Origin: Letharia columbiana
Lineage: Eukaryota; Ascomycota; Lecanoromycetes; Lecanorales; Parmeliaceae
NCBI RefSeq assembly: GCF_014066305.1
Contig: NW_023501061.1
Span: 620,001-684,000, forward strand
Direction of reading: 5' to 3'
Length of the DNA: 64,000 nucleotides
Part shown: piece after piece, positions 1 through 64,000 of the stretch
How the letters are laid out: the number at the start of each line of letters is the position of its first letter
How positions within the stretch are numbered: position 1 is the stretch's first letter
Position numbers and translations under genes: made by a program
Notes under the pieces: generated by a model
The model's input: only the letters and a program-made list of their open reading frames with translations
Told to the model about the DNA's origin: nothing
The model's database searches: none

Positions 1-1118
1 ATCATTCACCGGTTCAAGTCAAGTTCCTCGCCAGCAAAACCATGATCGTTTATAATTGCGATGCAGGCTGCGGAGCATGGTCGATCCAACACCTTGCCCG
101 TACGCGCGAAAAGAAGGCCAAGAACGGAGATACATTCTATAATTTTAGTCCCGCATTGGCCCCGTCCACAAATACGCATTGTGAGCATTGCGGATTCAAA
201 ACGCACCAGGCTGGACCAATGTGGGGTGGTCCCCTTCACAATTCTCATTTCATTCAACGCATCCTAGACATGCTCCCAGCCCTTGACAAGTCCATCTACG
301 GCACAATCCCTCGTATCCAAGGAATGCTTTCAGTCGCGCTCAACGAGACCCTCGAAGACCCTCTCTCGTCGTCCGCTGCCGAGCCTGGCGCCTCATCCGA
401 AGCATCGACTGGACCCATACCTCCCACTAATTCCGCGACTCGTGCTCGGCATCCATTCTTCTTCCTCCCCTCCGCTCTCTCTCGCATTCTTCACTGCGTC
501 TCGCCATCCGACGCCGCCATTCGTGGTGCCCTCATAGGCCTTGGCTACCGTACTACGCGCTCACATACCAAAGCCGGTAGTATCTGCACTGATGCACCCT
601 GGAGCGTTATCTGGGAGGTCATGAGGGAATGGGTCAGGCAGATGAGCCCAATCAAAGAGGGAGTGCTTAAAAATGGAATGGCAGGATGGGCAATCATGAA
701 AAAAGATAGAGGGAGCGCGAAGCTAATGGATGCGAAGAACGAGCTGCGGCAAGCACTGGAGAATGACATCATTACCGATGTGGTAGGATTGAAGAAAGAG
801 GTGGAAGCCGCCTTATACCGGCTGTCCAAGCCAGAGGAACCGAGCAAGGAGCGGGAAGACCCTCGTTGCGACGAAGATGGAGGGGTGGAGTTGCAGAGTA
901 CTAATGCTGCGGGAGCAGGGGAAGTTGGGGCTGTACTTAATCCTGAAGCCGAACACCGTGAAGACGGCCCTAGAGATAAATCTCTACATCCAAGCAAGCT
1001 CAAAATCGTGTTCGACGAAAAGCTAGGAAGGGAACCGCAAAGAAACCGCATGGTCAGATATCAGCTCAATCCAAAGCCGGATTGGGGCCCTATGAATAGG
1101 GCGAGGGGTGATCCCTAG
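1..1118 (+). CDS. TRM1: tRNA (guanine26-N2)-dimethyltransferase Trm1, 3' part (5' end outside window)
   Basis: The reading frame is open from the window edge (first full codon at base 3) to the stop at 1116-1118, about 371 residues. It is the C-terminal part of Trm1, the SAM-dependent enzyme that makes m2,2G26 in cytosolic and mitochondrial tRNAs. Family marks are the segment YNCDAGCGAW, the CEHCGFKTHQAGPMWGGPLH segment with its Cys pair and the GPMWGGPLH signature, and the HSFI-type stretch after it. The ATG at 42 is internal, because the frame continues upstream as VQVKFLASKT. The methyltransferase core must lie upstream of the window. The tail (residues ~250-340 of the visible part) is acidic, Ser/Pro-rich and probably disordered. 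No intron is visible here. Family assignment is firm. Confidence 0.9.
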   Translation, partial: HSPVQVKFLASKTMIVYNCDAGCGAWSIQHLARTREKKAKNGDTFYNFSPALAPSTNTHCEHCGFKTHQAGPMWGGPLHNSHFIQRILDMLPALDKSIYGTIPRIQGMLSVALNETLEDPLSSSAAEPGASSEASTGPIPPTNSATRARHPFFFLPSALSRILHCVSPSDAAIRGALIGLGYRTTRSHTKAGSICTDAPWSVIWEVMREWVRQMSPIKEGVLKNGMAGWAIMKKDRGSAKLMDAKNELRQALENDIITDVVGLKKEVEAALYRLSKPEEPSKEREDPRCDEDGGVELQSTNAAGAGEVGAVLNPEAEHREDGPRDKSLHPSKLKIVFDEKLGREPQRNRMVRYQLNPKPDWGPMNRARGDP

Positions 1119-3268
1119 AGTCAGCTGCGAGCTATGCTGATTTAGATATGCGCCCTTTTGCGACATCTATCTATAGGAGTTGCTTGTCCTGTCATCAGGG
1201 CGCCATCAATCATAGAGCCCGATCGCGCGCTCTAAAGTTGAGAGATCAGCATCCCGCAGACTAGCATCTTCCATGCAAACAAGTCAAACGAATCTAGACA
1301 TCGGTTTCCTGTCAGGTTCCACGCTATTGTCACTGCAAGGAGAAGACATCTGTCCCTGAAGAAGCTGAGTCTCAACAATGATTGCATCCCTTCACCTACG
1401 GACGCCTGTTCACCACACAGGAAGCATCATGTCTACCAACAAGGCAAAGAAGGCGGGGACCAGAACCCGCTTCCGAACATGTGTACTGTCACAACGTGGA
1501 ACCATATGATCAGCTGAAAAGAGGACGAGAGTACAAGAGGAAGCGGCACCACTTCCCAACGCCACCACTCCGTATGGCCATACATCAAGTACCCGCTTTT
1601 TCAGATTGGCAGTGGCAGTCAATGGTTTCCAAACTCTTGACGTTTCATCCACAAGAGGCATGAATGAGCCTATGGAAGTGAAAGGGCAGGATAGGAAAGG
1701 CAAGGGAAGGATAGCCGCTTCATGCCCTGCCTCGATCTAGTACACGCCGCGCAGATCTACCCCTAAGACGCCGGCAACATCCGTGTCGGTGTTTTACCTC
1801 TGTCGGCCAAGCTGCCGCATCTTGGGCAAATGAGAAGGAAGGAAGGATGTAACGTGCCATCTTCTGGGACACACCGTTGTAGGATCTGATCTTGATTCAT
1901 TTGGACAAGGCAGCGTAATCATGTGGCCAGTCATGAATCACTGACGCTCACACTTTGGATATACGGCAGCCGAGTGTCAATTATCGATGCAATACCGGAA
2001 AGCCGAGAGATTCATGGTTGTTATAGGCATATGTGCTGCCATTCCTGGGTTCCTCCTCGGCCGGGGTTGAGACTTCCCCGAGGCTCCAGGAATGTGCATA
2101 TGCTGAACATACGTATACTTTACCAACTTACGGGTTTTCGGGGTAGCTCGACACCGTCGCCCCCCAGGAAGGTCGCTGGAGGTATTGGTGGATTTAGGGT
2201 CGGGAATTCGGGGAATTCGGGTGAAGAGGCATATATGATCTTTTCTAGGCCTCGGCCGAGCTGTCAGCTCCGGTAATGCCGCCAGAGACGTTGACCAAGA
2301 CCCGAAAGCATCATTAAGTATCACATTTCATCCATTTCCCTTTTCCCAACAGTCACTGAGCGGTATCGCGGCTCACGGCTCGATAGATAAGCGCCATAGT
2401 GAAAGTGCAGCGGTAGATGTTGGTCTTGTTAAGTTAAGTTTGGTTGTACTTATAAGTTATACCTTATACATTATACCTTAGCGGAGGTCGAACCGTAGTC
2501 GTGAGCTCGGAGATTTGGATCTCGCTTACTAGTGTAGGTACTTTAGGGCTGAAGATTCAGGTGGGGGCATCAGGGGGGAAAAAGTCTTGACGGGAAGGAG
2601 ATATCTGGCGAATAGGTGACGTCAATATTTTGAACTTTTCCATCTCGCTACCTTAGACTCTAGAGATGGCTTTTCTTCTCCACCTCTTTTTCTAGCGAAT
2701 ACATACTTTAGTGCTTCAGATGTTTCGTGCATCGATCATTCCCTTGCCGGCTGCCGCCTTCTCCGCCACACTATCTCACACGCTTTTATGAATGAAAGCT
2801 CTCGATCAATGATATTTCATGTAATAGGCAATTCTACATCAATGATTGGCTCGCTCGGATGCAAGTGGAAGAGCTAGGAATGCACTGACCGGGGTAGCTT
2901 TGAAAAGCTTTTCGATAGTGGCATTTCATTGGCGTCATTGAACCAAACAAAGTCCAGACCTTGACCACCATTTGCAAGTGACATGATTCTACCACTACGA
3001 TTAGGTACTAGAATTTACTTTACTGGGCAAGCATGGATGCGGTCATGACCTCAAAAAGAATGCAGCCTACCGCCAGCTCCTGCCTTTTTGCCCGAGCTCT
3101 TCGCGAGCATTACGCGGTGTCGGGCTGACGAAATCATTGTTGATTCGGTAATTGCCACCCATACTAAGGTAGATATATATTCCCACCTGGCCACTTTCTT
3201 TACCCTTTTCCCTTTCATCACCCCACGTCGCTATTCAATCATTAGCACAAACATCCCATTGCTTCAAC
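1119..3268. other. Intergenic region, no gene recognised
   Basis: This is about 2.1 kb between TRM1 and the Rds1-like gene. Short open frames on both strands have no signal peptide, splice support or recognisable domain. The stretch 2430-2480 has runs of TTAAGTTAAG and TTATACC. Apart from the TATA-like element near 3172 I see no clear structure. Confidence 0.5.
3172..3181 (+). promoter_or_regulatory. TATA-like element upstream of the Rds1-like gene
   Basis: The stretch GATATATATT lies about 90 bp before the ATG at 3269, followed by a pyrimidine-rich leader (CTTTACCCTTTTCCCTTTC). That arrangement is common in highly expressed fungal genes. The call rests on position and composition only. Confidence 0.35.
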
Positions 3269-5040
3269 ATGTTTACTCGTTCAGCAATTGCTGCAATCTT
3301 GGCAGTGGCGCCAGCTATCCTAGCTGCCCCTGCCCCCGCTCCTCAAGTCACCGAGCCAGCATCCTTCGGTCCTGATGTCCAGGTCTCATACCAAGCTCAA
3401 AGTACCGCTGGTCCGGACTACCCACTCGCCGAGGAGCTCGGTGATGGATACACCAGCGCCACGTACCATGGTCCGTACACCGGCACGCCAACAACCACCG
3501 GTGCGGCGAATGGACCAACCACTCTTGCCGCCTCCATCCCGCCCTTGCCATTGAACCCGACGGCGACCTACTATAACACTGGTGGCAAACCCATTAACCC
3601 TTTACCAGCTCCATACACACCGGCTGGCGGTCTGGGCACGAACGGCACGCTCCCACGCTACATGGTGGAGAGTGACTTTGATTACGAGTCGATCGCGTTG
3701 GGCTTATACCAGGTTCGATTTGCTCGCTCTTAGGGACAGAAATTCTGCTGACACCGCTGATAGGAATGGATTGAGCTCGATCTCTTCCACGACGGCCTCG
3801 CTCGCTTCTCCGAAGCCGAATTTCTCGAGGCCGGCCTCACTTCCGAGTACATGTCCCTCATCGAATTCATGGCCGATCAGGAAACCGGCCACTCCACCCT
3901 GTTGACCAACATGCTCGGCGAGACTGCACCCAAGCAGTGCGTCTATGACTATCCATACAACACCGTCCGTGAATGGCTCGACTTTATGCAGCGTCTGACT
4001 CGTTTCGGAGAATCAGGCGTCTGGGGTTATATCAACCATCTCGACTCGCGTGAAGTTGGCCAGCTTCTGGCTCAGTCCATCGCTACCGAGGCTCGCCAGC
4101 AGCAGATCTTCCGCCAGATGAGCGGTCTTACTCCGATGGATGTATGGTTCGAGAACGGCTGGTGAGTTGGGATCGCAAACGTTCGGAGCGATATGGGGAA
4201 CTGACTTCGAAACAAAGGCCTCAGTCGTGGTCATGGACTATGCTCGCTCCTTACATCAGCTACTGCCCAGAGAATCAGACTCGTCTCGGTATGTGGATAC
4301 GCGGACACTGTTGTGTGGGACAGCAAAGCTGACAGCCTTGACAGCATGGCAAAATTTCCCCGTTCTTCACATTTTGAACAACGCCAACATCAACCGCTAC
4401 TCGCCCAACGACACCGCCCAGGATGGTAGCGAGGTCACTGGCTCCCGTATCACTGACCCGTCGATTTCCAACCTAACGTCAGGTTCATGCGAGAACCTCA
4501 ACGTTACCGGCTACGGTTGCGGCCCAGCGATTGGACACGTATGTTGCTCAACTCTTTCTGGTCCTATGATTTGGTACTGATCTTCATAGAACAAATCAGA
4601 ACCCCTCTCCTTCCCTGGCAAGAAAGTCCTCTTTGCTTGGGATGCCCCTGGCCAAGGTAAATACATACGTGTCTTTATTTCAATTCAATTCGCTGACATC
4701 ACTTACAGCGGTGGGTCCCAACAACAGCTACGTAACGTCTACAGCCGCAGGAGCACCTGCCTGGGTAGGATGGAGCCAGCAGCTCAATTTAACGTACGTT
4801 CCCTTCTTCCACCGCGTTGTACTGTGAGCTGAGAACCCAATCAGATATTCCCCATTGACCCTCACATCAAATTCCACCGGTTACACGTACCAGCCCGAGG
4901 GTTTTGTTTACGGCTCTGACGGCATCATCAACGGCACCATGGCCATTATGCTCACAGACCTCGACCTATTCGTTACGCCGTTCAACACCTCCATGTTGAA
5001 CCCCCACATTGTGGCACTGGGGCTCTACATGGCAGGCTAG
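3269..5040 (+). CDS. Secreted Rds1/LsdA-like stress and late-sexual-development protein (ferritin-like domain)
   Basis: Seven exons fit: 3269-3712, 3764-4161, 4218-4288, 4345-4538, 4590-4656, 4709-4793, 4845-5040, giving 484 residues with all phases consistent. The six introns are 51-56 bp. An N-terminal signal peptide (FTRSAIAAILAVAPAILAAP) is followed by a Pro/Thr linker. A ferritin-like helical domain comes next, including FMADQETGHSTLLTNMLG (acidic and His residues as in di-iron ferritin folds) and SIATEARQQQIFRQMSG. The spliced segment PQSWSWTMLAPYIS and the later WQNFPVLHI are typical of fission-yeast rds1 and Aspergillus lsdA relatives. Those genes respond to nutrient or stress state and late sexual development, and their biochemical role is not settled. 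There are several N-glycosylation sequons. The family assignment is good; the function is inferred. Confidence 0.85.
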
Positions 5041-5387
5041 GTGTTTGCCTTGTCCGTACCGTTCAATCGTCACAAGGCCATGTGTTTTGTGGGTAGAGGT
5101 TTGGCTGTGGGCTGTCGCTTACGCACAGCATAATGCCTTTACGAGGTTGTACTATCAATAAGAAAAGCGCTTTGTACCTAGCAGCGATTAAATGTAATCC
5201 TAATCAACTCATCGCGATGCCTTCCTTTGGCGTGCCTAACAATTCTTATCAGACACTCCCGCATTGATACCTTATTTAACATTACCATCGTCACAACTCC
5301 TACTCTTCCCACTCACAACTCAGAACTACCCACTTCGCCACGGCCCGACCGCTACTTCTCGGTAATGCTACCTAGGCTACTTCACTC
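5041..5387. other. 3' flank of the Rds1-like gene
   Basis: No gene is seen. The stretch presumably holds the 3' untranslated region (AATAAGAAAA near 5157). It ends in a run of C (5397-5407) that opens the polypyrimidine tract. Confidence 0.4.
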
Positions 5388-6376
5388 TTGTTAACTCCCC
5401 CCCCCCCCTCTTCCCTCCTACGTAAGATACCTCACACTTATATAGTTACAATACTCCGCCCTTTCCTTCGCTTTCCCTTTCTTTTCCTTCCTTTTCATCC
5501 CTTCCTTTTCCTTCCCTTCCTTTTCATCCCCTTCTTCTCATCCCTTCCTTTTCATCCCCTCCTTTTCATCCCCCTCCTGAAATCACCGTACTCTTTCTTC
5601 ATTTACGCGCTTGGTTGGTTGGTTGGTTGATTACTTGATTGATTGCTTGGTTACTTACTTGCTTGCTTGCTTGGTTGATTGGTTGATTGCTTGATTGATT
5701 GCTTGCTTGCTTGCTTGCTTGCTTGTTGCTTACTTGTTGCTTGATTGATTGTTACTTGATTGATTGATTGTTGTTCTTGATTGTTCTTGTTGATTGTTGT
5801 CTTGATTGATTGCTTCTATTGCTTGTTTTTTTGTTGATTGATTCCTTGCTTGCTTGCTTGCTCTTATTGTCTCTCCTTTCTTTTATTATCATTTCTTTTA
5901 TTATCATCATTTCTATCTTTTATTATCATCATTCCTTTTTATTATTATTATCATTTCTATCTATCTTTTATTATTATATCGATCTATCGATCTATCTATC
6001 TTCTATCCATCCTTCCACCCTTCCATCCTCCCATCCTTCCCCCTCCCATCCTTCCATCCTCCCCTTCCTAATCCCCCTCCCTTCTGATCCCCTACTCTTC
6101 CTTTCTCTTCTCTACTCTTCCCATCCCTTCTAATCCCCACTCTTCTCTTCCTTCCCTCTCCTCTCCTCTCCTCTCTTCTCTTCTCTTCTCTTCTCTTCTC
6201 TTCTCTTCTCTTCTCTTCTCTTCTCTTCTCTCCCCCTCTCTTCCCTTCCCTTCTACAAAACCGACCAACCAACCAAGTCTCCGTCCAGTGCACTACTCCC
6301 ATACTCTTCGGCTTTCTAACTTTTTTTCTTTCTTTCTTTCTTTCTTTCTCTCCCGCTCTACCCCCGCTCTCACCCT
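5388..6376 (+). repeat. Long polypyrimidine low-complexity tract with several microsatellites
   Basis: For nearly 1 kb the plus strand is almost pure C/T, or T-rich with TTGATTGC-type repeats. Sub-blocks are CCTTTTCATCCC-like repeats (5480-5575), TTGG/TTGATTGC arrays (5608-5850), TTATTATCAT arrays (5880-5975), CCATCCTT repeats (6005-6060), a (TTCTC)n pentanucleotide array (about 6170-6232) and (TTTC)n (about 6322-6350). Open frames here are by-products of the repeats. Such tracts can form triplex (H-DNA) structures; that is general knowledge and was not tested here. Confidence 0.9.
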
Positions 6377-6429
6377 TTCAATCGTGGTCGGTGTCGGTGT
6401 CGGTGTTTGAAAATGCTGTTAGCGCTGCG

Positions 6430-6600
6430 GAGTGGGGTTGATTTTGTGAGGAAGGATGGGATGGGGAGGTGGAAGGGGAAGGAAAGGGGAAGGAAAGGGG
6501 AAGGAAAGGGGAAGGAAAGGGGAAGAAAGAAAGAGAGAGAAGAGAGAAAGAAAGAGAGAAAGAGAGAAAGAGAAAAGAAAGAAGAGGGATTGCGCGGGTC
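6430..6600 (+). repeat. Polypurine tract with an 11-bp GGGGAAGGAAA repeat
   Basis: The plus strand switches to almost pure purine only ~60 bp after the pyrimidine tract ends. A block of about five GGGGAAGGAAA units (6473-6524) is followed by GAAAGAGAGA repeats. Four or more closely spaced G runs make a G-quadruplex possible. A short GGGTA array follows at 6600-6616. Confidence 0.85.
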
Positions 6601-6727
6601 GGTGGGGTAGGGTAGGGTATGTATGCTTGGGGAGATTTTACTGAATGAAGAAGGGAAGCTGTGGGAGAAGATAAGAAACAGCGCAACACCGTTGTAGCAG
6701 CGCCGATAGGAATCGAATCTATTGCGG

Positions 6728-6797
6728 GATTAGATACCTCTAACCGGTGGGTTGGTAAAAAGATTTTTTTTTGGATTCTGTTTGGGGGTATCTAATC
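6728..6797. repeat. Perfect 11-bp inverted repeat
   Basis: GATTAGATACC (6728-6738) and GGTATCTAATC (6787-6797) are exact reverse complements, separated by 48 bp that include a T9 run. No open frame covers them. They could fold as a stem or be remains of transposon ends. I checked for a tRNA here and did not find one. Confidence 0.55.
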
Positions 6798-7027
6798 AAT
6801 TATGGATGGATATTGAGGAGTAGAGGAAGAGGCAAGGATAGGGTGCCATGCAGGTGATGGGAGAATTTCGCAGTGCCAACAACCAGCGACTACTGCACCG
6901 CCGAGACAAAGTGGAAGCGCAGTAGAAAGAAACAAAGGAACCCCCATTCAATATTCGTGTTGCGACTTCAGCCGCAGCGCAAGGGGTCACCTCGACTTCC
7001 CAATATCAGCAGATCAATTCGCTCCAA

Positions 7028-7420
7028 GTCACCATGCCCAGAATCAGTCGTTCGTCAGGTCAGTCATACCAGGGCCCCCCCACTCGTAGGTCGCACTCGT
7101 AGGTCAGGCACGTCCATTGGCCTATGTCCATGTCAGATTTGCATCAATGTTGCAACAAGATGAAAAGCGAGACTTACCTCTACCGCCACACGACAGGAAG
7201 TATGAAACGTGACCGCGTTATGTTATGGCGTCGCCTTCTTCCAGATTGATTTTATTCTGCAATCAACCTGCCGGCGCCGTCCTGTTGGGGTGCTTGCTTA
7301 GATGCGAGCCATTTAAGATGGGGTGGAAGCCTGGCTGGGGGCACAGCCTGTTCCAAGCTATCTGGACATAAATTTCATCTTGGTAGCCGACGTCGAGCAG
7401 AGATTGTTGAATGTTACCAC
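7028..7420 (-). pseudogene. Decayed tandem duplicate of the 3' part of the PhyH-like gene
   Basis: This block aligns by eye with 7421-7790, inside and just past the 3' exon of the neighbouring gene, in the same order and orientation. For example, CAGAATCAGTCGTTCGTCAG (7039 on) matches CAGAATCACTCGTTCGTCAG (7424 on). GCTATCTGGACATAAAT (7358 on) matches GCTATGTGGACATAGAT (7727 on). The offset is 368-395 bp. Substitutions and indels leave no usable frame, so it is a dead copy. Confidence 0.65.
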
Positions 7421-7502
7421 CCGCAGAATCACTCGTTCGTCAGATCAACCATGCCAGGACCCCAGTCAAAACTCAGGCACTGCCATCTCCCTGGTCAACA
7501 CG

Positions 7503-9135
7503 TTAGCATCGACCAAGATTCCGCCAGGAACATAGTGAGCAATCACCTCCGCCATTAGGCGACAGGAGGTAGGACACATCCCCACGCCAGATGATAGCAT
7601 CCCCCTCTTCGAGAGTGATAGGAGTGTGGCTCCAATCATTGACCCGTGTAAGTGATGGATGTTTTGTCCGGTGTGACCCCCTCAGGATGTTGTAGAAGCC
7701 AGTCTCTGGGGACAACTTGGTCAAAGCTATGTGGACATAGATCTGGTCCTTATTGCCAGCATGAAGGAGCGACTGTCTGAGGTGCGTGGGATCGCTTTCC
7801 TTGAATGCGCCAACGATAAATGTAGCCGGCATCTTAGGAATGGCTTTGCCCATTGGATCGTAGAAAGGGCGGAGGGTCTGGCGCCAGTTCTGTAATAAAG
7901 AGAATCGTCAGTACGTTGGTGGGAATGATGGTGAGTGATTGTACCGAGACAAACTCATCTCGCACCAAGTACGCTTGAACCGGCAACACATATGACCGTG
8001 CCGTCTCCGATTCCGCATTCACCGGAAGGCCCCGATCAATTATTCCAACTACTTCCCGGATTAGAGCAAGGGAAATTGCGTTTGGGATGACTGTGTAGCC
8101 GTCCGCCTCCACTGAAGCTTGGACTGGAGCTTGTTGCAATGGTGGCAAGTTCGGCCTGGGCAGGATGTCATAGGATGGCGGCAGGAGTCGAACGCCAGGT
8201 GATCCGTATGGCAGGTCGAAGGAGCTCGATGGTGTCAAAGGCTTGGAAGGAGACCCTAGCGTGAAAGCGGCGAAAGAACGAGACGGCGAGAGACAAGGAC
8301 GTGGGAAGGCCGAGCGAGGTGCGGTAAAGAAGGGAGAGCCAGGAAAGTCGCGGGTCGGCAAATGAGGACTTGGGGCGATCGAGCTAGGGCTGTTGGAGAA
8401 TGAGGCACCTGCCTGTTCACGGTAGCCAGAGGAAGACGAGGGCGCTGCGAAGCGAAGTTCATGGGGACCCGGGACCTTGAATGTGTTGAGGAACGGGAGA
8501 TCCACGGAGGCTATTGTGCGAGGGTGCGGATACAACATGGACATGGGAACGTCTCCATCGTCATCAACGTGTGCACCGGTGGATGATTGAGGATCGGCCA
8601 GATGCAGAGGTTCTTTGCGAGAGCGACCGTTTCGACGCTTTCCTGCCTGAGACTCACGGTTTTGGGTCAGCGACTTTGGTCCAACGGATGTAGGAGCTCG
8701 AGCTCCACTGGAGATACGGTTCGGAGCATGATGGTGAGAAGCGGGCGTGAACTGAGCCCCAGCCAAGGAGGTCGGGATATTGGAGGGCTCGCGTGAGCCC
8801 TGGCTGTTGCGACGACTCTTTGGAGGACGAAGCTCGGCCGAGGAAGCAGTCCGTTTGGAGGGGCGTGAAGGTAGCTCTTGGGAGCGAAGGGGCGGAATCG
8901 CGTTGCCTGAGAGGTATGGGGAGCCATAGGCCACGGAGAGCTGAGGAGGTGAAGGAGGCAGCGAGGAGAGCGGAGTGTCCCCAGCAGATGAGACGGTTGG
9001 AGGGAGATATTCAGTTTGCTCCCTCGGTTCGGTTTGGAGTGTTCTCAGAGCTTGGGCTGCCTCCTCGGTTCTCACTGCGTCTCCGACTTCGGAAGAATGT
9101 TCGGCCGAAGCCAAGGGTGGAGGTGGTGAGGTCAT
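7503..9135 (-). CDS. PhyH (phytanoyl-CoA dioxygenase)-like protein with a long disordered N-terminus
   Basis: Two exons fit: 9135-7945 and 7889-7503, with a 55-bp intron (GTACAA...TTACAG, phase 0), giving 525 residues. I took the ATG at 9135 because the open frame upstream has no other ATG. Residues 1-340 are Ser/Pro-rich low complexity. From about 350 (ADGYTVIPNAISLALIREVV) to the end it resembles fungal PhyH-type Fe(II)/2-oxoglutarate oxygenases, with LSPETGFYNILRGSHR and EEGDAIIWRGDVSYLLSPNGGG. The usual HxD iron-binding pair is not evident, so activity is uncertain. The last 13 residues (from DCSLCS) look unlike the family. The +1 frame instead stays open past 7503 to a TGA near 7466 (VIAHYVPGG...), which suggests a frameshift near 7553. 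Nothing else supports a specific substrate. Confidence 0.55.
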
Positions 9136-9414
9136 TTTCGAGACTGTTCTTCGTCTTCGAGGTAATTGCAACGAGAGGGTTAATTAATTCTTTTGACGCT
9201 GAGTATCATCGACCCTTTTGTATTCGAGCGAACCATTTCCCTGCCAGCCCCAGGCTCCATCAGTCATCTGCCATTCATACGACAGCTAACTCTGAAACGA
9301 AGCCCTCGCTTCCGTTCGCCGCTCCTTGTCGCTCCGCACAAATAGAGTCCTTCACGCCCTCCAGACTATCGGGACTCGCAGAAAGTATCGAATCACGACA
9401 GCTCCGAGAAGAAC

Positions 9415-9877
9415 ATGTCTTCCACAGGAGCATCTGATTCTGGCTCGAATCCTTCGATGCTACACGGCCATGCAGCTTACGTCGCTGCTGCCGCGAAGGT
9501 ATGTCTACTCACCACTGTATCTGCATCGGCCTTAAGTGTCATGCATGATTCGTATTGTCGAATCCTTCACCAACCATCCAATTGTATTACAAGATGATCG
9601 CTTTGACTCTTCCTGACCTTTGATCTTCAGAAGTCTTGACTAAAATCTCACGTTCGCACAGGAGACCATCGGATCATATACCTCTGCCGACATGCACAGT
9701 GCAGGCAGCGCTGATAAGCAAGCTGCGGTCGATGAGATGCGTGCTGCGAAGCAGGCTAGTGACGCTCAAGGTGAGGAGATAAGCAAGAACCAGACACTTG
9801 GCAAGGTAGAGCAGAGTCTGGGGAGTGCCACTGGTTGCGAAGGCATGGAAGAAGAAGGCGGGAAGCGTCAAAGTTGA
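9415..9877 (+). CDS. Small CsbD-like stress protein
   Basis: Two exons fit: 9415-9498 and 9662-9877, with a 163-bp intron (GTATGT...GCACAG, phase 0), giving 99 residues. The start SSTGASDSGSNPSMLHGHAA, the block AAAAKETIGSY and the C-terminal GKVEQSLGSATGCEGMEEEG match the small fungal proteins with a CsbD-like fold. They are hydrophilic, abundant under stress and of unknown biochemical role. The protein is Ala/Glu/Lys-rich, with no signal peptide or membrane segment. It is transcribed away from the PhyH-like gene (start codons 280 bp apart), so the two probably share an intergenic promoter. Confidence 0.75.
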
Positions 9878-10474
9878 GTAGATGATAGGATACTCGCTGC
9901 ACAGGCCAGCTGCAGGGTGATGATTGGATGGAAGGAAAAGCAGGGCTAGGAAGGGGAGACAGGAAGTCACGAATTGCCACATGAACAGGTGAAAAATGGG
10001 GCATAAGAGATAATTTTTTGAAACAAATTCGTCGGGACAGAGATGGTGATATTCGCAGGACTGTAGGCTAGTTTCGCAGAGCCTCAAAATTGAATTCCCC
10101 GAGTGTCTGGGGTACATATAGACCAGCAAAGTCAATTCATCACACCCACTTTCTCTACATATACCTTTTTATTTGCCACTTTTAATCCTCGTAAAAGATG
10201 TGCAACAGTGCATAAAGTAATCTATCAAAACGCATGTAATCCTGCATTGCAGCTGCACTCCAGACAATAAAAACCTGCTTCGGATTTACAGCGGGTGATA
10301 ACTGATAAAAGATAAGGGATAAGGGATAAGGGATAAAGGATAAAGGAGTTATTCATACATATGCGCACCCGGAACTTGCTCGCCACCAGTGAACCATGCT
10401 GCGAGCCGTTGCGGTCGCTACAGGATGATCCCTTCCACAACAAGTGCACTAGTAACATTCTTTCTCCCAGCAAT
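9878..10474. other. Intergenic region between the CsbD-like and ETR1 genes
   Basis: No gene is recognised. Apart from the GGGATAA array at 10304-10347 it holds only short chance frames. It should contain the 3' untranslated region of the CsbD-like gene and the ETR1 promoter. Confidence 0.4.
10304..10347 (+). repeat. GGGATAA short tandem repeat
   Basis: About six imperfect copies of a 6-7 bp unit (GATAAAA, GATAAGG, GATAAAG) lie head to tail. They are in the probable 5' region of ETR1. Each unit also contains a GATA core, the binding motif of fungal GATA factors, but a chance microsatellite is as likely. Confidence 0.7.
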
Positions 10475-11890
10475 ATGCTGCATAGCAAACTGCCTAAGAT
10501 CTCACTGCAGGGTGCGTTATGCCGCTGCCACTCAGCCAGGGAACGGTGCATTATCACCGGATGGCATCTACACACCTCGGCCACTCATCCACACCGTACT
10601 ATATCCACATATGGTTATACACAAGCGAAATCCTTGGTCTACGCGAAACATGGCAATCCGAGTGAGGTGCTCAGGTACGTCGGTACCTGCATCTCTGCAT
10701 CAAAATAAAGGGGGCGGTGCTGAATATATTGCTACCGAACAGTCTACACACGCATAGCATTGGACCCCCACATTCTTCCCTTGTGACGCTACGGACGCTC
10801 TCGGCGCCCCTCAATCCTGCGGACATCAATCAGATACAAGGTACCTATCCTACCGTGCCTCCCTTTACGAGCTCCCTCGGCACAACGCAACCGACTGCTG
10901 TGCCGGGCAACGAAGCCTGCTTTGAGGTGCTGGCGGCCGGCTCCGGGGTCAAGAACGTGCGGAAGGGGGATTGGGTCATTGCGAAGCATACAGGGTTGGG
11001 GACTTGGAGGACGCATCTGCAGGTTGAGGAGGAGAAGGTGATGAGGGTGGAGAAGGAGGGGTTGAGGAGTGAGCAGGTGGGGACCGTTGGGGTGAGTGTG
11101 TGTAGGAGTGGGCCCTTCGTCATGTTACACAAGAATTTTTTTGAAGATTCCAATCTTTACACAAATCATCTTTCAACGACTGCTGGGGAAACCCACTGCT
11201 GACTCGGGACTCTTCAAGGTAAACCCTGTCACTGCCTACCGCATGCTCAAGGACTTCGTCAAGCTAGACGAGGGCGACTGGTGGATCCAGAACGGTGCCA
11301 ACAGCGGAGTTGGCCGAGCAGCCATCCAGCTAGGAAAGAGGTGGGGCTATAAGTCCATCGCCGTCGTCCGCTCACGGCCGGGTGAAGAGGGAGAGAAGCT
11401 GAAGAAAGAGCTACAAGATCTGGGCGCTACTGAAGTTGTCACAGATGAAGAAATGCAACAGAAAGGCTTCAAAGATCAAGTTAAAGATTGGACCAACAGC
11501 GGCCGCTCTCCCCTCAAACTCGCCCTCAACTGTGTCGGCGGCGACGCCGCGATGGCAATGGCCAAGCCCCTCTCCTCCGGCGCCTGTATGGTGACCTACG
11601 GCGCCATGTCCAAATCACCCATGCGGGTCGGAGCGGCCATGCTGATCTTCAAAGACCTACGCTTCTCTGGATTCTGGGTGAGTAGGTGGAGTGATGCGCA
11701 TCCGGAGGAGAAGAAGAGGACGGTGGATGAGTTGTTGGAGATCATGAGGAGGGGGGAGTTTCAGGATACGCCGATGGTGGGGGTGGGGTGGGACTGGGGG
11801 ACGGAGAGGGAGGTCCTCGTGGATGCGGTACAAGGGACCTTGGAGGGATATAGGAAGGGAAAGGGGGTTTTTGTCTTTGGAGACACGTAA
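10475..11890 (+). CDS. ETR1: Mitochondrial trans-2-enoyl-CoA/ACP reductase (MECR family)
   Basis: Three exons fit: 10475-10674, 10743-11091 and 11219-11890, giving 406 residues. It catalyses the last, NADPH-dependent step of mitochondrial fatty acid synthesis (type II), which feeds lipoic acid and respiratory complex assembly. The N-terminus is Arg/Ser/His-rich with few acids, as in a mitochondrial presequence. Family marks are KSLVYAKHGNPSEVLSLHTH, PLNPADINQIQG, VNPVTAYRML, the nucleotide-binding NGANSGVGRAAIQLGKRWGY and LALNCVGGDAA. Length fits the family. The frame also runs to an upstream ATG at 10361, but 10475 gives the better presequence. Intron 2 would end at an AAG acceptor (11216-11218), which is weak but required by the frame and by the conserved VNPV. 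Confidence 0.88.
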
Positions 11891-13542
11891 TCGATCGATG
11901 AAGCGTTGTGACAACAAGCTCATACTGTTGATATTCAGATACTGAATACAAGAAATGCCTCTTCACCACCCCTCCCTCAATTCCCCTTATCGAACTCTCT
12001 CCACACTCGACCCTCCATCCCATTCCATCCCAGCCCATCGAAAACACTCAAACCGCACGCCGTGTATTCAGCCGGCGCCCGGGATCTCCCTCCACCTCCT
12101 CACCTCCCAAGCTCCGTCCGTTCGTTTGTTCGTTCGTTCGTCCGTTCGGCCCACCCTTTCCACCCTACCCCTGTAATCGACTCAGACACCAAAGTACTCC
12201 TACACTCACACGCCATCCATCCATCCATCCATCCCTTCATCCTCCATCCATCCATCCATCCATCCATCCCTTCATCCTCCATCCCACCTCTGTCTGCCCG
12301 TTTGCTGTCGTCGAGCTCGCGTGCTGTGCCTGAAAGCGGGAACGTTGAAAACTGTCACTGAAAAACAAAATGGGAACCACCGATCCCCTTATCGCAGGGC
12401 ACCAGCAACCCCCCCCCCCCCCGCCCCATTCCTGCCACCCACGCGCCGGGATCGACTCGGTCCCGTTTCACACCTCACGCGGAGGCATCGCGGCGGGTAG
12501 GAATGAAACACCGTGGCCTTTTGGAACAGAGGCGAGGACACGCTGCTACAGTACGCACCGTCCTTCTTTGGGGTGGGAGGCTGGGAGGGACCACGGCGTT
12601 GGCGGATTGCGGTCGTTTTGGGTTTGTGCGTTGGGGGTGGCGGGGGGTGGAGTAGTAGGTAGGTTGTACGGGTCGATGCGAAGGCTGGAGGGGATCAATC
12701 AATAAGTGATGTACATTCGCTATCTGCAATGCAAGCTAAATGGACAAAATCGCGCTGTGTTCGTTTTTCACCGCGGGCTGGGTCAGGTGACTGATGTACT
12801 TCCGGGGTATGATGCGAGGATTACCGGAGAGGGAAGGGGAGGAAATAGAGATCTGGTAAATTGAGGGCAATAGGGTCGTGGAGGATGGTGGGGATGGGGA
12901 TGGTGAGGGGGTGTGAGTGTGAGAGGGTTGCGGATGTTAGAGGCGGGGGAAAGGAGGAGTGAGGATGGGGGCTTTGGGTGGGGGTGATGGAAGGTTCGTG
13001 GTTTCTTCTGTAGGCGGAGAGGATGGTGCGTTTGTTTGTGTGTTGGGAGGGAAAGAGGGCACGATCGGCGACCCAAGAGATGCACTGTCGGCGATAGGTC
13101 GCCGGAATGCATAGCTATGTCCTTTGGAAAGCGGTCCTGATAGTTTAGACCTGCATTGTTCTTCTTCGCGCGCTTTTTGCAGTGGAACTTATCGCGTAGA
13201 AGTAGAGGGGACAGGGTGGAGGGGTAGGATGGGGAAACATGTTTAGGCGGCTTTTACGTCGATTCTTGACGGGCTGGATTCTCCAAGGAGAAGACAAGGA
13301 ACAACAAGCGTAGCAGGTTTGAGCTGGATCTGTGTGCCTGGTAAAAGATGCGAAATGATAGCTTTTTGATAACGCGAACGGATGAAAGAGTAAATGTAGG
13401 GACTATCATCTTACTTCAAAACATACCTTGCGATCATTGCGACCTCTATTACTTTGAACATTGCACAGAAAACTCGAAAAGAAATGATCAGTACCAACTA
13501 CAGTTCATCCAGGCAACGAATCGTCACTAATCCCTCACACAG
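11891..13542. other. Intergenic region with microsatellites, no gene recognised
   Basis: The region holds CATC and GTTC arrays, a 15-bp C run near 12408-12422 and G-rich or GT-rich stretches on both sides of 12600-13100. Open frames here, such as the 111-codon one at 12370-12705, read through poly-C or low-complexity sequence. They have no signal, domain or intron support. Confidence 0.5.
12117..12285 (+). repeat. GTTC and CATC microsatellites
   Basis: A (GTTC)n array (12117-12148) is followed by two blocks of (CCAT)n each ending in CCCTTCATCCT (12213-12285). The two CATC blocks are near copies of each other, so a short tandem duplication is likely. Confidence 0.8.
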
Positions 13543-14067
13543 CTACTTGCGTTGCGAAAGTCTCAGGCACTGCATAGAGAAAGTTAGTAACTGCCGCATA
13601 ATAAGTGTCCGTGTGAGAACGTTACTCACCTGTGCCGGTCCAAGGAGCAAACCATAACACTGGCTCGGATTCAACGTGTTCCCATTCGAATTCGGGCTCG
13701 TCGTTTCGTGGAACAACGTGCACTGCTCCGGATCGCCGTTGACGGCGCCCATGCCCGCCGTGGGCCCGCTGAAGTCGAGCTGTTCCCGAAGGGTGGTGGC
13801 TCGGCTGAGGCTGTAGGACAAGACCGGCATGAGCGCGTTGTTGATGTAGGGTATGGTTTGGTTGCCGTAAGGCAGGGCCATGGTGGTGTTGAGGCCGGTC
13901 CCGTTGGAGTTGCAGTTCAGGCCGCTGTAGAGGACGATGTTCATGTTGGAAACGGGGGGGTTCGTCGTCGAGTTGTTCGGGGCGTTTGTGCCGTTCGTGG
14001 CGTTCATGGCGAGAGTGCCGGCACTCAGTGCCAAAAGGATGGGAGTCGCAAGCACGAGGGTATACAT
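13543..14067 (-). CDS. Small secreted protein, four cysteines, family not recognised
   Basis: The ATG at 14067 gives a clear signal peptide (MYTLVLATPILLALSAGTLA). An Asn/Thr-rich linker with many N-glycosylation sequons and a compact domain follow. With the intron removed (13570-13629, 60 bp, GTGAGT...ATGCAG) the protein has 154 residues and ends AQCLRLSQRK. Four cysteines sit at NCNS, EQCT, SQCY and QCLR. The intron is a multiple of three and holds no stop, so keeping it gives a 174-residue version with the same end. The open frame continues upstream of 14067, but the signal peptide fixes this start. The size and Cys content resemble secreted effector-like or wall-associated proteins; function is unknown. 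Confidence 0.65.
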   Translation of the reverse strand: MYTLVLATPILLALSAGTLAMNATNGTNAPNNSTTNPPVSNMNIVLYSGLNCNSNGTGLNTTMALPYGNQTIPYINNALMPVLSYSLSRATTLREQLDFSGPTAGMGAVNGDPEQCTLFHETTSPNSNGNTLNPSQCYGLLLGPAQVSNVLTRTLIMRQLLTFSMQCLRLSQRK

Positions 14068-14743
14068 GGTTGGATTGGGAGTTTTGAGGGCTAGAGGCCG
14101 TTGAAATTGGATGGAGAGGTCGTTGAATCTGGCGGGAATGGGCAGGTGTTGCCATGGTTTATGTAGGCAGAGTCCACAGCACTCTGCGGGCAGACACAAA
14201 AGACAACAGAAAGCCCGATAGTAGGCCTTGTCCAAACATGAAATCCTTTCGGTGAGTTGTGTTTGTTAAGTGTCTTTCAAATCGGGCAGTCCTTGTTCCC
14301 GATGATGCCATTCAATTGCCTCAAATAGCTGATCGAATCCTTTCAGAGGGTCCTGTATGTCAAAGAATCCCCCATGCAATAATAACGGGTGTTTCTTGTT
14401 CCATTGTAAGCAGGATAAGATTGGCAAACGTAGGTTCTCGATCCTTTATCATGGTTCAAGCGTTCTTTGTGATTGACGCAGCGCGTCTCTTCTGGCGCCT
14501 TTCTTCCGCTACTGTCTTTGACGAAAAAGGTCAAAGAGCGTTGAGGCAACCTGTACCCACGTAAGCAGAATGTGCTTCTGTCAGAACTTTGGGATCTACC
14601 GAAGAAGATGGATCGATACTTTCAGCTATGTTTCCGTCCATAAAATTCCAGGCACGTAGCAATCGGAAACTTTGCGTTGCCATTGAGATTGAACTTCCTG
14701 TCGCTGAATGTTTGATACTCTGTAGCGAAATCTGGGTCCAATC
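14068..14743. other. Intergenic region, no gene recognised
   Basis: This is about 0.7 kb upstream of the small secreted protein. Only chance open frames are present, and no repeat or domain is seen. Confidence 0.4.
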
Positions 14744-15214
14744 TCATTTGCTATCTTTTCGAACATCATCCAAGAAGTCTAGATATGCCTTCTGACATTC
14801 TTCTGAGCGGTCGATATACATCTCGTGACAAGTTCCATCGACCACTTCAAGCTTTGACCAGACTACTTTCTCATGCAGCTCTCTCTGCGAGTCCAAGCCT
14901 TCAAGTACTGCCAAGCTACTTTTCGCAGGTGCCAGAATCAGCATCGGTACCGTAATATCTCCAAGGCAGTTGCGAGCATCCATTGTTGAAAGCAACTCCG
15001 CGTGTCCAGCTAAACCCTTACCGGTGCACTTGGCCACTTGGTCCTTCCACCAACTAAGGTACGCTTTGTCTGACAATCGATCCGTACCAAGAGCCTCTGC
15101 GGCACCTTCGACATATTCATGCGATCTGAGCTCCCGGCACGCTGCTGGCCAGCTGCTATATTCAAGGCTAGCCTGTTTTGTGTCGCTGCCGGCAGAAACA
15201 TGGGCGTGGAGCAT
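14744..15214 (-). pseudogene. C-terminal fragment of an alpha/beta-hydrolase
   Basis: The 156 codons match only the second half of an alpha/beta-hydrolase of the enol-lactonase/haloperoxidase-like group. VPMLILAPAKSSLAVLEGLD is the strand carrying the acid region. DGTCHEMYIDRSEECQKAYLDFL carries the catalytic His (CHE). The oxyanion-hole region and the nucleophile elbow (GxSxG) are absent. Upstream the frame hits a TGA within six codons of the first ATG, and the next 370 bp on this strand give no recognisable N-terminal half. I call it a truncated remnant. An undetected upstream exon is possible but unlikely. Confidence 0.6.
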
Positions 15215-15577
15215 GTGGTGACGCTTGCATCAAAGAGAGCTCGAAGAGTCTCTCTGCTTCACAACGAGATTTTCGGATCTTTAGAAGCTCGCTTACAACG
15301 GATGAACAGGACCAGTCGACGAAGCGTGCTCTACTTATCCCTGAAGCCGGATATCCAAATCCAGAATACGCCAAGCACGCGGTTACTCCAATAAGTGACG
15401 AGCAATAATCCATATGTAGTAATGATCAAAAAGTATCCAAGCTGAAAACCGTCATCGAAGAGGTATCACTGAACCCATCAACAGCGCTGCTATCGGTGAT
15501 CCGAACTGACTGATGAAATGACAATATATCCATCTCAGGTACTTTGGAGTAGAGACGCATCGATGCGAATAGCGTAT
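15215..15577. other. Gap between two gene remnants
   Basis: A short open frame on the minus strand (15168-15413) overlaps the hydrolase fragment in another phase. It carries no hydrolase motif. Nothing else is seen. Confidence 0.35.
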
Positions 15578-16762
15578 TCACTGCGGTCTGCGACTCGATT
15601 GAGATCTCATCGACCCCCCCCCACTCATCTCACTGCTCATGTACATGTAAGCACACAAGGGCTTTACCCAGTCGCCTTTTAGTAGTATAGGTTCCTTTGG
15701 GGCCAGAGGCTTATGCCACCACATAGCGCACATAAGAAACGCACACATCATTTCGCAAGTAAGTAAGATTCGAGATCTTGGACAGACAAAGGGGTAGCCA
15801 CTTACACATGCGCTATTGTATTTACGTCTAGCAGAGTGACGGGTAAGGCGGCAACAAGGCGCCCAATGAACTTGTACAAGCATCCACGAGGCTTGGATGA
15901 TGACCAGAGCCTTGGCCACGTTGTTTGCTTTGCTTTTGTCCTTGATCTCTGCTTCGGAGATATTGGGTAGGTGGCCGCAGCTTGCTAAGAGCGCGACTCC
16001 ACGAGCCGTGAGGGTGAGCCTTTTACAGCCATTTGGTAAATATTGAGCCCGGTCGTCCGCAATCTCGAAGGTGGGTTCGAGGCGAAGAAAGAATGGGTCA
16101 TAGTCCACTCGTGGAGTAAGGTATCCGGGGCGGTTGCCCGTTCCTCCCACCAATCGTATGGCTGCTTCCCAAAATGCCTCTGTCTTTCTCTCAGACGGCT
16201 TAGAAGCTTTGCCGAACTCCATTGCCGCCAAGCAGTGAAGACCACGAGTTCTGGAGCATAAACACCGGTAATAATCCATCGAGATTGAACCATAAGCGAG
16301 TTCAGGGCCGTCTGTGATTTGCTGGGAACGTTTAGATGTAGGGCAGTCCAAACACAAAGTATGAGTGTGAGAACACATGAGATGATGAGTGAAAGGGTCC
16401 CACGCCCGTTTGGATCGCCAATGTACTGGACATATGGCGTTGGTTGGTCAACTTGCACGGACATACATTGCGGGGTTGCTGGAGCTGTAAGGCATCGGTG
16501 GACAAAGAACGCGTATATAAGGAGGCCAGGCAAGCAGAAAAACATGATCATAGGTGGCTAATCCCTCCCAAAGGCGACCAGACTTGGGAGACGGAGACAA
16601 GTTTGTAGCCCCATAAGATATTGGGAACTTACCATCATCTTCTATTACAGCAAGGAACAAGAGTAACATCAAAATAGTAATGTAGGAGTACTGCTTTGAG
16701 GCACAATGGTTTGAGGAGGCGCCCCGATCCAGAGCGATAGGGTCACGCATCTTGGCCCCCAT
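15578..16762 (-). pseudogene. Disabled fungal multi-pass membrane protein gene
   Basis: The pieces match a common fungal membrane-protein family of unknown function. An N-terminal hydrophobic segment (16762-16633) can be spliced over a 148-bp intron to 16484. GRGTLSLIISCVLTLILCVW, LHLNVPSK and GVYAPELVVFTAWRQWSSA follow. In another frame come LTARGVALLASCGHLPNISE and DKSKANNVAKALVIIQASWM, and in a third FIGRLVAALPVTLLDVNTIA. After that WWHKPLAPKEPILLKGDWVK is readable. The frame changes near 16070-16090 and near 15868-15876 have no intron signals. The intron with donor GTAAGT at 15805 has no AG near the expected restart (~15748). Three separate lesions argue for a pseudogene and not for a single sequencing error. 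Confidence 0.65.
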
Positions 16763-17098
16763 AGAATTGTTTCAGCTTACGCCACGAATTTCTCAGATCT
16801 GTCAAATGTGAGCCGCACTTCGCTGTGGAGACATCTGCATAGTTTTGAGTGAAAGGAAAGGGGACGGTGGTTTTTGGCGGGAGTGCGGATGGCTTTGCTC
16901 GTTGGATGACCATTAGAAGGATAGGCGCAGAGACTGGCTGGACATGAGCGAAGAAGGCGACGTTGAAGGTTTGAAATAGATGGCCAGGCAGAACAGTGTG
17001 GTTTTAGGGATGGGCGGGTTAGCGGAAACCGGAGGCTTCGATGATAGGTTTTTATCAATTTATTTGGTATCCAGCGTCTACCTTAAATATCCTAATCT
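16763..17098. other. Intergenic region, no gene recognised
   Basis: The region holds a weak minus-strand frame (16777-17058) with no domain or signal. It sits between the disabled membrane-protein gene and the 3' end of the dehydrogenase gene. Confidence 0.35.
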
Positions 17099-18521
17099 CT
17101 ACGACTTGAATGTTTTCAACGCTGGCGTGCCTGGCGCAGGCGGGTCCGAAAACCTCGTCTCCACAAAGATCTTCTGCATCTTGTCACCTCGCTCATTGAA
17201 GATCTTGTACACCTCGTCCATCTCTTCAACCTTGACGCGATGCGTCAGCATCTTGTAAGGATCCGTTTTGCCCTCCCGGATCATCTGCAGCAATTGCTCC
17301 CAGTAAAGATGCACGGGTGCTTGTCCGTTCCCAATCAGGCGGATACCGCGTTCCATGAGCGAGCCGATGTTGAAGTGGTTGGTGAAGCCCACATAGACAC
17401 CTGTGATACCGCAGCGGCCGTAATTCTTGACCGAGGTGATCATTTCATTGACGATTTCTGATGTGTCAGTCTCGGCGCCAACCATCAATTCGAAGCGGTG
17501 GGCCCAGCCTTTGGCGTACTCGCCGGCGACACACTCAAGAGCAACGTCGGGGCCACCATGTTCCATTTCCTTCAGGCGTGATGTTACGCTAGTGCCGTGC
17601 GGTAGGTCCGTGTAATTGAGGAGCTCGAGTTTTGGTATCTTCTCTTTGCAGAAGTCTAATCTCCATGCTCCGTTGCCGCCGTCGATCATGATGACTCTGC
17701 TTGCGCCGTTTGTGAAGCTCATCTCGGCACACATCTCTCCAATAGGTCCGGCACCCCAGATGGCAACGACATCTCCCTCTTTTACGCCAGTGTCAACCAC
17801 GCAGTTCCAGCTCGTAGCCAGAACATCTGACAGGTACAAGCCCTTCTCGTCTGGTACATCGTCTGGCAGCTTGAGGAGGTTGACGTCACCGAATGGCACC
17901 CTCACGTATTCTGCTTGTCCTCCCGCAAATCCACCGGTAAAATGGCTGTATCCGAACATTCCAGCGGTTCGTCCACCATACATGGCATTCTCAATGGTGT
18001 TGCTATTCGTCCGCTCACACTGCGAGGACAGCTTCTTCTTGCAGTACATGCATTCTCCGCAGGCAATTTGGAAGGATGCGACGACCCTTTGCCCAACCTC
18101 GAGGCCTTTGACGCCTGGTCCCATACTATCGACTTTGCCGCAGAATTCGTGGCCAAGGATATCGCCTTTTTGGAGCTCGACGACGGAGCCGTGGTAGAGA
18201 TGGAGGTCGGAGCCGCAGATGGTGGAGCCGGTGACCTTGAGGATTACGTCACGATCTTCGAGGATTTTAGGCTTCGGGCATTCGACTGGAGACAGGCTGT
18301 TAGCAGTGGCAGAGCGAGGAGGTCGAAGGGACCGAGATAGGAGTGTACGTACTCATTTGAACGTCGTTCTTGCCCATCCAGGCAAGAGCCTTCATGTTTT
18401 CCGAGGGATCTCCATATTTCGCACGGTCTCTGGCTGGGTTGGTCATGTTCTGCTCAGTGACTGCGTTGTCACCGTGGCCCATGGCCTTTTCAGCCAGGTT
18501 GGCGCTCTGTGACATTGCCAT
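17099..18521 (-). CDS. Zinc-dependent alcohol/formaldehyde-type dehydrogenase (MDR superfamily)
   Basis: Two exons fit: 18521-18353 and 18285-17099, with a 67-bp intron (GTACGT...TCCAG, phase 1), giving 451 residues. The catalytic-zinc motif is STICGSDLHLYHG followed by GDILGHEF. The structural-zinc cysteines are in CGECMYCKKKLSSQC. The nucleotide-binding turn is AIWGAGPIGEM, followed by the acidic end VIMIDGG expected for NAD preference. A 50-residue N-terminal extension (MAMSQSANLAEKAMGHGDNA...) precedes the usual start KALAWMGKNDVQM. The insert-rich arrangement resembles glutathione-independent formaldehyde dehydrogenases and related fungal alcohol dehydrogenases. The exact substrate cannot be read from sequence. 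The gene looks intact, unlike its neighbours on both sides. Confidence 0.85.
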
Positions 18522-19703
18522 GGTAATTGTATCTGTTGGGGAGATGCTTCGGTTTCGTTTAATAAAAAGTCGAGAATATAAAGAGTGTATGATTCAAGAA
18601 CGAGGATTAAACCCATGGCCGGCATGTTGATAGCTACGTCACTATCATGTCATTACCGGCCACGGGTAGTGCCTCCGGGACATCTACCGCGTCCTCCAAT
18701 GTGGTCTCCTAATCGAGATGTCATTGGCGATACTATTCATGGCAAATCTCGGCGGCGCGAAGTATGCCTTGAGAAAAGCCTGAGAGGAAGAAGGCGGTTG
18801 GAACGACCAAACAGGTAGGCATGTCACATAGAGGAGGGAACGCAGAGCGCGGCTGGAACAGCCGCCAAGCCTGGAGCTCTGAGCTCTAATTAGCTTCATC
18901 ACGTGATTTGAGGTTGCTAGCCTCGATGCAAGAGCTTGGCATTTCGCCTTCTCTACGACATTAAGCATACATTTGTATATCTCACGTCAATACGCTTCTC
19001 CAGAGCTTCTAGCTCCGCCTGACTCTCCGGCTTTTGATTTTTCATTCAGCCATTATCCTTATGCCATTGAGACATTCAAGGAGTTGGCCACAATTTCATG
19101 ATCTCGCTCAACCATCGTCAAGATGATGGAAAAATGGACGTCTTGTCACAGTCTAGATTCCGGTTTTGTCTACATTAAGATGATCAATCAGTAGCCAATA
19201 ATCTAGCGGCTGCTATATCGACGTTGTATCTGAACGGTGAATTGCATTCCCCCCCCCAAAAAGACAGTCCATACGGACCCGTGCTTACTACACGCCTCAG
19301 TATCTTACAAGGTAAGTCAACTTCCCAAGTCCCAGCGACAATGTCTTGATCCTCAGTCTCAAGACCAAAACCTCACAAGATCGAGCTATCCGAGAAGTCT
19401 CACCAGTCAAGGCTTTTGCGTGTAGTTCCAAGTTCAACACTCATAGTTCTCATCAGCCCCAAATAACTCAAACTCCCTACTACGAATGCCAGACTCATAT
19501 CCCGAAATAAGCTAATAGGCGTTCATTCCAAAAATTCTACCTGGGCCCTTCAGTGGGGAGTCGCTGTTGGTCAGAATGCGCCACCAAGCACCTGATTTCT
19601 ACATCCATTTCGTTTGGCCATGCTTCCGTAGCCACGCGAGCATGGCAATCCGCAACCCCATCGTGAATTGCGTTCTGGCAACATGAGGTTTGCTCCTATA
19701 CTA
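18522..19703. other. Intergenic region, no gene recognised
   Basis: This is about 1.2 kb upstream of the dehydrogenase. Only short chance frames are present, and a C8 run lies near 19249. No repeats or RNA genes are seen. Confidence 0.4.
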
Positions 19704-21325
19704 TCACAGAAAACTATTGACCTCCTCCATCAGAAACCATGAGGCCCCAGTGATTAGTAGCGCAATTGTGACTTTGGTAAGGAAAACCCACGGACTTCTC
19801 CCGCTTCCATTGAGCTCTCTCAAATTCATTCCAAACATAGAAGTTGCAAGGTTGAGGGGGACGTAAACAAAGGCGAGGATTGTAACTGCAATTATATTAA
19901 TGTCTTCATCATCGTTGTATGCTCACTTTTCACGCTCACAGATCTTGACTACGCTTTATTAGTGGATGATGTCGGAACTTTGCAGTCATGAGCAAGACTT
20001 ACTCCGTTTTCCTTCTTTGATCTGACGATTTGAAAGCTCAATGGACTTTTTCGATTCTTGCAATGGCCAATCTCCAACTTGAATGTGCAGATAAACACGA
20101 ACCTGTGCTTCCAATCGACCTGCTTCCCGATGACTTGTTCTGAGGTTTTCTTCCATCTTGTGCCAGGATCTTTTCGACAGCCAACCAGCCGGTGTTTGGG
20201 AATCTATGTATCTCAAAAGATGGTTTAAGCCATCTTCCGAATCTTCCACCATTGCTCGCAGCCGAACTCGGTTTCTAAGCAGATCAGAGGTGATCTCTTC
20301 CCTCTCAGCCATAGGGCAAAGATCGTCCGCAAGCCCCAGGTGCTCAGAATATTCCTCACGGAAGCTCTCGCGGAAATCACCGATTCGGAATGTGCTGGGA
20401 TACAACAAGGCAATCAGCGTTTTCTAAACCAAGTCCGTAACGTCAAGCGCTGGCTCATTCTCATTAAGCCAGTTGAGAAGACGTGTATAGTTCAAATGCT
20501 CGGATCTCCCGATATCATAACGCACCAGCCCGCATGAGTCTCGATTATGCGGATCTGTGTAGAATTGATAGCTTTCATCGGCCGGGCTCCTGAAAGGGAA
20601 GATATCACCGATCTCCTCCTCAACAGCATCCGCCAACATCGATTCCCATTTCATGCGAGCAATGAGAACGATGGGGAATGCATCTAATTTATCCAGGTCA
20701 TAGTGACGCACCACTGTAGCGACAATCCCACCAATTCTGACGTGTCTGAAATCCAAAGGTCGCCTGTTTCCACTACAAAGAGCTTCCGAAAAAACGTGGG
20801 TCAATCCTCAAGCCCAATCCGAGCGCGTTCACCACACTTGGTTTAAGGTAATGGTCAGAGTCCCACAGCACTATCTGAACAGCAACATTGGCCGGTGGTT
20901 GCCGCAGATTCATGAGAAACGGAGTCACTGTCACAGCGCGGAACTGCCCCAGGCCGGGAGCTTTCGTCAATTGATAGGTCGAGTATGGTGAATCTGTGCC
21001 GCTGATAGCTGGAATCATGGTCGGAAGCTGCAATTTATCCCTGCAGTACCTTCTTCAGATATGGTTGTGGATGTTCTGCCCTGTAAGCTTTTAAGGTAGT
21101 CGACATAGGACGAATATCCTGTCCAGCCTCCAGAACAGCCCAAAGCTTGTCAACAGAATCATTGATGTCATCAGTTGACAGCCTCTCGAGAGGGACTGCG
21201 CCATCATTGATCGCGCTAGATTCGTCAGAGTTGCGAAGACCAAGACGTTCAGAACGGGTAACCACGCTGAAACAATTAAGACGCTCATGACGCTCAGTGC
21301 CCGGCCGGGGGCATGAATACATCAT
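19704..21325 (-). pseudogene. Disabled CorA-like Mg2+ transporter-type gene
   Basis: The parts are collinear on the minus strand. An N-terminal block (21325-~21050) is followed by QLTKAPGLGQFRAVTVTPF, then GGIVATVVRHYDLDKLDAFP and WLNENEPALDV. The helical C-domain follows (LLRYIDSQTPAGWLSKRSWH, QESKKSIELSNRQIKEGKR). After a GTAAGT...TTGCAG intron (20002-19886) come the two C-terminal membrane segments, ILAFVYVPLNLATSMFGMN and FLTKVTIALLITGASWFL. The FGMN motif is the CorA-type GMN signature at the end of TM1. Lesions are a frame change near 21035-21060, a second one in a T6 run near 20785, and an in-frame TAG at 20424-20426. Each adjoining frame is otherwise well preserved, so decay is recent. 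Confidence 0.7.
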
Positions 21326-24300
21326 GATTCCTGTCTGTCTTGGAAGCTACTTGCCTCGAGGTTGCCAACACTATTCCAACAGCAAGAAAAGAGGACGTGG
21401 ATCGATGGTACCGCCTGATCCTACGGCGGACCTTCCGATGATCGACGACCGTCTCTCAGATGTACGGATCCTCTCTCTCGACATGACGACAGTCGTAATT
21501 ATCTCGACGGGTTCAATTGGTTGAGAAAGAGAGGGGACAGTATGAAGAAAGATTTCCGACATGATAGTGCTGAAGAAGACGCTATGAGAGGAGCTCCGTA
21601 TGCATATGGGCGGATAGAATTTAATTTGATGCAATGAGTACAGAATAATGTACAGGGAACGCCTGTTTACCACATCTCTGCTCCGCAGGTCCTTGCCGCC
21701 TTGTACCTTTCGGAGTGACTAACCGCAACGTTCACCGTTCGCTGCCAGAGAGGCACAGGCCTTGTGCAGCGTCTGCAATCGCTGATTTGAGAAACAGTGT
21801 GCCCTTGCGCAAGGAGTGGACAAGGTCAGAGTCAGCGACGTGCTACAATTCTGACGATGAGCAGTCATGGATCTACCCCACGAGGCTTTCCCTTCACTAT
21901 ACATCGTGATGATCGTCTTTGACAGAGACAAATGTTGCAGTATCAGTTCGAACCCCACGTTCTTCTTTCCTAACAGTGTACGTTTCAATTCGCGCTGTCT
22001 CCGCTGCCCGTATCATTAGCTCGCGTAGCATCGTTCTACTCTCCACAACCTGATGCCCAATTGCCATATAAGCCATTGAGGGCTGGGGCGCTTGACTGTG
22101 GCTGCCCCTGCGGCGCATGCTCTTCAAGGTCAGTATCGCTAGGAGGTGCTTTGATACACGCAATCTGAATTTAAGGGATGAATGGAAGGCAAAGCTGCCT
22201 GCTACTGCTGCGAAACGTTCACAGTCGGGGCTGTACAGTTGCCTGCGGAGTTGCTCGCCTATTCTCGCATCATCTACCTAGTTTGCTCGCTTGCAGGTTG
22301 GGGCACAACGGTTGTTGAAAGGGTGAAAAGACGAAGTCGAAAAGGAATATGCTGACCGAGATGTCCTTTGGCTTTGGGAAGTGGCTTGAACATCTGTGAG
22401 AGGCGCCATGATGGCGGATGGTTGTGCTAAAGCTGCTGCTTTTCGCATGATGCGGACTCCTTACGAGATGCCTGACTCTGGGAAGAGAGAGGATGTTGAG
22501 ATGGATATATACTTAAGTATGGGACTGCGGTGACCAGTCCAGAGCCCAACGCGGGGGCCGACGCTGGCTTGTAAATGGCCTCACGATCCGGTATTTCAAC
22601 GCTCAAGAAGAACCCAGCCAGCTTCAAGAAGCTCGTGATCGTTCAACGAGCGTTTGTGGCACTGATGGTGGGCCTCGGAACAAAGTGCCTACCAGAGCTA
22701 TGTCGTTTCTAAGCTTGCTAGCGTAAGGAATCAGGCCGTCAACGCTTGTGGTCATTATTCTCTTGTAACTCTCAGATACTAAGGTATTACGTGCATGAAC
22801 GTGGGGCTCAACTGGTCTCGTTATCAGAATTCATGACCATGACTATCGGCGGATAACTCCGGAGAACTCTGCATGTGACTAAGAATCAGATCTGTCCGAA
22901 ACCTTTGCCGGTAATGATAATGTAGATCAGATCCCTTTGAGATCTAAAAATCAAGACCTCTTTGAGAGTATCTTCGATGCTGGTGAATCATTGAACTGGT
23001 CAATTTACCGGCGGCCAGTTGGTCTGATAATTAGCATGCAAAATTTCGCTGGCATCAGCCTGGCTGTGGCCAAAGCCTTGTCCGATCTAAGCTGGGGTAG
23101 AGCTCTTGGGCTGGGCTCATGTCTGCGCTGTCCAGCGCCGGCATTAACCTGGTCATGGTCAAAAACGTGGCCGGCTTAAGTAACAAGACCGGAAGGAACG
23201 GAGGAGAGTTCATCACGGTCAAGAGAAGAGGTCTTTGGCTAGGCAAAGTAGGGGGTAGATGTCTTTGGCTGGGCTGAACATCCCATGTGCTGGACTCATG
23301 TCTGCGCCGCCCCAGCATTCTATACACTCTGCATTACCATATACTCTACTGGGTCGAAAGACACCTGCCTCATTGGGTCTAGCGAAGAAAGTTGTGCTAG
23401 CGTGCAGGACGTGTGACTTGAGATGCATGATTGGCTGTAAACATTTCGTGAGCATCACCAGTGTTCAAGTGCCGGACGGAAATTTGAGTCGTGTCAAGCA
23501 GTTGATGCATGTTTCATCAACATTTCGCAATTTACCACGATCCTCAGATTGGGCCGAGATCACCATGCCCCTATTCCCATGCTCCGAAAGAAGAAATCCG
23601 AGCAAGTCCGCAGGCTTAACGCTGGCAGTGGGGTAGCCTCGTAGGTCACTTTGACTGCAGACCGTGGCGACCCGCCAGCAGATTCAACAAGATGGGTCGC
23701 GTTTCAGGTCGGGTGGGTTCTTCCAGATGCTACATAAGAAATCATAGGCTCGCTGATTATGCAGGTCGTGATGGTGGCGCCAAGGTCATGAGACAATGCC
23801 TTGGGGGCAACTTTGGAGTATGTATCTTTTCCTCTGCAGATGCTTAGATGTTCTAGATGTAACGGGATTCGCATTGCTATACTCGTACCGTCGTGTAGAG
23901 AGTGTATGGGATAAACATTGGTAGATAGAAAGTATCCTCCTTATATCAACTTAGGTTCCCGAGCATTCCCTTTAACTTGATCCCTTTTTGCTATTGAAGG
24001 CCATGAAACATTCAAGTATTATTCAGGGGTGGGGAAATGAAAGACGGGAATTCGGAGCGTTAAGTGCCAATACTCTCGCGTTTCAATCTGCGCACCTGCG
24101 GCTTCTTGCAGGCCAAAAGGGCGCTAAAACCTGCAGGTACAATACATACGCGCTTATTCTTTCTGCGAATTAATTTCCCTATCGATCTCATTTCACTCAC
24201 AGATCTCGCACATAAAACTCTTCACCCTCACCAACTCACCACCATCTCTCCCGTCTCTCATTACCAGAGCACTCGCTCGTTACATTCCTTCACTCATCTT

Positions 24301-24447
24301 CTGCCTCACATTCATTACCAACCTATCTCATTCTCAGAAGCCCAGGCCGGCTTCACACAACTTACCAGACCCCCAACTTCATCACACCGATAGCACAAGC
24401 ATATCCGTCGACTTCACTTCATCCAAGCACCACCCACTCGATCAAAG
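21326..24447. other. Gene-poor region, no gene recognised
   Basis: This is about 3.1 kb without a supported gene. Two diverged copies of a ~90-bp block (around 23050-23140 and 23225-23320) share CTTTGGCTGGGCT and TCATGTCTGCGC-type words. The last 300 bp before 24448 are pyrimidine-rich and probably include the 5' leader of the GH128 gene. Confidence 0.45.
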
Positions 24448-25848
24448 ATGAAGCTCAACGTCGCCATCCTGCTACTACCAGCAGCCTCCGCGTACAGTTA
24501 CGTCTCCGGCCATCATCACCACAAATCTCATGATCACCATCGCAAACATCTCGGTACAGCTCCGTACGGCTTGAGTAACGGCACCGCCACCTTCGGTAGC
24601 TCAGGTCTCCTCTATGCACCCACTGCCACTGCTGGTAAGGCCATCTACTCCACTGTCGTCGTCACGAAGAATGCTCCGTACCAGACTGTTCTCGAGTCAG
24701 CATCACCGTCTCTGAAAGAGGCTGGTGCGTCGAGTCCCTTTCCGAGCTCTTGTACGCAAGCCACGGTCACCGTGGTTACGAACGCTACCGTTACAGTGAC
24801 TGTCTCTGCTCCCGAGAGCGGAACATCTGATTCCGTGATCCCCACTCAAGCACCAGTGCCTGTCCAAGCTGGCACTTCCTCCCCTGTCGAGTCCATCACT
24901 GCTTCTCCCACAGGAGAGAGCTCCAGCACCCTGTTGCCGACAGTGAACTCTGTTGTGACACTCACTGCTATTGGTGCCGAGCCGAGCGCTAGCACGTCCA
25001 CTCCAGCTGTGGCTGACACTCTTACAACAGTGGCCGCTGCTCCAGTCGTCGCGCTCACTTCCAGCACGTCCCCAGCCGCCAAAGCTGCAGCAACGCCCGT
25101 CCCCGCGCCAGCCACAAACTCGGCAAAGAGCGCGAAGCGAGGCATCATCGTTAGCGGAGACGACACCGATGCCATAACGGCAGCGTTTGCCAACACAAAA
25201 GTCTCCTGGCTTGGCAACTGGTACTCCGGACCTCCACCCAACCTCACTCCAGCCATGGGCATGTCCTACGTCCCTCAATTGTACAGCCCCCAATACGTCG
25301 AAGACGGATCATGGGCCAGCAACGCAAAGAAGGGTGTGGCTGCAGGCGACAAATATTTCATGAGCTTCGGAGAGCCGGCACATTCTGGCATAACCGCAGA
25401 GACAGCTGTCACTTCCTGGATGCAGAACATGGAGCCATATGCCGCTCAGGGTGTCTCACTTGGAACCCCAGGAAATCTCCAGAACCCAGTCGACTTCGTA
25501 TGGCTCGGAAATTTCCTCGATTTATGCGAGAAGGCCGGCTGCACCATTGGCTTCGTGTGTGTTCACTGGTTTTGGACTCCGGGTGTTAATGGCCAGCAAG
25601 ATTTCAAGAACGTCGTCAACAACGCTACCGCGATGGCCAAGGGCAAGCCAGTCTGGGTCGACAACTTCGAAGCAACAGGGGATAACGCCGGACAGATCGA
25701 GTTCTTGACTAATATCATTCCATGGTTGGAAGACAACGACTTGGTCGCGCGTTATGGATACCTCGGCGACAATCGCGCAACGGGAGGCTTCCTGCCTGAA
25801 ACCGGAAATGAGCTGTCGGATCTTGGCAAGTTCTACGCAACCTTCTAA
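24448..25848 (+). CDS. Asl1-like cell-wall glycoside hydrolase (GH128 family)
   Basis: A single 466-residue exon. Residues 1-16 are a signal peptide (MKLNVAILLLPAASA), followed by a His-rich stretch (GHHHHKSHDHHRKH). A long Ser/Thr/Pro/Ala linker (about 45-230) is typical of wall-attached proteins. The C-terminal domain starts at KRGIIVSGDD and has the Glyco_hydro_cc pattern: VSWLGNWYSGPPPNL, YVPQLYSP, YFMSFGEPAHSG (with a likely catalytic Glu), FVWLGNFLDLCEKAGCTIGF, VCVHWFW and KPVWVDNFEATG (a second candidate Glu). It ends ELSDLGKFYATF, as the family does. GH128 members act on beta-1,3-glucan, and Asl1 of fission yeast is wall-linked by an alkali-sensitive bond. The gene is intact and well supported. 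Confidence 0.9.
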   Translation: MKLNVAILLLPAASAYSYVSGHHHHKSHDHHRKHLGTAPYGLSNGTATFGSSGLLYAPTATAGKAIYSTVVVTKNAPYQTVLESASPSLKEAGASSPFPSSCTQATVTVVTNATVTVTVSAPESGTSDSVIPTQAPVPVQAGTSSPVESITASPTGESSSTLLPTVNSVVTLTAIGAEPSASTSTPAVADTLTTVAAAPVVALTSSTSPAAKAAATPVPAPATNSAKSAKRGIIVSGDDTDAITAAFANTKVSWLGNWYSGPPPNLTPAMGMSYVPQLYSPQYVEDGSWASNAKKGVAAGDKYFMSFGEPAHSGITAETAVTSWMQNMEPYAAQGVSLGTPGNLQNPVDFVWLGNFLDLCEKAGCTIGFVCVHWFWTPGVNGQQDFKNVVNNATAMAKGKPVWVDNFEATGDNAGQIEFLTNIIPWLEDNDLVARYGYLGDNRATGGFLPETGNELSDLGKFYATF

Positions 25849-28626
25849 GCAAGAGATAGGACACCTGGAGGTTCCTTTCGCATTCATCTAGGGAGGATGT
25901 TTTCACGTGGCCCACATCTTTTCCACTAGACAAGATAGAGGGCGATTTCATGCGGGGGAAATATTTCAATTCTTGATGCTGGCGTGGACTGGCTTCACCA
26001 AGACACCTTTTCAATTCTTGCGAATATTGTGACGATGGGATGAAGCACACTGCATGTTGCATTTAGCTTAGCTAACTTACTGTCCTTACCTCATTCAAGC
26101 TTCTGTACAGCGCTTTTGTACGTGTGCAGCCGCGACGTGTCGCCAGCCTTGTGACCATCAATGCCAGCATCTACTCGACTCCATTCCTCGTTCCTGCTTA
26201 CCCACACCCTTCCCAACCTCATTCAACATTCACTGGAAGAAATAAATGCACGCCATCGCCTCTCTTGTTGTCGTATTGACCAACGCCGTGCCCCGATGCG
26301 ATCATCGCACCGAGAAACGTCTTGAATCAAAAGGAAAAGCAAGAAAAATCGAGGGTCTGCGCTTTAAATAACCATTTCCCACCCCCAAACCTACCTAGCT
26401 CACACCCGGGGAGGCGCTCCTTCAGGCTCCAACCCCTCCAGCTTCGCCGCACACTAGCCCCTGCAAACGTTGGTTCGCGGCCGCGCATCCCTAATGGGGG
26501 AACCCTGGCCCCCAACGACTCCCCTATACGCGCTTCCGGTACCGGGTTCCCATTGGTGGATTGAGGTCGGTATGTGAATCGTGCGCGTATCATTAATAGA
26601 GTGAGTGAGATAACGTGCTACGGTCGTCTTGATGGGCGGGATACCTACTCTTTTTGCAATGGTACTGGCCGGGTTGGTTTTGTTTTTCCTTCCTCCGTCG
26701 CCGCGCGCGCGTAGGGTTCCGTTCTGTCATGTCGGGAGTAGGGTTTGCTGAAGAGGGAGGGAGGGAGAGAGGGGGTTGGGTGCTCTATGTATGTACTCAT
26801 TCTGGCTTTTGCAGCATGGAATGGCTCATGTGGATTGCTAAGTGAGTCGTCGAGTGACGGATTGGAATGGTCTGTGGGTGCTAGAGGGGATACACGGTTG
26901 ATGGCTGGTGAGGGATGTGCCGCTGCATGGTTTTTGGTTAGGTATCTGAATGCTGATGGGGATTTCGCCGGGCGCCGGAGAAGGGCGATGGTTTCTTATA
27001 GTAGCGAGGGGGATTGGAACATTTGACGGGACTCCGGTGTTTTAATTTTTGTAATCTCACGCTTTGATGAAACCCGATGAGTGCTTTGGGCTAATGTTGT
27101 GGGTGTGTGGTTGGCTTACTGAATCACTATGGACTCCAAACACTTACGTTCATTGTACGGTGGTGTTGTTGCAGCGTGCTTGTTTACTCGCCGTACCGGT
27201 TGTACTTGCCCAGTGTGGTGGACCTATGATCGGCGAGATAACAAAGCGCTAGATCTGTAATTTGCCCATTCATATATTCACGAGTATATATCCGTTGAGA
27301 TATTTGGGTGACTAGGTTGAGACATGCACCTTGGTAAGAAGAGTTAGAAAGTAATTATCGATTAAAGACAAATGACCAATAAGATATCGAAAGCCAGAAA
27401 CATAGAGAGACTCCTCGAAATAGGACTTATCAGTCTTGGTCTTAGATCCTACGATCTTTGCAGAAAAGAATGCTAAAGAGTCGTCGTTGATGTACTTTGA
27501 CGTCTAGTAAATTGCTTCTTTGAGCGGTGTCTCCGATATAAAGCTACACGCAGATGCCGAGAACAGGACTACTCGCGATTCGGAGACCAGCTAATATGGC
27601 CCTTGCTACACTTATGCTATTCGGCCGCGGGATGAAGTATTTTGGATTGTGATGGTCACGTCGGGTTCCCAGCCAGGGCGGTTACCTTTCCATGAGGCAA
27701 TTGGCCCAGAGACTCATGAATCTTGGATGGGCCTGGCTTACGGACACTGAGGACATACGATCCCGTGTAGTGCTATCGAGCGCCATTGGACGCGGGGAGG
27801 CTGCTGCCTCGTCATCTCTATAATACCATCTGAAAACAGAATCTGTTACGGTTTGATTCCACTTTAGGGCTGAGCGGGTCGTGAGTACCTACGTTGATGT
27901 CGCTTGTTGAACGGGAGCTGCAAGCATTGTCGAAAGCCCGCAGGTTAGCTCTCGAGTCCCGTCCACGAGACATAGCGGCGACGACGTCGAAAACATACGT
28001 CGCTCCGGCAACCTCCTCACTTCTTGCACTTTTCTCGAAGCTTCCTTCTCTGTCTCTATCCTTTGCTATGACTTCCAATTCGGATTCGTCCTCGCTCCAA
28101 ATCTGCTTCTTCGGCCTAGGTCGGCCTTGATAAGGTTTGGATATTAGCGAGGGACGAATTAAGTGCGTGGCACAAATACCGAGAGGCTGAGCCCGGCGGG
28201 TCGTAGGGCACGCGCTGTGACATGGCCAAACGAGCTAAAGAAGGCCCCAAAGAAAAATAAACAAAATCCTTGGGGGCCGGAAAGAAAACCTCATCTCCTT
28301 GATTTCTGCCTTCATACACCAAAGATCGACCACACACGGACAGAAAGCGGAGGATGCGAGCCGAGTCGATCATGTTCATGAATCTAGATATTTACTGATT
28401 CCTCATCGATTCAGAAGCGTGTTAGAGTATACGGTAAGCCGTCGAATGATCTTTGCGCTGTTTAGCATCTTCGAAATTCGAACACCACTGCTCTCTAGTA
28501 GTATCTAGCCCGGTTCTGCCGAAACTCTAACATCTGTGCCTCCTTTGCACAGTGGGAGAGCATAATCATACTTCACCTTACAGTCCCATCTTCAATAAAT
28601 AGTATCTTCGTCGCCTTTCTTGTCCA
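25849..28626. other. Gene-poor region, no gene recognised
   Basis: This is about 2.8 kb. There is a CGCGCG-rich spot near 26700 and G-rich sequence at 26740-26780. Short frames have no domain, signal or intron support. The stretch 27250-27500 is A+T-rich. Confidence 0.4.
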
Positions 28627-29898
28627 ATGTTTTTTTCAGCCGCTGCTATGTATTTCTGCTTAACCAAGCTGCTTCTTCTTAGGGCCATCCTTTCTCGAGC
28701 CACTGCACAGGATGACGACGATGATGACGATGATGGTGGTGATGAGGTTGATAACGGCTTCGGCGCCCTTGACCAGGGCATTGCCCAGCTCGACACTTCG
28801 CAGCTCTGTGACATGATCTTAAACCAATGTCCTGGCAGATTTCCAGCTTCATCTTGTCCGTCTCCGTCCCTTCCTCGCCCCATCTGACTTACCACGCTCT
28901 CGGCTCTCGACAATCTACTGACATGCCGAACCCCAACAAGTTTGCGTTTCTAATTGGTGCTCAAACGGCTGTGCCGACCCCTAGATGTAGGTAGTTTTCC
29001 TAGTTTAGGCCCCAGTTGGAGTCGCAAGATATATCTTTGGGGAGCAGAATTCCAGAAAGGTCCTTCTTGGGCTCCTTGGCTGTCGCCAAAACCCTTGACA
29101 CTGCTCTTTCTAAACATGTAATCTACGCTGCTGACTCGATACGTGGCACAAGGTGTTGCACCCATCTCCCTTCCGACCAGCAAACTTGTTTCCAAGGATT
29201 CCTGGATAAGAATGGCGGGCAAAGCGCCGCGTCAGGCAGTAGCAATGGTACTTCCGAAGAAGCTCTCCCACCCGAGTGCTCCTACATCAGCACTCAAATC
29301 AACGACTGCGTGTCATCCACCTCGGGCTTCACTACCATGGCGAACTCGGAGCAAGCAAGCTGCATTTGCTTCAACACCGACGGGAGCTGGAACGGAACCG
29401 TATGGGACAACGCAGCTACCACGTGTTACCAGGCTATCAGTAGTGCTGGCAGCGCGAATGCGTCTGCGTTGAGCGCTTATGATAGTGGGGTCGTCGGCTT
29501 CTGTACCAAGTTCGTCAATGCGGGAATACTGAGTAGTGCAGGTGTGAGCAGTAGTACGGGCGTGAGCAGTAGTGCGGGCGCGAGCAGCGGTAGTGGGGTG
29601 GCTGTGAGTAATGGCCTGTGGTCATACGTTGCAGCTGAAAGCTTGACAAAACGAACTAATTTCCGTGTAGGTATCGACGGGACAACCTAGTTCAACAACA
29701 GGTGGTGGGAGTGGAGCAGTAACTGGATCGAGCGTCTCAAATCCCACACCGAGTTCCACCCAAAAGAGTGAAGTCGGACACTTGAAGGGCCAACGCTCAA
29801 CGGTGAGATATGATCACCTAAAGATGAGAGCTGATGTCACTGATAACTCGTAGGTCATTGCTGCCCTTGCGTTCATCGCTTGCATATTTGATTACTAG
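28627..29898 (+). CDS. Secreted Ser/Gly-rich cysteine protein with a hydrophobic C-terminal tail (GPI-anchor type)
   Basis: The first exon starts at ATG 28627 or 28648 and encodes a signal peptide (MYFCLTKLLLLRAILSRATA). Eight consecutive Asp codons, an acidic stretch and LDTSQLCDMILNQC follow. The 3' exons are firm: ~29153-29603 (CCTHLPSDQQTCFQGFL, then ALPPECSYISTQINDCVSST and EQASCICFNTDGSW), 29671-29802 (VSTGQPSSTTGGGSGAV) and 29854-29898 (VIAALAFIACIFDY, stop). Introns 29604-29670 and 29803-29853 are clear. The splicing between exon 1 and 29153 is unresolved. One option is a small exon from 28941 reading CVSNW. The layout of cysteine domain, Ser/Gly repeats and a short hydrophobic tail suggests a GPI-anchored wall protein. 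No enzymatic role is visible. Confidence 0.55.
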
Positions 29899-32800
29899 GA
29901 ATCACCTTTGATGTGGGGGAAAAGATCATATCTCAAAGCAAGAGGCTTCCTTCTGGGGGAATTCCGTTGCAAAGAGCATACTAATTGACAAAGAAAGCAA
30001 ATGCCGTTAAAGATATATTGAAAACTCCTCAACCAGAAGACACGGCACGTAACCCCACTAGTCTTGACAATTTCTACAAACTCGATGAGAATAGAGACTC
30101 GACAGCTCGCAAATAGTCCCAACGTCTATGGTCCTTGAAGTTCGAACACACCCGTTGCCTAGGTGTACCGATAACCTGCATTGCTGGTTTGTAAGCCATG
30201 TGCTAGAGAAAACATCAATGACTACAGTATGAATCGTAAGTCCCGGAAACCCACAGCTCTTTGGGCCTCGAGATCGAATTTGATAAACATACACGTCAAC
30301 GGCAACACCAACCTCGAGATACGACTGCGGCAGAGACCGAAGATCTATCTGTCTCATTAGAGATCCCTCTTCGTTTCTTCTCTGACATCTCTCTGTCGTC
30401 TTTACTTGTATCGTTTCACTTCTTTTGTTATCACGATGTCAGGTGATAGCCAGGGGTAGGAGAGTACCGCAGGGCAGGAAAGTATCAGCAAGTTAAAGTA
30501 GTAACCGCAAGGTTGACAACTTTTTCCGATAAGGTAGGTAGGTAGGCTAAGTGTGGAAGATGTCACTTGCGCTGAGGGCGGAATCTTTGAGTCGATCAAT
30601 TTTTTTCAACGGTGCCAATCTGCGCTTTACACTTATGATTGAAGCAGACTATCGCTGCCTTAGACGAGGAGGACTAGTTCATGATCTGAAAAATCTGCGA
30701 GTCAGTTATTCTTTTTTTGGTGTTGTTTATTTGTTTTCCGAAAAAAATATGTTGTGGGAGTTTTTGCTTCTATTTAAAACTAACATTAACCAAGGCCTGG
30801 TTTTTTTGACGTGGTCTTAACCTGAGTGGAAAAAGCACTTTTGTCCTTTGCATACTGTTACCTATTTTATCTTTTGTTTAATGTTTTCGTGTTTTTTTTG
30901 ATCTTTATTTCCTACCTACCTTTTTTAATTATTTTTTCTTTTCATATCTCCCTTTCCCTTTCTGCGAAAAGCCCTCCTCTGTTGGTTTTGGTTCTTTTTA
31001 TTTTTTTTGGTATACTTTTTTTTTGTGTATTAATAGTAGATATACTATGTGTGTCTTTAAAGTTACTGCTGTTGTTTTATTAAAGTTTATAGGGGTAAAA
31101 CAGCTACCAAACGAAACATTGTTCACTTATAAACTTGATAAAAAAATACACTTTGCGATTCCCGTGGTGCCCACGCCGAAAGTCCTGGACGCCAAGACTT
31201 CGAATACGAGTACGAGTAGCGGGGACCTTTGAGTCCGGCGTCACGTCCCTCATCGCCCTGTATTTACCTTGAAGGGTGTTCCATTGTTTTCCGGTGTTCT
31301 CTGAATCCGTACTCTACACACGCATCCCTGGCTTAAAGATACGCACCGGTATTCATACTTTCCGGAACTACCAGTGATCTCTGGGATATTTTCGGCCGTA
31401 TATCGCAGTCTCCGTAGCCCGCAGAGGGGAAGACGCCCCCTGCTCGCCCGGCGGTTTAAACAGATGGGTTCTCAAACCGCTGCGCCTTCTTTGCCGTCTA
31501 TCGTGGGGCAAAGCTTTCCTCATCTATTCCAGGATGTTCGCTCATATACCTCTTCAAAATAATCTTGACGGCTTGTGCTTCCTTTGTGCGTTGGTGATCT
31601 ACATCATCTATTTCGATCGAAGGGTAAGCGCTCACACGAGGCTTAGCTCTCGTTGTCTTGAGGCCTACCGGCCTGATGATGCCATCAGAGGTGGATGGCT
31701 CACTCGGTGATCAAACACAGGCTGCCGGAAGAGTCCGCCGTAGCTGAGCTTCATGGACTCGTTAACGGCGTAGACAAAGGAAGTCCTTCTACAGCGCTGT
31801 GATTGTCGACGAGTGCTACCCGAGGGCTTTGGCCTCCAGGTCTACGAAGCGTTACTCAGCCTCCCGTGAGGACCAAGAGGCTGATGCAATCAATGATGAC
31901 CTTGTCATCCATCTGCCAATGACAGAATCCAGACTTATTACTAGTCAAAAGGTAGGGCCCCTATAGACGCCGAGACATTTGCCGCGCTCAAGGTATATCA
32001 AAGAACTTGGGTTCGGCACTTTACGTGCTCAGCCTCCTAAGCCTTTCCTAAATCCGCAGTCCCCATTAATGTAATCATTTGATACTACTCTTCACTCTGT
32101 CTTAGAGTGGGATAGGGTTGCAAAGGGCTTAGCTCTACTGATCCCTTTGTCGAGTGAAGCGGCTGATAAATCGTCAAGGACGTAAGGCATGAGACTTGTA
32201 CAAGAAATCACATACCCTATCCCAAATGCTGCCACCTGGCCTGAGAGGCGCAGAAGTGCCACTTTCATACACAATTACGATTCAGAGTATCGTGTATTAA
32301 CAACCTGGTGACGAAATGCAGTTGAACCCTGTAATTTCAAGGATCTCCGGGCGGAGTGGCGGAAGACACAGAGCGTGGTAGGTGAATTACTAAGACCAGT
32401 TGCAGCCATAGCTTTACGGATCCGAAAAGATTCGAAACGAATAACTAAGAACAGCGGATACTCTCTGTATCGAAAAATCTGGGTGATTTGAACCTATGTG
32501 ATGGCCACGGAGATATATTGATATCAATAAGCTATGTTCTGATTTGAAAATCGGGGACTCAAGACGACCGCTTTTTCATACAGCTTGTTTGGCAGTCAAT
32601 GGAATGACTCGAGCGTGCCGCAGCCTCGCGAAAATCCAGATGATGAGACATCGGTCGAGCCTGACACATCACTTTGGCATGGAATTTTTAGTCACTGGTA
32701 CCCACTTGCAGCTCAGAATAGCTGAAGGGCAGATCGGAAACATTCCAATAAGATGAACCCGCATCCACACCAGAGTGTTCGTTTGACAACTGTGATTTTC

Positions 32801-33077
32801 AGGAGGGCCTATTTAGAGTGCAACACTGCCCTTTCCCTCATCGCACAGTCTGACACATAGATATGTTCCACGACACACCAGACTGTTCGAGTCTGACACG
32901 ATGGATTGTGTTATCGACAGAGCGGTAGTGCGGCACCGCGAGCTCTTCAAGATAGTGTTTAGAGTGTCTCTCAAGTATGTTTCCTTCTCTCCTCTCTCTG
33001 TTCTTCCTTAAACCTGAACTCTCCTCTTCTTGTTTTCAACCAGTAATTGCTTACTCCCGTATCCCGTCAAGACTAAT
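29899..33077. other. Gene-poor region, partly T-rich, no gene recognised
   Basis: This is about 3.2 kb. The stretch 30700-31140 is strongly T-rich on the plus strand, and its hydrophobic open frame (30826-31083) is a product of that composition. No transposon motif was found. Just before the next gene lies a TCTCTCTG/CTTCC-rich leader (32980-33045). Confidence 0.45.
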
Positions 33078-34310
33078 ATGGCGTCGAATAAACTGGTCGT
33101 CGACTACTTCTCGCATCTGGCTTCTCAAGAGTTTTGGAAGCATGCTCCTGTCCATACCATTTTGCCTCGAGATGCTAGTGGAAAACCGGGCTCGCCGTAC
33201 CCAGCGGGGCAAGTCCCTCATGTCGTTTCAGCCATCAACATATGCCGAGCAATGCTGACGCATCGGCCGGTTTGGAAAGCTTTCGAGACCCTCGCCGTCC
33301 GATACAGCCAAGTCCGAACACACAGCTGGCCCAAGCAAGGCCCAAGTCCTCTGACCGTGGATCAAGTCACCTATATCTTCCTCGCAAAGATCCTAACTAC
33401 GTTCCCTATAGTATTTGTGGATTACGGCTTGGAGAACCCAGATGCTAAGGGATTCCACACTAGACGCCCATGGGACGGAAATTTTGAACCCGGTCATCAG
33501 CAAATCTCAATCAATGGAAAGGTAAGTGAAACGTTCGTGGGGTGTCATTACATAGGTCCTCGAGCAAGCTGACCATACATTAGAGAACTGATCATATGTC
33601 GATCGCATTCGGGAAAGCATCGCAAACAAATAACCATCATCCTTTCCAGGCTTTCCTGTTTATGACCGCCAACACTCTCCTCCACGAACTCGGCCATGTT
33701 TTCGTCACGTATCTTACCAAGGGTCAAAGCGCAAGTCCACCCCAAGTCAATGCCGTGACCGAGGGCGTGCAGGGGGGTGAAGGTGAGGCTGGCCTCGCTC
33801 TGGAATCTCTCATTTTCGGTGGCACCATAGCCTATTTCCAGGAACCTGTCAGCGGGACTCCGGACGACCAGGTATGTTTTCCGACGGTTGCTCTCGTCGA
33901 AGACCAGCCTTTTAGCATATATGTTGACGTACACTGCAGTGCGGCACGGCTTTCCTAAAGAAGCCGAGCGGTGCCTGGCATCGAATCCTGCCCAAAACGA
34001 TCCACGACGTCGCCAGCATGCGTGAGTACCGTTTCGAATGACTTCCTCACACGCGCCTCGTACTACCAATAACACTTTTTCTCCGCCAGAATTCAAGTTC
34101 CCCTATGATCATGACGTCCGTTCCACCGAACCTGGACAGCTGAGAGCATTGGGCCACGGCCTTGCTCCCCCCAGTTATACAGACCCGTTGGAAAGGAGTG
34201 AAGTAAGATACTTGCTCGAGCGTCATCTTCCCCTCCTCTGGTCTGCTCTTCATTGTGCCCCGTGCGATTCAACTCTCCGTGCCCCGGTAGCGGGAGGCAA
34301 GGAAAGCTAG
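33078..34310 (+). CDS. Conserved-looking fungal protein with HELGH zinc-metalloprotease motif
   Basis: Four exons fit: 33078-33521, 33584-33871, 33940-34021 and 34090-34310, giving 344 residues with all phases consistent. The only strong motif is TLLHELGHVFVTYL at about residue 181. It is an HExxH zinc-binding helix preceded by a hydrophobic run, as in zincin-type proteases. A later downstream ligand is not identified; SLIFGGTIAYFQEP and the HDVRSTEP region are candidates. There is no signal peptide or membrane segment. I recognise the architecture as one of the fungal orphan zincin-like proteins but cannot name a family. Acting as a protease is inferred from one motif. Introns are 62, 68 and 68 bp with GT-AG ends, which supports a real gene. 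Confidence 0.7.
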
Positions 34311-37300
34311 ATGTGAGAGGTTGGAGGTGGGGTAAGTTCGTTTGGGCCTTTTGTTAAAACAGCATGCGCTGAGTAGCTTTTGAAAGTCCTTTCGTCAAAC
34401 AGCATGCGCGGAGTGATTTCTCAAGATTCTTTTGTCACACAGCATGTGCGGATGGGGGCTTTTTTCAGATCTATTGTGGAACAGCATGCGCGGAGTCATT
34501 TGTCTAGAATTTTTGTCAGGTAGCATGCCAACGCTCGAGTAATGATAGCACACGAGCCTACCCCGAGCTCGAATACGATGTATGCATTAGTTAGTTGCCT
34601 TGAAGGTAAATCAGCCATAGGCCCTCTTAAGGCTATATGTACTCTGATGTAGTAAATGGTTTGCGCGAAGTGCTCCGGCACCTTGGTCATTCACTTTCTC
34701 TTCTACTGGGGAAGCACAGCATCTTTCTCGTTCCGTTCTCCCGACGACGAGGAAAATAGATCATTCCAAAGAGCATTAGGTACTCAGATTGTCTGTCGCA
34801 CGACACGTGAACGCAGACTCGCTCCGGGCACGGTGTGGATTTCGCCCGCCCATCCATGCCTTGGAACCATTGTCGCAGACCCGTGCCCCGACACCTCATA
34901 GCGAACGTTGTGCCCCCCCCCTCTCTCAACCGCAACCCAACTTGCGAAGACGTAGCAGGGCCCCGTCCCACCAGCGTTGAAGCCTCCTGCAAGAAATATC
35001 ATCCTCGCTCGCTAGAGCATTGCATTCCCCAGGGCTGGGAGAATGCCAGTCACTAGCTTGACGGACAACAGTCTTAATTTTTTGATACCGGCCCTCTTTG
35101 GCAATCGTAGGCGCCGGGAACCTCGATAGGGGCTCGGTCGACGGGCTTGCGCGGTGTTGTTCTTTTTCTGGCTAGGCGGCTCAAGAGCGAGTAGTATGGG
35201 TTCATGATGTCGTGTCGATGCCGTGACTTGGGTTGTACATGGATTAGGTGGGACGAGGGATCCGGATGAGGGATAACGAAGTCGTAGAGGGGTCTACGCA
35301 ATATTATATATCTCGCAAGTGGTTAATTGCTCTGGTCGAATCTCTCATCTACATCGGCGAGCCAGATCCGCACGGTCGGTCCTCGTCTGCGTGGACACGG
35401 GCGCTGCCGGCTCCTGCGTCCACCCTCCGCCTGCCCCGCCAAGCCCACGCCCACATTGACCTGCCGTGGCATCTCGGGAACGACGGCCAGTGAATGCTGC
35501 GCGAAACTTCGATATGTAGACTGCAGGTAGGGCGGTCGAGGTGCACGTGACGGTGCTGCCGGTGCTGGAGGAGAGATTCCTGATCGGATTGAATACGTTG
35601 CAGTGGTACATGGTGGTTAGGGTTGGTGGAGTCAAGGTTCCGTTGATGAATAGATTTACTACGGTGGGTGAGTAGCGTACTAGTACTATATGTAGCGTTA
35701 AGAAAAAGTATATGAGCGAGGAATCGCGAGAAAATCTTTCCGTTTTAATTTGGGTTTTTATGGGGCGGGCTGTTCGCGGCTGTTGGGACTCAGGGGCGCG
35801 AAGCGAAGCGGACGAGATGAGTCGGATGCGTAGAGGCGAGATGTTGGATTTGGATGACTTTGTGATGAAGAACCGGTGGCGGAATACGTGGTGGGAGGTT
35901 TATCGTCGGAACGTGGACGTGGACGTTGTTCTGCGCGGACAGTTTAACAGGCTCGTTGTAAGAGCGCCCTTGATGCGGTGGTAGGATTAAACGGATGAAG
36001 CTACGGTGGTGCAGTTGTGGATGAAGCTCGAGGCTTGGTGGCCGAACAGGAGGGACGATGATTGTGCTCGGTCGTGCAAAAAAAAAAAAAAAGCAAAAAA
36101 AAAGCACACATATATTGAGAGAGTCGCACATCAGACAATACATTTTACGAACAGGATGACAACCCAGCCGGACTTCATCTTCAGTCCTTTCCGCCCTGTA
36201 CTTCGCTCTGCTGGCCTCGACGTTATGATACTGAAAATGTTGAACAGCTCGGAATTTCTATCGATACTTACAACATCATCACTCCTAATGGCTCGAAGTC
36301 GGCGACTCAAATCAACAAGAGAGATAGCAATCACTTCCAAGGACGTCCGCGCAAAGTATATGATATACAACATAGTCGATACTCGATAAGCCCAGAAGTG
36401 TTGGTGATAGCGAGCCTCCAAATCAGGGAGCGTAACATCAACTCCAAGCCCGCAGACTCCTTGACCATAGTCTATAGCTAGGCTGGTTCAAAAAGCAGCT
36501 GAGGGCATGATCGGCCCATTACAAGTGCCTTTGGTGATCTACGCCTTGGGCCTTGGAGATATCATCGTGCGTCTGCTAATTTGAACGCTCTTGGTGGAAC
36601 TGTTCACACTCTGCGCCGTTAGGCATCCGAGCACGGACCTGTCTCGCACAATGAGCGTCTTGGGTTCTGAATGACGAAGATTGGTTCGCCTCGATTTTAA
36701 GAGCGGGAAAAGGCAGGGTGCGTGTCTGTTGTTGCTATGAGGTGAGTCGTGCAGAAACTGACTGGAGATCAGTTCTTAGCATTTCGTACTTTATGAGGAT
36801 TGAAACGGTTGTAGTAGAGATGTTCAGTAGGATGTGGGATTTTGCGACGAGCGATATATCCTCCCTGGTACCGGATGGTATGATCCGTAGCTAGCGGGAA
36901 GGAGGATTTCCTCTAAGATCAGGAGATCGTACCCCCAGTCTATCAACGGGGAATGGTTGTCTGCGGAAAGACCCATTTTGGGTAACGAAATATAAGCCAA
37001 GCGTCATGCTAGCACAATAACCACTCGATCGCCATCTTACATTACTACACTGCCTTGGCACCATTTTTCCCTGCCTTGGCTATCAACCGTATGTTGTAAT
37101 GCCATCGTGGCTAGAACTTCTTAAGATGTTCTGGATATCTAATGCGCCATACCCTCGATTCGGCCAGCCCATGGAACGCGTCGAAAATACAGTCTTTGTG
37201 GTAATCCCGGGATGATGCCGCGCTGATTATGGCTTACTGGTCTTTCGGGCGCGAGGAATTCCTCGGATATGCTTTATCGGTGTCGCCATTCTCGACAGTC

Positions 37301-37347
37301 TTACCGACTGGTCAGGAGGTCTGATAGTGTACACAATGTTCCCTCAA
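34311..37347. other. Gene-poor region, no gene recognised
   Basis: This is about 3 kb, beginning with the 40-bp minisatellite. A minus-strand frame at 35345-35635 (TTMYHCNVFNPIRNLSSSTG...) has a somewhat protein-like start, but no start context, domain or continuation. An A-rich tract (A14 then A9) lies at 36078-36105. The rest shows nothing distinct. Confidence 0.4.
34343..34541 (+). repeat. 40-bp minisatellite, five diverged copies
   Basis: The core AACAGCATGCGCGGAGT recurs at a spacing of about 40 bp (AGCATG starts at 34361, 34401, 34441, 34483 and 34522). T-rich spacers such as CTTTTGTC lie between copies. Copies differ by point changes (GCGCTGAGT, GTGCGGATG, GCCAACG). The array starts ~30 bp after the stop codon of the HELGH gene. 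Confidence 0.85.
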
Positions 37348-39957
37348 TCATTGGCAGTCGCATCTATGATTTCCTGCTTCTCTCCTTCGTGCACCGTCCA
37401 CTGTAGGCAGCTCTCCCACATGATTCCGTCTTGTAAACCAGCCCCTGCCTTCTAGCAGACTACCCACAATCATGACAAAGAGCCGATAGAAGATCAAGGC
37501 GGACCATGCACCCGCCTTCCAATAAAGTTTTGGATCCGACATGAGATCATCCGACGCCCTGTGGCGGTTGAGGCCAACTGCTAGGACCGTCACCAAGGCC
37601 GAAAAACCAAGCGCGGCTACGTGAAGCATGCTTTTCTTCTCGTCTAAGTTATCAGACGTGGGTGGAAGTTGAAAGCTGACAATCAATGTAAAGAGCAATA
37701 GCCCAGCGACAGTCGTGTTCATGTCAAGCGGCCAACTTTCGCCCATACAGGCAGCTACCATTGTAAATACGAGGCAGATGGCGACACGAGAATCTCTGAG
37801 TTGCCATGCAAAGCTTGTTCGTGACGTCTTGACGTGTAAGCCGAAGAGCAGATGGTCTCTCTTGGGAGGCTGCCCATTCGTAGCGGGGAGCGCTTGATCT
37901 GCCTTTCGGTGGACTAACCGACGGTTAAAGACGACCATGGAGATCAGCGTCGTGTACCACAAGGCAATCATGACGGGATTTGAATGACTGGCCTTCTCCG
38001 GCCTGGGCATTATCTGAGTAGAGTTCTTATTCTCCCATTCGTTGTCGTAAAGTCCAAAAGCATCCAGGAAGTTGACGTGGCTGAAGATTCCCACAAGAGA
38101 GGCCGCAGCTAACGAGAGTAGCCCAGGCTCAAGTTCTCGAGAGGTGGGTACCGAATTATTTAGATATAGCCAAATTCCTGTGACGATGATTGAAACAACT
38201 GCACTTGTAGGCCACCTTGTGACAGACATCTCATCCTGATACTGATTGCACAGTACATCAAAAAGTGTAACAGAAACCCCCAGTAGAAGCACTCGAAGAT
38301 CAAGGCGTCTGATATGTGAAGAAGAGTATACCAGGGTCGAATCAATGGCCCAAGTTTTGATAGTTGACATCGAAGGTTCTGCCGAACCTAAATTTACTGT
38401 TTGTTCTTTGAGACCGGGTCCACGATTTCCTGCTTGGCCTACGGTGTCCAAGGGCTTTGAAAGGCCGGCGAGTAGCAACGGCGCCACAACTGTGCATGCA
38501 AGCGGCGTTGCGAAACTGGAATCCACTTCCGAAAGAGGGGCAAGTACAAGGTAAGCATGCACCAGCATTGTTGCAAGTATTGCGCTCGCGATCGCCTTCC
38601 AAGCGGGGAAGTAGTGCCTTAACGGAACGAACATGAGCTCTGGAGAGTCTCCAACTGGAGTATGGCCAGTAGAGACAAAGGTGAAGACCATTGTTACGTA
38701 GAACGCTGTATTCTTTGATACCTGGCTGCCGATGTCGGCGAAGCTGCCGTTTAAGCCCAACGCGCCACCACTGAAGGAGGCCAATGCGATACAAGAGACG
38801 AAAAAGATCACGAAGCTTCTCGGGCTTATTTGAAACCACTCTTGGTCACCGAGCCAGAATCGTTCGACAAGATCTGGACCTTTCTGCCGCTTTATCCGGA
38901 AAGTGGTAGATTCACCTATTGCGTCGTCCTTAACCTGGTCTAGAGCGGGCAACGTAACGGAATCATCCCAAAGGCAACGAGCAGAAGCCTCTTGGGTCAA
39001 AGGCCCATATATGCCCGCTTCTCTCTGACTGCATGCCGCACAGGAGAAGAGGGTGGCGTGGATAAGGAATCGGCAGGCGACGAAGGTGGTGATGAACAGG
39101 AACATGAACCTAGGGAGGAGAGTTAAAGGTTGCCAAGGCATAGATCTAAGAGGATATACGAACCAAGCCACACCAAAGGTGATCTTCCACCAATTGAATT
39201 CAATGCCTGGGAATTCTACGCTGGTAAAGAAGACAAAGCAGAAACTTCCAATGACTAACACCATGGCGAGCAATCTTTGTAGCGCTTTCCTAGTGTCCAT
39301 CCGTCGGCCCCTCGTTCGAGCGTAGTTGATGAACAGCAAAATTACAGAGGATGAGAAAGCCGACAGGAAAGCGAAGACCAGACCGAATCCGAGATCGAAG
39401 TCAAAAACACGGTAGGTCATTACCGTACCTAGAACGGTGACGGGAACCATCGCACCCTCAAGGCAAAAGGAATCACCGAAGAAGATGCGGAGATTTCTCG
39501 ACAATTTTGCCGCGTCGTTGTGGTCCATTGGAGGGGTATGCAGGCAGCTTTCCGATGGTGCTTCATCCGTCTTCGCACATTTCTCGTACTGAGGCAGGAA
39601 TCCCTCTGATTCGTCCCAATTTTGCCGCAACCGCAGCTGGTAGAAGAGATGCGCCACGCTACACAGTATAGCATAGGTCCCATCAAAAGCCCCATTTTCC
39701 TGGGAGATGATGGCCCAGAGGAGGAACAAGGACGTCAAGCATATCCGAATGATTGCAAAAGGCGTCGAGAAAGTACCGCCAAACCCGACGACAAAAACCG
39801 CGGAGCCATTGGTGAGAATACTGGTTGAGAGCAGAGACGCGTTCTCAAAACCTCCGAGGATCACATATACCGACTCGACGAGTATTGTTGCGTAGGCTCC
39901 GAAAGCTGCGACTTGGTAGTTGAGACTCCAGTCAGGGAGTTTGAAGGTCATGCCCAT
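37348..39957 (-). CDS. Large multi-pass membrane protein, family not recognised
   Basis: A single intronless frame of 869 residues starts at ATG 39957. It has many hydrophobic segments, roughly 15 or more by eye. Examples are VAAFGAYATILVESVYVILG, AIIRICLTSLFLLWAIIS, LGFGLVFAFLSAFSSSVILL, MFLFITTFVACRFLIHATLF and FVIFFVSCIALASFSGGALG. A soluble loop near residue 330-370 (GESTTFRIKRQKGPDLVERF) includes a pair CAACSQRE before it. A cytosolic stretch is likely around 500-530. The C-terminus is Arg-rich (ARRREAGNHRCDCQ). No transporter or transferase signature is apparent. The lack of introns in so long a fungal frame is notable, and the intact reading frame argues for function. Subcellular membrane is unknown. 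Confidence 0.75.
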   Translation of the reverse strand: MGMTFKLPDWSLNYQVAAFGAYATILVESVYVILGGFENASLLSTSILTNGSAVFVVGFGGTFSTPFAIIRICLTSLFLLWAIISQENGAFDGTYAILCSVAHLFYQLRLRQNWDESEGFLPQYEKCAKTDEAPSESCLHTPPMDHNDAAKLSRNLRIFFGDSFCLEGAMVPVTVLGTVMTYRVFDFDLGFGLVFAFLSAFSSSVILLFINYARTRGRRMDTRKALQRLLAMVLVIGSFCFVFFTSVEFPGIEFNWWKITFGVAWFVYPLRSMPWQPLTLLPRFMFLFITTFVACRFLIHATLFSCAACSQREAGIYGPLTQEASARCLWDDSVTLPALDQVKDDAIGESTTFRIKRQKGPDLVERFWLGDQEWFQISPRSFVIFFVSCIALASFSGGALGLNGSFADIGSQVSKNTAFYVTMVFTFVSTGHTPVGDSPELMFVPLRHYFPAWKAIASAILATMLVHAYLVLAPLSEVDSSFATPLACTVVAPLLLAGLSKPLDTVGQAGNRGPGLKEQTVNLGSAEPSMSTIKTWAIDSTLVYSSSHIRRLDLRVLLLGVSVTLFDVLCNQYQDEMSVTRWPTSAVVSIIVTGIWLYLNNSVPTSRELEPGLLSLAAASLVGIFSHVNFLDAFGLYDNEWENKNSTQIMPRPEKASHSNPVMIALWYTTLISMVVFNRRLVHRKADQALPATNGQPPKRDHLLFGLHVKTSRTSFAWQLRDSRVAICLVFTMVAACMGESWPLDMNTTVAGLLLFTLIVSFQLPPTSDNLDEKKSMLHVAALGFSALVTVLAVGLNRHRASDDLMSDPKLYWKAGAWSALIFYRLFVMIVGSLLEGRGWFTRRNHVGELPTVDGARRREAGNHRCDCQ

Positions 39958-40650
39958 GGTGCTGGAGTTATGGTGGCACCGTCGGAACCGTCAAAAGCTC
40001 TATCAATACCTTCCACGGACCAAGCATCTTCAAAGAGAAGATGAGAGGAGACCTTTCATCATAATCCATGTCGTGGGCACTCGCGAAAGAAGTTTGCTGC
40101 GCCTCTTGATGCGAGAATAGTTTGATGTTGGGTTTTGATTGGTCTTCCCGGGGCCATTCATAGCTTCAGCCTTCATTGGCGCCACCGCAGAGCCTCAAAG
40201 TTATGAAGACTTGTGGAACAATTACTGTACCATCCGTCAACAAGGATGAATGCTTGGTCGTTCAATATCAAGTACAAATCGGCATCCAGCGGAAGTGCAG
40301 GGTTCTTGTCCTAGGGAAAATACCACATTCGTCAAGCTCTCCGACTCCCCCCAGGCTGGGAGTGCCAGTGGTGCCAGCAGCATCAACCCATCCCGTATCC
40401 GCGGCTTACTTTTGCCATCGTCGATCGGCTGCTCGTCTTACTCTTCCCTTGGCTTCACCGAGTCCCAGATAGTTCGCCGAGTTCCAGACAGGACATAAAA
40501 GCCATGGCATTCCTTGCCCGTGGGCTCCTGCCTCGTTCTGATTTCAAGCCGCCTTGACCGACATTCTTGAAACATTAAATACCCTACACACATCTCGCTA
40601 CAGACACCTTGAAGCCTCCGCCTATCTCTATCAGTTATTCCTACCTCAAA
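39958..40650. other. Divergent promoter region
   Basis: About 0.7 kb separates the large membrane-protein gene (minus) from the cysteine-rich secreted peptide gene (plus), so it must hold both promoters. No clear TATA box is seen. CTTGAAACATTAAATACCC near 40565 is a weak candidate for the plus gene. Confidence 0.4.
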
Positions 40651-41000
40651 ATGCTTCTAATACAAAATCTTTCACTGGGCGCTGCCTTGATGACGGTGGG
40701 ATTGGCCTCCGCGGTCAGTCCAAGCCTCCCGTCCACCCCGGGCCACCGCTAACATCCTCCCAGCAATCCAGCTACCCCAACACAACCACCACCCTCAACA
40801 CCTCCACCTGCTCCCGCCAATCCATCGCCGCGTGCCCTACCCCCTACGACCCCTGCTGCGCCTTCGTCTGCGCCGAAGCCCAGGTCCCCTTCGACGTCTG
40901 CTCCCCCAACAACGAGACCTTCCTCGCCTCTTGCTACGCGTGTACCCCTGCCACCGCTACGCCCACCGTCACTACGCCGCCCTCGTCTACTGGCGTGTGA
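40651..41000 (+). CDS. Small cysteine-rich secreted peptide (effector-like)
   Basis: Two exons fit: 40651-40713 and 40764-41000, with a 50-bp intron (GTCAGT...CTCCCAG), giving 99 residues. The first exon is exactly a signal peptide (MLLIQNLSLGAALMTVGLASA), with the intron right after it. The mature part has eight cysteines in about 50 residues (TCS, ACP, PCCA, VCAE, VCS, SCYAC) and then a Thr/Pro tail. Eight spaced Cys including one CC pair resemble secreted fungal effectors and adhesin-type modules. I cannot assign a family. The start at 40651 is chosen over the upstream open frame because it alone gives a signal peptide. The two exons are in different frames, which supports splicing. Confidence 0.65.
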
Positions 41001-41729
41001 TGTGTCGGGGGAAATTGCTACTTGTTCGCAGTGTCCGAGGGCGGCGGCTAGGTTGTGAGGAGACGGACGAGGGAGGAGATTTGGGTGGGCATTGGACACA
41101 AGGGCAAAATAAGCAAGTCGATGCGGCTTCGAGGGGTGGTTGTTTAGGGTGCTTAGATTAGGAATGATAAATGACTTGAGTGACTACTCTACGCTTCCAC
41201 AAACAAGGCTGAAGCACCTATCAACCCCTCGCCCCCTGCCAGTACCTCCACCGCTGGCTGCGCGCTCGCCGTCATGTGCATATCAAGCTGTACCCACTCC
41301 CAATCAGAACCGCGCCAAGCCCGCTTCCTGCACCTTGTTGGGTGACTTATGAGTTCCCTACTGGCTGTATGCGAAGTAATGTGAGTGGACCTGTGATGTC
41401 TCCACGGTCTATCTTCATGCTTATCAACTGCTTCGTTGTGTTTGCAATCTACCTGGACCCCAGTGATACGCTGGAAAAGAACGGGCCTTTGACAAGTGTG
41501 GGGAAGGATTTGCTAAAATGCCTTCTCCGACTCTTGTGAGGGAGAAGGATCCTTGTCGAGGAGCTGCCCGGCTTTCCTGGGCTAGTAACTCAAGACATGG
41601 CAAGAAGTGCAAGCTTCTGAAGTCGTGCTACTGACGATGACTGCCACCGCCTGGATTGCTCAACTGAAAGCTGGACTCGACCCAGCTCATCACTGATATT
41701 CCTCAGAGGCGTAATTCTGACTACCGCCT
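41001..41729. other. Intergenic region, no gene recognised
   Basis: About 0.7 kb between convergent genes. Short frames lack domains, and no repeat is seen. Confidence 0.4.
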
Positions 41730-42554
41730 TCACAGTTGCACCTTCTCTCCAGCCCCGTCCACAAAGCTCTGTTCTTGAAACTTTTTAAAGTCCTGCTGCA
41801 TCTTCAAATGACTCGCGATGAACCTGTCCAACCGGCCTCTATCGTAGTATTTCCGCGCTGCTGCCGCCCCGTTCCCAAACGCGTCCAAAATATCAGAGAT
41901 GTAGTCCGTGACGGCTGCCAGAGTCGCCGTGTCCAGTGCTTCCGTGTCTGCCCTCGCAACAACCACGTTTCCAACCCGACCTTGCCATTCCGCCGGTGCG
42001 AACCCCGTGACGGGATCGATCATCAGCCACGTGGCGTGCTGATTGTCTTCCAGCGGTTCTCTGACGTCCGCCACGCTGCAACGCTGTACGAGCAGCGGGA
42101 ACCCGATCTTCTGCGATATAGGCACCGGCGAGGTCCTGAACATCAGATCGTCGCGCGGAGTGAGCCATTTCGAGTATCGCGCTCCGCCGTCCACTGAGGC
42201 GTACATCATGACTGTTCTGGCAACAGCATCTTTGGCGGAGGCGGGGTAGGGGTCGACACAGGCGGGCCTGTGGTCCTTCCAGTCCTCTTTCTGACAGAGA
42301 CTGCTGCAGTAGGTAACGCCGTTGCAGCAGGCGCAGGGCACAGTGAGTTGGTCTGGTCGCGCGGCACAGCCGAGGTTGGAGCATTGCTTCGGCGGGACTT
42401 TGGCGCTGGGACGGGTCGAGCTCTTGCAGGCGGTCTTGTGTTGCGGCCAGTCTTTCTTTTGACACGTGCCGCTGCAGTATGAGGCTTGTTTGCAGCCGGC
42501 ACAGCGCTTGGTGCATTGGGTTGTACAGCTGGGATTGGCGCAGGTCTCTGCCAT
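41730..42554 (-). CDS. Protein with two N-terminal MYND zinc fingers
   Basis: A single exon of 274 residues from ATG 42554; the open frame upstream to 42563 begins with TTG. Two MYND-type fingers are in tandem. The first is C-x4-C-x4-C-x2-C...YCSGTCQKKDWPQHKTAC (about residues 5-43). The second runs from CSNLGCAARPDQLTVPCACC to YCSSLCQKEDWKDHRPAC (about 58-99). MYND fingers bind proline-rich peptides and act in transcription or ubiquitin-type complexes. The C-terminal 170 residues, with WLMIDPVTGFAPAEWQGRVG, look like an acidic globular domain of unknown family. The gene is intact although the LINE insertion site begins 88 bp upstream of its ATG, so its promoter was probably separated from its original upstream sequence. 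Confidence 0.8.
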   Translation of the reverse strand: MAETCANPSCTTQCTKRCAGCKQASYCSGTCQKKDWPQHKTACKSSTRPSAKVPPKQCSNLGCAARPDQLTVPCACCNGVTYCSSLCQKEDWKDHRPACVDPYPASAKDAVARTVMMYASVDGGARYSKWLTPRDDLMFRTSPVPISQKIGFPLLVQRCSVADVREPLEDNQHATWLMIDPVTGFAPAEWQGRVGNVVVARADTEALDTATLAAVTDYISDILDAFGNGAAAARKYYDRGRLDRFIASHLKMQQDFKKFQEQSFVDGAGEKVQL

Positions 42555-42563
42555 CTCGGACAA

Positions 42564-42610
42564 GATCTTGTAGATGATCTAGTAGAGGATCTTGTAGATG
42601 ATCTAGAGTG
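42564..42610. repeat. Two-copy 24-bp tandem repeat at the MYND gene 5' end
   Basis: GATCTTGTAGATGATCTAG occurs at 42564-42582 and again at 42588-42606, period 24 bp. It lies immediately upstream of the MYND gene start codon, in its probable 5' leader. GATC and AGATCT/AGATGATCT words make each unit partly palindromic. Confidence 0.75.
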
Positions 42611-42641
42611 CTCAATCGTGGTGATCTGATACGACACGCGG

Positions 42642-42656
42642 TGCAGGTTCGAAAGT
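42642..42656. repeat. Target-site duplication, left copy
   Basis: TGCAGGTTCGAAAGT is identical to 48640-48654 on the far side of the A+T-rich element. The flanking bases differ (left GG/TT, right TT/CC), so the duplication is exactly 15 bp. Confidence 0.85.
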
Positions 42657-42684
42657 TTGATTGATTGATTGATTGATTGATTAC
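42657..42684 (-). repeat. TCAA-type microsatellite tail at the LINE 3' end
   Basis: The plus strand reads TTGATTGATTGATT... directly inside the left target-site duplication. On the element's coding strand this is a (TCAA)n tail ending at the insertion point. Short repeat tails in place of poly(A) are known for several LINE groups. It fixes the element's orientation as minus. Confidence 0.75.
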
Positions 42685-45600
42685 ATCATACTACCCTGAA
42701 GTCTTACCCTAGTGGCCGACTATGCGAATTACGTAATCTATCTGATCCTTTTAGCTAATTATATAATCTCAAATAAATAAGGCTATATAAGTCACCGTCA
42801 TGGTTCGCGTCTTATTATACTTGATCCTTAGAAAGGGGTATACCCTACATCGCTAGAGCCCTTTCATCTTAATCGTATCCTTCTTTTTAACCGTCTACCC
42901 TAGTGAATTCTTATTATTAATTCTTATTAAGAGCTTAATATTATCTAATAAGTCTAATACTTCTTATAAAGTTCGTTGCTATAGAGGCGTAGCGTAATTT
43001 TATTAGTATATCCTTATAAGTAATAACCCTCTCTTTACCTTTCTTCTTTCTTTAATCTATTATATTCCTCGCTTCTTACTAAATAGCCTATATTTATAAA
43101 AGATATATCGAACTATCTACTTCGCTTTACACTCGTATTCTTTTATCCTCTATATTCGATATCTATCGATTATAAAGAAAGGCCTTAAGATTTATTTTCT
43201 CGATTTTTATTTATATTATTAGCAACGTCTTAGCGCGCTTAACTCTCGAATATAAAAGTTATATTTATTTTAACGATATTAATTAAATTCTTCTAAGAAT
43301 ATCGCCTCGCTTCTTATTAATCTATTTGATAGTTTATTATTTTTATTATATAGTCTCTAATAGCTATCTTAATTATCGATATTATTCTTATCTATATAAT
43401 TAATAATTAGACTATTTCGTTAATATTTACCTTTACTCTTTTATTATAAATTACTCACTCTCGCTAATTAATAGCCTTCTTCGTCTCTCTATCCGCTTAT
43501 TTATTATTATTAATATTAATATATATCGAAATTTAATATAATTCTATTATTACTTCGAGATATCTAAGCGAATTAATAATCTATACTATTTATATCATAT
43601 AGATCTATTTTTAAATACTTACTCGAGTCTTCGATAGTTTAAATTAATACTTAATTATTCGTATTTACTATAACTCTACTAAGTTATAATCTTATTTAGT
43701 ATATAACTATTATAGTTAGAGCTTAAAGAATATTATATAACTTCGTTAAGTATATTATATATTAGTCGCTTAAGTCTAAATAGATATTAAAAATAAAATT
43801 AATATCTAACGATATAGCTAATACTCTTATTTTTTTATTAATCCCGCTATCGTCTATATATATTATTATATATCTCTTATTAATCGATCTTTTAGCTAAT
43901 TCTTTAGCAGCTTTCTTAGTCTTATAAATTATTATTTTAAGAGGCTCTTAATTAAAAGCGGCGCTAAAAGGGCGTAGTTTCTTAATCTTATTAATATTAT
44001 TATATCGTTCTTCGAATTTATTAGTATATCGCTTTAGTAAACTTAGTTTCTTATTCTTCTTAAGTTTTCTTTTAGACTTTTATCGCTCGAAATATAATTT
44101 AATAATCTCGCTATATACTAAACTAATAGCGATTTATAAAATAGCTTTTAAGATAATTTTATCTAGCTATTATTTAACTAATAGAAGATATACTTCTATA
44201 TCGAGTACTAAAATAAATATAGTCTTAAATACTTTAATTATCTTTCTTTCTATCTAAGATTAAATTCTTTATAGCGATAAGAGATAAATTTTATTATAGT
44301 TAATAGTGTCTTTTAGACTAATATTATATTAAGTAATAATATATTATTTATAAGATAATTACCGCCTAATAGAGCTATCTTATACTCTTATAATTATTAC
44401 TCTATATTAATCTAATAATTCTCGCTAATATATCGATATTTTTAATAGCTTTAGATCGAATCTTCTTATTATAATAGCTTTATAGAAATTTAAAGTCGAT
44501 TTCGACTTCTAAATAGCGAATAAAGCGTCTTATCTTAATATATTATCTCTTATTAAGTTATAGAGAATAATTTAAACTAAATCTCTATTTTCTATTAAGG
44601 TGTAGTAGTTAATATTTACTAGAATTAAACTTTAATTTATATTATAACACTTACTTTATATAAACTTCGTTATAGATTTTATAAAATACGTTATAGTTTT
44701 CCTCGATAGAGTCTTTTATTATTAGAAGATCTATATCGTTTATAAAGTCGATAGCTATTATTTCTAAGTCGACGCGATTATTATATTTATCGATAAGATT
44801 TAAGTTATAGAAGAGATAAAGTATAGATAATAGCGGTAATTCTTAAGAAATTTCGGTTACTATAAAAGTCTTTAATATAAAGTATTCGCTTATTTTTAAT
44901 ACTATTATTTTATTAGATAAGAACGATTCTATCTAGTTAACTACTCTTATATCGATTTTTCACTTTTAAAGATTATAGAGTAGTCGAGAATAAGAGACTT
45001 TATTATATATATCTGAAACGTCTAATAGTAATATCGTAGCTACTTTATTAGAGTTCTAGATCTAATATATTCTTTCTAGAAGATAGTGAATACCGTGTTT
45101 ATATAATTGTAATCTACGATCTCTTATATATATAGCCAATAGAAGTCTATATATCTTTATAAGATATGCTATTCTCTTAATAAGAATAAACTTTATTATC
45201 TTTTCTATAGTATTAAGTAGAGCTATTAACCGATATCCTTTAGAAATCGAGTAATCTTTATTTAACTTCGAAAGAATAATTGTTATCGATATTCTAAAGT
45301 ACTCTAAATAGTAGTCGTTCGTTATATATATATTAAATATTCTATATAGATAAGAAAGTAATAACTTTAGAATCTTCTTGAGAATTAGATTAGAGATTAT
45401 ATCTCCCTCGATATTCTCTTTAACGATACTTACATTATAGCCTTTCTTATTTTATTTATAATAATTATACTTATTAGATAGACTTATAAATACGCTATAT
45501 CGACGTTAATATTATTTAACTTTATCTATATCGATAATAAAAAGAACGTTCTTATAAGAAGATCTACCTTTAAGTCTAATTCGTTATATTCTTATTTATC

Positions 45601-48600
45601 TTTATTAAATAGCGAAGAGAGATATATCTATATTATAAGTTATTTTCTAGCTTACTTAATCTTTTTCATATTATTTATAACGACTCATACGCCTTTATTA
45701 TAAACTCTCTAAACGCCTTTCTAGTAATTCTCTTAATTAGATTATTTTTTAAAGTTCTTAGCGACTTTATATTTATTCTATACTTTCTTTAAAAGCGTTA
45801 TTCTTTAACTTCTTTTTAGTAATTTATAATATCTTTATACTTTCTTATATTCTAATATAAATTCTAATCTAAATTATAGTAATAATCTAATAATCGAAGT
45901 AGACTTCTTTATAGTCGCTTAAATAGAGTTAATAATAATCGCTATTTAATAATTAATACTATTATTAATAAGGTTTTTATTATTTTTCTAGAGATTAATT
46001 AGATACTCTTTTCGATATTATAACTCTAGCGAGTATCTCTCTTAGAATCTTAGCGTTTAATTTATTAAAGTTTCGGCGTATTATTAATACTAACTTTATC
46101 ACGATTAGCTTAAGCTTTATAAGAATTAAAAGATAATTAAATTCGTTTTCGAAATTATTTTCGATATTATAATTAATAATATTTATTATTAATACTAAAG
46201 TAACGAATAATAAATCTATTATTATTTAATAGTTTTCTTTATATATTATTATTTCTATTAGTAATATTTATTTTATAGTAAATTCTTTCGCTATAAGTAT
46301 TAGTTCTTCTACTCTCTTATCGATATAAGTATTTAATTTCTCTTATATTATATAGTATAGATTAAAGTTACCTAGTATAATCTATTCGTTATTCTTAAAC
46401 TCTATAAGCGTTTTATATAGTTCGTTAAGTTTATCTATTTATTAATCATCGAGATTATAGATATTATATATATATATAATTTTATTATTTTCGAATTTAA
46501 TATTAAGAGTGTAGAGGTTCGATAAGTAATATAATAAATATTATTACTTTAATAATATTCTCTTATTAATATAGAAGTATACTCGTATATTATTATAATA
46601 GAGATAGATTAAGTTAAATCTATTCTTTAGAGAATAATACGATATATTTATATTAATATTTCTCTAGAGCTTCTAAATTACTACTATATCGATATTATAA
46701 ATCTTTTTATTATTAAAGAGTTTTACTATAACTATTCTAGATTTTTTATATTATATTATAGTATTAATAGCTAACTAGAGTATACTATTATTTCTTAATA
46801 TTATTATTAATATTACTTACTCGCTTCGCCTAGTTTATAGAGTTTATATCTTCTTTCTAAGTATTCTTCTTTTCTTAATTATCGATAAATCGAATATATC
46901 TCTTTTATTTCTATTAACGGAGATCGTAATTCTCTTATTATCACTCTTTTTAACTTAGGGACTATCTATTATTCTCGAGATTATTAATTTCCTCTATCGC
47001 TATATTATTCTTATATTATTTAACTTTATCTACTACTTTAAAGAGTAATCTATTTCTAAACGAGATTCTTATTAATAATATAAAAGTATATCTTTTTTAC
47101 TTGACTAGAGATTTGATATAGTAGTTCTTTCGAGGTTCGGCGCTCTAATTTCTTCTCTATTAATTATCTTATTTTTATCTACTAGTCTACCGCGCGTAAA
47201 TATTAGTCTTAAAAAAATTCTTTATTTCGTCTATAATTAGACGTATTCTAAGAGTAGTTATTTAATTAATTACTTATTTAATAGCTAGCTAATATCTTCT
47301 TTATTATTATAAATTATAAAGAAATTCATTATCTCGCTATTCTCATTCTCGCTATCTCCTCTTCTTTACTATATATATCTTATTTTAAGCCTTATATAAT
47401 CTCTTATAAACTAGATATTTACGAGTATTAACCGTATAATCTTTATAATAATATTTCTCTAAATATTTCTCGTATACTAAATAATTCTTTTTAGAGTATA
47501 TAATCGATAGATAATTATATTTTTAATATATAAAGTATTACTTTAATCTATACTATTTATTATAGACGTAATAATCATATAATTTTAAATCGATAATTAG
47601 ACCTTCTTTTAATACTCTATTTTCTTTCTCTAAAAATACTAATTTAATAATTAATAAACTCTTATTATAACTCTCTTTATTCGCGCTAAATTAGCTTAGC
47701 TATACTATATTAAGACTTAGCGTATTAATATTCTCATTCTAAATCCTTTTTAATTATCGTAACTATATCTTTAATATCGAATATATTAATCCTTAGTCCT
47801 TACTCTATAAAGTAGAAGACTATACATTTTAATAATTACTCTTATACTATTATTTATCTTTAGAGTTTAATTCTTACTTTTTCTTAGTTTATTTATCTTC
47901 TTCTTATTTATAGCTATAATATATATATCGTTACTCGCTAGCCTTCTAGCCGTTCTAATAGATTTTCTTATAATATTTATACTCTTTATATATCTATTAA
48001 TTATTATAATTATCTCGCTTAATATCTTTTCCTCTAATATTTTACTTATTATCTCGTTTTATAGCTTTATAATAATCTTATTTAGCTTATTATATAATAC
48101 TTAGTCTTATTTCGATATTACTAATAATATAATAGAGATTTCTTCGATAATAAAGAAGAATATCGAGGATTAGTTTAGTACGCTAGTATAGCTAGTTATC
48201 GATATATTACTTTCTAGACTAGCTATCTAATACTTAATATATATAATCTTTTTTCTATATTATTATCTTAATTACTTAAGTTAATAACTAGTTTATATAC
48301 TTTATTTAAGACTATCTAGTTTTAAATTTATTATTTACTCTTTCTATAAATATTATCGCCGCTCTAAGGTAGTAGCTACTTCGTTTATTAATAGTTTCTA
48401 ATTTTCATCTATTATTTTTAATATAATATTTATCAATAACTTTAGTATAAATACGTATTTCTTAAAATTATAGTTATTATAATTCTATTAAGACTAGCTA
48501 ATCTTATTTAATATAGTTATAAAAATATAAATATCCTCTAAAGTTAATTAAAGAGATACTAGTCTTACTAAATACTTTAAATATATATATCTACTTTTTA

Positions 48601-48639
48601 TAGCTCAATAATATAACATAGCGTTGTCGAAAGTTTTTT
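42657..48639 (-). mobile_element. RIP-degraded LINE (non-LTR) retrotransposon, endonuclease-RT-RNase H type
   Basis: About 6 kb of very A+T-rich sequence holds no open frame of 60 codons on either strand. Decayed protein motifs are readable on the minus strand, in the order of a LINE ORF2. The first is the AP-endonuclease site, read as LGNFN (46375-46361; family LGDFN). The next is the RT block ILYLFYN (44824-44804), continuing in frame to AIDFINDIDLL (catalytic FIND at 44749-44738; family FVDD) and DSIEENY. The last is the RNase H start YIDDSGIN (about 43863-43840; family YTDGSG). The mismatches are G-to-A or C-to-T, as RIP makes. Endonuclease-to-RT spacing is ~1.6 kb, as expected. The 3' end carries a TCAA-type tail. 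An RNase H domain suggests the Tad/I group. Confidence 0.88.
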
Positions 48640-48654
48640 TGCAGGTTCGAAAGT
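48640..48654. repeat. Target-site duplication, right copy
   Basis: TGCAGGTTCGAAAGT is an exact copy of 42642-42656. It is preceded by T runs at the 5' end of the element and followed by ordinary-composition DNA. Confidence 0.85.
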
Positions 48655-48891
48655 CCACCGCGTACCTGTATTCATTCTACGATGGCTAAGCCCTTTCGGG
48701 TTAGCTCTTTCGCTTACTCTACTACGAAACCTTCCGAAGGCTGCCAGCGAACTAATCCAAAGGGGCTAAGCGATCTTGGCACGTCTGTTGTTCTAGGCAG
48801 AGATGAGGTCCCTTCTGACAATGAGGCCTCTAGAAGCAGAACCATGCTTCCGCCTGCAAGATGCGATTCACTGGCCAATGCGCTCCCAGAC

Positions 48892-51309
48892 TTACGCGCC
48901 GTCATATTTATGTACTCCATGCAAAGTAAAGGCCTTCGTGAAACTGATCCCCTTCCCCAATAAAATCGCAAACGTCGTCCCCAACGTCGGTCTCGCATGC
49001 GCCGTCACAAACGTCCCCGCCCGACTCCCATTCACGTAAAACCGATCAGCAAACGGCACCGTATTCTTGCCATTGGTAAAAAACGCATGCTCAAAACCAA
49101 TGATGGTGTCGACATCGGTTGGGCAGGTCGCCGCAATCCACATGTCCCACATCCCATTGGCGATATCATCCTGTACGCTCGCGTAGGGAATGCCAACGCT
49201 CGTGGCTTGCGACATGTACCAGGAGCACTGCATTGAGACTGCGGCGGTCGGGAAGGTGCTCAGATTGAGGTATTGGTCCGGGAAGAGATTGAAGACCGTG
49301 CCCCATGATGTGGACATGCCGTAGTTGTAGGTGAAATGCTGGGGAGTGCCGTTGGTGAATGTGCCGTTGCTGTTGAGGTTCGTGCCGAGTCCTTGCGTGT
49401 ATATCGTCCTGGCGAAGCTCTGAGCTGTCCGTGTGTAAGCTTGGTTGCCTGTTAGCGCTCCGTAGGCTTTCAGGCCTATGGCGGATGTTATGGCCAAGTT
49501 TGTTTGCTTGGCGGTTGCTTTGATCGAGTCGACGGTGTCATATTGCAGTGAAGGGTTCAGACCGCTGGTTTTGAGGTAGTCGGCGAATTGCTGGAAGAGC
49601 TTTCTGTGCGATTGGGCCCAGGTTTCGTCGCCGGTCAGTTGCTGGTATTGGTATACCATTATCAGAAAACCACCCGTGGCTTCAAGAAGGATTTTCTCGG
49701 AAGTAGCGTTGGTACGTCCGGTTGCTACAGGATAGGCTGGAGCTATATGTCAGCGAAGACCACTGGGGGATTCCTTAGATCAGGCTTACTGCCAAGGTCG
49801 TGCACCACATAGTCAGCAGTCCATGCTGGGCTCTCGGAGAATATGGCAACCGGTTCAAGCAAATACTTGATCCAATCTGGGCTCATGACACCTAGGATGG
49901 TAGAGGTTGGATATACTACGTCGACAGTATTTACATCTCCGTTCGTGGATATCTCTTTCAAGAAGACGTATGGATTGCTCGTGTCAGCAGTGTTGCTGGC
50001 GGGAAGTGTGATTTCCATGGCGCCATAGCTGAGGGGCAAGTCAGCAGCTCGCTCGGTTCTGACAGAATTGCAGCCTACCATTGCCGTACGGCTGCTGTCG
50101 TCAGATCAGTATAATTGCTAGAGATCGAACTCGTCTCGCTAATAATGGCCTTGTCCAAGGTTTGAGATTCCACGTATGCTGACTGATAATCGTTCAAAAA
50201 GGCATCGACGGTTTCTAGCACATTACGGTACTTTGACTTGAAGAACCCAACTTGGTCATTGCCCAGGTAATTGACCACATTATCTCTGTACTGGCCCACA
50301 GCGAATGTGACGGAGGAAGTTGAAGTGGTAGACACCGTGCTGAGCTTCTGAGCAAAAGCAATCCAATTACCTCTCCCATGGGTCGGTAAAGTTCTATCGA
50401 GGCTTCCAGACTCGACAAACTTGCTGAATACAGTGTCAAGCGGGCCACTCTGATAAGTAACTGATGAGCTGCCGGCTTGGCTGGTCGCAAGCACAATGGA
50501 GCCCCAAGCTGCCATCTCGTTGATCTCTGTATAGTCAGCAGCTTTGGGGTCAGTCAAACTTATCACAGAGGTAGCCCCTGTGTTCTGATGCTGTAACACG
50601 AGGTTATCCGGCTGGCCATATCACGAATCATCAATTGCGCTTAAAATTTGGACATCAGAGCTCCCGGCGACTGATATAGTGACATAGCTAAAAGGAAAAG
50701 ACTGCCGAAGGTGATTATTTGGTGAGACAGGGGAGAAGAAGTCCACGACGATGCTAGCGGCGCCCGCATCTAATTCGGCTATCGTGTGGGTTGCAGTGTA
50801 ACCAATGGATTTTTGCGTTGCTGTTGTGGTGTTTGTGATGCCATCTGGCGCACCAAAGAGCGTGAATGTTTTGCCATCGACTTGCGCCAGGATAGTCCAT
50901 CCTAATGTCGTTTTGCTGGTCCAAAATTCGGCTTGGGCTGTGGGCAGATTGCTGACTTGGGAGCCGGGCAGCCAAGCTGTAGAATGTCAGTCTGCCGACG
51001 ATGCTCTGGACTACGTAGGCTTTCGAAGGATGGTACTGACCTGATAGGTATGGATTCCTTACGGCCTGTTGATGATAAGTATATTGTGGGCCGTCGCTAA
51101 TAACGATGGTGACTCACCAGGGGCAATGATGGTGCTTGAAACCCAGAGACGGTGACATCCTGGCGTTAGTCAGTACGGCGTAAAAAAGCCGACATTTCAA
51201 GACAGACCAGAGGATAGGGCCTGATGTTCTCAGGGAGAGCCGAGGCAAACGGAAGGCAGCACGCAAAGTACAAACACAGCCGGAGGATCGTTCCTGAATC
51301 TGAAGCCAT
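48892..51309 (-). pseudogene. Glutaminase A-like secreted enzyme gene with one in-frame stop
   Basis: Six exons fit in phase: 51309-51208, 51159-51118, 51065-51041, 50976-50079, 50028-49790 and 49742-48892. They total 719 codons, the usual size of fungal glutaminase A (DUF5127/DUF4965/DUF1793 layout). There is a signal peptide (LRLCLYFACCLPFASALP), then LPLAVRNPYLSAWLPGS, QVGFFKSKYRNVLETVDAFL, PDWIKYLLEPVAIFSESPAW, YNYGMSTSWGTVFNLFPDQY and a typical end GFEHAFFTNG...RFYVNGSRAGTFV. The enzyme would hydrolyse extracellular glutamine. The only lesion seen is TGA at 50621-50623 between IDDS and YGQPDN in exon 4. A TGG-to-TGA change explains it, and no splice sites remove it in frame. Everything downstream is open, so inactivation is recent, or the base is a sequencing error or is read through. 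Confidence 0.8.
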
Positions 51310-51934
51310 TGTGGGCATGAGCTATCTAGAATCGATGAGGCCAGGCCAGAATGCTAGAAGAGTGGGCGTTTGGAATAAGTCAATGTGTGTGGCACAAGTG
51401 GTTTAGATGATGTCCTGACGCTCTAGCCACGTCGGGCTGAACAGCAATGTATCTAAAACTTGCGCGCGAGTCAAACTCGGACGCGAACTGCTTGTACAGT
51501 TGTACATTATATACGATTGTACTGTACTTTTGTACGAGGACCAACACGAGCTGGTGCGATCTAACTACTCGTATGTAATTAGCGTGGGCATACAACGTTG
51601 GAATTCTTGGCGCTCACACGTATCAACTATCTTATGTAGAGACTAAAGAATTCCTATATTTTGTGCACACGTTAAGATTAGAATCATCCTTGGCACTCTC
51701 ATGACAAACTTTTCATCTCCAACTCACGTTATGACAGCGACAGCCTCTGTCCAAATCTTTTCCTGCTATTTAAGCTCACTTCTAATGCCATTGACCGAGC
51801 TTTGCTGACTCCGAGATCTTCCTTCCCATGCGGTCCATGTATCTTGCTAGGCTGGAGTAGTTTGGAGCGATTTGTTGCCCAAGCAAATGACCTCAATGCG
51901 ATCATTCTTGCCAGACCCACTCACAACTCGAACA
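51310..51934. other. Region upstream of the glutaminase gene
   Basis: No gene is recognised. GTACA-type words are repeated on both strands at 51493-51530 (GTACAGTTGTACA, then TTGTACTGTAC). They can pair as an imperfect hairpin and could be an operator-like element or a chance palindrome cluster. Confidence 0.45.
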
Positions 51935-54437
51935 TCATAGTTCGGCAGCGGCAGTGCTCTCATCCTTGATCTCTCCTTCCTGCTCGAAAAATGCGGCGGC
52001 CATGTTGTCGCTTATCTCTTCCTCCACCGCGTCGGCAAGAGATCTTGCACCCGTTTCCTCGCGGTACCGTTGAGCGATGTGCTTAGCGATCTCTCCATCA
52101 TTGACAAAGTTCACAAACATGGTCCCTGCAAACCGTTTGCCGTCGGTATCGTTTGGGTTTACGGACACCATGCCACAGCTCGCGCATACATTTGTAGGCA
52201 GTAATAGCGCGTTCTCCTTCGTAGAAGGGTAAAAAGGTAAACAGGGTACGATAGCCGAAAAGCGCCCGGTAAGAGGCGCACCGAATGTCTGGATGATACA
52301 CTGTTTGAGCGTAACCTGCAGGTCTCGGATAGGTGCCAGTTTGTGCTGCTCGTGGTTTCGGTCCTTGAGATTATCCACCCAGAACTTGGTGATTTCTTTA
52401 ATGAATTGCAATTAAATAAGAATGCTTGGCAAGCTGATTCAGCTCCGCCTCCGATTTTGTTAGCGTCATTCATGAAATTGTAGACGTACTTCACTCTTGC
52501 AATAGCCACTGTCCCTCTACCTCGTTACATTCTATATCGAGCTGTGGATACACGCTTTTCCTAGTGTTTTCCTCTGACTTAGGCTTAATAGCCAATCGCC
52601 AGCCCTTCCCGACGCATCCACCATTCAAGGATCCCTCTTACCCAGCGGCCCACTCTTGCTCGAATCCCATTCGACCTGAAGCCGGCTCATGCCTTTCCAG
52701 TTATCACGACGTATCGATGCAATGATCTGTTAGTGGCTGTTAGATTTGCGATGGCATAAGGGCACTGCAGGCTTTTACGGCGAAATTAGGCATTTACGAG
52801 ATTTGTTTTATAATAACATAATTAAATGAAATACTACGTATATCAATAAATCCTTCCTTCTAACCTTCTCCTGACCTATTTCGCAACATGCTATCCCTTC
52901 TTGCCGTCTAATTGACTTCCGACATTCAACACCTATTTTTTTAGTTAAATATGTATAGTTAATTTTTTATTAAAGTAGTTTTTAATTTTATTTATTTTTC
53001 TTTAACTCCGAGATTAGCTGCTAAAATTCAGAGCACCTTTAAGCAGTCGATCTGTGTAGCAACCAGACTCGAACAGCAACAGCATAGCCTGGCGTACATC
53101 ATCTGTCGTCTTTTCAAACTCGTCCAAGAAGGCCACGGTCCTCTTCCCATCCCATTCTGCAAGATGATTATTCAATTGAATCCCAACTTCCGATCCATGG
53201 TACGAGTCCCATGGTCCAAAAATATCAGTATCGTACTGCATCGTGGTACAATCGACGATGATAAGCTCCAAAGACAGAAGGCCACCCGTACGGCGAGCTA
53301 GCTCCGTCTTCCCATGGCCGCTGAGACCGGTGAAGAAAAGTACTAGCGGCTTTGGCGAATTGAGCAGCAGTCGGCTTATGATTCGCTGCAGGACTTGCGT
53401 TGTCGCCAGCTGCTGTCCGAAGATGAAGTAGGGAGTTTCGAAGAGGGACATGATCTTGTTTGCTTCAGCGACATGAATCTCCCTGACTGTTGCCCGCTCT
53501 ATTTGCGCAGCTTTCCAAAGGGGGTAACGCTGTAAGAGGTTAAAGGTCTTCCATAGCGCTTCCCTGATCTCGGTGGTACACCACGCCTCATGCACGTCAA
53601 TGCCCGCCATCTGCTTCGGTTTGTCCTTTTTAGGGGCCTTAAGGTAATCCTGCCACATGTCTTTCGGTACGTCGTATGGACTTGCACCCATAGCAAGCAG
53701 AGCAACCACGGTTCCCGTTGTGTCCGCAAGCTTGTATTCGGTGCTTAGAGTAGTGTAGGGTAGCAGTGGAAGACCAAAGATCGCGGAGCCGTATAGGCTG
53801 ATGCTTTTGTTTGGCTTGGCTCCTGCATGACATAGGATGCTGACGATCTCGGGCGACTTCTCCTTGGCGGCAAAGTATAGAGTCGTCTGCACCGACTGGC
53901 ACAATCACTCTGCGATTTCGGATTCATGGTGTTGAGTCAAGTAGCGCTCTCTGCATTTTCCGTCCTTGCCGTGCTGGATAGCCCATGCGAGATTGTACAC
54001 CGAGAAATCATGAATTTCCTTAGTGTGGTCAAGATAGCCGTCATCGCTCTTTGAGTGGCAGCGCTTGTCGCATTGTTCTCGGACAATGTTAGGCAGGAAG
54101 AATGGAGGAACAGTTGGGCTGTGTTGCGTGTTAGTACGCTGCCAATCAAAACAGTAAAGGAGACTTGCCGGGGATCCCCTTGGGACTTCACTGCGAGCGA
54201 AGCCATCAGTCTTTCCAATGAGTCGCTTGCTGCTGTACTAGTACGCGCTTGTCTCTTCCTCTTTGGTCTGCGCAGTCTTTGATTCGCAGTCTGTGCCGCC
54301 TTACGGAACGGAGGACTCGGGGCGTGACCAGAAGGACTTTCAGCCATGAAAACCAGCCTCGTGGGAATGGGAGCGATAGGACCTTCTGTGACTGTGGTGA
54401 GGACCAAGTATTCCCGTTGGGTTTGCTTTGTTACCAT
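51935..54437 (-). pseudogene. Broken ankyrin-repeat/AAA+ (ClpB-like) ATPase gene
   Basis: The parts are collinear on the minus strand. A basic N-terminus from ATG 54437 (KRKRQARTSTAASDSLERLM) is followed by a cysteine block in a second frame (FFLPNIVREQCDKRCH) and an ankyrin-like repeat (TTLYFAAKEKSPEIVSILCH...AGAKPN). The AAA+ module has Walker A GLSGHGKTELA and Walker B VAFLDEFEK. The small C-terminal ATPase subdomain is FGAPLTGRFSAIVP, then in another frame FLPFYEGERAITAYKCMREL, then MFVNFVNDGEIAKHIAQRY and GARSLADAVEEEI. Lesions are a TGA at 53905-53907 inside the ankyrin part, loss of frame after 53014, an A+T-rich patch at 52790-53012 and two frame changes near 52100-52250. The family is chaperone-like fungal ANK-AAA proteins; this copy is certainly non-functional as one protein. 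Confidence 0.75.
52790..53012. other. A+T-rich patch inside the broken ATPase gene
   Basis: About 220 bp with abrupt A+T enrichment (AATTAAATGAAATAC..., TTAATTTTTTATTAAAG) separates the Walker part from the C-terminal part of the same gene. It resembles a small mutated insertion, but no target-site duplication or terminal repeat was found. Confidence 0.55.
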
Positions 54438-54759
54438 GATAGATCTCCACGCGTCCTGGCACACTGTACGCGTCTTGCTGGGAATAAATGATGAGGACGG
54501 GATGGCTCACATAGGATAGTAGTCATAAAGCACTTGGGCCTGGTACAACTCTGTTCGCTTTTCTGGTGGTGCGATGTGGATTCCGAATGGTGTGTAGGGA
54601 AGGGAGCTTTGGCAAGGCAATTTTTGAAATTGTTCGGACATAGGTAGGGACATGGGACGTCATTCCGGAGTGTTGAGAGAACTGGCTCGAAGGTTCTTGA
54701 TCTGCCAAGAACTTCACACGACTAAATTCGAGGCTACATCTTCGCTCTTCAACCCGTCA

Positions 54760-55722
54760 TCAGGTGCAATAATGGGCCATATCTCTATCGTGGATGTCCC
54801 TATCGCCAGGGCCTTCGAAAGCCCACCCGTCAATCCTTGGTCCCGCAGCCACCATTAGCTTCAATCCATTCCCTGACCTCTGTTCATCCACGAATCTCAC
54901 GCATGCGGCATTCGCACCGAGATTCTTGATGCGACATTCTAGCTCCACTCCTTTCTTGACATCGAAGATCTGCACTCTTCCATCATCAGTTGCGGCAGCG
55001 ACCAGATTGCGATGAAGGTCTAGCCCGATCGAGAGGTGATTCAATGCGTTGTTGCGGTATGCCGGGAATCTATCGTACGGTTGTGTGGCATGAGCGAGGC
55101 TGGCTCGCTTGGCATACCGGATATCATAGGTGCAAAGCTATAATGTTAGTCCAATCGTGCGTCAGGGGGAAGGACAACTGCTTACCTCGTTTTGCAGGCC
55201 TGCTACTACGATGAAGTTCTCATCGATACTCCTTGCGTGGTTAATCGCGCTGGTGTGTTGAATTCTCGGCTCTGCGCTCTCCGCGCCACTCCTGGTATCC
55301 CACAACCTGATTGCCCCTTCTCTACAGCCTTTCAAAACGACATTCGTACCTAACCAATCGACGGCCACTGCTTCATGCTGGCCTTGAATGCACTGGCTTC
55401 GTTCTAAAGCCCATTCGTCTTCGTTTTCACGAAGTAGAATGCTACCGCTGGATGCGGCGATTGCAAAGCTGCAGACCCCATGACCAGGATTCGCGGCAGA
55501 TGCCCAATAGACGCCCGTTGGGTTGGGCGCCACCATTGAACCAGAAGGGTGATTCCATGAGAACCCGTCTCTAGCGATTGCGTCAAAATGAAGGGGATAG
55601 AGAGCTGACGCTAGCTGAGCGCCTTGTGTCGTTGCGCTGTATCATACACCGATTAGCTTGCTGTGGCAGGACGGTGTGACTACCCATGCTTACAGCAATA
55701 TCCGGGAAGGTGACACGCTCAT
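54760..55722 (-). CDS. WD40-repeat protein (short, possibly 5'-truncated)
   Basis: Three exons fit: 55722-55694, 55636-55186 and 55137-54760, with introns of 57 and 48 bp, giving 285 residues. WD-type units are visible. AVAVDWLGTNVVLKGCREGAIRLWDTRSG is followed by INHARSIDENFIVVAGLQNELCTYDIRYAKR, and then SIGLDLHRNLVAAATDDGRVQIFDVKKG. The C-terminal ~70 residues close the propeller. The opening MSVSPSRILLATTQGAQLAS is plausible, but WD40 relatives of this type usually have a longer N-terminus. Upstream the frame is closed by a TAG that could instead be a splice acceptor (GATCGTAG at about 55781). The gene may have lost its first exons or the true start may lie further up. Partner and pathway cannot be read. 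Confidence 0.6.
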
Positions 55723-57697
55723 GGAGGTAACCCAATCACTGATCAGCACCTTCTCACAAGTGATAAGGATGACAACCTACGATCGAGTGCGGGCATACCG
55801 CGTCTTTATAAGGCCAATACGTGTGTAACATGGATCGTTTATAGAGAGTGGTGCTATCGACGTGTTAACTCAAACAACTGGGCTTTAGAATCCAAGTCTG
55901 AAAAAAAAAGGGAAGATGCTCACACCGAGGAGGTTAACCTATTGTTGTTACGTCTACTTAGGCCGGCAATAATAAATTGTGTAGTCTCATCGTGAATAAG
56001 ATTCGTATACGAAGCAACATCCATGTCCTTAGCGTCTGGCCTTGGGACATAATTCCAAAGCTGTCGATCGCCGAGGCCTCTTGCCCACGCATCCAATACC
56101 GCGCCATGATTATGTGAGGCCCCGATCTCCCGTAATAGTCCCGCTCTGCCTGCAAGAGGGTGAGTATGCAGCCGCGATCTTTTGATCCCTCTTTTGTTGT
56201 ATGCCATAATTTACACCATGTAAAGGAAACCGTGGTCTGTGGATTTACTGTGGGCCGGTCCATATTGTCGATGTGCGTGAATCAGAGTCCTTATCGATAA
56301 GATTGCCGGCGGCAATCTTTGTGCCATGACGTACCGCGTCTGTTTGTGTTGTGAAGCTATCCGGACATTGATATGTTGACACTAGAGTACCTGCATCTCT
56401 TGGGAAGAGCCCAATCCACTGTGATCATGTTCGCAGTCTGAGTCTGTCGGTACAGCACTTGAGACCAACATCCCATCTGACAAGCATTGAGAGGAGAGCT
56501 TATGGAAATATATCACCGCACTTGGCGTGATACCATGCCGGGGGTTGGTTTTGAGCAGCGTCTCTGGAGAACAAGCGGGAGTCTACAGCACGAAAAAGAG
56601 GGTTGTCGATCACTTTGATTGAGACCTACCTCCTGAGCCTCCTCTATATGTATTTATCGGCACCCGGAGAGTGAGGAAACATGCCTTGGAGCCCATGAAA
56701 GTTTCTCACAGGGTTTGCAAACGAAGCCTTCCAGCCAGAGCTCCTCTTTTGCTTCATGTCGCATCTCTCAAAGGCTGTCCGCTGCTTACGTCACAGTCTC
56801 GTCGTGCTTTCCAATTCATTGTCAGCTTTCGGCCTGATCTGTGTCATTCTTCTGTCCTTTGAGGCGTACTTTCTCCTTACATTCTGAGACTGAAGCCTAG
56901 GCGCATCGAGATAGATACAGAATGAAAAGCAGCAAGGCCTGATGCGCCAAGTCTACAACCCTAAACAACAACACACCCTACCGCAGACAGAGCCGAAGGC
57001 ATTATATTCTTTCAACTGACGATATCAGAGCAGGCAAGAGCACGAGTGAACTGACCTACCTCAAGCGAGCTCGAGGAATGCGATGATGACTATACGCTCA
57101 CGACGGGAAACCATGCAGAGAAAGATACTGATGGCCAATAGCCTGCCCATGCTTTTCAACTATCTTTACTTCTGTTGGAAATGTATGAAGGATTGATTGA
57201 TTAAGTAGCTATGGGAGTGCTGAGTGGGCTACTTATACCCGTATTTGCCACCACGCTAATTTGCCACCTGATTGCCACCATGCGGGGTAGCTACAACACA
57301 GGTGCTGCAGCAAATCTCAACTACTTCGCACTGTCTTCCGCTTCTCGCAAGCATTGTATTGGATACGAAGGTTTCCTGTCACGTTTTCAGTCACTCAGCC
57401 CTATGAGCGCCACGGAGAAAATGGGTCAGCACTCAGTCAGCAGTCACAGCTGCACGGGTCCAAGCGCCCGCTCGTAACCGTGCCTCGGTACGAGGAGCGG
57501 CTAGGGGCGGAGTGATTAAACATCGCGTTGGGGGCCTCGGAGGGACAGCGATCGACAGCAGCATGGAAAACATCTCGCCGAGGGCCACGTTTAGCGGAAG
57601 GACGGACGCCCGGTTACTCGTATCATCTACTCGTATATGCACTTTATATGGATACTTGTATGCGATTCTTTGAGGAGTCAGATGAGTGCGGAAGTGG

Positions 57698-57723
57698 GTT
57701 TTGGGGGATACAACCCCCAAAAC
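57698..57723. repeat. Perfect 10-bp hairpin (GTTTTGGGGG / CCCCCAAAAC)
   Basis: Two exact 10-bp arms enclose the 6-base loop ATACAA. One step outward the flanks are GG and TC, and further out GGG/CCC can pair again across a bulge. It could be a stem or the end of a small mobile element. No transcript context is known. Confidence 0.65.
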
Positions 57724-58157
57724 TCACCCGGAACTCACCCTAAACCTAAGCCCCGGCGAGTTTCCCCCTTCCTTTTATTGTAATATTATTTAAAAACGAC
57801 GAATTATGAAGTTTCGGATTAATCGGATTTTAAACATTGCATGTGCAGGTAGGTACGAGTATCCAGAACTAATCTTTCTTGCCTCGGTCTCTCTTCATTG
57901 AGCTGCCTTGGAGGCAGCTGGCTTGATAGGATGCAGGGACTCTAGTTCTCCGTGTTCATTGGATCTGCTATACAGCATGAATTTAGTAATCATTATATGT
58001 ACCTTTCATTACTGGCTGTGTAACAGCTTATGTCCGAAACTTATTACAACTCATGCATGATCGCTGTTCGCTCGAACTAAATGGCTCTCCAAGGATGGCC
58101 AGCGTTTCGCGTCCGAGATAAGCCGCACGTGTATTTCGCTCGAGAACTCAAGTCATC

Positions 58158-58165
58158 TATTTAAG
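58158..58165 (+). promoter_or_regulatory. TATA-like box of the P450-reductase gene
   Basis: TATTTAAG lies 87 bp before the ATG at 58245, followed by a pyrimidine-rich leader (CTCGTTCTCGTCTTC). Position and sequence suit a fungal TATA box. Evidence is positional only. Confidence 0.4.
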
Positions 58166-58244
58166 GTCTTGTCAATCTCGTTCTCGTCTTCACGCATTGC
58201 TTTATCTTCATCCTGAGGATTCACTTCGAATTCAAAGGGCAAAA

Positions 58245-61200
58245 ATGACTACGCCAATTCCGAGTCCTCCGGGACTGCCACTCGTTGGCAATATCTTCGA
58301 CCTTGACCCTCAGAATCGGTTGCAAAGTCTCACTCATCTAGCTGACATCTACGGTATGTTTTAAACGCATCGAAGGGCGTCTCAGTATGGACACTAATTA
58401 TCATAGGCCCTATCTATGAATTACGACTCCCAACCGGAAATCTGATCGTGGTGTCTAATCATGAGCTTTTTGACGAGATCTGCGACGAGAAACGCTTCAC
58501 AAAAGTCCTTAGTGGGCCTTTAATCGAGTTGAGGTCGGCAATACACGATGGACTATTCACTGCTCACCCAGGCGAGCCCGCTTGGGGCGTCGCACACCGA
58601 ACGCTAGTTCCATCATTTGGGCCTCTCGCGATTCGAGACATGTTCGATGGTCAGTTCCAAAACAACAAAAGGATTTGGACAACGTTCTCAGGGCTAACTT
58701 TCTGGCAGAAATGCATGAAATCCTAACGCAGTTGGTCCTCAAGTGGGTCCGATACGGTCCAGACTATCGAATTGACACGGCCGACGACTTCACTCGGCTG
58801 ACTTTGGACTCCATCGCAATCTGTGCAATGGATACCAGGTTCAACAGCTTCTATACAGAGGGGGTGCATCCTTTCGTAAAAGCAATGCAAGAAGTCCTAC
58901 TTGAGGCCGGCAGGCGGTCATTACGACCCTCGTTTGTCAAACGGCTTATGAAGAGTGCGGAAAAAAAGTATGCAGACGATATAGAAGTCCTACAATCAAC
59001 TGCCCAGAAGATTATTGCCGACAAGAGAGCGAATCCGACAGACAAGAAAAGCTTGGTGAATACCATGTTGAATGGCAAAGATCCAAAAACGGGTCAGAAG
59101 ATGACCAATGAGAGCATTGCCGATAACATGATCACATTTTTAATTGCCGGTACGCTCCTCTAGCTTGACCATCATCGGATGTATGTGCGCTGACAATCAG
59201 AAGGGCATGAAACGACTTCAGGCCTTATGTCATTCTTGTTCTTCCAATTGATGGCCAATCCCCAGACCCTTCAGCAAGCACAGATAGAGGTCGACAAAGT
59301 CATTGGTACTGGTCCTGTCAAGGTTGAGCATCTCTCGAAGCTACCGTATATCACTGCCTGCTTGAGGGAAACACTTCGATTAACGCCCACAATTACGGGA
59401 ACAGTCATGGGACCTCTGCCCGAGACCAAGGAGGACCCCATAATTATTGGGGGCGGCAAGTATCTAGTGAAACCGGGTAGCAAATTTACCATGATACTGG
59501 AAAAGGTCCACAAGGATCCGAAGGTCTACGGAGATGACGCGGACAAGTTCCGTCCCGAGCGTATGTTGGATGAGCATTTCAACAAGTTGCCGAAGAACGC
59601 TTGGAAGGTCAGTAATCTTGGAATAGCTGGCTGTGTGGATTCGGCGCTGACTTTCGATCTCTACTAGCCCTTTGGAAATGGTTCAAGAGCGTGCATTGGT
59701 CGAGGTTTTGCATGGCAAGAGGCTATGTTAGCCGCTGCTATGTTACTCCAATACTTTGACTTCCGTATGGATGATCCTAACTACAAACTCGCAATCAACC
59801 AGACACTCACAATCAAGCCAAAGGACCTATTCATGCACGCGACGTTACGGAAAGGCGTTGACCCTTTGCACTTGGAAACGATGATGACCAGCGAGAGCCA
59901 GAAAGCTACTCAGGTATCTGATGCGTCGAAGGAAGCTGAAAGCAAAGGATCTGAGAAACCAATGTCGATCTACTTTGGCGGCAACATGGGTACCTGCGAG
60001 AGCTTGGCCCACACGGTAGCGCAATCTTCTGTAAATCATGGATTCAAAGCAGTAGTCAAGCCGCTGGATGAGTCTACAGACAATATACCAACGGATCAGC
60101 CCGTCATCATCATCACAGCTAGCTACGAAGGGGAGCCTCCTGATAACGCCAACCTCTTTTTCACCTGGCTCAAAAATCTTGATGGCGAGCCATTGAAGGG
60201 AGTCCAATACTCTGTTTTCGGATGCGGCAACCGTAAGCGTTCCCTACGTCTCCAAAAATACGTCTGACACTCATGGTCCAGGTGACTGGAAAGACACATT
60301 CCAGCGTATACCGACCTCGATAGACACTATGTTGGAAAAGAGAGGCGCAAAGAGACTCTTGGAGCGTGGTTCTGCAGATGTTGCTAACAACGACGTCTTT
60401 AACGACTTCGAGAAGTGGGAAGACAAGAACTTCTGGCCGACCATCAAGAAGGCCTTTGGCAGCGAAGATGGGACCGACGACACGGCTGGCCTAGATATCG
60501 AAGTCTCTACTACGCTAAGATCCTCTCATCTACGTCAAGACGTCAAGGAAGCTATTGTCGTGAAGAATGAGCTTCTTGGATCTGGGACGGAAGCGCCAAA
60601 GCGACACATCGAATTGAAGCTTCCGACAGACATGACATACCGAGCTGGAGATTACCTCGCAGTCCTTCCGATCAACCACACGTCAGTAGTCCGACGAGTG
60701 ATCAAGCGCTTCCGCCTCCCTTGGGATGCCTTTGTCACGGTCAAGTCCGGGGAATCTTATCTGCCTGTTGGCCAGCCAATGTCCGTATTTGACGTGCTCA
60801 GCGCATATGTGGAGCTCAGCCAAACGGCGACACGAAGAGTGGGTTGTCTACTCAGTCCGCGCTCTCGTCCTGCTAATCCTGATTCTAGAACATTGAGGCA
60901 ATACTCAAATTTACCGCTGACAAATCAACTAAGGCGGAACTTGAACGACTGAAGGGTGACGCATTCAATGCCGAGATTACAGCGAAACGAGTCAGCCCAT
61001 TAGACCTACTAGAGCGATTTCCGAAAGCCGACATACCCTTCGGCGCATTCCTCACAATGCTCCCGCAGCTGCGGCTTCGTCAGTACTCAATCTCATCCTC
61101 TCCCCTCGCTGAAGTTGGATCCTGCACTCTCACATGGGGTGTCCTCGATGTAGAGTCCTTCCAAGGCGACGGCAAACGATTTCTCGGTGTCGCATCCAAC

Positions 61201-61764
61201 TACCTCTCGAACTTGCATGAAGGCGACCACATCCACGTCAACGTCAAGCAGAGCCATCAATCTTTCCATCTTCCCCCCAACATCACCGAGACCCCGTTGA
61301 TCATGATCTGTGCCGGTACCGGTATTGCGCCCTTCCGAGGCTTCATTCAAGAGCGCGCTTTGCAAATTGAAGCTGGCCGGAAACTCGCACCAGCGCTACT
61401 GTTCGTCGGATGCCAGAAACCGGGCCAAGATGATCTTCATGCAGACGAGCTCTCAGCTTGGGCATCGAAAGGGGCAGTGGATGTCCGCTACGCCTACTCC
61501 CGCGATCCGAAGAGCAGCCAAGGGGCGAAGTACGTGCAAGATCGCTTCTGGGCTGATAGAAAGGATGTACTGCACTACTTCGGATCGGGGGCCAAAGTGT
61601 TCATGTGTGGCAGTGGCAAGGTTGCCGACGGGGTGAAGGCTGCGTCGGTGAAGATGTACATGCAGGCAAACGAAGAGGAGGGTACGCCGAAGACGGAGGA
61701 GGAGGCGGAGAAATGGTTTCATGCGATGAGGAATGAGAGGTTTATGTCTGATGTCTTTGACTGA
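58245..61764 (+). CDS. Self-sufficient cytochrome P450/NADPH-P450 reductase fusion (CYP505, P450foxy type)
   Basis: Seven exons fit: 58245-58353, 58407-58649, 58709-59149, 59204-59607, 59668-60232, 60282-60838 and 60889-61764, giving 1064 residues, the size of fungal P450foxy. The P450 part starts TTPIPSPPGLPLVGNIFDLD. It has WGVAHRTLVPSFGPLAIRDM, the I-helix IAGHETTSG, the ExxR helix LRETLRL and the heme loop FGNGSRACIGRGFA (Cys ligand). The FMN domain begins at SIYFGGNMGTCESLAH and includes ASYEGEPPDNA and FGCGNRDW. The FAD/NADPH part has RQYSISSSPL, ICAGTGIAPFRGFIQE and FMCGSGKVADGVK. The family hydroxylates fatty acids near the omega end on the cytosolic side of the ER. Intron 3 ends in CAGAAG, so either of two acceptors three bases apart keeps the frame. 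No lesion is seen. Confidence 0.93.
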
Positions 61765-62724
61765 TCACGGTATCAATAGGTGTTTGCGATCCCATTTCTT
61801 TCTCCTGAATGCGCTCAGAGAAGTCATCAGCGGTCTGGATTACTTGGTTCTTCAGAACTCCAAAGTCACGAGGCATGAGGCCGAGAACAGTGCCAAATCA
61901 TGTTTAGAAGCAATCCAGCCAAATTGTTTCAGCGGTGAGAACCCGCGCCCTTTGTGCTGACTTCTTTGAGCTCCCGCGGACTTGAACAACCACCTTCTCT
62001 AGCAGCGTCTCCACGCCTCGCCACCACCTTTTCCTGCGTTCTATGCGAACACGACCTCAAGGCTGGTGCAACCTGAAGATTATCGTGCTGAAACGTCCAC
62101 AAGTCTCCCTATGCCTTCAGCCTTCATTCCGCCCAGACCTCCGCCGCATTCCTCTAAATTATCTCTTCGATATTGGTCTTGTGCTTTATCTCGTACTTTT
62201 ATGCTTCTTGCATCACGCTAGAAAACAGAAATCTGCACCCTATAACGTCACTGCATGGACTGAGCCACGAAATGCAATTATGCGTGCGGCGCAATGCCTT
62301 GCCAAGACCTACTCCGTCGTACTCAGTGTTATACTCGTGCTCCTTTTTTTTTGGCGACAGCTACCCTCTTCTTGAGGGTGTGCAGCCGAAGTCGTTGCCT
62401 GTTGTTTTGTGCCTTTTGATCATGGTTTCTTGCAGTCTAGGGTAGCAAGCCGCACGCCTAGCTACATGAGCTGCTGAAACTGACTCGGAATGCTATGTCC
62501 TGTACCGAGCACATGTTCTTGTTGCCATCCACACTCTTTTGATCCATCAGCATGACTTGAAAGTAGATTACTTATATAAACACCGTTTTCCCTACCATGA
62601 AATGAGACAGCACACTACTTCCTATCTCGCTCTACCTCTCTTCATCAACATTTTTCACATACAAGTACCGACTTGCTTCTCCCTGACGCCTACAACGAAT
62701 ACCATACCTTGGACTTCCAAAGCC
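61765..62724. other. Intergenic region, no gene recognised
   Basis: This is about 1 kb between the P450 gene and the last gene. A hydrophobic frame at 62043-62375 has no start context or domain. The 3' half holds the promoter of the next gene. Confidence 0.4.
62573..62580 (+). promoter_or_regulatory. TATA box of the DUF7029-like gene
   Basis: TATATAAA lies 145 bp before the ATG at 62725 and is followed by a C/T-rich leader with CCCTACC and CTCTACCTCTC. It is a good consensus match, but the transcription start is unknown. Confidence 0.45.
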
Positions 62725-64000
62725 ATGCATCACATCCCCATTGCCAGCTTAAGCGTGCTCGCTCTCATCTCACCCGTCCTCGTCTCTTCGAATGCGCCGC
62801 CGCAAGCTCCCCCACCCCAGCAACGAACCACACTGCGCCCTATCAACATCCTCGACTACGAGGCTTCCGTGGGACTCCAGCGCCGCGATTCCACCGATCT
62901 GTCCGTTTTGGTCCCCCAGAATCACTCGGAGCTCGTGTACGGAAGCCCGGCAGGTGAGTCCTGATGCCTCGCTGTACTGTGGGTATGCGGCTGATCAGCA
63001 CCAGATGATGGCCGGTTTCTCCTCGCCAACATGACGCTTCATGCCCCGGACGGTCTGCCGATCGTCTTGCTTGAGCGCTTCGAGGAGCTGGATGTCGAGG
63101 TGGACTGTCGGGATGATGAGGGCGTGTTGTCTTTGATGTTCGGTTCGAGCGATGCGTTTGAGTATGCTAGAGAGAAATGGGGTTATGTCAATAAGGTGGA
63201 TGATGGGAAGTTTTTGCTCATTGCGAATAAAGATGGGTGTGGGCCTGGTGGTCAGAGGCAGCCTTATGTGTCAGTACTCTCATGGTTCAAAATGTTCTTG
63301 TATCTTTGGTTGATACTTACCGGGTCGAAAGCATCTCCAATATCACGGACGACACTGCGACGCTCAATCTATCTCTGGCTGCTCAAGCAGTCCCCTGGTC
63401 CGACGTTGGTGGCTCGTACGAGCTCGATTTTGGCCATGCGATTCCAATCCGACAGCCTCAGCAACTCCAAGGCCGGAGTTGGTGGGATAACGCTAAGAAT
63501 GCTGGAAACGACGCCCTCAACGCTACCGAAGGAAACCTTGACGAGACCAAGAATGCTAGCCTCCTATTATCTGCGGGACAGCAAAATAAGCGAACGACTA
63601 TCTACACTGATCCCGGGTAAGTACTTTGGCCAAGTCGTTGACCCTGGGCGCTTTGATAACGTGGATATAGGGCTGACTTGACCATTGATTGTACCAACTG
63701 CTTCATGATTGGGAGCCTCGAAGTCATGGGTCATCTCTCGGTACTTTACCCCTTCTTACTAGAAACCTCCCCTAACGCGCTTCAAGGTTCTTGATTTCAA
63801 TCTTCGAGACCTCATCCTTATTGCATCCCCCAAGTCCGTTCTCGCAACCCTCGAGTTCGAAGCAAGTATAACAGCCGATTATGAATCAACTCCGCTAAAT
63901 TTCACCAAAGAGCTTCCTAGTATCCCGATTCCCGAGTTAGGGTTCTCAATCCCCGAAATAATGACAATAGGTCCCAGCCTGACCTATACCGTCGGCGCGA
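62725..64000 (+). CDS. Secreted DUF7029-like fungal surface protein, 5' part (3' end outside window)
   Basis: Exons so far: 62725-62953, 63005-63269, 63332-63616, 63671-63740 and 63787-beyond 64000, about 354 residues, all phases consistent. A signal peptide (HHIPIASLSVLALISPVLVS) is followed by a Pro/Gln stretch. The domain FLLANMTLHAPDGLPIVLLE...VDCRDDEGVLSLMFGSSDAF...KWGYVNKVDDGKFLLIANKD is recognised from fungal extracellular proteins of the DUF7029 type. CTNCFMIGSLEVMG and VLDFNLRDLILIASPKSVLA follow. The window ends inside the exon. Function is unknown; surface or wall location is inferred from the signal peptide and from several sequons such as NMT, NIT and NAT. Two of its introns end in AAG (63331, 63786). 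Confidence 0.7.

What the first reader, a model, noticed from the sequence alone, without database searches (positions are those of the whole stretch)
42642..48654. A RIP-mutated LINE with perfect boundaries and still readable catalytic motifs
The 6-kb A+T-rich block is exactly bounded by a 15-bp target-site duplication (TGCAGGTTCGAAAGT). On the minus strand it reads, in LINE order, endonuclease LGNFN, RT FIND and RNase H YIDDSG. Each differs from the family motif by C-to-T or G-to-A changes. That the duplicated target site is unmutated right up to the edge shows how sharply the mutation process stopped at the element. The RT segment stays in one frame for over 40 codons despite heavy mutation, so substitutions dominate over indels.
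Basis: partly seen in the sequence, partly recalled or inferred. Interest (0 to 1): 0.8.

Follow-up and report, generated by a model that had tools for sequence, protein, structure and literature searches.

The report
RIP-mutated fungal LINE, intact kin elsewhere
This is a dead copy of a fungal jumping gene (a LINE) that the fungus's own repeat-mutating defence appears to have riddled with C-to-T changes; nearly identical unmutated copies were found on two other contigs of the same genome, which makes it a useful but largely familiar example.

Summary
Window 42657-48639 is one LINE insertion on the minus strand, bounded by a 15-bp target-site duplication that occurs only twice in the 52.2-Mb assembly, at these two edges. 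All 29 of 29 internal 200-bp windows pass RIP thresholds, against 33 of 289 outside. Unmutated kin settle the identity: EN, RT and RNase H domains in a C8 copy, and two stop-free frames in a full-length C116 copy. Against C116 the window element shows 1,643 C>T/G>A changes, 20 other substitutions and 23 indels.

The claim of a sharp stop is only partly right: mutation fades inside the last ~200 bp at the LINE 3' end.

Further points. (1) The context order is CpA>CpC>CpG>CpT; a paper gives CpA>CpT>CpG>CpC for Neurospora (PMC5496416, passage). (2) Mutation patterns in 20 copies are nearly independent, so each was mutated in place. (3) The six matches of 98-100% identity to the C8 copy lie on C8 and C116 only (capped search), resembling the RIP-free supernumerary refuge of Fusarium poae (PMC4994206). 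C8 is not wholly RIP-free.

A new member of a known kind.

The parts
42642..42656 (.). target-site duplication, copy at the LINE 3' end
   Evidence: exact 15-mer, two places in the assembly
48640..48654 (.). target-site duplication, copy at the LINE 5' end
   Evidence: exact 15-mer, two places in the assembly
42657..48639 (-). RIP-mutated full-length LINE
   Evidence: aligns to the unmutated C116 copy from position 1 to 5986 at 71.5% identity
42657..42682 (-). 3' tail, (AATC)n on the LINE strand, read as (GATT)n on +
   Evidence: sequence
42657..42856 (-). 3' zone with reduced RIP
   Evidence: CpA mutated: 1 of 8 in the last 60 bp, 11 of 19 in the next 140 bp
46785..48514 (-). relic of ORF1 (zinc-knuckle protein)
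   Evidence: mapped from the 575-aa C116 frame
42845..46791 (-). relic of ORF2 (endonuclease, RT, RNase H)
   Evidence: mapped from the 1,320-aa C116 frame
46361..46375 (-). endonuclease motif LGNFN (LGDFN in kin)
44735..44746 (-). RT motif FIND (FVDD in kin)
43843..43860 (-). RNase H motif YIDDSG (YTDGSG in kin)

Best explanation
A Tad-like LINE inserted by target-primed reverse transcription between a glutaminase A-like gene and the start of a zf-MYND gene, leaving a 15-bp duplication and an (AATC)n tail. It arrived essentially unmutated. As one of many copies it was then recognised as repeated DNA and mutated in place by repeat-induced point mutation, C>T on both strands, most likely over one or more sexual cycles. 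The process prefers CpA, then CpC, CpG and CpT, and weakens near the ends of the element, more gradually at the LINE 3' end. Shown: insertion structure, family identity, mutation type and context, near-independence of the copies, the fading, and near-identical unmutated copies on contigs C8 and C116. Inferred: the insertion mechanism, that RIP proper (premeiotic, RID-dependent) did it, and that C8 and C116 form a RIP-poor, perhaps accessory, compartment that can supply fresh copies.
For: Unique TSD at the edges. RIP indices. 925 C>T and 718 G>A against 20 other substitutions relative to C116. Near-equal rates on both strands per context. EN, RT, RNase H in the C8 copy; ORF2 of C116 related by sequence to R2 and LINE-1 proteins in the PDB. 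Residual correlation of mutation patterns among 20 copies: median -0.06, maximum 0.21. Unmutated copies have their own TSDs: 14 bp (L053), 13 bp (L054), 15 bp for C8:1299287-1305053, of which the first bases could belong to the tail. Non-RIP variants of the C8 copy recur in mutated copies, some in 10-17 of the 21 loci compared. PF00145 methyltransferase domains on 5 contigs.
Against: The 5'/3' difference in fading is not explained by a simple symmetric edge effect. Pfam on the window copy itself stays below cut-off. No RID gene or sexual cycle was shown; MATalpha found nothing, but its control was silent too, so this says nothing. C8 has a 1-kb RIP-like stretch and two PF03184 matches with 4 and 6 stops.
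Confidence: 0.94

Rival explanations
1. The C>T load comes from slow spontaneous deamination of methylated cytosines in silenced DNA, not from RIP.
For: Same mutation type; silenced repeats are often methylated in fungi (recalled).
Against: 1,643 C>T/G>A against 20 other substitutions in one copy: slow decay would have left many more other changes. CpG is only third in preference. Copies are graded from 98-100% to about 71% identity while non-RIP changes stay few.
Confidence: 0.03
2. Mutated copies were themselves re-mobilised in trans, so the window copy was inserted already mutated.
For: The 3' end, which LINE RT would need to recognise, is the least mutated part.
Against: Mutation patterns at unsaturated sites are nearly uncorrelated: only one pair of copies reaches 0.21, the next 0.11.
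Confidence: 0.03
3. On the unmutated copies: C8 and C116 are not an accessory compartment but foreign or recently transferred DNA, or a contaminant, or the copies are simply new insertions not yet through a sexual cycle.
For: C8 and C116 copies are 98.6% alike. C8 contains some RIP-like sequence. The rve family (PF00665) does not set C8 apart: 0 of 6 matches on C8 have 2 or more stops, but only 2 of 16 elsewhere do.
Against: Random new insertions should not fall only on about 1.49 of 52.2 Mb. By my count of the table, 0 of 14 RT matches on C8 have 2 or more stops against 116 of 136 elsewhere (Fisher 8e-11; the rows are related copies, so not independent). Non-RIP variants are shared with the mutated copies.
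Confidence: 0.4

Closest known systems
Tad1-type fungal LINEs (Neurospora crassa Tad1)
   Same: Two frames, zinc knuckles in ORF1, endonuclease, RT and RNase H in ORF2 (Tad1 architecture recalled); heavily RIPed: RIPCAL used Tad1 as its RIP-positive control (PMC2621366, passages).
   Different: A different element, not aligned to Tad1 here; CpC is the second most mutated context; unmutated near-identical copies coexist in the genome.
Fusarium poae core and supernumerary genomes (PMC4994206: abstract, passages and section 13 seen)
   Same: Mutated copies over most of the genome, unmutated copies of the same family on a small part of it.
   Different: There no RIPed TE copies were found on the supernumerary part; here C8 holds RIP-like stretches and its chromosome status is untested. 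The TE table rows that I saw there name LTR, DNA and unclassified elements, no LINE.
RIP with other context orders: N. crassa CpA>CpT>CpG>CpC; Trichoderma reesei with CpA and CpG about equal and CpC last (PMC5496416, passage)
   Same: C>T with CpA first or joint first.
   Different: CpC second and CpT last.

Membership tests
LINE (non-LTR retrotransposon) | LINE-type reverse transcriptase | tested here: met
   PF00078 1.6e-28 in the C8 copy; C116 ORF2 matches R2 and LINE-1 proteins in the PDB
LINE (non-LTR retrotransposon) | 3' tail, target-site duplications, 5'-truncated copies | tested here: met
   (AATC)n tail and exact TSDs of 13-15 bp in 6 of 22 loci examined (L003, L007, L010, L012, L053, L054), plus one C8 copy; L053 is 5'-truncated at position 263 with a 14-bp TSD
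Tad-like clade | ORF1 with CCHC knuckles, ORF2 with APE-type endonuclease, RT and RNase H | tested here: met
   Pfam EN, RT, RNase H; CCHC seen by eye, no Pfam family in ORF1. That these features mark Tad is recalled.
Tad-like clade | RT groups with Tad elements in a tree | not tested
   no named clade references; 1,054 protein kin, 120 listed, the named ones filamentous ascomycetes
RIP | C>T on both strands with dinucleotide bias | tested here: met
RIP | confined to repeated DNA | tested here: met
   for this element: sharp contrast of body and flanks; some other copies have AT-rich flanks
RIP | premeiotic, dependent on RID | not testable with these tools
   PF00145 on 5 contigs; one protein (L063) looks RID-like by recall only
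RIP-free accessory compartment | no RIPed repeats, dispensable between isolates | tested here: inconclusive
   unmutated copies of this LINE only on C8 and C116 in a capped search, but C8 has RIP-like sequence; dispensability not testable

The most novel reading that the evidence does not exclude
In this fungus RIP follows a reordered context rule (CpA>CpC>CpG>CpT) and is polar on a LINE: it runs close to the 5' edge and sometimes beyond it, but fades over the last 200 bp at the 3' end whatever the insertion site, which points to a boundary signal or an asymmetric homology tract at the LINE 3' end. With a RIP-poor refuge on C8 and C116 that keeps unmutated copies, this would be a self-renewing source-and-sink system.
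Probability: 0.2. Interest if true: 0.6.

Novelty: new member of a known kind. Interest (0 to 1): 0.35.

Why it matters
A set of 20 copies, mutated to different degrees, plus unmutated near-identical copies in one genome gives a natural calibration of RIP: its context rule, how it behaves at edges, and whether copies are hit one by one. TSD pairs serve as built-in before-and-after controls for RIP spreading into flanks. If C8 and C116 prove to be accessory, this would be another case of a RIP-poor refuge for transposons.

Tried and rejected
Pfam on the window copy read through in five frames found nothing above cut-off; identity came from kin instead. The idea that C8 is wholly RIP-free was dropped after L058 and the PF03184 matches. 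PF00665 did not separate C8 from other contigs. The MATalpha search was uninformative because its control was silent. A test of whether artificial (truncated) edges fade like the 3' end was inconclusive: mutations ran to those edges, but several of the copies are fragments or are interrupted by another repeat, so the edges need not be homology edges. An RIP-tolerant search for imperfect TSDs had no chance control; I use it only for L006 (4 changes in 14 bp) and L008 (2 changes in 15 bp) and give no weight to L009. The literature searches for CpC-to-TpC and for gradients gave 0 and 2 papers; I do not claim that these points are absent from print. Two apparent neighbours lack any check beyond Pfam.
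Full report
Insertion. The block is 42657-48639 on the minus strand, flanked by TGCAGGTTCGAAAGT at 42642-42656 and 48640-48654. The word occurs twice in the whole assembly, both times here. The LINE 3' end, with its (AATC)n tail, lies on the left. It sits 87 bp upstream of the first ATG of a zf-MYND gene (41730-42554, minus; PF01753 8.7e-17) and 237 bp from the end of a glutaminase A-like frame (48892-49659, minus; PF16335 4e-50).

Mutation. The body has G+C of about 0.22 and very few CpA/TpG. With PI>=0.89 and SI<=1.03, 29 of 29 internal 200-bp windows are positive and 33 of 289 outside.

Family in the genome. The window element finds 39 matches in its own genome, with 28 of 151 candidates scored; its 3' 344 bases find 40 matches, with 40 of 67 candidates scored. 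Both are lower bounds. The body indices of the 19 copies measured all point to RIP, the least affected being L012 (SI 0.40) and L015 (SI 0.51).

Unmutated kin. C8:638165-643873 carries a copy of normal composition. It has endonuclease (PF03372 3e-9, PF14529), RT (PF00078 1.6e-28) and RNase H (PF00075 3.3e-9) domains, is 5'-truncated at position 263, has a 14-bp TSD, and its ORF2 is broken across three frames. C116 holds a full-length copy with a 13-bp TSD and two stop-free frames, ORF1 575 aa from its ATG and ORF2 1,320 aa. The two are 98.6% alike, with 58 mismatches. That unmutated copies exist is stated as a fact of the genome; none is proposed for use.

Comparison. Against the C116 copy the window element has 925 C>T, 718 G>A, 4 reverse transitions, 16 transversions and 23 indels, 21 of them single bases. 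The other 19 mutated loci have 1-18 transversions and 4-12 reverse transitions each. The window copy has more indels than most (range 1-23); this is unexplained.

Context. Pooled over 20 mutated loci, away from the ends: CpA 13,320/13,862 (0.96), CpC 8,295/12,270 (0.68), CpG 4,854/11,285 (0.43), CpT 2,485/13,814 (0.18). In the two least mutated loci: 0.81, 0.49, 0.25, 0.11. Sequential mutation does not make CpC look high: a CpC whose second C is lost becomes CpT, the least mutated context; CpG can be inflated by passing through CpA. Two RIP-like stretches not aligned to this LINE, L059 (first 2 kb) and L058 (first 1 kb), show the same residual pattern: CpA most depleted, CpC next, CpG and CpT in excess. 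They may contain other repeats; their identity was not checked. A passage in PMC5496416 gives CpA>CpT>CpG>CpC for N. crassa; passages of PMC2621366 mention depletion of CpA, CpC and CpG in Stagonospora nodorum, so strong loss of CpC may not be unique.

Independence. At 1,558 unsaturated sites the residual correlation between pairs of loci has median -0.06; the largest is 0.21 (L005/L014), the next 0.11. Copies were therefore mutated one by one after insertion.

Edges. CpA sites mutated by distance from the LINE 5' end (10 loci with that end): 11/17 (0-20 bp), 15/28 (20-40), 9/10, 33/40, then mostly above 0.88. From the 3' end (16 loci): 10/69 (0-20), 18/31, 15/32, 8/16, 57/96, 67/109, 65/80, then 0.9. 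At 60-200 bp: 265 of 290 at the 5' side (the 20-locus set) against 354 of 527 at the 3' side (28 loci of the 30; L036 and L051 dropped because no 3' end was aligned). Fisher p is 6e-16, but sites within copies are not independent. In pairs, 10 of 11 loci with both ends are less mutated at the 3' side; L008 is the exception.

Compartment. In one search (30 of 124 candidates scored), the six matches at 98-100% identity to the C8 copy, itself included, lie on C8 (five) and C116 (one). A further C8 match has 88%. All other matches have 69-91%, the 91% one being 43 bp long. Three of these copies have their own TSDs. For RT matches in general (150 scored of 250 candidates; my count by eye), 0 of 14 on C8 have 2 or more stops, against 116 of 136 elsewhere. 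Against this: a 1-kb RIP-like stretch at C8:1200001 (1 of 4 samples of 2.5 kb), two PF03184 matches with 4 and 6 stops on C8, and PF00665, which does not separate C8. The F. poae paper describes core RIP with no RIPed TEs on supernumerary contigs (PMC4994206). I hold the compartment reading as likely but unproved.

Clade. 1,054 protein kin were found, the best 85% identical; named kin include Pochonia, Purpureocillium, Verticillium, Beauveria and Talaromyces. Architecture fits Tad-like LINEs; this assignment uses recalled features. The species was not identified.

Noticed in passing
L013, L016, L019, L020, L022 (insert positions): Inserts of about 590-680 bp interrupt five LINE copies at different places; in at least four, near-inverted ends of the kind ATCTGCAAATCTGAAAAGTT are visible, and the inserts are themselves AT-rich (GC 0.23-0.27). 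Looks like a RIP-affected small DNA transposon.
   Followed up: partly
L010 and C8:1299287-1305053 (L061, L062): A 16-bp filler lies between the TSD and the LINE 5' end in both, with different but faintly similar sequence.
   Followed up: no
window 48608-48654: The TSD and the LINE 5' end share ACTTTCGA on the minus strand; other copies carry ACTTTCG at their own 5' end, so this may be microhomology or chance.
   Followed up: partly
window 30001-32000: Mildly RIP-like composition (PI 1.03-1.05, SI 0.95-0.98).
   Followed up: no
L003, L011, L021: More indels against the C116 copy (23, 15, 22) than the other mutated loci (1-9); assembly error or an older subfamily not told apart.
   Followed up: no
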